From the NCBI GenBank assembly GCA_029561145.1, contig JAKQJM010000090.1:1-41258 (forward strand): 41,258 nucleotides of DNA. The letters are read 5' to 3'. The position numbers and the translations under genes were made by a program. Below are positions 1 to 41,258 of the stretch, piece by piece. Each line of letters begins with the position of its first letter. The first letter of the stretch is position 1. The notes beneath the pieces were generated by a model. That model was not told the origin of the DNA. It saw only the letters and a program-made list of their open reading frames with translations, and searched no databases. The DNA is from Pseudomonadota bacterium. Its GTDB lineage: Bacteria; Pseudomonadota; Gammaproteobacteria; Xanthomonadales; Rhodanobacteraceae.

Positions 1-121
1 GGCAGCACTGAACATCGGAACCGGCCTGCGACCGTGCGCCAGACCTGTCGGCATGGCATAATCCGCGACCTTTTTGGCGTCCCGGAGCGATGGCAGGGCG
101 CCGTAACCACTTGGAGTTGCA

Positions 122-454
122 ATGGATTTCCTGATCAGTTCCGCTTACGCACAGGCTGCACCCGCTGGCGCCGCACCGAATCCGCTGATGTCCTTCCTGC
201 CGCTGATCATCATTTTCGGCATCTTCTATTTCATGCTGATCCGTCCGCAGATGAAGCGGGCCAAGGAAGCACGCGCGATGGTCGCGGCCCTGGCCAAGGG
301 CGACGAAGTGCTGACCAGTGGCGGAATGCTCGGTCGCATCGAGGACATCGCCGATTCCTTCGTCACGCTCGAGATCGCCGACAAGGTCAGCATCAAGCTG
401 CAGAAGAACGCGATCACCGCTGTCCTGCCGAAAGGCACGATCAAGCAGGCTTGA
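122..454 (+). CDS. yajC: Sec translocon accessory subunit YajC
   Basis: YajC is a small inner-membrane protein that associates with SecD and SecF and, through them, with the SecYEG channel. The 110 residues match the usual family length. A short N-terminal stretch rich in Ala and Pro is followed by one hydrophobic membrane segment at about residues 23-41 (PLMSFLPLIIIFGIFYFML). The family signature IRPQMKRAKE comes directly after it. The cytoplasmic part contains GDEVLTSGGMLGRI, also typical of YajC. The ATG at 122 has a GGAG motif a few bases upstream. secD and secF follow on the same strand, the usual yajC-secD-secF order, which makes the assignment secure. The upstream neighbour, often tgt in gammaproteobacteria, is outside the window. 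Confidence 0.97.
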   Translation: MDFLISSAYAQAAPAGAAPNPLMSFLPLIIIFGIFYFMLIRPQMKRAKEARAMVAALAKGDEVLTSGGMLGRIEDIADSFVTLEIADKVSIKLQKNAITAVLPKGTIKQA

Positions 455-460
455 TATCGA

Positions 461-509
461 CCGTGGCAGCCCCACAGCCTTGAACGGCGCTGTGGTGCGG
501 ATGCCACGG
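461..509 (+). other. Nested hairpin between yajC and secD
   Basis: Two nested stems are visible. An outer 8-bp stem pairs CCGTGGCA (461-468) with TGCCACGG (502-509). An inner 7-bp stem pairs CCACAGC (472-478) with GCTGTGG (489-495), with asymmetric bulges between them. It begins 6 bases after the yajC stop and ends 94 bases before the secD start. No T-tract follows, so it may be an mRNA processing or attenuation element rather than a full terminator. Function is inferred only from pairing. Confidence 0.5.
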
Positions 510-603
510 CGGCGTTGCGGTCCTGTTTCGTCCCGCTGCCCACCGCTGCATCCTGCTGCATCCCTTGATTGATCGGTAACCGCGTAGAACCGGATTTGTA
601 CGA

Positions 604-2466
604 ATGAACGATTATCCCCGCTGGAAGCACATCCTGGTCGCCCTCGTGGCGGTCCTCGGCGTGTTGTTTGCCGTGCCCTCGCTGTACCAGAAGCAACCCG
701 CGGTGCAGGTGCTCGCGAACAAGAGCGCTGTCGTCGATGAGGCCCTCAAGGAGCGCGCCCTGCAGGCCCTGCAGACGCGCAAGATCAGTTTCGACGGCGT
801 CGAGATCAAGGACGAGCATCTGCTGGCCCTGTTCCCGAACACCGATTCGCAATTGGCCGCAGCCAGCGCGTTGCGCACCGATCTCGGCGACAATTTCACG
901 GTCGCGCTCAACCTCGCTTCGACCGTGCCGCAGTGGATGCGCATGATCGGCGCCAACTCGATGCCGCTCGGCCTCGATCTGCAGGGTGGCGTGCACTTCC
1001 TCATGCAGGTCGACCAGAAAAGCGTGCTCGATGTCCAGGAACAGCGTTATGTCGACGACATCCGCTCGTTGCTGCGTGATCGCAACATCCGCAATGCCAA
1101 GGTCAACCGTGCCGCGCAGGGCATCATCGTCCAGGCCAGCAGCAGCGGGGACCGCGATGCGATCGCGGCCGCCATCGGAAAGGACCTGCAGGACCTCGTC
1201 ACCACCGAAGGTCCGTCGATCGGCGACCAGCCGAGCCTGATCGCCAAGGTCAAGCCCGAGCGCATCAAGCAGATCGCCGACAACACGATCAAGCAGAACG
1301 TCGCGACCCTGCGCAACCGCATCAACTCACTCGGCGTGGCCGAACCGCTGATCGTGCAGCAGGGCGACAGCCGCATCGTCGTCGAGCTTCCGGGCCTGCA
1401 GGACACCGCCGAAGCGAAGAAGCTGCTCGGCGCGACCGCGACCCTCGAATACCGGGCGGTCGATGAAAACACCAATGTCGCCGAAGCCGTGCGTACCGGC
1501 TCGGTGCCGCCCGATTCGCGCATCTACTACTGGAAGGACGGTCGTCCGGCCGTACTCAAGAAGAAGGTCATCGTCACCGGCGACGAACTGGTCGATGCCT
1601 CGAGTGCCGCCGACCAGCAGACCGGCACGCCATCGGTTTCGGTCGCGCTGAACTCGGCCGGCGCGCGCAAGATGCTCGATTTCACCTCGCAGAATGTCGG
1701 CAAGGGCATGGCCGTCGTGCTCGTCGAGCGCACTCCGGAAGTACGCCTGGTTGACGGCAAGGAAGTGCGCAGCGCCAAGATCACCGAGGAAATCATCAAT
1801 CTCGCGACGATCCGCGGCGTGTTTTCGAACAAGTTCCAGACGACCGGCCTGGACAGCATGAAAGGCGCCTCGGACCTGGCCCTGATGCTGCGCTCCGGTT
1901 CGCTCGCCGCGCCGGTCGATATCGTCCAGGAGCGCGTGATCGGCTCCACGCTCGGCGCCGACAACATCCGCAAGGGCGTAACCGCCGTCATCGTCGGCCT
2001 GGCCCTCGTGGTCGTGTTCGTCGCGATCTACTACAAGGTCTTCGGCCTGATCGCGAACGTCGCGCTGTTGATGAACCTGATCCTGCTGGTCGCGATCCTC
2101 AGCATCTTCCAGGCGACCCTGACCCTGCCCGGCATCGCCGGCATCGTGTTGACGCTCGGCATGGCGATCGACGCCAACGTCCTGATCTGCGAACGCATCC
2201 GCGAGGAGACGCGCAACGGCGTCACCCCGTTCGCGGCGATCCGCGGTGGCTACGAAAAGGCCTGGGCGACGATTCTCGACGCCAATGTCACCCACCTGAT
2301 TGCCGCCTTCGGCCTGATGACCTTCGGTTCGGGTCCGATCCGCGGCTTCGCGATCACGCTCGCGATCGGCATCATCACGTCGATGTTCACTTCGGTGACC
2401 GGCACCCACTCGCTTGTTGCGCTGGTCTTCGGTCGCTCGGCCAAGCTCAAGTCGCTGCCGGTCTGA
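604..2466 (+). CDS. secD: Protein translocase subunit SecD
   Basis: SecD works with SecF in the inner membrane. It uses the proton gradient to help pull preproteins out of the SecYEG channel on the periplasmic side. At 620 residues it is close to the E. coli length of about 615. A first membrane segment lies near residues 8-26. The large periplasmic domain carries the family motif GLDLQGGVHFLMQVD near residue 122. The C-terminal block of five membrane segments runs from about residue 455 and includes GMAIDANVLICERIREE, the conserved D-A-N region of the RND-type transmembrane core. The C-terminus is short and basic. secF starts 15 bases after the stop, so the two are almost certainly cotranscribed. 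The Shine-Dalgarno sequence at 604 is weak, but the ATG gives a conventional N-terminus. Confidence 0.97.
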   Translation: MNDYPRWKHILVALVAVLGVLFAVPSLYQKQPAVQVLANKSAVVDEALKERALQALQTRKISFDGVEIKDEHLLALFPNTDSQLAAASALRTDLGDNFTVALNLASTVPQWMRMIGANSMPLGLDLQGGVHFLMQVDQKSVLDVQEQRYVDDIRSLLRDRNIRNAKVNRAAQGIIVQASSSGDRDAIAAAIGKDLQDLVTTEGPSIGDQPSLIAKVKPERIKQIADNTIKQNVATLRNRINSLGVAEPLIVQQGDSRIVVELPGLQDTAEAKKLLGATATLEYRAVDENTNVAEAVRTGSVPPDSRIYYWKDGRPAVLKKKVIVTGDELVDASSAADQQTGTPSVSVALNSAGARKMLDFTSQNVGKGMAVVLVERTPEVRLVDGKEVRSAKITEEIINLATIRGVFSNKFQTTGLDSMKGASDLALMLRSGSLAAPVDIVQERVIGSTLGADNIRKGVTAVIVGLALVVVFVAIYYKVFGLIANVALLMNLILLVAILSIFQATLTLPGIAGIVLTLGMAIDANVLICERIREETRNGVTPFAAIRGGYEKAWATILDANVTHLIAAFGLMTFGSGPIRGFAITLAIGIITSMFTSVTGTHSLVALVFGRSAKLKSLPV

Positions 2467-2481
2467 CCTCGGGAACCCTCC

Positions 2482-3447
2482 ATGGAACTTTTCAATCCGA
2501 ACAGCAATATCGATTTCATGCGCTGGCGCAAGGTCAGCCTTGGCGTATCGGCGCTGCTGATGATCGTTTCCGTCGCGATCATCTTCGTGCGCGGACTCGA
2601 CTACGGCCTCGACTTCACCGGCGGCGCGAATGTCGAAGTGACCTACGAGAACGCCATCGACGTCGCTGACGTGCGCGCGGCGCTGACCGAAGGTGGTTTC
2701 GACAAGGCTGTCGTGCAGACCTATGGCGGCACCAACGATTTCGCGATCCGCATCGTCGCCGACGAGCAGGCCACCTCGACCACCGAGGAAGCCAGTGTCG
2801 TCGCCAACGACAAGATCGCGGTCAAGGTGCTCGAGGCCCTGCACGCGAAGCGGCCCGATGCCAAGGTCGTCAACAGCGAGTTCGTCGGCGCGCAGGTCGG
2901 CGATGAGCTGCGCAGCGATGGTCTCGTCGCGGTCATCTTCGTCATCGCCGGCATCTCGATCTACCTGTGGATCCGCTTCGAGTGGCGCTTCGCGGTTTCC
3001 GCGGTCGCTTCGGAAATCCACGACACGCTGATCACGGTCGCCGCGTTCGCGCTGACCGGACGTGAATTCGATCTGCCGGCACTGGCCGCCGTGCTTTCCG
3101 TCGTCGGTTATTCGATCAACGACAAGATCGTCGTGTTCGATCGCGTGCGTGAAATCTTCCGCTCCTCGCGCAAGGGCGATTCGGCCGATATCCTCAACCG
3201 CTCGGTCAACTCGACCCTGTCGCGCACGATCATGACCGGCGTGACCACGGCACTCGCCGTTGGCACCTTGTATTTCCTTGGCGGTCCCGCCCTCGAGAAT
3301 TTCGGCCTCATCATGCTGATCGGCATCTTCATCGGCATCGCCTCGTCGATCTTCTTCGCCAATCCGGTGCTGTTGCTGCTCGGTGTCTCGAAGCAGGACC
3401 TGATGCCGGTGACGCGCAACGATCCCGAGCTCGAACGACGGCCGTGA
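2482..3447 (+). CDS. secF: Protein translocase subunit SecF
   Basis: SecF is the partner of SecD in the proton-driven late step of protein export. The protein has 321 residues, against about 323 in E. coli. After an N-terminal membrane segment at residues 17-36 comes the signature GLDFTGGANVEV. The C-terminal membrane bundle contains VLSVVGYSINDKIVVFDRVRE, the conserved region equivalent to the SecD RND core, and ends with LGGPALENFGLIMLIGIFIG. It is the last gene of the yajC-secD-secF unit, and a strong hairpin follows its stop by 20 bases. The start ATG comes 15 bases after the secD stop. Nothing is truncated or unusual. Confidence 0.97.
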   Translation: MELFNPNSNIDFMRWRKVSLGVSALLMIVSVAIIFVRGLDYGLDFTGGANVEVTYENAIDVADVRAALTEGGFDKAVVQTYGGTNDFAIRIVADEQATSTTEEASVVANDKIAVKVLEALHAKRPDAKVVNSEFVGAQVGDELRSDGLVAVIFVIAGISIYLWIRFEWRFAVSAVASEIHDTLITVAAFALTGREFDLPALAAVLSVVGYSINDKIVVFDRVREIFRSSRKGDSADILNRSVNSTLSRTIMTGVTTALAVGTLYFLGGPALENFGLIMLIGIFIGIASSIFFANPVLLLLGVSKQDLMPVTRNDPELERRP

Positions 3448-3467
3448 TCGGCTGCCACGCTTGAACC

Positions 3468-3493
3468 AAACGGGGTGCTTCGGCACCCCGTTT
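3468..3493 (+). terminator. Terminator hairpin after secF
   Basis: A perfect 11-bp stem, AAACGGGGTGC pairing with GCACCCCGTTT, closes on the stable tetraloop TTCG, 20 bases after the secF stop. The T residues that would follow the stem are mostly within its own 3' arm. The position fits the end of the yajC-secD-secF transcript. Confidence 0.8.
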
Positions 3494-3968
3494 GCGTTGC
3501 AGCTCCCGCCCGCGACGACTCATGCCGGGTGGCACAAAGCGACCGGGTCCCGGCATTTCCGAAGCACGATGAAAAATGCGCTGCTCCTTGATCTGACAAT
3601 CCGGCTTGCAGCAAAAGCCGCCGCAGGTCAGGAGTTCCGGCGGATTCGCCACTGCGCCGTTCCCGACATGACCGACGCTGCGTGGAGCGCGCCAACGTTG
3701 CCGTGGATGTCATTCCCTGATGGCCTCGTGGCAGCCCTTAGTGGATCCGCCTGATTGCCAGCATCGACCATCCTGCCAATGGCACCAATCCCGGCGGGAT
3801 GCCGATCATGGTGCTGGATGGCATCGGGCCGGAGCAGCCGTTGAGACCGGATACGCCGCGAACCCCCAGACGGGATTGAGATCGAGGAGCAGGAGTGCCC
3901 GCGTGTGTCCCCTTTGGGCATCCATCGTCGTTGAGATGATGGACATTCCAGCTTGCGAGGAAACCACG
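3494..3968. other. Intergenic region without a supported gene
   Basis: About 475 bases separate the secF terminator from the next start. Open frames occur on both strands, but none has a signal peptide, a recognisable motif or a convincing ribosome binding site. One + strand frame near 3750-3880 reads protein-like (for example GTNPGGMPIMVLDGIG) before a stop, and could be a remnant of a lost gene. I cannot name it. Confidence 0.5.
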
Positions 3969-4529
3969 ATGGCCTCCCGTTACGCGCCTTGCTTGTGCGG
4001 ATTGGCGACTGCCTTGTGTCTGGCAGCGTCGATGGCGAGCAGCGCCGATGAGACGGATCCGTTCGGCGGCCGGGCGCTCAAGCCGGGCGAACGGCATGAC
4101 GGCAAGGCCATGACGGTCGACGAACTGGTCGCCTGCATCGATCTCGATCGCGATCTCGACAACCGCAAGCGCGAAGCCGACGGGCTCGAACTCCAGGCCG
4201 ACCTGGCCGAGTCCCGCTATCGCGGCCTGGCGCAGATCATCGACGCGGAACGCCAGATGCTCGACGCGAGCGACCAGCATGCGATCGATGCCTTCAATGC
4301 AAAGGTCGAGGAACATGGCACGGCAGTCGATGCCTACAACGACCTGGTCGTGCGACTCAATGCGGCGCTTTCCGATCAGGATGCCCTGACCGAGCGCTTC
4401 AACCCGCAGTGCACGACTTCGGCCTACTACGCCGCGGATCTCACCAAGGCCTACTCGATTCGCGAACGGCGACTCGCAGCGCGCATGTCGGAAGAGGCCG
4501 CGAAACGGGAAGGCACTCCGTCGCAGTAG
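3969..4529 (+). CDS. Exported coiled-coil protein of unknown function
   Basis: I do not recognise a named family. The ATG at 3969 is preceded by GAGG with 8-base spacing. It opens a Sec signal peptide (MASRYAPCLCGLATALCLAASMASSA), with probable cleavage near residue 26. The frame is open further upstream, but only this start yields a signal peptide. The mature part of about 160 residues is charged and rich in Ala, Glu, Asp and Leu. Residues 60-150 look helical with heptad-like spacing, suggesting a coiled coil. Two cysteines in the mature region (VACID and NPQCT) flank the helical part and could form a disulfide in the periplasm. The downstream pseudouridine synthase starts about 30 bases after the stop; any link is unknown. 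Confidence 0.75.
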   Translation: MASRYAPCLCGLATALCLAASMASSADETDPFGGRALKPGERHDGKAMTVDELVACIDLDRDLDNRKREADGLELQADLAESRYRGLAQIIDAERQMLDASDQHAIDAFNAKVEEHGTAVDAYNDLVVRLNAALSDQDALTERFNPQCTTSAYYAADLTKAYSIRERRLAARMSEEAAKREGTPSQ

Positions 4530-4532
4530 AAT
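4527..4532 (+). promoter_or_regulatory. Possible -10 element for the pseudouridine synthase gene
   Basis: TAGAAT matches the sigma-70 -10 consensus at 5 of 6 positions and overlaps the stop codon of the upstream gene. It lies 26 bases before the TTG start at 4559. No good -35 hexamer is visible at the expected distance, so this is a weak call. Confidence 0.25.
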
Positions 4533-4558
4533 CCGGCGTCCTGCCGGAGGATCACGAG

Positions 4559-5407
4559 TTGCCCAGCCCACCGCGTCGACCCACCGGAAAGTCCGAATCC
4601 TCGGCCCATCGGGAGCATGGGCTGGCGCGCGTGATGTCCAAGCGCGGCATGTGTTCGCGCAGCCAGGCCGAAAAGCGCGTACGCGAAGGACGTGTGCGCG
4701 TGGACGGCAAGCTGGTCCGCGATCCCGAGTCGCGCACGCGGCCGGATGCCGCGATTGCGATCGATGGCGCCGCTGTTTCTGGAATCGGGCGGCGCTACCT
4801 GATGCTCAACAAGCCGCGTGGATGCGTCACCACGGCGAACGACGAACGTGGTCGCGATACGGTTTACGCGCTGTTCGAGGGCACCGACCTGCCATGGATC
4901 GCGCCGGTCGGACGCCTCGACAAGGCCAGCGAAGGCCTGCTGCTTTTCAGCAATGACAGCGAATGGGCAGCGTGCATCACCGCACCCGAATCGCAGCTCG
5001 ACAAGACCTATCATGTGCAGATCGATTGTCTGCCCGACGCGGACTTGCTTAAGCAGATGCAATCGGGCATCGACGACGCCGGCGAACGGCTCGCTGCGGT
5101 TTCCGTTCGCGAATTGCGCCGTGGCGCGAAGAATGCCTGGCTCGAAATTGTCCTTGACGAAGGCCGCAACCGACAGATCCGCCGATTGCTCGCCGCGTTC
5201 GATATTTCAGTGTTGCGCCTGATTCGGGTGGCGATCGGAGAGCTGCACCTCGGCGAGTTGGGCAAAGGAAAGTGGCGAGATTTGGCTGAAGACGAAGTTC
5301 GGGCACTCGCATCTCCGTCGCGCTGGGTTCAGCGCGGCAACGCATTGCTTTTTTCCGCCTCTGCTGTTCCTTCTCCCGGGACGGGAGAAGGCGCCGAAGG
5401 CGGATGA
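4559..5407 (+). CDS. RsuA/RluB/RluE-family rRNA pseudouridine synthase
   Basis: The enzyme isomerises specific uridines in ribosomal RNA. An N-terminal S4 RNA-binding domain is visible at about residues 26-75 (LARVMSKRGMCSRSQAEKRV). The catalytic motif PVGRLDKASEGLLLFS follows, with the Asp of GRLD as the nucleophile. The late motif EGRNRQIRRLL is also present. The start chosen is TTG at 4559, because GGAGG lies 8 bases upstream; starting at ATG 4634 would cut into the S4 domain. This gives 282 residues. The last dozen residues (PSPGTGEGAEGG) are encoded by a dispersed palindromic repeat that supplies the stop codon, so the natural C-terminus was probably different. Which of the RsuA, RluB, RluE or RluF specificities it has cannot be decided here. 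Confidence 0.9.
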   Translation: MPSPPRRPTGKSESSAHREHGLARVMSKRGMCSRSQAEKRVREGRVRVDGKLVRDPESRTRPDAAIAIDGAAVSGIGRRYLMLNKPRGCVTTANDERGRDTVYALFEGTDLPWIAPVGRLDKASEGLLLFSNDSEWAACITAPESQLDKTYHVQIDCLPDADLLKQMQSGIDDAGERLAAVSVRELRRGAKNAWLEIVLDEGRNRQIRRLLAAFDISVLRLIRVAIGELHLGELGKGKWRDLAEDEVRALASPSRWVQRGNALLFSASAVPSPGTGEGAEGG

Positions 5408-5408
5408 G
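5369..5408 (+). repeat. REP-like palindromic repeat, copy 1
   Basis: A 10-bp stem, CCTTCTCCCG pairing with CGGGAGAAGG, has a 3-base loop and is followed by GCCGAAGGCGGATGAG. A second copy lies in opposite orientation at 5591-5632. This sequence type is recalled as widespread between genes in Xanthomonadales and other proteobacteria. It overlaps the 3' end of the pseudouridine synthase gene. Confidence 0.75.
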
Positions 5409-5422
5409 TACGCTTTTTCGGT

Positions 5423-5479
5423 TTCGAATTTGCAAAAGAAAACAACGCCGGACCCTGCGTTGCTCGGGAACACGATGCG
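5423..5479 (+). repeat. Degenerate direct repeat, copy A
   Basis: It begins TTCGAA and ends GATGCG. Aligned by eye with copy B (5664-5721), 43 of 58 columns agree with one indel. It lies between the two inverted palindromes. Confidence 0.55.
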
Positions 5480-5590
5480 CCATGCAGAAACCGGTTCACC
5501 TTGAGGATCCTTCGCTCCTTGATGAACGCCCCACCACGCGCCAAATCGGCGCGATCCATCGCGCCAAGACAGTCGTGACAGCCAAAGCCC

Positions 5591-5632
5591 CTCATCCGCC
5601 TTCGGCACCTTCTCCCACAAGGCGGGAGAAGG
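5591..5632 (-). repeat. REP-like palindromic repeat, copy 2 (inverted)
   Basis: CTCATCCGCCTTCGGCACC is the reverse complement of the flank of copy 1 with one mismatch in 19 bases. It leads into a stem of CCTTCTCCC (5608-5616) and GGGAGAAGG (5624-5632). With copy 1 it forms an inverted pair around about 180 bases. Confidence 0.75.
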
Positions 5633-5663
5633 ATAAGTCGGCATCTTCCGTCCCTTCTCCCGC

Positions 5664-5721
5664 TTCGAAGTTGTAAAGGAGAACGCCGCCAGGCCCTTGA
5701 GTTGTCCGGCACCATGATGCG
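5664..5721 (+). repeat. Degenerate direct repeat, copy B
   Basis: Second copy of the 57-base sequence at 5423-5479, about 74 percent identical by hand alignment. It is preceded by the half-palindrome CCTTCTCCCG at 5653-5662, and ends 12 bases before the kbl stop. Confidence 0.55.
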
Positions 5722-5732
5722 TTTCGCTGAAT

Positions 5733-6920
<1,188 letters not shown>

Positions 6921-7074
6921 GGCGATTTCGGGTTTCGGGGAAACGGCGATTGTCCGTCAAAGCGGTTTCCGGCGCAGCCCCGCCGGCTGACCATTCCCGC
7001 TACCCGATCAAGCCCGCGGAGGGAAAAGCCCGTTAGACTTCGCGACTGGCGTGGGCGATCGGGGGTATCTGGCG

Positions 7075-8256
7075 ATGCGTTGCATTCTTGTCGGCTTGTT
7101 GTTGCTGGTCGTTTTCGAGCCTGCCGTGGCGGCCGTGAAACGTGTCGATCCGGCCTACCTTGCAAGCATCCGGGACGACAATCCGAATCCGCTGCCACGT
7201 GGGTTCGGCCCCGGTGAGCACCCTGTCGCGCCGCGGATTCCGGACCACGTGCTCGCACCACCGCCAGGCAGCGCACGTGCGCAGGCCGAGTACGAGGACA
7301 ATCAGGGATTGATGGTCCGCTGGGGCTCGTTCAATTCGCTGCTGACCGACATGACCGTCGCGATCACCACCGGCGACAGTTCCGCCCGGATGTACGTCGT
7401 GGTCACCGGAACCAGTCAGCAGAACAGCGCCGCAAGCACACTTGCCGGAGCTGGCGCCAACATGGATCGGGTAGGTTTCATCGTCCAGCCCTGCAGCAAT
7501 TCCAACCAGTGCAGCGTCTGGATGCGTGACTATGGTCCGCGCTTCATTGACGACAGTGGCCGCCTCGGCATCATCGATCACATCTACAACCGGCCGCAGC
7601 GGATCGTCGATGACGCCTATCCCGACGTTGCCTCCACAGTTCGCGGCGAGCCGAACTACGACATCCCGTTGACGCACGGTGGCGGCAATTTTCACTTGTT
7701 CCGGAATCGTGATGCGTTCATGACGAGGTTGATCGTCAACGAGAACCCTGGCGTGAGCGAACAGCAGATCCGCGACTACTACGCGTTGTACCAGGGTCTC
7801 GATGTGACCCTGACCGATCCGTTCCCGATCAGCTACGACTCGACCCAGCATATCGACATGTGGATGTTGCCGCTTGCCGACAACACGGTGTTGATCGGCG
7901 AATACGCAGCCGGGGAAGGTGGCGGCGTGCCCAAGACGGTGACCGATGCCACCGCATCGCTGATGCAGTCACGCGGATACACGGTCTATCGCACGCCAGG
8001 CTGGCGCGCAGGCGGTGCGCACTACACCTACACGAATGCTGTCCTGCTCAACGACCTTGCGCTGATCTGCCGTTTTGGCGGCAGCTATGCCGCGCAGGAC
8101 GCCCAGGCGCTGGCGACATTCCAGACCGCGCTGCCGGATCGCACCATAGTGCAGGTCGATTGCAGCGGCATCATTGGTTCGGCCGGCGCGATCCATTGCA
8201 TCGTCATGCATGTGCCCGACCTGCTTTTCCGCGATGAGTTTGAAGGCGTCGAGTGA
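7075..8256 (+). CDS. Exported agmatine/peptidylarginine deiminase-family enzyme
   Basis: This is a guanidine-modifying superfamily protein of the agmatine deiminase/Porphyromonas-type PAD group, 393 residues from ATG 7075. Catalytic landmarks are present: WMRDYGP with Asp152, a GGGNFH motif, QHIDMWM with His259 and Asp261, and GAIHCIVMHVP with the nucleophile Cys375. The ATG at 7075 opens a clear signal peptide (MRCILVGLLLLVVFEPAVAA), so the enzyme acts outside the cytoplasm. Cytosolic agmatine deiminases have no such peptide, which makes a peptidylarginine-type or other extracellular substrate plausible. A GTG at 7051 would add residues before the signal and is less likely. The last residues, DLLFRDEFEGVE, match the tail of two other exported proteins in this window. 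The actual substrate is not predictable. Confidence 0.88.
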   Translation: MRCILVGLLLLVVFEPAVAAVKRVDPAYLASIRDDNPNPLPRGFGPGEHPVAPRIPDHVLAPPPGSARAQAEYEDNQGLMVRWGSFNSLLTDMTVAITTGDSSARMYVVVTGTSQQNSAASTLAGAGANMDRVGFIVQPCSNSNQCSVWMRDYGPRFIDDSGRLGIIDHIYNRPQRIVDDAYPDVASTVRGEPNYDIPLTHGGGNFHLFRNRDAFMTRLIVNENPGVSEQQIRDYYALYQGLDVTLTDPFPISYDSTQHIDMWMLPLADNTVLIGEYAAGEGGGVPKTVTDATASLMQSRGYTVYRTPGWRAGGAHYTYTNAVLLNDLALICRFGGSYAAQDAQALATFQTALPDRTIVQVDCSGIIGSAGAIHCIVMHVPDLLFRDEFEGVE

Positions 8257-8281
8257 CCTGTCGCACGTGTCGCCGGCCCGC

Positions 8282-9028
8282 ATGGATCGAATGCGCCTGG
8301 TCGATACCGCGCCGATTCCCGGTGGTGGCGAGCTGCGCCTGTTTGCAGAAGGCGATCACTACTCGATCAAGATCGCTGGCGGCGGCGACCTCATGTCGAC
8401 GCGCATGCACGGCTCCGAGGATGCGTTGGCGACAATCGCCTGCGAGCGGATTCCGCGGGGCAGACAGGCGCGTGTCCTGATCGGCGGTCTTGGCATGGGT
8501 TTCACGCTGGCGGCTGCACTCGCCCATCTCGGCCAGGATGCGCGTGTCATCGTCGCCGAACTGGTGCCTGGCGTCGTCGCGTGGAATCGCGGGTCGCTCG
8601 GTCGGCATGCTGGTTTTCCACTCGATGACGCGCGTGTCGAGGTGCGCGAATGCGACGTCGCGATGGTGATCAGGAGCGAACGATCGGGTCTCGACGCGAT
8701 CCTGCTCGATGTCGACAACGGCCCCGACGGACTGACCCGGATCGGCAACGACTGGTTGTACGCGATGCCCGGGCTCGCCGCATCGATGGCGGCACTGCGT
8801 CCGGGTGGCGTGCTCGCGATCTGGTCGGCGCATCCCGATCGCCGGTTTGTCGCGCGCCTGCGCCAGGTCGGCTTCGCCGTCGACGAGGTGCCGGTGCGCG
8901 CGCATGGCAGCAAGGGCGCGCGCCATCTGATCTGGCTGGCGAGCAAACCGTCGAATCCCGCCGGAACGGCAATCCGGCGTGCCCGATCCGGTCCTATCGA
9001 CGCTCGACCACGGCATCGCCGCGGCTGA
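8282..9028 (+). CDS. Spermidine-synthase-like (Rossmann methyltransferase fold) protein
   Basis: About 248 residues with a SAM-type Rossmann core: VLIGGLGMGFTLAAAL is the glycine-rich loop, VIVAELVPGVVAWN the acidic strand, and AILLDVDNGPDGL the post-core motif typical of spermidine-synthase-like proteins. True spermidine synthases are usually near 280 residues and have a YHE-type N-terminal domain that is not obvious here. A polyamine product is therefore not assured. It begins 25 bases after the deiminase stop on the same strand, so cotranscription is likely. ATG 8234 is also in frame and would overlap the deiminase gene; ATG 8282 or 8291 was preferred, though no clear ribosome binding site decides. 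The C-terminal 25 residues are low-complexity and basic, and the last 35 bases overlap the convergent gene. Confidence 0.75.
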   Translation: MDRMRLVDTAPIPGGGELRLFAEGDHYSIKIAGGGDLMSTRMHGSEDALATIACERIPRGRQARVLIGGLGMGFTLAAALAHLGQDARVIVAELVPGVVAWNRGSLGRHAGFPLDDARVEVRECDVAMVIRSERSGLDAILLDVDNGPDGLTRIGNDWLYAMPGLAASMAALRPGGVLAIWSAHPDRRFVARLRQVGFAVDEVPVRAHGSKGARHLIWLASKPSNPAGTAIRRARSGPIDARPRHRRG

Positions 9029-10403
9029 CCAGTCGGTCGGTGTGTCGCTCGCGCGCATCGACCACGATGTTCCAGCCGCGCCCGGTCAATTCCTGCTGGC
9101 TGCGCATCGTCGCCGTTCCGGCCAGGAGCACGGTCTTGTGTTCGATGGCGAACGCCGCGTTGTCGAGGAAGCGCGAAACCTCGTCCGTCCATGCCAGGTA
9201 GTCGACCGGCAGCGGCAGCACGCGTTCACCATCGACACTGTCGTAGGCCAGTCCGGCGCCAATCGTCACAAGCGTTCCGCCGTGTGCGCGCGCTTCGAGT
9301 CGGTGCGCAATCAATCCGAGCGCGTTGACGATGTAGCGCGCCTCCAGTTCGGATTGCGCCGTCATCGCGAGTTCCAGCAGGGCATCGCAGCCGGCGGCGG
9401 GCTGCAACCGGTCGAGCGCGTCGATCATCGCGGTCTGCAAACTGGGGGTGAAGGTTCCGCGGCGCAGGAACTGGCGCATCAGCAGATTGTCACGGCAATG
9501 GCGGTTCAGGCGTTGCGCGTTGCGCTCGCGTACCTGGTCGGGATCGAGTTTCCACACGATCTCGTTGAGCTGGCTGCCCTGGGCCAGTGCGATGCCGCCG
9601 ACGCCACCGATCGAACCCAGCGCTGCAGTCGCCGCATAACGCCCGCCCGAACCTGCCCAGGCGAGCTGATCGAGACGTTCGCTCAAGTGCGGATTGCTCG
9701 TGTACGGATCGATGCCGAGGCGCTCGGCCAGTTCCCGGCGGACTTGCCCGTACTTGAGCTGGCGTTTGACTTCGCGTTCGAGTTCGGCGCCCGTGCGGTC
9801 ATACCAGCGATGCTTGTTGGTGCCGGATCGGCCATCCGATTCCTCGCGATCGATCTCGCGTGCCTCGGTCATCGGACCGTCGTCACGCGGGTAGGGATTG
9901 CCCGCGCTGCCCAGCTCGCGCGCGGTGCGATCGGAAAGCGCCTGCGCCTGATGGCCGATCCTGCTCAAGCGCTTGCCGAAATAGCGCGCGACGCCGGCCG
10001 GAATGCCGACCAGGGTCTTGATCGGATGGCGCAGGACCTGGCCAATGCCCTTGGCGGTTTTCGTCACCGAGTCGTCGGCCGCATCGAGAAACGCCTGGCC
10101 ACGGGTGAGCTGATCGAGCGCCTCCAGCGCGGGCAGCTCGGCGATGCGATCGCCGAGTATCTCCACGCTATCCGCCTGGATCGGCCCGACCCGGGTGTCG
10201 ATCGTGAAGCGTGCCATGTAGCCGCGGATTTCCACGTGCGGATCGACCTGGAATCCGGGACCCGAAAGCAGGGCGGGCTGCACGAGGCTGCTTGCGCCAA
10301 GTACCGGCTCGATTTCGTATTCCTGCGTCGGTACGGCTTGCGCCGGAAGCGCGAGCAGGGCGCAGCACAGGACAGGCATGCGGGCGGTGCGGTGGATTGG
10401 CAT
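8994..10403 (-). CDS. Exported protein of unknown function, 469 residues
   Basis: I do not recognise a family. The protein opens with a signal peptide (MPIHRTARMPVLCCALLALPAQA, probable cleavage at about residue 23). An N-terminal region follows with RGYMARFTIDTRVGPIQADSVEI. Then comes a segment with repeated basic and amphipathic stretches, LRHPIKTLVGIPAGVARYFGKRLSRIG. A charged central part (residues 170-230) includes EREVKRQLKYGQVRRELAERLGIDP. A Gly/Ala-rich hydrophobic stretch, AATAALGSIGGVGGIALAQ, could contact membrane. The C-terminal third reads as a mixed alpha/beta domain. The opposite strand is also open over the whole length, but its composition is that of a high-GC shadow and lacks a signal peptide. 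The 3' end overlaps the convergent methyltransferase-fold gene by 35 bases. Confidence 0.8.
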   Translation of the reverse strand: MPIHRTARMPVLCCALLALPAQAVPTQEYEIEPVLGASSLVQPALLSGPGFQVDPHVEIRGYMARFTIDTRVGPIQADSVEILGDRIAELPALEALDQLTRGQAFLDAADDSVTKTAKGIGQVLRHPIKTLVGIPAGVARYFGKRLSRIGHQAQALSDRTARELGSAGNPYPRDDGPMTEAREIDREESDGRSGTNKHRWYDRTGAELEREVKRQLKYGQVRRELAERLGIDPYTSNPHLSERLDQLAWAGSGGRYAATAALGSIGGVGGIALAQGSQLNEIVWKLDPDQVRERNAQRLNRHCRDNLLMRQFLRRGTFTPSLQTAMIDALDRLQPAAGCDALLELAMTAQSELEARYIVNALGLIAHRLEARAHGGTLVTIGAGLAYDSVDGERVLPLPVDYLAWTDEVSRFLDNAAFAIEHKTVLLAGTATMRSQQELTGRGWNIVVDARERHTDRLVSRGDAVVERR

Positions 10404-10775
10404 GGCGAGGCGCGCGGATTCTCGGTCAGGTCGGGATTGGCTGGCTGGGCGATCCCCGGGGCGGGATCACGCCGGCAGCAGTCTAGCCGCATCGTGATGA
10501 ACCGACCGGTATCATGCTGCGAGATTCGCAGGTGACAGGCTCCCGCCGCGACAGCTCTCCATGGATTCTAGCCATGAGTGCCGTGATCCTTGCTGCGGGC
10601 TTTCTCGCGCCAGCGGGAGAAGCATGCAGTCGTTTTGGCTTCGTCCAGCGGGAGTGGCATGCAGTCACGACTTTATCGGGGTCCAATCTTCAGCCCGGCC
10701 TGTTCATGAAGGACGCAGGTCCAATCATCGTGCGTACTCGTGAATAATCCGGAGTGGACGGCGAAAGGGAAGGTG
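10404..10775. other. Divergent intergenic region upstream of recC
   Basis: About 370 bases between the start of the unknown exported gene and recC, with no supported gene. It holds an imperfect 22-base direct repeat (10611-10632 and 10646-10667, 19 of 22 identical, both containing GCATGCAGTC). The first copy also forms the right arm of a decayed CTTTCTCGCG...GCGGGAGAAG palindrome. Promoters for both genes should lie here, but no convincing -35/-10 pair stood out. Confidence 0.5.
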
Positions 10776-13700
10776 ATGCTGGCAGCACAATTCATTCACG
10801 GAAACCGGCTGGAGATCCTTGCCGATCGGCTGGTCGACGATCTGCAGGCGCGTGGCAGCAGCGATCCGTTGCGGCCGCACATCGTGGTTGTCGCCCATCC
10901 GGCCCTCGGGCGCTGGTTGCAGGAGCGCATCGCGGGCCGCTGCCGGATCGCGATCAATATCGAGTTTCCGTTGCCGTCGAGCTTCGTCTGGCAGGTGCTG
11001 CGCAGTCTGTCCGGCACGCTGCCGCGCGATTCCGCGTTCTCGCGCGAGTCGCTGGCCTGGCGCATTCATGCGGCCTTGCCAGGCGTGTTCCGTGGCAGGA
11101 ATTTCGCGCGCGTGCGCAATTATCTCGGCGACCCTGCCGATCAGCGCCAACGCTACGACCTGGCCGTAGACATTGCCCGCCTGTTCGATGAATACACGAT
11201 GGCGCGACCGCAGTGGATCCGTGACTGGGTCCAGGGCCGCCCTGGCTTGGACGACATCGACGCACGCTGGCAGGCCGAACTCATGCGCCACCTGGCCGGA
11301 TCGGCCGACGAGCTGGACCGGGCCAGCCTGATGCGAAAGGTGCTTGGCGACATCGAGCGCGCGCCGGAGGTGCCGCATGGACTCGAAGCGGGCTTCTCGA
11401 TCTTCGGCGCCGCCCATCTGCCGCCGCTGTTGCTGGAATTCTTCCTTGCCCTGGCCCGGCGCGTGCCGCTGCGCTTCTATCAACCCAACCCCTGCCTCGA
11501 CTATTGGGGTGACATCGTTTCCGATCGCGAACGCGTGCGTCGTCACCAGTTGCGGGCCACGCAGGGTCGTCGCGAAGAGGATGCGCATGCGGAAACCGGC
11601 CACCCGTTGCTGGCTTCGTGGGGCGGACTCGGTCGCGAGTTCCTCAAGGCGATCCACGCACCGGACCTGGTCGTGCACGATGACGATGCGTTTGCCGCGC
11701 CCGCTTCGAGCGGCCTGCTTGGCTGGCTGCAGGCCGGCATCCTCCTGCTCGATCCTGGCCACGCGCCGCCGCCCGCGATCGAGCGCGTGCCTTCCGTGCA
11801 GTTGCACCAGTGCGCGAGTCGCCGGCGCGAGGTGGAAGTCCTGCGCGATCGGCTGCTGGATCTTTTCGACAGTCTCGATGATCTGCTGCCGCACGAGATC
11901 GTGGTCATGTCGCCGCGCATCGAAGACTACGTGCCCTACATTGCCGCCGTGTTCGGCGACGACGATGCACTGGCGATCCCGTACGGCATCAGCGACGTGC
12001 CTTTGCGCGCGGCGCATCCGCTGATCGATGCATTCGCGCGCATCCTTGCGCTGGGCGAAAGCCGTATCGCGGTCAGCGAGGTCCTTGGCCTGCTCGCCGA
12101 GCCGGCCATCGCGCGACGTTACGTGCTCGATGGCGAAGCGCAGGACTGGTTGCGCACCTGGATTGCCGACAGCGGCATCCGCTGGGGCCTCGATGCCGCC
12201 TTCCGTGCCGAACTGGGCGCGGCCGCGATCGATGAGACGACCTGGCGCTTTGGCTTCAATCGGTTGTTGCTCGGCTATGCCGCGGGCGATGATGTGTCGA
12301 TGCGCGCCGATGTCGTGCCGGCGCTCAATGCCGAAGGCGGTTCTGCGCAATGGCTGGGTCAGTTCGCGCGTTTCATCGATGCGCTCGCGGCGACCCGCGC
12401 GGGCTTCACGAAACCACGCAGTGCAAGCGACTGGAAACGCTGGCTGATCGATCGGCTCGACGCACTGTTCGATACCGGGACGACCGAGGCCGCCGAGCTT
12501 GGCGCGCTGCGTGACCTGCGCGAAGCCATCGCCACGTTCGGCAACACGGCCGCGCGCTGGCTTGACGATGAGCCGATCGACTTCACTGTCGCACGCAGCG
12601 CGCTCGATGCCGCGATCGCCGAGCCGCGGGCGGCGCGGGCAGGGCGGTTCGGCATCACCTTTTGCGGCATGGTGCCGATGCGCAACGTGCCGCATCGCGT
12701 GGTCTGCGTGCTCGGTCTCGATGCCAGCGAGTTTCCGCGCCGGCAACCGCCGGCTGGATTCAACCTGATGCGCAAGTATCCGCAGGCCGGTGATCGCACG
12801 ATCCGCGAGGACGATCGTTTCCTGTTTCTCGAAAGCCTGATTGCCGCGCGCGACGTGTTCTATCTCAGCCACGTGGATCGTGACGCGAAGTCGGCCGGGA
12901 GCGATCCGCCGTCGCCGCCGGTCGAGGAATTGATCGGCTTCCTGGCCTCTGCCTATGGCGAGGAAGCGTGGAAGCGGGTCGAATCCACGATCGTACGCCG
13001 CCATCCGATGCACGCGTTTGCACCGGCGTGCTTCCGCGCCGGTTCAAGCGCGCCGGGCCATGACCGGCGCTGGTGGAGCGCGGCGCGCAAATTGATCGGG
13101 GGCTGGGTCGATCCGGCGCCGTTCGTCGGCGCTTTCGACGATGCGCCGGTCGCACCATCCGTCGCCGATTCGACGATCGAGTGGAGCGATCTTTCGATCG
13201 ACGAACTGCTCGCCTGGTTGCACCATCCGGCGCGCGCGTTCTTCCGTCAACAGTTGCCGCTGCATCTGCCCGAAGCCGAGCGGGATGAAGATGTCGAAGC
13301 CTTCACGCTCGATCGCCTGTCGCGTTACCAGTTGGCCGATCGCCGGCTCGGCCCGCCGGCCGCACGTCCCGATCTGAAGCGCGTTCAGCGCGAAGGTTCG
13401 TTCCCGCTTGGCATCGTCGGGCAACAGGCCTGGGATGCATTGACCAGCGAAGTCGAGGCGTTGCAGCAACGGGCGATCGATCTGCTTGGCGGTGCGTTCG
13501 AACCGGTCATGCTGGAAGCGCGCACGATCGAGTTTGCGAATTTGCGCGTGCGGCTCAGCGGAGCAATCCGCCACCTTGTGCAGACCTCGGATGGCCGACG
13601 TGTCCTGCTGCTCAGTCGGCCGGGCAGGATTCGCGCCATCGACCTGGCCCGGCTTGTGTTGGAACGTGCCTTGCTCGGCGGTGATGAAAGCGGCCTCGAG

Positions 13701-14066
13701 ATGTGGGCGATCGGCCTCGAAGCACACGCACCCAAGGCGATCGCGCTGAAACCCGCGGATGACCTGCGCAACTGGATCCGCGATCTGCTGGTCTGGCGCG
13801 CGCGCGGGTTGCAGTGGCCACTGCCGGCGTTCCCGAAGAGTGCAGAGAAGTTCGCGGCCTCGCTGATCAGCTCGGGCGATCGGGACAGGGCGCGCAAGGC
13901 CGCCCAAGCCGCCTGGTCGGACGATGACTGGCCGGAAAGCGCCGATCCTCATCACGCGCTGGTCGCGCGTCATCACGCCGAGGCCGTGCACGGTGAGTTG
14001 TTCGAGCGCTTCGCGGAGGCCTTGTTCCTGCCCCTGCTGGCCGCAACCGAGGTGATCGGGCGATGA
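10776..14066 (+). CDS. recC: Exodeoxyribonuclease V subunit RecC
   Basis: RecC is the subunit of RecBCD that splits the duplex and scans the 3' strand for the Chi sequence. It resembles a helicase-nuclease whose active sites have decayed. This protein has about 1096 residues (E. coli 1122). The start FIHGNRLEILADRLVDDL and later FPLPSSFVWQVLR, EEDAHAETGHPLLASWGGLGRE, ASRRREVEVLRDRLLDLF and GITFCGMVPMRNVPHRVVCVLGL are characteristic of RecC. A GTG at 10740 is in frame, but ATG 10776 follows a purine-rich AGGGAAGG and gives the usual RecC N-terminus. The stop overlaps the recB start by 4 bases (ATGA), so translation is probably coupled. Confidence 0.95.
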   Translation: MLAAQFIHGNRLEILADRLVDDLQARGSSDPLRPHIVVVAHPALGRWLQERIAGRCRIAINIEFPLPSSFVWQVLRSLSGTLPRDSAFSRESLAWRIHAALPGVFRGRNFARVRNYLGDPADQRQRYDLAVDIARLFDEYTMARPQWIRDWVQGRPGLDDIDARWQAELMRHLAGSADELDRASLMRKVLGDIERAPEVPHGLEAGFSIFGAAHLPPLLLEFFLALARRVPLRFYQPNPCLDYWGDIVSDRERVRRHQLRATQGRREEDAHAETGHPLLASWGGLGREFLKAIHAPDLVVHDDDAFAAPASSGLLGWLQAGILLLDPGHAPPPAIERVPSVQLHQCASRRREVEVLRDRLLDLFDSLDDLLPHEIVVMSPRIEDYVPYIAAVFGDDDALAIPYGISDVPLRAAHPLIDAFARILALGESRIAVSEVLGLLAEPAIARRYVLDGEAQDWLRTWIADSGIRWGLDAAFRAELGAAAIDETTWRFGFNRLLLGYAAGDDVSMRADVVPALNAEGGSAQWLGQFARFIDALAATRAGFTKPRSASDWKRWLIDRLDALFDTGTTEAAELGALRDLREAIATFGNTAARWLDDEPIDFTVARSALDAAIAEPRAARAGRFGITFCGMVPMRNVPHRVVCVLGLDASEFPRRQPPAGFNLMRKYPQAGDRTIREDDRFLFLESLIAARDVFYLSHVDRDAKSAGSDPPSPPVEELIGFLASAYGEEAWKRVESTIVRRHPMHAFAPACFRAGSSAPGHDRRWWSAARKLIGGWVDPAPFVGAFDDAPVAPSVADSTIEWSDLSIDELLAWLHHPARAFFRQQLPLHLPEAERDEDVEAFTLDRLSRYQLADRRLGPPAARPDLKRVQREGSFPLGIVGQQAWDALTSEVEALQQRAIDLLGGAFEPVMLEARTIEFANLRVRLSGAIRHLVQTSDGRRVLLLSRPGRIRAIDLARLVLERALLGGDESGLEMWAIGLEAHAPKAIALKPADDLRNWIRDLLVWRARGLQWPLPAFPKSAEKFAASLISSGDRDRARKAAQAAWSDDDWPESADPHHALVARHHAEAVHGELFERFAEALFLPLLAATEVIGR

Positions 14067-17000
14067 CCACGACCCTCGATTCCACCGCGCTTGCGCTGAG
14101 CGGCCAGCACCTGATCGAAGCCAGCGCCGGCACCGGCAAGACCTTCAATATCGCCCTGCTGTATCTACGCCTGCTGCTGGAGCGGAAGCTCGGCGTGCGC
14201 GAGATCGCCGTGGTCACATTCACCGATGCGGCGACGCGCGAACTGCGCGGTCGCCTGCGCACGCGCATGGCCGAGGCGATCAGTCGGCTGCAACGGGACG
14301 AAGCCCGGGTTCCGGACGAGCTGGATCGGCTATTGAAGAAGCATCGAGCCGACAAGGTTTCGATGGACGGTGCGAGGAATATTCTGCTGTCGGCGCTTGT
14401 TGGCTTCGACGAGGCGCGCATCTCGACCCTGCACGGCCTGTGCAAGCAGTTGCTCGCCGAGCACGCATTCGAAACCGGTCTGCCGTTGTTCGAACTCGAC
14501 AACGATGCCGGCAACGAGGCCGCGCAGGAACTCGTGCGCGACTTCTGGCGACGGCATGTCATCGTCGATGCCGATGAGGCCGTCGAAGCCATCCTCGAAC
14601 GCTGGAGCGCGCCTGCGGATCTCGCCAGCGACCTGCTGCGCTCGCAGGCATTGGCCTTGCCATCAACGCGGATTGATCCGGCCGATGCGCCGGCATGGGT
14701 GGTGCGCAGTCGCGGCGCTTTTGCAACGACCCTCGCGGACTGGCAGCGCCTGCATGCCACCGGCGCTATCGACGCGGCGATGCAGCAGTTGCAGCGGGCG
14801 GTCGCGGACAAGTTGCTTTCCACGGGAAAGAAAAATCCGCACGGCGCGACTTCGATGCAGCTCTGCGCGGATGCATGTGCGGGGGATCCTGCCCGGGTCG
14901 ATGTGCGTGCACTCGATGCGTTGAACGCGGGCGTGATCGCGCGCGCACGTTTGCAAAGGGCGGACAAGTCAGGCTGGTACCCCACGGGCGAACTGGCCGA
15001 GGTCGCGGCCTGCGTCGAGGCAATGCAGGCTGCCCGGCGTGAACTCGATGCCGCCTTGCTTGCCCGCTTCACGAGTGCGGCGATCGAGTTCGTGCGCGAG
15101 GGACTCGCCGCGCGCCGCGAGCGCCTGCGCCGTTTCGGTTTCGATGACCTGATCGGGCAATTGCACGAGCGCCTGCATGGTGTGGCGGGCGAGGCGCTGG
15201 CCCGCAGCATCGCGACTGCGATCCCCGCCTTGCTGGTCGACGAATTCCAGGACACCGATCCGCTGCAGTACGCGATCCTGCATCGCATCCACGCGGCGCG
15301 CGCCGATGCGGTGCTGCTGCTGATCGGTGATCCCAAGCAAGCCATCTACCGCTTCCGTGGCGGCGACATCCATACCTATCATGCGGCGGCGCGCGATGCC
15401 GGCGGCAACCGCCACACGCTGCGCGAGAACTGGCGATCGGATGCCGCGTTGATCGCGGCGGCCAACAGTGTTTTCGATGGCGTCACCGATCCGTTCCTCG
15501 TCGATTTCATCCCGTTCGAGCCGGCCCGATTCCCGCAAGGCAAGGACAAGCCGGAGCATTGGCTGGCTGCCGACGCACCGTTGACCGTGTGGCGCCTGCC
15601 GGATCGCATCGAGAAGGACAAGCGCAAGCCATGGACGACGCCTGCGTTTGCCGAGCGCATCCTCGTCGAGGTCGCCGCCGAGGTCCGGCGGATCCTCGCT
15701 GCGGCGCGCGAGAACGGCGTCGAGATGCCGGGCATCGCCGTGCTCGTGCACAGCAATCGCCAGGCCGAACAGGCGGCGCGCGAGCTCGCGCGATGGAATA
15801 TCGCCAGCGACTACCTGAGTGCGGCGAGCGTCCACGCCAGCGACGAGGCGATCGAGATCGAACGCCTGCTGGCCGCGCTCGATGCGCCCGCCAATTCGGC
15901 CCGTGTGCGCAGCGCACTGGCAACTGAACTGCTGGGCGTCGATCTGCGCGATCTGCTTGCAGGGCGGGATGATCTCGGCCTTTGGGAAGCCCAGCTCGCG
16001 CGGATTGCGGGTTTGCGCCAGCGCTGGCTCGACAGGGGGGCTTACGCGACGATTGCGCATTGTGTGCAGGAGGCCGCGGTACGCCTGTTGCCTCGCTGGG
16101 ATGGACGGCGTCGGGTCACCAACCTGCTCCATCTTGCCGAGCTGCTGCAACTCGAATCGGCGCGACGCTCGTCACCTGCCGAGCTGCTGCACTGGCTCGG
16201 CCAGCGCCGCATCGAAGCCGACGAGGAGCGCGGGGCGGGCCATGCCGAACAGTTGCGGCCTGCCGATGATGCGGGTGCGGTGCAGATTTTGACCGTGCAT
16301 CGCAGCAAGGGCTTGCAGTACGACGTCGTGTTCGCGCCGTTTGCGACGGGCACGCGCTGGAATTCGTTCGACAACCGCGAGGAGGCGGACGAGGCGGTGG
16401 CCTGGCATGCCGGCGACGAACTGCGCATTGACATCGGCGGTCCGCAATGGAAGGCACATGCCCTGGTCCAGCGCGACGAGCAGTTCGCCGAAAGCCTGCG
16501 TCTTGCCTATGTCGCGATCACGCGCGCGCGTCACCGCGTCTGGCTGGCATGGGCCTGGACGAATACCCCCAGGAACAGCACGAGCCTGACCGGTCCTTTC
16601 GCCTGGCTGTGGTTTCGGGACGCTGCGATCAAGCACCCCGATCAGCTCGCCTCGCTCAAGGATCGGCCGGAACGGATCGGGCAGGGACTGGCCGGCCTGG
16701 TCGAGCGTTCGCAAGAACGCATAGGCATCGAACTGCTCGACGTCGCGCCGCCGCTCGTCGAGCGGCTTGCCGATGCGAGCGACACGCCGGATCTGGTCGT
16801 TGCCGAATTCCGGGGCAGGATCGAGCGTGGCCTCGAAACGCTCAGCTACAGCCGGCTGTTCGGCGGCAACCAGCATGCGCCATCGGCCGATCATGACGAG
16901 TTCGACGCGCCGCTTGTGACGAGCCCTGCGCAGGCGGTCGAGGATCCCGTGCCGCAATGGCCGCGTGGCGCGGCGTTCGGTGTGTGCGTGCACCAGGTAT

Positions 17001-17674
17001 TCGAGGATGTCGCGTTCGCCGAACTGGCGAATGCCGGAGTGCATGCCGACCTCGCGCGCATCTGCGCCGACCACGGTTATGCGGGAGAAGACATCGAGAC
17101 GATTGCGACGATCACGCGCGAGAGCGTGCGCAGTGAACTGCTGCCGGGTTCGGGATTGCGCCTGATGGACTTGGCCGAGGGTGAATCGCTGGCCGAACTC
17201 GAGTTCCTGTTTCCGCTCGGCGGTTCCCGGCTCGATGCCTTCGAAGAACTGCTCGCGGCCTGGCCTGACCATGCACGCACGGCCGGTGAGCTGGTCGTGC
17301 GACGCGCCAGTGTTCGCGGTCTGATGACCGGCTATATCGATCTCGTGCTGCGCTGGCAGGATCGCTACTACGTGCTCGACTACAAGACCAACCTGCTTGG
17401 TCCGGCGCGTGCCGACTACGCGTCCGAACGCTTGCCGGCGGCGATCCGTGCACATGATTACGACCTGCAATACCTGATCTATCTGGTTGCCCTGCAGCGT
17501 TTCCTGCGCGCGCGGCTCGGCGACGAGTACGACTACGAGCGCCATATCGGCGGATCCTTGTACCTGTTCGTGCGCGGCATGCGCGAAGGCGATCGCGCAG
17601 GCATCCATCACGATCGTCCACCTGCCGCCTTGATCGACGCACTCGATGCCTGGTGCGAGGGAGCAGTCGCATGA
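14063..17674 (+). CDS. recB: Exodeoxyribonuclease V subunit RecB
   Basis: RecB is the 3'-5' superfamily 1 helicase plus the only nuclease of RecBCD, which processes double-strand ends for RecA loading. At 1203 residues it is close to E. coli RecB (1180). The Walker A motif EASAGTGKTF carries Lys26. Walker B is LLVDEFQDTDPLQ. Motif IV/V landmarks include ILTVHRSKGLQYDVVF and LAYVAITRARHRVWLAW. The C-terminal nuclease domain has GVCVHQVFE (His977), GYIDLVL (Asp1093) and VLDYKTNLLG (Asp1106, Lys1108), matching the metal-binding set of RecB nucleases, so it should be active. It overlaps recC and recD by 4 bases each. The protease gene ptrA that separates recC and recB in E. coli is absent. Confidence 0.97.
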   Translation: MTTTLDSTALALSGQHLIEASAGTGKTFNIALLYLRLLLERKLGVREIAVVTFTDAATRELRGRLRTRMAEAISRLQRDEARVPDELDRLLKKHRADKVSMDGARNILLSALVGFDEARISTLHGLCKQLLAEHAFETGLPLFELDNDAGNEAAQELVRDFWRRHVIVDADEAVEAILERWSAPADLASDLLRSQALALPSTRIDPADAPAWVVRSRGAFATTLADWQRLHATGAIDAAMQQLQRAVADKLLSTGKKNPHGATSMQLCADACAGDPARVDVRALDALNAGVIARARLQRADKSGWYPTGELAEVAACVEAMQAARRELDAALLARFTSAAIEFVREGLAARRERLRRFGFDDLIGQLHERLHGVAGEALARSIATAIPALLVDEFQDTDPLQYAILHRIHAARADAVLLLIGDPKQAIYRFRGGDIHTYHAAARDAGGNRHTLRENWRSDAALIAAANSVFDGVTDPFLVDFIPFEPARFPQGKDKPEHWLAADAPLTVWRLPDRIEKDKRKPWTTPAFAERILVEVAAEVRRILAAARENGVEMPGIAVLVHSNRQAEQAARELARWNIASDYLSAASVHASDEAIEIERLLAALDAPANSARVRSALATELLGVDLRDLLAGRDDLGLWEAQLARIAGLRQRWLDRGAYATIAHCVQEAAVRLLPRWDGRRRVTNLLHLAELLQLESARRSSPAELLHWLGQRRIEADEERGAGHAEQLRPADDAGAVQILTVHRSKGLQYDVVFAPFATGTRWNSFDNREEADEAVAWHAGDELRIDIGGPQWKAHALVQRDEQFAESLRLAYVAITRARHRVWLAWAWTNTPRNSTSLTGPFAWLWFRDAAIKHPDQLASLKDRPERIGQGLAGLVERSQERIGIELLDVAPPLVERLADASDTPDLVVAEFRGRIERGLETLSYSRLFGGNQHAPSADHDEFDAPLVTSPAQAVEDPVPQWPRGAAFGVCVHQVFEDVAFAELANAGVHADLARICADHGYAGEDIETIATITRESVRSELLPGSGLRLMDLAEGESLAELEFLFPLGGSRLDAFEELLAAWPDHARTAGELVVRRASVRGLMTGYIDLVLRWQDRYYVLDYKTNLLGPARADYASERLPAAIRAHDYDLQYLIYLVALQRFLRARLGDEYDYERHIGGSLYLFVRGMREGDRAGIHHDRPPAALIDALDAWCEGAVA

Positions 17675-19464
17675 GCGCATTCGAACAAATGCGCGAAGGC
17701 GGCTTCAGCGCGCTTGACGCCGCCCTCATTGATGCGTTCGACTCCATCTGGCCGGGCAGCGACAGGTCTGCCTTGCACCTGGCTGCGCTGAACAGTTGGG
17801 CAGTCGGTCGCGGACACAGTTGCTTCACGCCGGAGCTGCTCGCCGAGTGGCCGTCCGGCACCGAGCCGGGATTGCGCGAGCGGGCCATCCACGCATGGCA
17901 CGAAGCCTTGCGCTCCGGCGCATGGCCGCAGGCGGCCTTCATCGGTTCGGCGGGCAGCGATTCGCCGATCGTCGTCGAGGGCGAGCGCGCCTGGTTGCGG
18001 CGCTACTGGCGTTACGAGCGCGAAATCGAGGCTGCCCTGATCGCGCGCACCGAGCCGCTTTCGACGAGCCCCGACCCTGCCGAAGTGCGCGATGCCCTTG
18101 ATCCCCTGCTGCCTCCCGGAGACCCTGCGGAAACCGACTGGCAGCGTGTCGCCGCCGTTATGGCGTTGCGCGCGCCACTGACCGTGATCTGCGGCGGGCC
18201 CGGCACCGGCAAGACCTTCACGGCCTTGCGCGTGCTTGCCCTGATCCGGCGGTTTTCGGATCGTCGCCTGCACATCGGCCTTGCTGCGCCGACTGGCAAG
18301 GCTGCCCAGCGGTTGAGCGAATCGGTGCGGCTCGGCCTGAAGGATCTTGCGCTGACCGACGACCAGCGGGCGGACCTGCCGACCGATGCGAGCACCCTGC
18401 ATCGCCTGCTCGGATTCCGCCCCCAGTCCGTGCAGCCGGCACGCGATGCCGCTCGGCCGCTCGATCTTGATGTGCTTGTCGTCGACGAATGCTCGATGGT
18501 CGATCTGCCGCTGATGGCCAAGCTGCTGCGCGCCTTGAAGCCCGGATGCCGACTTATCCTGCTTGGCGATGCCGACCAGTTGCCGGCGGTCGAGAACGGC
18601 GCCGTGCTGGCGACCTTGGCCGCCACGAACAGGTACAACCGCTACAGCGTGCCATCGGCGCAATGGATTGCAGCGGCGGGTGCGGCGACAGTGCCGACCA
18701 GCAACGAACGAGCGATCATCGCGGACCGCATCGTGCGTCTTGAACGACCGCGTCGTTTCGGCGGTGATTCCGGTATTGCGCGGCTTGTGCGCGCGATCCG
18801 GCTTGGCGATGCGGAAGCTGTGCTCGATACCTTGTCGGGCAGTGACGACATCCGCTGGCACGAGCAGCCGTGGCGAGCAGACAGTGCGGCCATGCGAAGT
18901 ACCGTGCGTGAATCCTATCGCGCATTGAGCGACGCGCAATCCCCCGCTACCGCCCTCGCCGCGATCAACCGCTACCGCATACTCTGTGCATTGCGTGAAG
19001 GCCCGCAGGGCGTCAGCGGTCTCAACCAAACCGTCTCGACAGCCCTGCATGGAGCCTTCTCGTCGAGCGCTTTCATCTCCGGGCGGCCCATCCTGGTCAC
19101 GAGCAACCAGCATGCGCTGGGGCTCTACAACGGGGATGTCGGCGTGCTGCTTGGCGAGCAACCCGGCTCGCCGTTGCGCGCCTGGTTCCTGCGCGGCGAT
19201 GGCGACCTGCAGGCACTCCTGCCGGCACAGCTGCCGCCGCACGAGAGCGCCTGGGCGATGACCGTGCACAAGGCGCAGGGCTCAGAGTTCGATACGGTCG
19301 AACTGGTCCTGCCCGATGAGCCGCATCCGTTGCTGACTCGCGAATGGCTCTACACCGCTGCCAGTCGCGCACGTTCGCACCTGCGCATCCATGCAAGCCG
19401 CGAGGTGATTGCTGCGGCACTCCAGCAACGCACGCGGCGCATCAACGGCCTGCGCTTCGACTGA
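17671..19464 (+). CDS. recD: Exodeoxyribonuclease V subunit RecD
   Basis: RecD is the 5'-3' superfamily 1B helicase of RecBCD. The 597 residues match the usual size (E. coli 608). Visible motifs are Walker A GGPGTGKTF with Lys181, DVLVVDECSMVDLPLMAKLL (motif II), LILLGDADQLPAVENGAVL (motif III), and MTVHKAQGSEFDTVELVLP (motifs V-VI), followed by WLYTAASRAR. The ATG at 17671 overlaps the recB stop in the ATGA pattern; a start slightly upstream is possible but would overlap more. The N-terminal ~110 residues form the RecB-contacting domain typical of full RecD rather than of the longer RecD2. A hairpin 18 bases downstream may end the recCBD transcript. Confidence 0.96.
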   Translation: MSAFEQMREGGFSALDAALIDAFDSIWPGSDRSALHLAALNSWAVGRGHSCFTPELLAEWPSGTEPGLRERAIHAWHEALRSGAWPQAAFIGSAGSDSPIVVEGERAWLRRYWRYEREIEAALIARTEPLSTSPDPAEVRDALDPLLPPGDPAETDWQRVAAVMALRAPLTVICGGPGTGKTFTALRVLALIRRFSDRRLHIGLAAPTGKAAQRLSESVRLGLKDLALTDDQRADLPTDASTLHRLLGFRPQSVQPARDAARPLDLDVLVVDECSMVDLPLMAKLLRALKPGCRLILLGDADQLPAVENGAVLATLAATNRYNRYSVPSAQWIAAAGAATVPTSNERAIIADRIVRLERPRRFGGDSGIARLVRAIRLGDAEAVLDTLSGSDDIRWHEQPWRADSAAMRSTVRESYRALSDAQSPATALAAINRYRILCALREGPQGVSGLNQTVSTALHGAFSSSAFISGRPILVTSNQHALGLYNGDVGVLLGEQPGSPLRAWFLRGDGDLQALLPAQLPPHESAWAMTVHKAQGSEFDTVELVLPDEPHPLLTREWLYTAASRARSHLRIHASREVIAAALQQRTRRINGLRFD

Positions 19465-19481
19465 CGTCGTGCGCACGCCAT

Positions 19482-19503
19482 GCCTCCCGCCGTCACGGGA
19501 GGC
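19482..19503 (+). terminator. Hairpin after recD
   Basis: GCCTCCCG pairs with CGGGAGGC over 8 bp around a 6-base loop, 17 bases after the recD stop. No T-tract follows, so it is only a candidate terminator for the recCBD unit. Confidence 0.45.
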
Positions 19504-19587
19504 GGCCAGGCAGCGACGCATTTCGATCGCATCGCAAGGGAATGCAGCGTGACTGAAGTCACTCGATCAGTCGGGTATCCTTGGCCG

Positions 19588-20604
19588 ATGAATGACCTCG
19601 ACTCCCATGATTCGATCCGCGCCGTGCTCTGGCGCGGCGACCGTCTGCGCCTCCTCGATCAGCGCAAGCTGCCCTTCGTCGAGGACTACATCGATTGCAC
19701 GACGGCTGCGCAGGTCGCGCAGGCGATTCGTGACCTCGTCGTGCGCGGTGCGCCCGCGATCGGCATATCGGCCGCGTGGGGCGTCGTGCTCGCTGCGCAG
19801 CGCGGTCGTGATGCAGTGGACGCGGCCCTGCCGATGCTGCGTGCCGCTCGACCGACCGCGGTCAACCTGATGTGGGCGCTCGATCGCATGCAGCGGCGCA
19901 TCACCGAGGGCGCGGATGCGCCGGCACTCGAACGGGAAGCGCAGCAGATCCAGGATGAGGATCTCGCTGCCAACCGGCACATGGGCGAGCTCGGCGCATC
20001 CCTGCTCGGCGAGAGTGTCGGTGTGATGACCCACTGCAACACCGGCTCGCTGGCGACCGCTGGTTACGGCACCGCGCTCGGCGTGATCCGCGCCGGCGTC
20101 GGCGGTGGCCGGATCAGTCGCGTGTTCGCCGGCGAAACGCGACCCTGGTTGCAAGGTGCGCGCCTGACGATGTGGGAATTGATGCGCGACGGCATCCCGG
20201 CAACGCTGGTTTCCGATTCCGCCGCGGCGCACCTGATGAAATCGGGACAAGTGCAATGGGTTGTCGTCGGCGCCGATCGCATCGCCGCGAACGGCGATGT
20301 CGCCAACAAGATCGGCACCTACCAGCTGGCCATCTCCGCGCGCCACCACGGCGTCCGCTTCATGGTTGTTGCGCCGGCATCGACAGTCGACATGGCGACG
20401 GTCAGTGGCGACGACATCGAGATCGAGATGCGCGATTCCTCGGAACTGCTCGCGCACTCCGGGCAGCGCACCGTGGTCGACGGGGCAGTCGCGTGGAATC
20501 CGGTGTTCGACGTGACGCCGGCCGGGTTGATCGATGCCATCGTCACCGAGCGTGGTGTCATCGAGAAACCCGACGCGTCGCGCATGCAGGCGATGTTCGG
20601 CTGA
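19588..20604 (+). CDS. mtnA: Methylthioribose-1-phosphate isomerase
   Basis: MtnA converts 5-methylthioribose-1-phosphate to methylthioribulose-1-phosphate in the methionine salvage pathway. The 338-residue protein is related to eIF2B subunits. Signatures are [34 protein letters not shown] (the Cys being catalytic), [16 protein letters not shown], and [21 protein letters not shown] (the catalytic Asp). ATG 19588 gives the standard N-terminus; the frame is open upstream, but that part is not conserved in character. A MtnA homologue next to gyrA is a recurring arrangement in Pseudomonas and Xanthomonadales, recalled from general knowledge. A small hairpin (GTGAC-TGAA-GTCAC, 19549-19562) precedes the gene; no SAM riboswitch was recognised. 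Confidence 0.95.
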
Positions 20605-20662
20605 CTCCGTCGGCGATGCCCCTGTCCGCCGTCCTCCTTCCGCTGCGCTGAGCCACGACGCG

Positions 20663-21055
20663 ATGCGCCAGGTGATCCTGTTCTGCGTCGTCGGCTTCAT
20701 CGGATTCCTCGTCGATGCGGGCATCGTCCAGTTTCTCGTGAGCGCGTTCGCCGCGAATCCGTATCTGTCGCGCCTGTTCTCGTTCCTTGCAGCAGCGACC
20801 ACGACCTGGCTGTTCAACCGCAGCTTCACGTTCAAGCACATCCGTCACTACGGGCGATTCGGCGAATGGTCGCGCTACGTGTTCGCGATGTGCGGTGGTT
20901 TCGCGGTCAATTTCTCGATCTACTCGGCTGTGGTCTATCACTACCCGCTGGCCCAGCGCCTGCCGGCACTCGCCGTCGCGATCGGCTCGATCGGCGGCTT
21001 CGTGGTCAATTTTTCAGCCTCGCGATTCTGGATCTTCCGGCATCCGGAATCCTGA
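20663..21055 (+). CDS. GtrA-family membrane protein
   Basis: A 130-residue protein with four predicted membrane helices: about residues 5-25, 36-53 (FLAAATTTWLFNRSFTF), 70-90 and 99-120. The motif TTWLFNRSFTF and the closing VNFSASRFWIFR are hallmarks of the GtrA/DPMS family. Members are thought to help move or anchor polyprenyl-phosphate-linked sugars in cell-surface glycan synthesis. The start at ATG 20663 gives a clean hydrophobic N-terminus; an in-frame upstream extension is arginine-rich and unlikely. It sits alone between mtnA and gyrA, with no glycosyltransferase partner, so its glycan is unknown. Confidence 0.85.
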   Translation: MRQVILFCVVGFIGFLVDAGIVQFLVSAFAANPYLSRLFSFLAAATTTWLFNRSFTFKHIRHYGRFGEWSRYVFAMCGGFAVNFSIYSAVVYHYPLAQRLPALAVAIGSIGGFVVNFSASRFWIFRHPES

Positions 21056-21143
21056 TGCCGCGGGCGGCTTCGGGTCGGCCCGGGCAGTGCTTCACGCGCT
21101 TCGATTCGCGTACTTGCCGAGCGCGCGGAAGGGTGCCGTTTCG

Positions 21144-21152
21144 TGCTAATAT
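21144..21152 (+). promoter_or_regulatory. Possible extended -10 promoter of gyrA
   Basis: TGCTAATAT reads as an extended -10 (TG, one base, then TAATAT), about 90 bases before the gyrA start. No -35 hexamer is seen at 16-18 bases upstream, which extended -10 promoters can tolerate. Inferred from sequence only. Confidence 0.35.
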
Positions 21153-21239
21153 TTCGCGTTTTCGCCGCGACCATTCCGGCACCACGACACGGTTGGTTTT
21201 CGAGCCGTAACGTCCTGATTCATATGGAAGAATTGCTCA

Positions 21240-23864
21240 ATGGCTGAGTTCGCCAAAGAAGTCATACGCGTCAACATCGAAGACGAAGTCCGGCAAAGCT
21301 ATCTCGACTACGCGATGAGCGTGATTGTCGGTCGTGCGTTGCCCGATGTGCGCGACGGCCTCAAACCCGTGCATCGACGCATCCTGTATGCGATGCAGGA
21401 GTCGAGCACGGTCTGGAACCGGCCCTACGTGAAGTGCGCCCGCGTCATCGGTGACGTGATGGGTAAATACCATCCGCACGGCGATTCGTCGATCTATGAC
21501 GCCCTCGTGCGCATGGCCCAGGATTTCTCGATGCGCTACATGCTCATCGACGGCCAGGGCAACTTCGGCTCGGTCGATGGCGACAATGCGGCGGCCATGC
21601 GTTACACCGAGTGCCGGCTGGATCGACTCAGTTCCGAACTGCTCGCCGACATCGACAAGGAAACCGTCGATTTCCAGCCCAACTACGACGAGAAGGAACT
21701 TGAGCCGACGGTCCTTCCGGCGCGCATCCCCAACCTGCTCGTCAACGGTTCGGCCGGCATCGCCGTCGGCATGGCGACCAATGTACCGCCGCACAACCTG
21801 ACCGAGGTGCTGAGCGCGTGCATCGCCCTGATCGATGATGCCAATCTCGAATTCGAGGACCTCATGCGCATCGTGCCGGGTCCGGATTTCCCGACCGCCG
21901 GCATCATCAACGGCTCGGCAGGAATCGTCGAAGCCTATCGCACCGGTCGCGGACGCATCCTCGTTCGCGCCAGGGCCGAGGTCGAAGTCGAAGCCAACGG
22001 CCGCGAAACGATCATCGTCAGCGAGCTGCCTTTCCAGGTGAACAAGGCACGGCTGATCGAGAAGATCGCCGAGCTGGTCAAGGAAAAGAAGATCGAGGGC
22101 ATCTCCGAGCTGCGCGACGAGTCCGACAAGGACGGCATGCGCGTGGTCATCGAGGTGCGCAAGGACGCGATGGGCGATGTCCTGCTCAACAACCTGTACC
22201 AGCAGACCCAGATGCAGGTGACGTTCGGCATCAACATGGTTGCCCTCGTGGATGGCCAGCCGCGCACGCTCGGCCTGCGCGAGATCCTCGATGCCTTCAT
22301 CCGCCATCGTCGCGAAGTGGTCACGCGCCGCACGATCTTCGAACTGCGCAAGGCGCGTGACCGTGCCCACATCCTCGAAGGCCTGACCGTCGCGTTGGCC
22401 AACATCGACGAGATGATCGAGCTGATCAAGACCTCGGCTTCGAGCGACGAGGCGAAACAGCGCATGCTCGCAAGGCGCTGGGAGCCGGGCCTCGTGCGCT
22501 CGCTGTTGTCTGCATCGGGTGCCGATCTTTCAAAGCCCGAGAAACTCGATCCGGGCGTGGGTTTGTCGGAGGCGGGGTACCAGCTTTCCGAAGTGCAGGC
22601 GCAGCAGATCCTCGAAATGCGCCTGAGTCGTCTGACCGGCCTCGAACAGGAAAAACTCACAGACGAGTACAGGGACCTGCTCAAGGCGATCTCCGCCCTG
22701 CTCGAGATCCTCGAGGACCCGGCGCGGCTGCTCGCGGTGATCCGCGAGGAACTCGTCTCGCTCAGGGAGGAGTTCGGCGACGCCCGTCGAACGGTCATCC
22801 AGATCAACCAGGACGACCTCGACATGCTCGACCTGATCGAGCCCGAGGATGTCGTCGTCACGCTCTCGCATACCGGCTATGCCAAGCGCCAGCCAGCCAG
22901 CATCTATCGCGCGCAGAAGCGCGGTGGCAAGGGTCGCTCCGCCTCGGCGTTGAAGGACGAGGATTTCGTCGAGCGCCTGTGGATCGCCAATACCCATGAC
23001 ACCTTGCTCGTCTTCACGAGCAGCGGCCGTGTCTACTGGCTCAAGGTGTACCAGATGCCCGATGCCGGCCCGAACGCGCGCGGCAAGCCGATCGTCAACC
23101 TGCTGCCCCTGCAGGAAGGCGAGAAAGTCCAGGCGATCCTGCCGGTGCATGAGTATGCGGAAGATCGCTTCGTCTTCTTCGCCACCGAGAACGGCACGGT
23201 CAAGAAGACGCCGCTCACCGAATACGCCTACCAGTTGCAGAAGGGCAAGATCGCGATCGGGCTCGCCGAAGGCGATGCTCTGGTCGATGTGCAGATCACC
23301 GATGGCGAGAGCGACATCCTGCTGTTTGCCTCGAACGGCAAGACCGTGCGCTTCGACGAGAACACCGTGCGCTCGACCGGCCGCACCTCGAGTGGCGTGC
23401 GCGGCATCCGACTCGGCAAGGGTGAGAAGGTCGTCAGCCTGATCGTGCGTGATGGCGATGGCGACATCCTCACGGCAACCGAGCGTGGCTACGGCAAGCG
23501 CACCGAGCTTGCGGAGTATCCGCGCAAGGGTCGTGGCAACCAGGGCGTGATCGGCATCAAGTGCTCGGAGCGCAATGGCGAACTGGTCGGTGCCGTGCAG
23601 ATCAGCGAGGAACACGAGCTGATGCTGATCTCGAACCAGGGCACCCTCGTGCGCACCCGCGCTGCCGAAGTCGCCAAGGTCGGACGCAACACGCAAGGCG
23701 TTACCCTGATCCGCTTGCCCGACGACGAGAAGCTGGTCGGACTGGTTCGTCTCGATGCCATCGAGGAAGAGGCGGCTGCGGAAGGCGATTCCGATGCGGC
23801 CAGCGAAGGTGCTCCAGGATCGGGCAACAGCGCCGGCGAAGTCCCCCCCGCGACGGCGGAGTAG
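21240..23864 (+). CDS. gyrA: DNA gyrase subunit A
   Basis: GyrA is the breakage-reunion subunit of gyrase, which introduces negative supercoils. The 874 residues match E. coli (875), and the numbering is preserved at the start. The catalytic Tyr is Tyr122 in AAAMRYTE. The quinolone-determining region reads [15 protein letters not shown], with Ser83 and Asp87, the susceptible-type residues. The C-terminal DNA-wrapping domain holds a GyrA box QKRGGKG, one conservative change from QRRGGKG, which separates gyrase from topoisomerase IV. The C-terminal tail is acidic and Ala/Gly-rich ([16 protein letters not shown]). GGAAG lies 9 bases before the ATG. No serC follows; the next gene is convergent sufT, across a hairpin. 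Confidence 0.98.
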
Positions 23865-23880
23865 ATCGCCCCGTGATCAA

Positions 23881-23910
23881 TCGCGGGAGCGACTCCAGTC
23901 GCTCCCGCGA
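23881..23910 (+). repeat. REP-like palindrome between gyrA and sufT
   Basis: TCGCGGGAGCGA and TCGCTCCCGCGA form a perfect 12-bp stem around the loop CTCCAG, 16 bases after the gyrA stop. It lies between two convergent genes, so it could end transcription from both sides, although there is no T-tract. The GGGAGCGACT...AGTCGCTCCC core resembles REP sequences recalled from Pseudomonas and Xanthomonadaceae. Confidence 0.65.
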
Positions 23911-23969
23911 GCAACACGCGTGAATCGACGCGACGATCATGAAACCGTGCGCCGCAGCGCCGGAGTCGT

Positions 23970-24527
23970 TCAGAACATGCCGGTTTCGAGCTTGGCGGCG
24001 TCCGACATCATGCTGTGGTTCCACGGCGGGTCGAAGACGAGGTCGACATCGGCTTCGCTGATGGTCGGGATCATCTCGAGCTTGCTGCGCACATCCTCGA
24101 TGAGGATCTCGCCCATGCCGCATCCCGGCGCCGTCAGCGTCATGCGCACGTTGACCTTGCGCTGGCCGTCTTCGGTTTTTTCGAGATCGCAGTCGTAGAC
24201 CAGGCCGAGTTCGACGATGTCGATCGGGATCTCGGGATCGAAGCAGGTGCGCAACTGCGACCAGACCAGCTTCTCGACGTCCTCGTCGGCGGCATCGGGT
24301 GGCAGTTCCAGCGGGGCTGGTGGCAGCTTGCCGATCGCATCACCATCGCTGCCCGCGATGCGGAACAGGTTGCCGTCGACGAACACCGTGAAGCTGCCAC
24401 CGAGTGCCTGCGTGATGTAACCGGCTTGTCCGGCGGGCAGGGTCACGCTTTCACCCTGGGGCACCATGACGGCCGGGCAATCGCGCTCGAAGCGAACCGG
24501 TTCGGAAGTTGAGCTGTATCCACCCAT
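23970..24527 (-). CDS. sufT: Putative Fe-S cluster assembly protein SufT
   Basis: A 185-residue protein of the SufT type, which carries a DUF59/MIP18 domain and helps mature Fe-S proteins in many bacteria. The N-terminal part contains DCPAVMVPQGESVTLPAGQAGYITQALGG in broken form (see PAVMVPQGES and ITQALGGSFTV). The DUF59 part shows DPEIPIDIVELGLVYD and LTAPGCGMGEILIEDV, where the Cys of PGCGM is the conserved residue. It ends VDLVFDPPWNHSMMSDAAKLE. The rest of the suf operon is not in the window. It lies about 95 bases downstream of the MocR-type regulator on the same strand. A TTGACA hexamer on the - strand at 24564-24569 could be the -35 of its own promoter, but the matching -10 is poor. 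Confidence 0.93.
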   Translation of the reverse strand: MGGYSSTSEPVRFERDCPAVMVPQGESVTLPAGQAGYITQALGGSFTVFVDGNLFRIAGSDGDAIGKLPPAPLELPPDAADEDVEKLVWSQLRTCFDPEIPIDIVELGLVYDCDLEKTEDGQRKVNVRMTLTAPGCGMGEILIEDVRSKLEMIPTISEADVDLVFDPPWNHSMMSDAAKLETGMF

Positions 24528-24622
24528 GAAGGAATGACTTCTGCTGATCGTTGCGTCTCAAGCTGTCAATTATGAGGCTTGCGCGACGGTTGCGTTGGAA
24601 TATCGGGACTGGCTGGCCGGGT

Positions 24623-26071
24623 TCAACCGATCAGGCCGGTCTCGCGCAGGCAGCGCCCGAGCAGACGCAGTGCTGCTTCGATATCGGCGGGAGGCAGTCC
24701 GGCGTAACCGAGCAGCAGGCCCGGGCGTGCGGAATTCTGGAACGAGTAGGGAGCGACCGTGTACAGGCCGAGGCCACGTTCGCGCGCGTGAGCGGCCAGC
24801 CGCTCGCACTCGGCATGGCTTCCCGACCTGAGCCAGGCCGTCAGGTGCATGCCCGCGTTCGAATCGACGACCTCGAAGGCATCGCCGGTGTGCTTGCGCA
24901 ACCCGCCGAGCATCGCCGTGCGGCGCGCGCGCAGGCTTTGCGCGGCACGGCGAAGGTGACGCTCGAAGCCACCCGTGGCCATGAAGTGCGCCAGTGCGGC
25001 CTGTTCGAGCGTATTGCTGCCACGATCCTCCAGCCATTTCGCTGCGCGGAATGCATCACCAAGGGATTCCGGCAGCACCATGTAGCCGAGTCGCAGCGCC
25101 GGGAACAGGGTCTTCGAATAGCTGCCGATGTAGATCACGCGACCGTCGTGATCGAGTGACTTGAGCGCGGCCAGCGGCCGCCCGCCGAAGCGGAACTCGC
25201 CATCGTAGTCATCCTCGATCAGCCACGCCTTCCGTGCTGCCGCCCATTCGAGCAGTTCAACGCGTCGTGCCAGCGGCAGTAGCGCGCCGGTTGGAAACTG
25301 ATGCGAGGGCGTGACCACGGCAAGGCGCGCCTGCTTCGGCAATGCCGAGGGCACCAGTCCCGCATCGTCGACACGCACGCCACGCACGCGCGCGCCATAG
25401 GCCGAGAAGATCTGCCGCGCGCCGCGGTAGTGCGGATCCTCGAGCACGACGGTTTCGCCATCGTCGAGCAGGACTCGGGAAGCGAGGGCGAATGCCTGCT
25501 GCGTGCCCGAGATGACCAGCACGTTTTCGGGCGACGCCGTCACGCCACGCCGACGCGCAAGGTAATCGCAGATCTGCTCGCGCAATGCCGGCAATCCCTG
25601 TGCATCGGGGTAATCGAACTCGGCGCGTTCGCTGGCGCGGTTGATCTCGCGCCGCCACGCGCTGGCGAGAGCCGGATTGGTCAGCGGCAATCCGTACTGA
25701 AGGTTGAAGCGCAATCCGCGGTGCTGCCGACCCGGGATCAGCGCGCCATCGCTGACCGCGAGCGCACGCCGCGCGAACGCCGACAACGGGGCGGCCAGCG
25801 CATCACCGGCTTGCAGGCGCGGCGCAGTCGGGCGATTGCCGAGATCGGCGACAAAGCTGCCCGAGCCGACGCGCCCGTGCAGGAATCCTTCGGCCTGCAA
25901 CTGGTCGTAGGCGGCTATCACGGTATTGCGCGAGATGCCGAGTTCATTGGCGAGGCTGCGACTCGCCGGTACGCGCGAACCGGCCGCCAGTCGTGATTCG
26001 AGGATGGCTGTCTTGAGCGCGCGGATCAATTGCGCGTAGCGAGGGCCCTGGCCATCGAGATCGATGTACAT
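24623..26071 (-). CDS. MocR/PdxR-type transcriptional regulator (GntR HTH plus aminotransferase domain)
   Basis: A 482-residue fusion regulator. Residues 1-70 are a GntR-type winged helix (RALKTAILESRLAAGSRVP, RSLANELGISRNTVIAAYDQL). The rest is a fold-type I aminotransferase domain that binds PLP and senses ligands instead of catalysing. YSKTLFPALRLGYMV carries the PLP lysine, Lys320. Members control vitamin B6, GABA, taurine or other amine pathways. The start chosen is ATG 26071 (MYIDLDGQGPRYAQL), which matches typical MocR N-termini; an ATG 33 bases upstream is also in frame. The gene is divergent from a flavin-binding protein, and inverted ATTGGCTC sites lie between them, suggesting control of both. 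The ligand and full target set are unknown. Confidence 0.93.
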   Translation of the reverse strand: MYIDLDGQGPRYAQLIRALKTAILESRLAAGSRVPASRSLANELGISRNTVIAAYDQLQAEGFLHGRVGSGSFVADLGNRPTAPRLQAGDALAAPLSAFARRALAVSDGALIPGRQHRGLRFNLQYGLPLTNPALASAWRREINRASERAEFDYPDAQGLPALREQICDYLARRRGVTASPENVLVISGTQQAFALASRVLLDDGETVVLEDPHYRGARQIFSAYGARVRGVRVDDAGLVPSALPKQARLAVVTPSHQFPTGALLPLARRVELLEWAAARKAWLIEDDYDGEFRFGGRPLAALKSLDHDGRVIYIGSYSKTLFPALRLGYMVLPESLGDAFRAAKWLEDRGSNTLEQAALAHFMATGGFERHLRRAAQSLRARRTAMLGGLRKHTGDAFEVVDSNAGMHLTAWLRSGSHAECERLAAHARERGLGLYTVAPYSFQNSARPGLLLGYAGLPPADIEAALRLLGRCLRETGLIG

Positions 26072-26072
26072 G

Positions 26073-26118
26073 ATTGGCTCTATTCCTTCCCGCAATGTTG
26101 GCACTCGAAGGAGCCAAT
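26073..26118. promoter_or_regulatory. Operator-like repeats in the MocR intergenic region
   Basis: ATTGGCTC (26073-26080) and its exact inverse GAGCCAAT (26111-26118) are 30 bases apart. Between them GTTGGCAC (26097-26104) is a degenerate third copy in the same direction as the first. MocR regulators commonly bind paired TGG-containing half-sites in direct or inverted order. The left arm begins 2 bases upstream of the regulator start, a location suited to autoregulation. Binding is inferred, not shown. Confidence 0.6.
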
Positions 26119-26168
26119 TTCCGCTGTCATGCTGGCCGCGTCAAGTTCGCTGATCCGAGGATTCCGTG

Positions 26169-26813
26169 ATGCCCAGGCATGCCCGCAACAAGGTCAGGCG
26201 CGTCGCCCAGCGCGGCCACTACGATCAGGAAACGATCCACGCGATTCTCGATGCAGGCTGGATCGCACACGTGTCGTTCGCCGATCCGCAAGGCCAGCCG
26301 TTCGTGATCCCGATGCTGTACGCGCGTGAAGAGGATCACCTGTATCTGCACGGGTCCATCGCGAGCCGCCTGCTGAGCACGGTCGGCAGCGGCATCGAGA
26401 CCTGTCTCTGCGTGACCCTGATCGATGGCCTCGTGCTGGCCCGTTCACATTTCCATCATTCGATGAACTACCGTTCCGTGGTCGCGTTCGGCAAGGCGAT
26501 CGCGGTCGTCGATCCGGTCGAGAAAGCGGCGATCTTCGCGCGCTTCGTCGACAGCCTGATTCCGGGACGCGCAGAGGAATCCCGCGCCGCCGACAGGAAT
26601 GAACTCAATGCCACGGCCCTCCTGCGCTTCACAATCGAGCAAGCCAGCGCCAAGGTCCGCACGGGCGGGCCGAAGGACGATCCGTCCGACAAGGACCTGC
26701 CGATCTGGTCCGGTGTCGTTCCGATCAGCCAGCGCTATGCGGAACCCGTGCCCGCCGACGATGTCTCGCCTGGTGCTCCCATTCCGCCCTCGGTGCGACG
26801 CCTGTTCGCTTGA
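26169..26813 (+). CDS. Pyridoxamine 5'-phosphate oxidase-like flavin-binding protein
   Basis: A 214-residue split-barrel flavoprotein of the Pyridox_ox_2/NimA type. The N-terminal region has RNKVRRVAQRGHYDQETIHAILDAG, where the Arg-rich start and the H-x-D segment are typical. It is followed by IAHVSFADPQGQPFVIPMLY and LYLHGSIASRLL, and by HHSMNYRSVVAFGKA, all landmarks of this group. These proteins bind FMN or a related flavin; their substrates are mostly unknown, and NimA relatives reduce nitroimidazoles. The start at ATG 26169 is supported by GAGG with 8-base spacing. The gene is divergent from the MocR regulator, a common pairing that suggests a link to B6 or amine metabolism. Confidence 0.88.
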   Translation: MPRHARNKVRRVAQRGHYDQETIHAILDAGWIAHVSFADPQGQPFVIPMLYAREEDHLYLHGSIASRLLSTVGSGIETCLCVTLIDGLVLARSHFHHSMNYRSVVAFGKAIAVVDPVEKAAIFARFVDSLIPGRAEESRAADRNELNATALLRFTIEQASAKVRTGGPKDDPSDKDLPIWSGVVPISQRYAEPVPADDVSPGAPIPPSVRRLFA

Positions 26814-26831
26814 AACAACGACTTCCGGCCA

Positions 26832-26860
26832 TTACGAAGCGGCGGGGCGGCCGGTAGAAT
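26832..26860 (+). promoter_or_regulatory. Candidate sigma-70 promoter before the 143-residue membrane protein
   Basis: TAGAAT at 26855-26860 matches the -10 consensus at 5 of 6 positions. TTACGA at 26832-26837, with a 17-base spacer, is a weak -35. It is about 70 bases before ATG 26932 and follows the stop of the preceding gene. The -10 is convincing; the -35 is not. Confidence 0.4.
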
Positions 26861-26931
26861 CGCGCCTTCCTGAATCGAAGCCCTGAACACGATGATCGTT
26901 TCCCCGATGTGCCTGGCGGATTGTCGAACCG

Positions 26932-27363
26932 ATGTCCGCTGAGCGCCCAGGAAGATCCGTATCGACCTACGTCATCGGCATCGCGACGGCCCTGATGGTC
27001 GCGCTCGCCGCAGGCGCGGTCTGGTGCGTGCTCCAGCTCTACCTGCGTTACGACCTGATCGGCATCGCCCTGCCGGTCGGCGCGATCATCGCCTGGGTGC
27101 TGCGACGCCAGGGCTTCGGTCGCACCCTCAGCGGTGCCTTGATCGCCGCGATCAGCACTGCGGTGGCCTGTGCCTACGCGAGCTATCTGCTCGCCGCCGC
27201 CACGGTCGCGTCATTCCTCGGCGAATCGATGCGCTCGACCCTGCTCAAGATCGGCCCCGACATGGCCGGAGCAATCGCACGCGCCGGACTGACCGGCTTC
27301 CACATCGCCACCTTGGCGCTGGCCGTCGTGCTTTCGGCCTGGCTGGTATGGCGCAAGGCCTGA
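26932..27363 (+). CDS. Small membrane protein of unknown function
   Basis: 143 residues with about four hydrophobic helices: residues 12-33 (YVIGIATALMVALAAGAVW), 41-58, 64-90 and 117-138 (IATLALAVVLSAWLVW). A short polar N-terminus lies before the first helix, and a basic RRQGFGR loop lies between the second and third. No family motif was recognised. The start ATG 26932 has no clear ribosome binding site, though a good -10 hexamer lies 70 bases upstream. The C-terminus ends in WRKA just after the last helix. Confidence 0.65.
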   Translation: MSAERPGRSVSTYVIGIATALMVALAAGAVWCVLQLYLRYDLIGIALPVGAIIAWVLRRQGFGRTLSGALIAAISTAVACAYASYLLAAATVASFLGESMRSTLLKIGPDMAGAIARAGLTGFHIATLALAVVLSAWLVWRKA

Positions 27364-27573
27364 AGCGCGGTCAGGCCGCCTGTCATCATCGCATCCGACT
27401 GCATGGCGCCGTGACAATCCCGGGAGAGATCCCATCCTGCTGTCGGTCGAGGGATGCGCCATCCCGGTCGCCGAGGCCAAGCGAAGCGGAAACGCCTTTG
27501 GCATGATTCGGCGGGCGCGTCGCGTGCGCGGTCGATCGCCGACACAGGGCCTGAAACAACGGGGGACGCTGAC

Positions 27574-28059
27574 TTGGAAGACTACTATTCGATCATCGGG
27601 GCTGCGGCAACGATTGCCTTGTTTGCATTGTTGCCTTTCGTGGTCTTCAGGAAAAAGAAACGTGTCCATGTGAAACCCGGCTCGTCCTATGCGGGCCCTG
27701 CAACCGTGAAATTCACGTGTTCAACCTGCTCGCGGCAATTCACGCACACACGACGGACCATCGCGGCGTGGCAAAAGGGCTTGCGTCGCATGGCATGCGA
27801 TGACTGCCACAGGAAATGGCGTGATGGCCGATCGGCCGAGGACGTCGCAAGACACGAGAAGAACCGTGCAAACCCGGCACATGCAGAATCGGGAACAGGC
27901 AGCGGGAACCCGATCAATGCACGCAGCTCCGGCTACGGAAATGTACACTCCGGAAGGGCGGTCGGCCGAGACACGAAGGGTCGTTCGGGATGTCTCGGCG
28001 CGCTCGTCCTGATTTCGTTGATACCTGCATCGATTGCAGCCTTCCATGTCCTTGTCTGA
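27574..28059 (+). CDS. Zinc-ribbon membrane protein of unknown function
   Basis: The start is taken as TTG 27574, because GGGGGA lies 8 bases upstream and the next residues (EDYYSIIGAAATIALFALLPFVVF) form a membrane helix at once. A longer frame from ATG 27454 adds a basic, low-quality extension. The 161-residue protein then has a short basic stretch (RKKKRVHVK) and a zinc-ribbon-like module with FTCSTCSRQF and ACDDCHRKW, that is, two CxxC pairs about 26 residues apart. A charged Gly/Ser/Asn-rich linker follows. The end is a second hydrophobic helix (CLGALVLISLIPASIAAF). Topology suggests the zinc module faces the cytoplasm between two membrane anchors. No function can be assigned. Confidence 0.65.
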   Translation: MEDYYSIIGAAATIALFALLPFVVFRKKKRVHVKPGSSYAGPATVKFTCSTCSRQFTHTRRTIAAWQKGLRRMACDDCHRKWRDGRSAEDVARHEKNRANPAHAESGTGSGNPINARSSGYGNVHSGRAVGRDTKGRSGCLGALVLISLIPASIAAFHVLV

Positions 28060-28174
28060 CTGCGCGCGACGGGCGTTGCCGCGGACCTGAAGCGAGCGCC
28101 TGTCGCCCAGGCAACGCGGCGGCACATCCTGCGAGCGGATGATGGCGTGTCATCGGCGCCCGATCCGGATCGAT

Positions 28175-28206
28175 GGCGGTTGAGCGACGAGAGCCGGCCA
28201 ACCGCC
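28175..28206 (-). terminator. Weak hairpin after the large repeat protein gene
   Basis: GGCGGTTG (28175-28182) pairs with CAACCGCC (28199-28206) around a 16-base loop, about 20 bases beyond the stop of the - strand gene. It sits in a 166-base convergent gap and has no T-tract, so it is a low-confidence terminator. Confidence 0.3.
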
Positions 28207-28225
28207 GTCGAGCGTGACACGGTGT

Positions 28226-31200
28226 TCAGCGCGGATCGAACCCGCTGGAGAACAGGCGATCGGGCAGGGGCGGCCCGACGACGAACACGCCGGCTGCGAC
28301 CGGTCCGGCGTTGTAGGCGCTGTCGACTGCCTGCAGGCTCCACAGATACGGACCATCGGCGAGATTCTCCAGCGACCAGACGCCACGGCTGCTCAGGTTG
28401 CCGGGCTCGGGCGTGCGCCGTGCCGTCGTGAGCGGTACTCCATTGCGATACAGGCGCAGGTCGTAGGTCAGCGCATCGGGCGGCGTCAGGTCGTCGCTGG
28501 CTGGGCTCCACGCGAGCGCCACCGCGCCACCACCGATGACCGTGGAAGCGAGCGCGGTGGGCGCTGAAGGCGCCTGGTTCTGCGCAGGCGCGCTGTTCAC
28601 GTAGAGGTGCATCTGGGTTTCGATCAATCCATTGCCGCCTGGCACGAAGTACGCGCCGGCGATGAAATAATCGAGATCGCCGTCGCCATCGATATCGAGC
28701 CAGCTGAATGATCCACCGCTGAAACCCATCGCGCGCGGCGCCGGCAACTGGTTGCCCGAATCGACGAAGTTGCCGTCCACGTTGTCGTAGACCTTGGCGC
28801 GACCCTCGATCTGCGATCCCGAGTTGTAGGTGCCGGCGAGCAGGATGTCGATGTCGCCATCGGAATCGTAGTCGGCCCAGGTTGCAGCGGAAACATCGAA
28901 CCAGCCTTCGCACAGGGTGCACTCGATGACCTCGAACGGCACGAAGCTATCGTCGTCATTGCGATAGACGCGCAGGACCGTGTCGTAGGTGCCGTCAGTC
29001 TCCCTGACATTGCCGGCGACGAGGATGTCGAGGTCGCCGTCGTCGTCATAGTCACCCCACTGCGCTTCGCCGTGTTCGACGCTGAGTGAGCCGAGGATGT
29101 CCTGGCCGACGAAGGTGCCGTCGCCGTCGTTGCGGAATCGCCGGATATAGCCCTCGCCGGTCAGCGGGGCGAGATGGACGACGAGCAGGTCGAGATCCTG
29201 GTCGCCATCGAAGTCGGCCCACAGGGTCTGCGCATGATCGGATTGACCGAGCCCGGCGTTGACTTCGGTGAAGTTCCAGTCGCCGTTGCCATTGGCGCCG
29301 TCGTTGCGCATCAGTGCGGTGTGCGAAGTGAAGGTTTCCTCGTCCCAGATCGAAGGCAGCAACAGGTCGAGATCGCCATCGTTGTCGTAGTCGGCCCACG
29401 AGATCGAATGCAGGTCGAAGTCGGCCTGGTCGTTGTCTTCCCAATAGCCGGGCAACGTCGTGCTGGTGGGTACGAGCGTGCCGGCGTCATTGCGATACAG
29501 CACGGTCTGGCCGTCGCTGCCGATGACCAGGTCCTGGTCGCCATCGCCATCCGCATCGCCCCATGCCATGTCCGATGCACCTGCGGTCAGCGTTCCGTGT
29601 GGCACGTCGATGTAGGAAAAATTCCAGTGCGTTGCATCGAGCGGCCCGTTGTTGCGCATCAGCACGAGCTTGTCGACCACGCTCTCGTTGTAGACCACGT
29701 AGTAGCCGAGCACGACGATGTCGAGGTCGCCATCGCCGTCGTAATCGGCGGGAGCCGCCGCGGTGACCCAGAAGTCCTCATCCTGTGGCGTCACGAACAG
29801 CGGATCGAGCGGCGTCACTTCGGTGAACTCGCCAAACGTGCCGCCGGGGCCGGCTTGCACGACAACGAAACGCAATGCCGAATCGATGCCGCCGTCGTCA
29901 TCGGTGACGCGCAGCGTCACGTGATACGTGCCGGGCGCCGTGAACAGATGGGTGGGGTTGCGCTCGGTCGAACCGGATTCATCGCCGAAATCCCATTGCC
30001 AGGCCGTGATCGTGCCGTCGTTGTCGATGCTGGTATCGGTCAGGCTGACGGAAAAGCCGGTCGTGACAAAATCGAACGATGCCCGCGGTGGCTGATTGAC
30101 CGGCGCGCCGGGTGGCCCCGCGAAATGGCGAATCCTGCCCTGCCATCCGCCGATCCAGGCATCGCCCTGCGGACTCGCGACAAGACTTGAATATGTACCG
30201 AATCCGGCACTGCCCGCGTCCATGACAGCCCAGTTTTGGCCGCCGGTGGACGAATACATGACCTTGCCTCCGGTGGTCGAGACCCAGATTTCATTGGGCC
30301 CGAACAGGACGATGTCGCTGATCGTGTCCGTCGTGTCGGGTGTCGGCAGAATTTGCCAGGTCTGGCCGCCATCGACGCTGCGCGCGGCATAACCCGACCC
30401 GCCGACCACGTAGCCGGTGCTGGCATCCCAGAAGTCGACGTCGCGGATCGAATGCTGTTGCGAATCCGGAAGCGCAATCTCCGACCAGGATGCGCCGCCG
30501 TCGAGCGTGCGTTGCAGCACGCCGTAGATCGCCGCCGCCCAGCCGTGCGCGCCGACGAAATCGACCGCAGCGTAGGTCCCCTCGAAATCGCCGACCGGTG
30601 CCCAATGGTCACCGCCATCAATCGTGTGGAACAGTGCCGCGCCACTGAATCCCTGACCCACGACCCAACCGCTGGTCGGGCTGTCGAAATGAAGGTCGGC
30701 AGCAGTGAGGCCGGGTGGGGCCGACGTTCCTGCCGTCCACGATGCTCCCGCGTCGGTGCTGCGGTAGACGATGCCGGTCTGGCCAACCGCGACGACAGAC
30801 TGTGGTCCGATCACTTGCACCGCTTCGAGATCGGCTTCGCCGAGCGCGCTGCGGATGACCCAGCGCGTGGAACCCGAGGTGCGCGTGAGCACCTGACCCG
30901 ATGCACCGACCGCGATCAGGTCGCCGTTCGCGAATCGGTCCAGCGCGAATATCTCGTTGCCGGTTCCGCTCGACAACTGCGTCCAGCTTGCGCCCGCATC
31001 GGTCGTGCGAATCAGGAAGCCCGCACCGAAGCCGAAGTAACCCGTCGTCGCATCGACGAAGTCAGGCACGCCGCTGCCAAGGAAACCCGGTGCCGGTCCC
31101 GGTGTCGCGAACGCCTGCGTCCAGTTCTGTCCGGCGTCGGTTGATCGATACAGATTGCCGGCGCCGTCGGACGCGATGACGATCGAGGCAGCCGGCATGC

Positions 31201-32122
31201 TGAACACCACGGAGGATGCATTCGCGCCGGGCGGAATCGCCACGCCGAGGTCGGTCCAGCTTTGTCCGGCATCGGTCGATCGGAACAGTCGATCGTCGTA
31301 GTCCGGAAAGGTACCGCTGCGACCCGAAGCCAGCACGACGTTGTTGGAAACGACGAACAGGCTGTCGCGACCTTGCGCGCTGCCGCCGATGCTCCAGCTC
31401 ACTCCACCATTGACCGAGCGTGCGAAATTGCCGTCGACGATCGCCACGGCGACCGATGGCGAGAGAAATTCGACAGCCGTCGCATTGCCGGACAGGACCG
31501 AAGCGAAAGTCGCGCCGCCGTCTGTGGTCAGGAAAACCCCGCTCGCGCCAGCGCCGAGTCCGTTTTGCGTTCCGGCGAAAGCGAAATCGGTCATTCCGTC
31601 CGGCGACTCCTGCCAGGTCGTTCCGCCATCGCGGCTGATCTGGGCGCCGAAATTGCCGGTCGTGATGCCGAATTCCGGCGTCTGGAACTCCATGGAATAG
31701 GCCGAGCCCAGGAAGGGCAGCTGCGTCCAGGTGTCGCCGCCGTCCGTGGTCCGGTAATTGACATTGCCCCACACCCAGCCGTGTTGGCTGTCGAGGAAGA
31801 AAATCCCGTTGAGCCCATTGCTCTGATCGGCGGGTACGTCACGCTGGGTCCAGGTCGCGCCATTGTCGCGCGACTCGAACAGCGCGCCGCCATCGTCGAA
31901 GGAGTCGTCATCGGTAGCGAGGAAGACCCGGCCCGCGGAAGGTGATGCAACGCCGTGCACCTGCAGATGGGTAGGCAATGGGCTCTCGCTGCTCCACTGC
32001 GCCAATGCCGAGCCCGTCGGCATGGCCAGCAACACGCCTGCCATGACCAGTGATTTCCACCGCCGATGCGCAACTGCGCGCGCTCGGATGGCTTCGGGAA
32101 AATCTTGAGTTGCATTGAACAT
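28226..32122 (-). CDS. Giant exported protein with Asp-box, PKD, VCBS/FG-GAP and Fn3-like repeats
   Basis: 1298 residues from ATG 32122, which has AGAGG 5 bases upstream; the frame is open 8 codons further. A signal peptide with a long n-region ends at about residue 41 (LAMPTGSALA). Residues 42-670 hold about 13 Asp-box/BNR-like repeats of the S/T-x-D-x-G-x-x-W type (for example TTDGGDTWTQ, STDAGQSWTD). Such repeats form beta-propellers as in YCF48 and photosynthesis-assembly-like proteins. A PKD domain follows at about 675-757 (WQWDFGDESGS). Seven calcium-binding FG-GAP/VCBS motifs (DYDGDGDLDIVV and variants) occupy about 780-1160. Then comes an Fn3-like domain (about 1180-1275). The extreme C-terminus DRLFSSGFDPR matches two other exported proteins here. 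It is probably surface-located or released; ligand unknown. Confidence 0.9.
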   Translation of the reverse strand: MFNATQDFPEAIRARAVAHRRWKSLVMAGVLLAMPTGSALAQWSSESPLPTHLQVHGVASPSAGRVFLATDDDSFDDGGALFESRDNGATWTQRDVPADQSNGLNGIFFLDSQHGWVWGNVNYRTTDGGDTWTQLPFLGSAYSMEFQTPEFGITTGNFGAQISRDGGTTWQESPDGMTDFAFAGTQNGLGAGASGVFLTTDGGATFASVLSGNATAVEFLSPSVAVAIVDGNFARSVNGGVSWSIGGSAQGRDSLFVVSNNVVLASGRSGTFPDYDDRLFRSTDAGQSWTDLGVAIPPGANASSVVFSMPAASIVIASDGAGNLYRSTDAGQNWTQAFATPGPAPGFLGSGVPDFVDATTGYFGFGAGFLIRTTDAGASWTQLSSGTGNEIFALDRFANGDLIAVGASGQVLTRTSGSTRWVIRSALGEADLEAVQVIGPQSVVAVGQTGIVYRSTDAGASWTAGTSAPPGLTAADLHFDSPTSGWVVGQGFSGAALFHTIDGGDHWAPVGDFEGTYAAVDFVGAHGWAAAIYGVLQRTLDGGASWSEIALPDSQQHSIRDVDFWDASTGYVVGGSGYAARSVDGGQTWQILPTPDTTDTISDIVLFGPNEIWVSTTGGKVMYSSTGGQNWAVMDAGSAGFGTYSSLVASPQGDAWIGGWQGRIRHFAGPPGAPVNQPPRASFDFVTTGFSVSLTDTSIDNDGTITAWQWDFGDESGSTERNPTHLFTAPGTYHVTLRVTDDDGGIDSALRFVVVQAGPGGTFGEFTEVTPLDPLFVTPQDEDFWVTAAAPADYDGDGDLDIVVLGYYVVYNESVVDKLVLMRNNGPLDATHWNFSYIDVPHGTLTAGASDMAWGDADGDGDQDLVIGSDGQTVLYRNDAGTLVPTSTTLPGYWEDNDQADFDLHSISWADYDNDGDLDLLLPSIWDEETFTSHTALMRNDGANGNGDWNFTEVNAGLGQSDHAQTLWADFDGDQDLDLLVVHLAPLTGEGYIRRFRNDGDGTFVGQDILGSLSVEHGEAQWGDYDDDGDLDILVAGNVRETDGTYDTVLRVYRNDDDSFVPFEVIECTLCEGWFDVSAATWADYDSDGDIDILLAGTYNSGSQIEGRAKVYDNVDGNFVDSGNQLPAPRAMGFSGGSFSWLDIDGDGDLDYFIAGAYFVPGGNGLIETQMHLYVNSAPAQNQAPSAPTALASTVIGGGAVALAWSPASDDLTPPDALTYDLRLYRNGVPLTTARRTPEPGNLSSRGVWSLENLADGPYLWSLQAVDSAYNAGPVAAGVFVVGPPLPDRLFSSGFDPR

Positions 32123-32633
32123 GTTCGCCTCTTCGCCCCACGCCAAAATTACCGCCGAGGTGGAAGATGCCGTTGCTGCAGACTTCCGCCACCCGATCCA
32201 CTACCTGTTTCGTGGGCGGATTGTCCGACAGCGAAACGCCGTGAAACCGTCGCTGGGTGATTTCCCCCCCCCAACCATTGTTCAGGTCGCGTCGATGAAC
32301 GATGCGGAAATTCCTGCCCTGGCCATTCGCCAAGGCATGCGCTTCGTCGGTTGTTTTCATCAGGAATGCCGCGTCGATGCGTCGGGATTCGCCACTTCAG
32401 CCGGCGCAAGCAGGACTTGGGTCGATTCATGACACGTCAGGCCTATTGCAATCCTGGCTGCCGGGCGGGCTTCATCGACCCAGCATCTCTGACTTCGTCA
32501 CGCTGCAATGGCGCTCGACGGGCGGAGTCAACCCGACCGGCGCGTCTTCGTTCCGCACGGTGCGGGAAATCCGCTTCGTCTTTTGCGCAGGCGATATACA
32601 CTTCGGGCTCATACCGAGCTTGGGGAAGATCGC
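32123..32633. other. Divergent intergenic region, no supported gene
   Basis: About 510 bases between the giant repeat protein and the amidohydrolase. Frames on both strands are open for up to about 110 codons, but they lack motifs, signal peptides and ribosome binding sites. It includes a run of nine C at 32264-32272, about 140 bases upstream of the repeat protein start. Promoters for both genes are expected here; I could not place them. Confidence 0.5.
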
Positions 32634-33938
32634 ATGAACTACCGCTCTGCCGGCGTCGTGGCTGGCGTGCTTCTGGCCGTTGCCGCGAATGCACAGACTC
32701 CGGCCGCTGTGCCGACCACGCCCGCCACCGTGCTCAAGGCTGCGCACCTGTTCGACGGACGCAGCGGCAAACTGGTTTCACCGGGGCTGGTGGTGGTACA
32801 GGGCAGCAAGATCATCGCGGTCGGCGGCAACGCCACCGTTCCCGCTGACGCCAAGGTCATCGACCTCGGTGACGCTACGCTCGTGCCGGGCTATATCGAC
32901 GCCCACACCCACCTCGCCTACGACCACGACGAGAACTGGGCGCAGGGCATCTACGAAGGCATGCTGCGTTTCCCGGTCGAGCAATCATTCCACGCCGGGC
33001 GCAATGCCAAGGTCACCTTGCTGGCTGGTGTGACCAGTGCACGCGATGTAGGTGCCGGCGATTTCGTCGACGTGGCCTTGCGCAATGCGATCAACGCCGG
33101 TCTTGCCGAAGGCCCGCGCCTGCTGGTCGCTGGTCACTCGCTGGGTTCCACCGGCGGCCATTGCGACAGTTCGCCGTACCCGCCGGATCGGGTCAAACCG
33201 TCCGGTCCGCTGGAAGGCGTGTGCAACGGTCCGGAGGAATGCCGCCTCGCCACGCGCCTGCAGATGAAGTACGGCGCCGACGTGATCAAGATCTGCGCCT
33301 CGGGCGGCGTGCTGTCGGAATCCGATCCGGTCGACGTGCCGCAACTGACACCCGACGAACTCAGCGCAATCATGTCCGAGGCGCATAACTGGGGGCGCAA
33401 GGTCGCGGCGCACAGCCACGGCGATCTGGCCGCGAAGCTCGCGGTGGAAGCCGGGGTCGATTCGATCGAGCACGGCAGTTTCCTGACCATGCCGACGCTG
33501 CAGCTCATGAAGCAGAAGGGTGTGTACCTCGTGCCGACGCGGATGACCCAGGTGTGGGTGGTCGACAAGGCCGATACCTATCCGCCGAAGATCGCGGCCA
33601 AGGCGCGCGCGGCCGGTGCAGCGCACTCGGTCATGTTCAAGAATGCATTGAAGGCCGGCGTGTCGATCGCGTTCGGCACCGATGCGGCGGTGTATCCGCA
33701 CGGCATCAATGCGCAGGAATTCGGCGACATGGTCGACCTCGGCATGACACCGTCGGCGGCGCTGCTGACCAGCAGCCAGGGTTCGGCAAAATTGCTCGGC
33801 ATCGACGGCGAAACCGGCACACTGGAAGCAGGCAAGTTCGCCGACATCGTGGCCGTGCCAGGCGATGTGCTGGAGAACATCCGTGCTACCGAGAAGCCGG
33901 TGCTGGTGATGAAGCAAGGGGTCGTGGTCAAGCCCTGA
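32634..33938 (+). CDS. Exported amidohydrolase (metal-dependent hydrolase)
   Basis: A 434-residue TIM-barrel metallohydrolase of the amidohydrolase superfamily. It is close in character to the prolidase-like group that hydrolyses Xaa-Pro or N-acyl dipeptides. The metal-binding set is visible: His91 and His93 in DAHTHLAY, the carboxylated lysine Lys219 in DVIKICASGG, His260 and His262 in AAHSHGD, His280 in SIEHGSF, and Asp350 in FGTDAAVYPHG. This fits a binuclear zinc site. ATG 32634 follows a GGGGAAG-type ribosome binding site and opens a signal peptide (MNYRSAGVVAGVLLAVAANA), so it works in the periplasm or outside. The histidine kinase gene starts 24 bases after the stop, so the three genes may be cotranscribed. 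Substrate not determined. Confidence 0.9.
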   Translation: MNYRSAGVVAGVLLAVAANAQTPAAVPTTPATVLKAAHLFDGRSGKLVSPGLVVVQGSKIIAVGGNATVPADAKVIDLGDATLVPGYIDAHTHLAYDHDENWAQGIYEGMLRFPVEQSFHAGRNAKVTLLAGVTSARDVGAGDFVDVALRNAINAGLAEGPRLLVAGHSLGSTGGHCDSSPYPPDRVKPSGPLEGVCNGPEECRLATRLQMKYGADVIKICASGGVLSESDPVDVPQLTPDELSAIMSEAHNWGRKVAAHSHGDLAAKLAVEAGVDSIEHGSFLTMPTLQLMKQKGVYLVPTRMTQVWVVDKADTYPPKIAAKARAAGAAHSVMFKNALKAGVSIAFGTDAAVYPHGINAQEFGDMVDLGMTPSAALLTSSQGSAKLLGIDGETGTLEAGKFADIVAVPGDVLENIRATEKPVLVMKQGVVVKP

Positions 33939-33962
33939 CGGGTTCTGACCACAGGATGGCTG

Positions 33963-35084
33963 ATGGCACAGCTCGCTAGAGAAGAGCACGAAGGGGCGCG
34001 ACCGGTGGTGGAGAACGGGGCCGCAATCGGTCGCCGGGGTGTAGCCATCCTGGCGGCGTGGGCGGTGGTCGCGATGCTCTTCGCCGGGCAGGCCTGGATT
34101 GCCGCACAGGTGCGCGGTGAACCCTTGGCATGGGCACGTGCCAGTGCCATCTGGCTCGTCTGGGCCGCGGTCTGGGCTGCCCTCACGCCGATCGCGCTGC
34201 GACTCGAAGCGCGGTTCCAGCTCCAGCGACCGCACTTGCTTGGCGCGCTTGCGGTGCACGGCGTCGCTTCGGCGGCCTGCGCCCTGGTCAACCTGGCGCT
34301 CTTCGCGCTGGCGGCGCCAATCATCGGTGCGAGCCAGGTCGAACCCACCTGGCTCGGCACCTTCAGCCGACTGCTCGGCACGACGCTGCTGCTGAACCTC
34401 CCGGTGTATTGGTTGATCGTCGCCGCGGCACATGGGGAGCGACTCGTGCGGGCCGCCCGCGAAAAGGATCGTCGGCAACTCCGCCTCGAAGCGCAGCTGG
34501 CCGATGCCCGCCTGCAGACATTGCGCACCCAGTTGCAGCCACACTTCCTTTTCAACGCGCTCAACACGATCTCGGTGCTGATGCACGAGAATGTCGACTC
34601 GGCGGATCGGATCCTCCTGCAGCTCAGCGCGTTGCTGCGCCGCTCGCTCGACAGTACCGATGCGCATGAGGTGACGCTCGGCGAAGAGATCGGCTTTCTC
34701 GAGAGCTATCTCGACATCGAGCAGGCCCGCTTCGGCGGGCGCCTGAGCTACCGGATCCTCATTCCTGATCAGGTTCGCGAAGCGCGGGTTCCGAACCTGA
34801 TCCTGCAACCCCTGGTCGAGAATGCGCTACGCCATGGACTGGCCACGCGCGCCGGACCGGGGCGTGTGGAAATCAAGGCGGACCGACAGGGCGATTCCCT
34901 CCTGCTGTGCGTTGTCGATGACGGCCGAGGTCTGCCATCGGCGACGACCGAACGCGTCGGCCTGGCGAACACCAGGGCGCGGTTGCGCTTGCTGTATGCG
35001 GACAGGCAACGCTTCGACGTGCGAAATTCCGACGACGGTGGCGTCATCGCCGAGATCGAGCTGCCCTGGCGCACGGCCCCATGA
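33963..35084 (+). CDS. LytS/AlgZ-type membrane histidine kinase
   Basis: A 373-residue sensor kinase. Four membrane helices at about residues 25-160 form the input domain, which has no recognisable extracytoplasmic ligand domain. A short coiled coil (EKDRRQLRLEAQLADARLQTL in part) leads to the His_kinase domain, with phospho-acceptor His194 in QPHFLFNALN. The ATPase core has LQPLVENALRHG (N box), VVDDGRGLP (G1) and GLANTRARL (G2). AGGA lies 6 bases before ATG 33963. The response regulator gene overlaps the stop by 4 bases, so the pair is a translationally coupled two-component system. The signal is unknown. The exported peptidase-like hydrolase just upstream hints at sensing peptides or envelope state, which is speculation. 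Confidence 0.92.
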   Translation: MAQLAREEHEGARPVVENGAAIGRRGVAILAAWAVVAMLFAGQAWIAAQVRGEPLAWARASAIWLVWAAVWAALTPIALRLEARFQLQRPHLLGALAVHGVASAACALVNLALFALAAPIIGASQVEPTWLGTFSRLLGTTLLLNLPVYWLIVAAAHGERLVRAAREKDRRQLRLEAQLADARLQTLRTQLQPHFLFNALNTISVLMHENVDSADRILLQLSALLRRSLDSTDAHEVTLGEEIGFLESYLDIEQARFGGRLSYRILIPDQVREARVPNLILQPLVENALRHGLATRAGPGRVEIKADRQGDSLLLCVVDDGRGLPSATTERVGLANTRARLRLLYADRQRFDVRNSDDGGVIAEIELPWRTAP

Positions 35085-35842
35085 CCCTCCGCGTACTGAT
35101 CGTCGACGATGAGCCGGCCGCCCGCCGCGGGATAGTGCGGCTGCTGCAGCAGGAGCCGGACATCGAAGTCGTCGGAGAGTGCGGTGACGGCGAAGCCGCG
35201 GTCTTGGCGATCAGCGCGCATTCGCCCGACCTCGTCTTCCTCGACGTGCAGATGCCCGAACTCGATGGGTTCGCCGTCATCGAATCCATCGGCAGCAAGT
35301 GCATGCCGGCGGTCGTATTCGTGACCGCATTCGATCAACACGCCGTGCGCGCATTCGATGCGCAAGCGCTCGACTACGTGCTGAAGCCGATCGATCCGGA
35401 ACGCTTTCGCCGGGCACTGCAGCGCGCTCGTTCCCACCTCGCCCATCCCGATGACGGTTTCGTCCGACGCGTTTCCGAGGCCTTGAAGTCGATCGATCGC
35501 GGAGAATTGCAGCGTTTCCCCTTGCGTCTCGCAATCCGTTCCGAGGGCCGTGTTCGATTGATCGACATCGGCGAGGTCGATCGCATCGTCGCTGCAGGAA
35601 ATTACGTCGAGATCCACACAGGCGCGAAACAGCACTTGCTGCGCGAGACCATGGCCAGCCTCGAATCCCGCCTGGACCCACAACGTTTCGTCCGGGTATC
35701 GCGGGCAGCAATCGTCTGCATTGCCCAGATTCGCGAAGTGCAGCCGCTGTTCAATGGAGACTTCGTCGTTCTGCTCAAGAATGGCGCGCAGGTGAACGGC
35801 AGTCGCCGCTATCGGGCGGCGCTCGACGTGTTGCTTCGCTGA
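35081..35842 (+). CDS. LytTR-family response regulator
   Basis: 253 residues in two domains. The receiver domain (1-120) has the acidic pair in VDDEPAARR, phospho-acceptor Asp55 in LVFLDVQMPELDG, and the Thr and Lys of FVTAFDQHAVRAFDAQALDYVLKP in separate parts. The C-terminal LytTR DNA-binding domain (about 150-250) shows RLIDIGEVDRIVAAGNYVEIHT and the closing NGSRRYRAALDVLL. These regulators bind direct repeats about 10 bases apart. The ATG overlaps the kinase stop (ATGA). Like AlgR, it may act on surface or alginate-like traits, but no target is identifiable from the window. Confidence 0.93.
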   Translation: MTLRVLIVDDEPAARRGIVRLLQQEPDIEVVGECGDGEAAVLAISAHSPDLVFLDVQMPELDGFAVIESIGSKCMPAVVFVTAFDQHAVRAFDAQALDYVLKPIDPERFRRALQRARSHLAHPDDGFVRRVSEALKSIDRGELQRFPLRLAIRSEGRVRLIDIGEVDRIVAAGNYVEIHTGAKQHLLRETMASLESRLDPQRFVRVSRAAIVCIAQIREVQPLFNGDFVVLLKNGAQVNGSRRYRAALDVLLR

Positions 35843-36102
35843 GCGCTGTTTTCCGCGCGGCTTGCTTGCCGGGTGGGTCAGGCGGCAGAGCGGTCCCATC
35901 GCGAAGTCCAGCCCGCACCGGGCAACTTCGATGGGCCCCATGCCGGCAGAAAGAACGCGCTTGCGCCGTTGGCCGCCACGCGCTCGTCACTGCGCAGCCC
36001 CCACTCCTCCCACCGCCGCGTCCGCCTGGCCCCAAGGGGGCGCGAGCGACCTTGCGATTGGCCAACATCCGCAACACGCACTTCTGCGTATCGGAGCTGG
36101 CC

Positions 36103-36624
36103 ATGAAAACATGCAACATCCTGCTGTCCGCAGTGACAACCATCGGCGCCCTCATCGGCGTGGTTCCGTGCGGGGCCAATGCGTCCGACGGCGCTCGCGC
36201 CGAGACGCTGGAGCTCAACAAGTCGATTACCCGCAGGGTGTACGAGGAAGGCCTCAGTCAGGGGCGATTCGAGGTGCCGTACAGCACGGATTTCGTTGGC
36301 CACGGCGGCAGGGCAACCTTTACCCATGCCGATGGCATGGCCGAAGCCAGGGGATGGCGCGAGGCGTTTCCGGATCTGAACATCACGGTCGACAAGCAGG
36401 TTGCCGAGCAGGATCTGGTGGCGGTGCGCTGGACGGCGCGCGGGACGAACACCGGCACCGGCAATGGCATCCCGGCCACTGGTCGCGCGGTGGAAATCAC
36501 GGGCACGACGCTGTTCCGAATGGATGATGGGCGAATCGCTGAAGAATGGACATGCGCCGATTCGCTTGGGTTGAGGAAACAGCTGGGCCTGTCTTCGACA
36601 CCCGCAGCGGCGCCGTCGAATTAA
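36103..36624 (+). CDS. Exported SnoaL-like (ester cyclase-type) protein
   Basis: A 173-residue protein with a signal peptide (MKTCNILLSAVTTIGALIGVVPCGANA) and a SnoaL-like alpha+beta barrel. Landmarks are NKSITRRVYEEGLSQG, the DFVGHG segment, the WREAFPDLNITVDKQVAEQDLVAVRW core in separate stretches, and GTTLFRMDDGRIAEEW. Members often lack a known reaction and may bind or isomerise small hydrophobic molecules. GGAG lies 6 bases before ATG 36103; an upstream in-frame extension of 79 codons has no signal peptide and is low quality. The tail after LGLRKQLGL is a short Ser/Pro/Ala stretch. It is separated by about 260 bases from the LytTR gene, and a shared terminator follows. Confidence 0.82.
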   Translation: MKTCNILLSAVTTIGALIGVVPCGANASDGARAETLELNKSITRRVYEEGLSQGRFEVPYSTDFVGHGGRATFTHADGMAEARGWREAFPDLNITVDKQVAEQDLVAVRWTARGTNTGTGNGIPATGRAVEITGTTLFRMDDGRIAEEWTCADSLGLRKQLGLSSTPAAAPSN

Positions 36625-36737
36625 CCTGTCCGGGAAACGGGGGGATAGTCCAATCCGGACCCGTTCTCGCATTCGACGCGATGATGACGATACGCAAGAT
36701 CGATGTGGCGTCGATCGAGGCCGCCGTGCGCGGTTGA

Positions 36738-36772
36738 GCGGCAAGGGCGCTCCCTTGATCGGAGCGCCCTTG
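36738..36772. terminator. Bidirectional terminator between convergent genes
   Basis: A perfect 14-bp stem, GGCAAGGGCGCTCC and GGAGCGCCCTTGCC, around a 7-base loop. It lies between the SnoaL-like gene and the DUF1993 gene, 15 bases from the stop of the latter. Symmetry and position suit termination from both strands. Confidence 0.7.
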
Positions 36773-36786
36773 CCAGGGTGTCCCGA

Positions 36787-37296
36787 TCAGTACGTGCCCA
36801 TGAAATCCTTCTTGCCGACCTCGATGCCGTTGTGGCGCAGCAGCGCATACGCAGTGGTGACGTGGAAGAAGAACTGCGGCAACCCGTAGTTCAACAGATA
36901 GCCCTGGCCGCTGATCGAGCGTTCCTTCGGGGTGCCGGGGCGCAGCAGGATCGTGCGCTGCTCGCTGCCATCGAACGCGGCCGCATCCAGGCCATCGATG
37001 AAGGCGACGGTCTTTGCGATCCGCGCCTGCAGTTCCGCGAAGCTTTGTTCGCTGTCGTCATACGCGGGGACGTCCGCGCCGGCCAGCCGCGCCGGCACGC
37101 TCTTGGCGAAGTCGCAGGCAATCTGCACCTGCCGCACCAGCGGGAACATGTCGGGAAACAGTCGCGTCTGCAGCAGCACGGCCGGATCGATTTTCTTTTC
37201 GGTCGCGTGCGCCTCTGCTTTCGACAATACATCGCCGAGGCTGGTGAGCATCTGCTTGAACACGGGAACGGAGGCGGCGTGCATTGAAAGGGTCAT
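36787..37296 (-). CDS. DUF1993-domain protein
   Basis: A 169-residue soluble protein of the DUF1993 family. These have a DinB-like four-helix bundle, and their reaction is mostly unknown. Recognisable parts are SVPVFKQMLTSLGDVLSKAEAHA at the start, LFPDMFPLVRQVQIACDFAKS, and the closing NYGLPQFFFHVTTAYALLRHNGIEVGKKDFMG in separate pieces, where the two His of FFFHVTTAYALLRH lie in the last helix. The start is ATG 37296; an in-frame ATG 27 bases upstream exists, but both lack a strong ribosome binding site. It lies just downstream of the cytochrome b561 gene on the same strand, with a gap of about 60 bases, so it could share the oxygen-linked promoter. Confidence 0.85.
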   Translation of the reverse strand: MTLSMHAASVPVFKQMLTSLGDVLSKAEAHATEKKIDPAVLLQTRLFPDMFPLVRQVQIACDFAKSVPARLAGADVPAYDDSEQSFAELQARIAKTVAFIDGLDAAAFDGSEQRTILLRPGTPKERSISGQGYLLNYGLPQFFFHVTTAYALLRHNGIEVGKKDFMGTY

Positions 37297-37359
37297 GGCA
37301 GTCTCGCTGGGGGGAACCGCCATGGTATTGCACCCCGCTTGCCGAGGTGCGAACTGTGC

Positions 37360-37899
37360 CTACAGCATCCGTCGCAGGGTGTTGTCGCGGCGGATCAGGT
37401 GATGCCAGAGCGCGGCCAGCACGTGCGCCCCGATCACCCAGTAGAACGCCTCGCCGATACTGCCGTGCAGGTCTTCCAGGGTATGCGCCAAGGCTTCGTT
37501 TTCGGGCAGGAGCGCGGGCAGCGCCAAGTCGGTAAAGGGGATCAGCACCGCCTTGCCGTCGCTCCAGGCGGTCGCCAGGCCGAGCAGCGGCATGACCACC
37601 AGGAAGGCGTACAGCGCGACGTGGAACAGGCCCGACACAAACGCGGCAGGTCGTCCCAGCGGCGGCGTGATCGATGGCGCGCCATCCAACCGTCGCCGCA
37701 CCAGCCGCCAAAGCACCAGCACGAATATCGAGATTCCAACCCAGAAATGCCCCTGCACCATGGCCCCGCGTCCCACGCTGCCACGCGGGAACAGACCCCG
37801 CTGCTCGATCAGCAGGTAGCCAGCCAGGACCAGCACAGCCATCAGCCAGTGCAGGCGCCGCAACGTCGGGGTGTAGCGCGGGGGTAAGGAAATGTTCAC
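37360..37899 (-). CDS. Cytochrome b561 family membrane protein
   Basis: A 179-residue di-heme b-type cytochrome with four membrane helices. The likely heme ligands are His in LRRLHWLMAVLVLAGY, GHFWVGISIF, SGLFHVALYAFLVVMPLLGL and GAHVLAALWHHLIRRD, the pattern of bacterial cytochrome b561. Such proteins accept electrons from quinols or superoxide at the inner membrane. The start is GTG 37899, with GGAG 7 bases upstream; a longer frame runs through what is clearly promoter DNA. A perfect FNR/Anr box and a matching -10 lie upstream, so expression probably depends on oxygen. The DUF1993 gene follows. Confidence 0.92.
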   Translation of the reverse strand: MNISLPPRYTPTLRRLHWLMAVLVLAGYLLIEQRGLFPRGSVGRGAMVQGHFWVGISIFVLVLWRLVRRRLDGAPSITPPLGRPAAFVSGLFHVALYAFLVVMPLLGLATAWSDGKAVLIPFTDLALPALLPENEALAHTLEDLHGSIGEAFYWVIGAHVLAALWHHLIRRDNTLRRML

Positions 37900-37957
37900 G
37901 GTGTGACTCCAGGAGGATGGGCGCACGAATGTGGCGAAGTGATCGTCGGATCGGGCC

Positions 37958-37998
37958 AATCTACGCCCTTGGTCAAGGCTTGCCTTGATCGTGATCAA
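37958..37998 (-). promoter_or_regulatory. FNR/Anr box and -10 element of the cytochrome b561 gene
   Basis: TTGATCGTGATCAA (37985-37998) is a perfect TTGAT-N4-ATCAA FNR/Anr site. On the - strand TAGATT (37958-37963) lies where a -10 should be if the box is centred near -41.5, the classical class II activator position. It matches the -10 consensus at 4 of 6 positions. An overlapping palindrome, TCAAGGC-TT-GCCTTGA (37973-37988), is beside it. Regulation by oxygen is inferred. Confidence 0.7.
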
Positions 37999-38061
37999 AA
38001 ACAGCAAGAACGGCAAGAACGGGATCCAGCCTGACCTCGTTCCCGCGGCTGGGCGCCGGCA

Positions 38062-39228
38062 TCAATCAGGCTCGTACACGGGCCGCGTGCTCACCGAGCG
38101 ACGCGTGATTGCTTTGGCCACGCGTCGGCCGAGCTGGATGCTCGGTTTCTCGACAACGGTGTAGACGATTGCTGCGATGGCGATCGTGATCGCCGTGTTG
38201 AACCCCAGATAGACGATGAGGTGCCGGGTTCTCCACCACGAATCCACGGGCAACTGGTATAGCAGCCAAAGCACCGGGTAGAAGACGATCGGGTGGAACA
38301 GGTAGATCGAGTAGCTGATCTGGCCGAGCCACGTCATGACCGGATTGCGGATGCGAAGGATCGTCGTGCCGAGCAGGACGAGGCTGATGCCGATCGAGTA
38401 AGGCACCGTGTGACGCCACGGAAGTCCGGCGAAAAAAGTCGAGACGACGGGAAATCCGACCAGGTAGAAGGCGATGAGTCCGTAGAAACCGGCGCGCGCG
38501 ACCCGTGATTCGAGTTCTCCGTCGTACCAGGCTCGAAACAAGGTGCCCATCGACATGATCGACAGATGGACCAGCCACAGCGTGATGTTGAATGAGAACA
38601 GCGCGCGTCCTCGGCCATAGGCGATCAACCACACCAGAACGACGAGGGCGAGGCCGCCGGAGAAAGCGGCGATACGCGAATATTTCCGGATGTTCCCGGT
38701 CACGAGGAAGACGAGGCAGATCGCGTAGAACGTCAACTCGACGAGCAGTGTCCAGTACAGGCCGATCGCGGGCTGCACGCCGACGAGGTCCTGCATCAAC
38801 GTGAGGTTGACGAGAAAATCGGTGGCCGTGAATTCCTTTCCCCACAACCAGTAGCACGCGAGCGCCCCGGCGGGAACCGAAAGCCAGTAGGCGGGGAAGA
38901 TGCGGAACAGCCGCTTGATCGCAAAATCCCAGCCCGCACGCGGCAGGCCGGGCCGCGCGCTGAACGGAATCACGAAACCGCTGATGAAGAAGAAGGCCAC
39001 CACGCCGATGCGACCGAAGTCCCACCCATGCGAGACGTCAAACAGCCATCGAGTGGATTCGGTCTGCGGACTCAGCGAGTAGAACGTTTCGCTGACATGC
39101 GTGCAGACGACCAGCAGCGCGGCGATCGCGCGCAGGGCATCGATGTGCTGCAGGCGTTCCTGAACGGCGGGCGAACTCACGGCCGGGAGAGCCGGGTTGC
39201 ATGTCTCAGGCTCGGATGTATTCAACAA
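38062..39228 (-). CDS. Acyltransferase-3 family membrane protein
   Basis: A 388-residue multi-spanning protein of the acyltransferase 3 (OafA/NodX-like) family, which transfers acetyl or other acyl groups to surface or exported sugars. The N-terminal HIDALRAIAALLVVCTHVSETFY holds the family R and H residues in the first helix. GRIGVVAFFFISGFVIPFSA follows, with about ten hydrophobic helices in all. The C-terminal part after the last helix is short and basic (RRVAKAITRRSV). The start is TTG 39228, because GAGGAG lies 8 bases upstream. There are no glycan genes beside it, so its acceptor is unknown. It is a single gene, with a gap of about 160 bases to the cytochrome gene. Confidence 0.9.
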   Translation of the reverse strand: MLNTSEPETCNPALPAVSSPAVQERLQHIDALRAIAALLVVCTHVSETFYSLSPQTESTRWLFDVSHGWDFGRIGVVAFFFISGFVIPFSARPGLPRAGWDFAIKRLFRIFPAYWLSVPAGALACYWLWGKEFTATDFLVNLTLMQDLVGVQPAIGLYWTLLVELTFYAICLVFLVTGNIRKYSRIAAFSGGLALVVLVWLIAYGRGRALFSFNITLWLVHLSIMSMGTLFRAWYDGELESRVARAGFYGLIAFYLVGFPVVSTFFAGLPWRHTVPYSIGISLVLLGTTILRIRNPVMTWLGQISYSIYLFHPIVFYPVLWLLYQLPVDSWWRTRHLIVYLGFNTAITIAIAAIVYTVVEKPSIQLGRRVAKAITRRSVSTRPVYEPD

Positions 39229-39762
39229 ACCAGCGTCTCCTCAAGTCGTCGCAGGCAAGGGTGCTGGGTTGCGAGAGAGTGATCCAGTGAATTATCCGGG
39301 ATGCCGATGATTTCGGCGAGCTTGTTGGATCCGATGTGTGCGTCCTGGTTGTTCCGATCGCCTGCAAGGCCTATCCGTGAAGCGTCTCGCCGCGCGCGGA
39401 GCGAAACCCGGGTCCGAAACCCGGGACAGGCTAAAAATTTCCGGGACCAAACCCTGAGGGACTTTCAGAGAAGCGCACTCTGACCCCACTTTTGCTGCAT
39501 GTGCTGCGCCTGAAGGGTGACACGCTGTTTGAAGACGGATTCGAAGAGCTGCACTGACAGGATCGATGCAAAGTGAATGGAGGCGCCTGTGTTGGCGCGG
39601 CCGGCGCCCCGCTTCACGCGTTCTGCAACAAGAACACGGTGCGTTCGTGAGGCGTCGGTGGATGTCCCGGTCCGGTTCGGTTGCCCATGATTCGTCTCCC
39701 TGTCGTGGCCAACGCCGATGATGCGGCGAACGGCCGTGCGGCGGGAGAGGGATAGGCGTGTT
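39229..39762. other. Intergenic region with a gene remnant and repeat-like DNA
   Basis: About 530 bases with no intact gene. It holds an imperfect repeat of GAAACCCGGG (near 39404 and 39417), the apparent 3' remnant of an exported-protein gene (39435-39557), and a short - strand frame (39614-39688) with a good GGGAG motif but no recognisable product. The phrase CTGACCCCACTTTT at 39480-39493 resembles, from memory, the ends of small transposon-derived elements in related genomes. Confidence 0.45.
39435..39557 (+). pseudogene. 3' remnant of a gene ending in the D-x-L-F-x-x-G-F-E tail
   Basis: A + strand frame of about 40 codons with no start is open from a stop at 39432 to TGA 39555. Its last residues are KGDTLFEDGFEELH, which fit the tail of the exported proteins ending at 39763 (DTLFANGFES) and 28226 (DRLFSSGFDPR), and the DNA around GACACGCTGTT is nearly identical to the former. 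The upstream residues match nothing I recognise. I read this as the 3' end of a lost gene, possibly cut by an insertion near 39480. Chance is unlikely but not excluded. Confidence 0.4.
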
Positions 39763-41258
39763 TCAAGACTCGAACCCGTTGGCGAACAGCGTGTCGTCGG
39801 CATCGGCCTCCACCGCACCGACGTCGCAGCGCACACCGCCAGGGCGGGCGTAGCGGCGTTGGTCGGTGGGGAGGCATTGCGGTGTGCTGGCGCGGTCGAT
39901 GGCGAAGCTGCCGATGCCGGGCAGGCGCGTCGGTGTCGGGCCGCCATTGTTCGCGAGCGGGCCGAGCGCGAGGCTGGCGTTGCTGATGTTGATGCGGTTC
40001 TGTTCGGGATCCAGCCCGCAGGTGTCGCCGGTGCTCTCGATGTTGCCGGCGTTGTTCTGAAGCACGCCGTTGTTCATTCCGCAGCTGCCCTGCACGATCG
40101 AGTTCGAAAGGGTCAGAGCGACGCCGTTGCCGAGACCGCCAATGGCGGTGCCGACGACGCCGGCGGGCATCGTGTTGGGTCGCACCAGGGTGACGTGCGT
40201 GAGGATCAGTTGCGCACCAGCGCCGTTGCGGAAGCCGATGGCCGCACCGCGTGCGCCATCGGCGGCGGCCGCGACCGTGAAGCTGTTGCCGGAGAACGTG
40301 CTGTTGCGGATGCGCAGCGTCGTGTCATCTTCGAGCACGACGGCGCCGCCCGCGTTGCCGTCCACGCGATTGTTGACGAAGCTCGATCCGCTGACGGTCC
40401 AATCCCCGCCTCCTGCGGCATAGAGCGCGCGCACCGTGTTGTCCTCGAACAGGCTGTCCTCGATGGTCACGAGCACATCGGTTTCGGTGCGGATCGGTCC
40501 GACATTGTCGATGTAGTGAACGCGACGCAGCGTCAGCGTACTGGGGCCGATGCCTTGCATGGGAATTTCGCTGTTCGTGATAGTCGAGTCCTCGATAACC
40601 AACTGGCCGCGAATCAGACCCACCTGAGCAAGGTTCGTATTGGCCGGGTCAAGCTCGCCATCGATGAGGACCCGCCGCAAGGTCAGCGTGGTCTCGCCGC
40701 TGCCTTGGACGGTGAGGTCGCGTATCGCGCTGTCTTCGACCACGGTCTGGCCGTAGTTGCAGTACAGCGACGTTCGAATCTCGCTGCGGCGGACCTGGGT
40801 GGTGCCGCAGACCTGGAGATTGCCGCCTTCGAAGATGATGTCGTCGACCAGCACCGGCACGCCCTGGAAGCCGGCATAGCAGCCGTCGACGGGGCCCTTG
40901 AAGGAATCGAGGCGCATCCCGACCACCGCAAGATCGCCCCCGGCGGCGGTGAAAAACATATTGGTGAATTCCTCCGTTTGCACGACGCGGGTCAAGTTGG
41001 AACCGGCCCCCTGCACGCGCAGTCGCTGCGCGACGACGGTCAGTTCGCCGCGCGTCAGCAAGATCGTGCCCGCCGGCACGACGACCACGTCGGTGGGACC
41101 GAGTGGATCGTTCGCCCCGGCCGCCGCCATGGCTTCGCGCAGCGAGCAATCCCCGGCCAGGCAGCCATTGGGCGAGGGATCATCCAGGCGCGTGACCTGA
41201 AAAGTGGCGGCGTGGACGTTCGCGGAGATCAGCGCGAACAGCAGGGCAGCGACGAGAG
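39763..41258 (-). CDS. Exported choice-of-anchor-Q-type beta-helix protein, 5' end outside window
   Basis: At least 497 residues; the frame stays open to the window edge, so the true start is beyond 41258. Near the edge the reading LVAALLFALISANVHA is the end of a signal peptide, followed by CLAGDCSLREAMAAA, a segment typical of proteins with right-handed parallel beta-helix repeats. An ATG at 41130 is internal and not the start. The body has many short repeats (VVEDSAIRDL, LTLRRVLIDG, VTIEDSLFEDN) consistent with a beta-helix. The end carries NNGGPTPTRLPGIGSFAID, CLPTDQR and GGVRCDVGAVE, as in choice-of-anchor Q proteins. The C-terminus is DADDTLFANGFES, the tail shared with two other exported proteins here. 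Probably surface-located; function unknown. Confidence 0.88.
   Translation of the reverse strand, partial: LVAALLFALISANVHAATFQVTRLDDPSPNGCLAGDCSLREAMAAAGANDPLGPTDVVVVPAGTILLTRGELTVVAQRLRVQGAGSNLTRVVQTEEFTNMFFTAAGGDLAVVGMRLDSFKGPVDGCYAGFQGVPVLVDDIIFEGGNLQVCGTTQVRRSEIRTSLYCNYGQTVVEDSAIRDLTVQGSGETTLTLRRVLIDGELDPANTNLAQVGLIRGQLVIEDSTITNSEIPMQGIGPSTLTLRRVHYIDNVGPIRTETDVLVTIEDSLFEDNTVRALYAAGGGDWTVSGSSFVNNRVDGNAGGAVVLEDDTTLRIRNSTFSGNSFTVAAAADGARGAAIGFRNGAGAQLILTHVTLVRPNTMPAGVVGTAIGGLGNGVALTLSNSIVQGSCGMNNGVLQNNAGNIESTGDTCGLDPEQNRINISNASLALGPLANNGGPTPTRLPGIGSFAIDRASTPQCLPTDQRRYARPGGVRCDVGAVEADADDTLFANGFES

Follow-up and report, generated by a model that had tools for sequence, protein, structure and literature searches.

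A short C-terminal tail on unrelated exported proteins of Lysobacterales is found mostly in genomes with a second type II secretion system

Why do exported proteins with different folds end in almost the same few residues, and what might read that ending? The question is raised by the window analysed here, a 41 kb stretch of DNA (41,258 nt) that is contig C144 of a Dokdonella-like genome of the order Lysobacterales (3.6 Mb in 149 contigs). The first-pass annotation had reported three such tails and proposed a possible new sorting signal. All three are present, with stops at 39763 (minus strand), 28226 (minus strand) and 8256 (plus strand), and the Pfam domains of the three proteins differ. The count of three was too low, because a fourth copy with its stop at 39557 (plus strand) had been overlooked. 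Scanning all six frames of the 41 kb window with the pattern [LIVMF]F..[GED]F[DE] gives these four matches, each 1-3 codons before a stop, and no others. The features are:

7051..8256, plus strand: peptidyl-arginine deiminase family protein (PF04371) with a signal-peptide-like start and a variant tail
8218..8253, plus strand: variant tail DLLFRDEFEGVE, E replacing G (six-frame motif scan)
28226..32146, minus strand: large exported repeat protein (BNR/Sortilin-like, PKD, FG-GAP) with the tail DRLFSSGFDPR
28229..28261, minus strand: tail DRLFSSGFDPR (six-frame motif scan)
39519..39554, plus strand, stop 39557: fourth tail, DTLFEDGFEELH, in an open frame of 40 codons where no gene body could be seen
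39763..41256, minus strand: exported beta-helix protein (signal-peptide-like start; Beta_helix), open at the window edge
39766..39795, minus strand: tail DTLFANGFES of the beta-helix protein (six-frame motif scan)
39805..39969, minus strand: choice-of-anchor Q domain (NF041518), ending just upstream of the DTLFANGFES tail

The beta-helix protein also has a weak CSLREA match, below the cut-off of that model. The deiminase tail had been listed as a further copy of the motif but departs from it, with E where G is expected; it is the sole case among 89 tails collected by searches that targeted G. The orphan tail may be what is left of a gene for an exported protein that has been lost.

The tail is not confined to the window. 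A genome-wide search with the degenerate DNA pattern TTYNNNNNNGGNTTYGAN, which stands for F-x-x-G-F-D/E, gives 121 matches, compared with 21 when the pattern is reversed; a sharper pattern, with I/L/F/M/V before the F and D/N/H before the G, gives 56 compared with 1. The C-terminal position that had been claimed holds in an unselected sample: 15 of the first 30 of the 121 matches lie within 5 residues of a stop and three more at 11-16 residues (L005 at 14; L030 at 11 and L027 at 16, the latter two on short frames), and one further tail-like sequence (L001) is in a frame that runs off the contig end. Of 70 open frames, 45 have the motif within 5 residues of the stop and 54 within 16, a biased count since some stretches were chosen by eye. 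By-eye tallies of the 15 unselected C-terminal cases give D three residues before the first F in 13, I or L directly before that F in all 15, and D, N or H before the G in 13. The corresponding numbers for 50 tails of this genome, partly chosen by eye, are 44, 48 and 43. The consensus is D-x-[I/L]-F-x-[D/N/H]-G-F-[D/E], usually no more than 5 residues from the stop. In 36 of 89 tails from eight genomes the protein ends with the motif itself, and in the other 53 a further 1-14 residues come after it. The tail is thus real and sorting-signal-like at genome scale.

It had also been suggested that the tail has neither a membrane helix nor a basic cluster and belongs to no named family, and the wider sample agrees on both points. 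A hydrophobic 19-mer (mean hydropathy at least 1.6) is found in the last 60 residues of 1/89 tail proteins, where it is borderline, and there is no K or R after the motif in 86/89. No curated NCBIfam or Pfam model covers the tail group when 60 of the 89 tails are scanned as C-terminal 30-mers up to E = 10: four NCBIfam families are matched, the commonest (choice_anch_Q) by two tails, and two Pfam families by one tail each. A literature search, with preprints and most subscription journals outside its coverage, found nothing on the tail among the papers listed, and the tail strings gave no match as whole words.

Some copies have unusual forms. Tandem tails, 33-39 bases apart, are present at one C-terminus in L098 (G400), in L109 (G462) and at G377:C70:17874 and 17913. 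Two other loci of G377 (L093, L094) have an extended form, IFADGFETGDTSAW or IFADGFESGDTSSW, which may be a longer relative of the tail. In L069 (G000) an internal sequence at about protein position 1000, FEQGFEAWTHSG, resembles the tail and may start a MAM-like domain. The start of such a domain is a possible evolutionary source of the tail; this is the one convincing internal match behind the likeness to the first strand of MAM-like jelly rolls.

The proteins that carry the tail have diverse bodies and tend to begin like exported proteins, which is the pattern expected of a sorting signal. Of 71 tail frames whose 5' end is complete (a set that includes L035, later removed as not a tail), 57 have a signal-peptide-like start; the rule used is crude, considers all possible start codons and has a high background. 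Within the stretches of our own genome, 21/24 carriers have such a start by a loose cut compared with 40/81 other predicted genes, and by a stricter cut 20/24 compared with 32/81 (p = 1.6e-4). The tail is not part of a single homologous domain: 50 own-genome carriers match 42 Pfam families (E <= 0.001), and no family occurs in more than 5 of them. These families include subtilases, M28, M14 and M12B peptidases, beta-helices, endonuclease I, BNR, PKD and FG-GAP repeats and sugar dehydrogenases. Among the NCBIfam matches of the carriers (E <= 0.01, not all above cut-off) are choice-of-anchor Q and J and families described as rhombosortase-dependent, myxosortase-dependent, MYXO-CTERM-anchored or LPXTG-anchored. 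Carriers therefore match families with known sorting signals, and this suggests that the tail occupies the place that such signals have in other bacteria.

The distribution of the tail is sporadic within one order. In a survey of 369 genomes, the sharper pattern has at most 8 matches per genome outside the order, and of 18 loci read from four genomes outside it (G233, G239, G231 and G163), one, L226, carries the motif no more than 5 residues from the stop of a frame longer than 100 codons. Across 398 genomes of the order, most have either 0-4 matches or tens of matches, up to 176, and there are some intermediate counts in families f187, f188 and f190. The four loci read in a tail-poor genome of the order, G736, contain no tail of that kind.

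A tag of this sort could have a partner gene with the same distribution, and three candidates were compared: rhombosortase, exosortase and type II secretion (T2SS). Rhombosortase was rejected on its distribution, being above cut-off in 2/39 genomes, both of them tail-less; the tail-rich G514 has a match just under the cut-off. Exosortase is present in 16/26 tail-bearing and 3/13 tail-less genomes and is absent from three genomes of g282. Although it is commoner where there are tails, it was rejected as a general partner because it is missing from 10/26 tail-bearing genomes.

For type II secretion, the loci that were read show two arrangements of gsp genes: a standard full cluster (B) and a shorter gspC-gspD-gspE block (A). 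The standard cluster is seen in both tail-rich and tail-less genomes, and was rejected as the partner because most of the tail-less relatives compared carry a secretin above cut-off (G384, G012 and G506 do not); wherever their loci were read, these secretins sit in the standard cluster. In 19 loci with the A block, gspF is called in 10, an rhlB-like family in 14 and an ftsE- or ftsX-like family in 8, the family names being taken from one scanned locus (L120). The GspC of this block, GspC-A, combines a T2SSC region with a PDZ domain, and its homology to OutC, PulC and EpsC extends to the PDZ domain. We refer to the system of the A block as T2SS-A.

A T2SS secretin model was run over 72 chosen genomes. 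In the tail-rich genomes of family f1, 11/11 have a secretin at E 1.2e-163 or better together with a second full one (1.6e-149 to 6.4e-138); of the tail-less genomes of the same family, 12/13 have no secretin better than 4.5e-145. Further full-length secretins, of the weaker class, are present in the tail-less G438 and G459. By identity to the GspD of our own T2SS-A, genomes with a close secretin (67-91%) have 30-176 tail matches in 13/13 cases, and genomes with a GspD that is 27-47% identical have 0-3 in 12/12; the latter twelve count against the proposed link. Among the closest named relatives by this secretin is Dokdonella immobilis (91% identical). The named genomes reached via the T2SS-A secretin have 68 (D. 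immobilis), 102 and 133 (D. fugitiva) and 53 (a Rudaea MAG) matches to a combined pattern that allows G, R or S. One sequence in the comparison, L288 (CAMCBU010000022.1), is titled as a Klebsiella pneumoniae MAG; its GspD is 46% identical to our own, like those of the uncultured Gammaproteobacteria beside it, and the Klebsiella label may be wrong.

A profile of GspC-A was then used over the 398 genomes; each genome listed had five candidates scored. By the G form only, 98 genomes have at least 10 matches, 90 of them with GspC-A (A-plus) and 8 with the tail only, and 38 A-plus genomes are without the tail. In this first survey genus g302 looked A-plus yet tail-less, a large exception. Its choice-of-anchor Q proteins, however, end in ...IFSDRFEQP and similar sequences, with R in place of G. 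A [D/N][R/S]F[D/E] pattern has at least 10 matches, and up to 80, in 23/30 g302 genomes, compared with 0-2 for the reversed pattern, and 1-9 in each of the remaining seven, all of these totals being pattern counts. Thirty loci checked for the R/S pattern, all from families other than that of g302, show S-form C-termini together with many chance matches. The S form is found at the stop in G-type genomes (LFKNSFE, IFRDSFE; L182, L183, L188, L195, L199 and others).

When G and R/S forms are counted together, with cut-offs of E <= 1e-29 for GspC-A and at least 10 pattern matches for the tail, 112 genomes have both, 16 have GspC-A only, 13 have the tail only and 257 have neither (odds ratio 138, Fisher p 3e-65, kinship ignored); both the cut at 10 matches and the R/S pattern were chosen after the data had been looked at. 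Since genomes share ancestry, the independent events are far fewer than 398, and a hand tally of 98 genera gives about 35 with both, 6 with A only and 1 with the tail only. The second T2SS is thus a transport apparatus that co-occurs with the tail, such as a sorting signal would be expected to have, and because the tag is found mostly in genomes with this system it probably marks T2SS-A cargo. The distribution would be explained equally well by a different gene that was lost on these branches.

The exceptions fall on both sides. None of the 13 tail-only genomes yielded a full GspC in a search aimed at this protein. Ten of these are 60-94% complete and one (G748) is 99% complete in 680 contigs; the other two, G427 and G461, reach 97-98% completeness and argue most strongly against the link with T2SS-A. 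In the four loci read from each there are three clear tails in G427, where the fourth match is on a five-codon frame, and two in G461. The 16 tail-poor A-plus genomes include G594 and G732 (genus g286, family f1). Both have a divergent PDZ GspC and no tails, and G594 has the stronger secretin class only.

We then looked at the ends of 40 choice-of-anchor Q proteins, hand-picked by domain match with their ends unseen. In G-type A-plus genomes 15/16 readable proteins end in F..GF[D/E] (four more have no stop in the stretch), and in the R-type genus g302 12/14 end in F.DRF[E/D/Q] (one without a stop). In genomes without T2SS-A neither form is present in the two that are readable (three without a stop). 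The variable residue is therefore R in 12/12 tails of the R type and G in 15/15 of the G type. That one genus should read R throughout its anchor Q carriers is expected if the carriers share one reader. This sample represents one shared domain, and the evidence for the G-to-R change across unrelated folds is the genome-wide counts.

Three anchor Q frames, L162 (G000:C75), L166 (G468) and L176 (G436), have no tail and end in a hydrophobic stretch with basic residues, so two sorting routes may coexist. Our own genome encodes a short exosortase-like protein (PF09721) at G000:C114:1039-1479, which is a possible partner of these hydrophobic-basic anchors.

Taken together, the data lead us to favour, with some confidence, a reading in which the tail is a short linear C-terminal sorting signal that would recruit its carriers to T2SS-A. 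What has been observed is the tail and its C-terminal place, the many folds that bear it, the enrichment in signal peptides, the shared distribution with T2SS-A and, in one genus, the change from G to R. According to this model, an N-terminal signal peptide would take carriers out of the cytoplasm, they would fold once in the periplasm, and the exposed tail, D-x-[I/L]-F-x-[D/N/H]-[G/R]-F-[D/E], would be bound by a component of T2SS-A, the likeliest readers being GspC with its PDZ domain and GspD. T2SS-A would then take the folded carrier through the outer membrane. A more specific form of the proposal, in which a portable recruitment signal of about nine residues is read at the PDZ/secretin entrance by a code able to switch from G to R throughout the cargo of one genus, is put forward more tentatively, at a little short of even confidence. 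The 1-14 residues that follow the tail in 53/89 proteins are unlike a classical PDZ ligand and count against reading by the PDZ domain. Additionally, no column of the GspC PDZ domain was found to separate R-tail from G-tail genomes in an alignment that left out G503, and so the PDZ domain is a putative reader only. Three GspC columns outside the PDZ domain do separate the two groups, a result confounded by kinship, and G527, which has mainly the G form, falls among the R-tail sequences in this comparison.

The tail could instead be a signal for surface retention or processing that acts after export or alongside it: a putative surface receptor or protease would bind or cleave the secreted proteins, its gene being kept or lost together with T2SS-A. 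This would suit the match of some carriers to families that elsewhere bear anchoring signals, and also the hydrophobic-basic end that replaces the tail on some anchor Q proteins (L162, L166 and L176). However, rhombosortase does not track the tail and exosortase does so only loosely, and the tandem tails (L098, L109) and the 0-14 trailing residues suit binding better than a single cut. We know of no receptor for the tail as a retention signal, and regard this explanation as rather unlikely.

A tag for periplasmic quality control, a chaperone or degradation would draw on the fact that PDZ proteases of the DegP/DegQ kind bind C-termini. Such proteases are general, whereas the tail is confined to part of one order, and it is difficult to see why dozens of enzymes and repeat proteins would bear a destructive tag. 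A structure model of the window beta-helix protein (mean pLDDT 61.6) gives the tail a pLDDT below 50, as a flexible end might have, but confidence is low over much of the last third as well and the model says little; we think such a role quite improbable. Least credible to us, to the point of being nearly negligible, is that the tail is mobile or DNA-level sequence (a repeat or an insertion end) without protein function. Its high copy number and the orphan copy in the window would be consistent with this, but the four glycine codons of the tail are used evenly (GGC 13, GGA 13, GGT 12, GGG 11) although the residue itself is conserved, a sign that selection acts at the protein rather than the DNA level. 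The enrichment of carriers in signal-peptide-like starts by the stricter cut and the span of the G-to-R change over the carriers read in g302 also argue against it.

If the tail does recruit carriers to T2SS-A, the consequences would go beyond this locus. The choice of cargo by type II secretion is an open question, and according to two recent papers no common linear signal is known (PMC7949064; PMC12369372); a linear recruitment signal would contradict that view. A short tag tied to one of two T2SSs per cell makes cargo selection directly testable, and, with 10 to 176 pattern matches in each tail-bearing genome, the tail would allow exported proteins to be predicted from sequence in a part of the Lysobacterales that has been little studied.

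Among the known systems closest to the tail are PEP-CTERM/exosortase, GlyGly-CTERM/rhombosortase and MYXO-CTERM/myxosortase. Known C-terminal sorting tags are tripartite, with a motif, a hydrophobic helix and a basic end (PMC11980579). The tail is like them in being a C-terminal tag on dozens of unrelated signal-peptide proteins, sporadic between genomes, and some carriers match the same families as their proteins do. In contrast with their helix and basic end, it has a borderline hydrophobic stretch in 1/89 cases and no K or R after the motif in 86/89, and rhombosortase does not follow its distribution while exosortase does so only loosely. The C-terminal domain of type IX secretion is likewise a C-terminal signal without a membrane helix for a dedicated outer-membrane system, but in Bacteroidota it takes the form of a folded domain some 80 residues long, whereas the tail has about nine residues and is found in Gammaproteobacteria. 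The closest comparison for the putative partner is type II secretion with OutC and EpsC: T2SS-A likewise has a PDZ-bearing GspC, GspD and, in the locus scanned, GspF. In Vibrio cholerae, VesB depends entirely on the PDZ domain of EpsC and is the only substrate known to do so (PMC12369372). Known T2SS cargo is held to share no linear signal (PMC7949064; PMC12369372), whereas the cargo of T2SS-A would share one.
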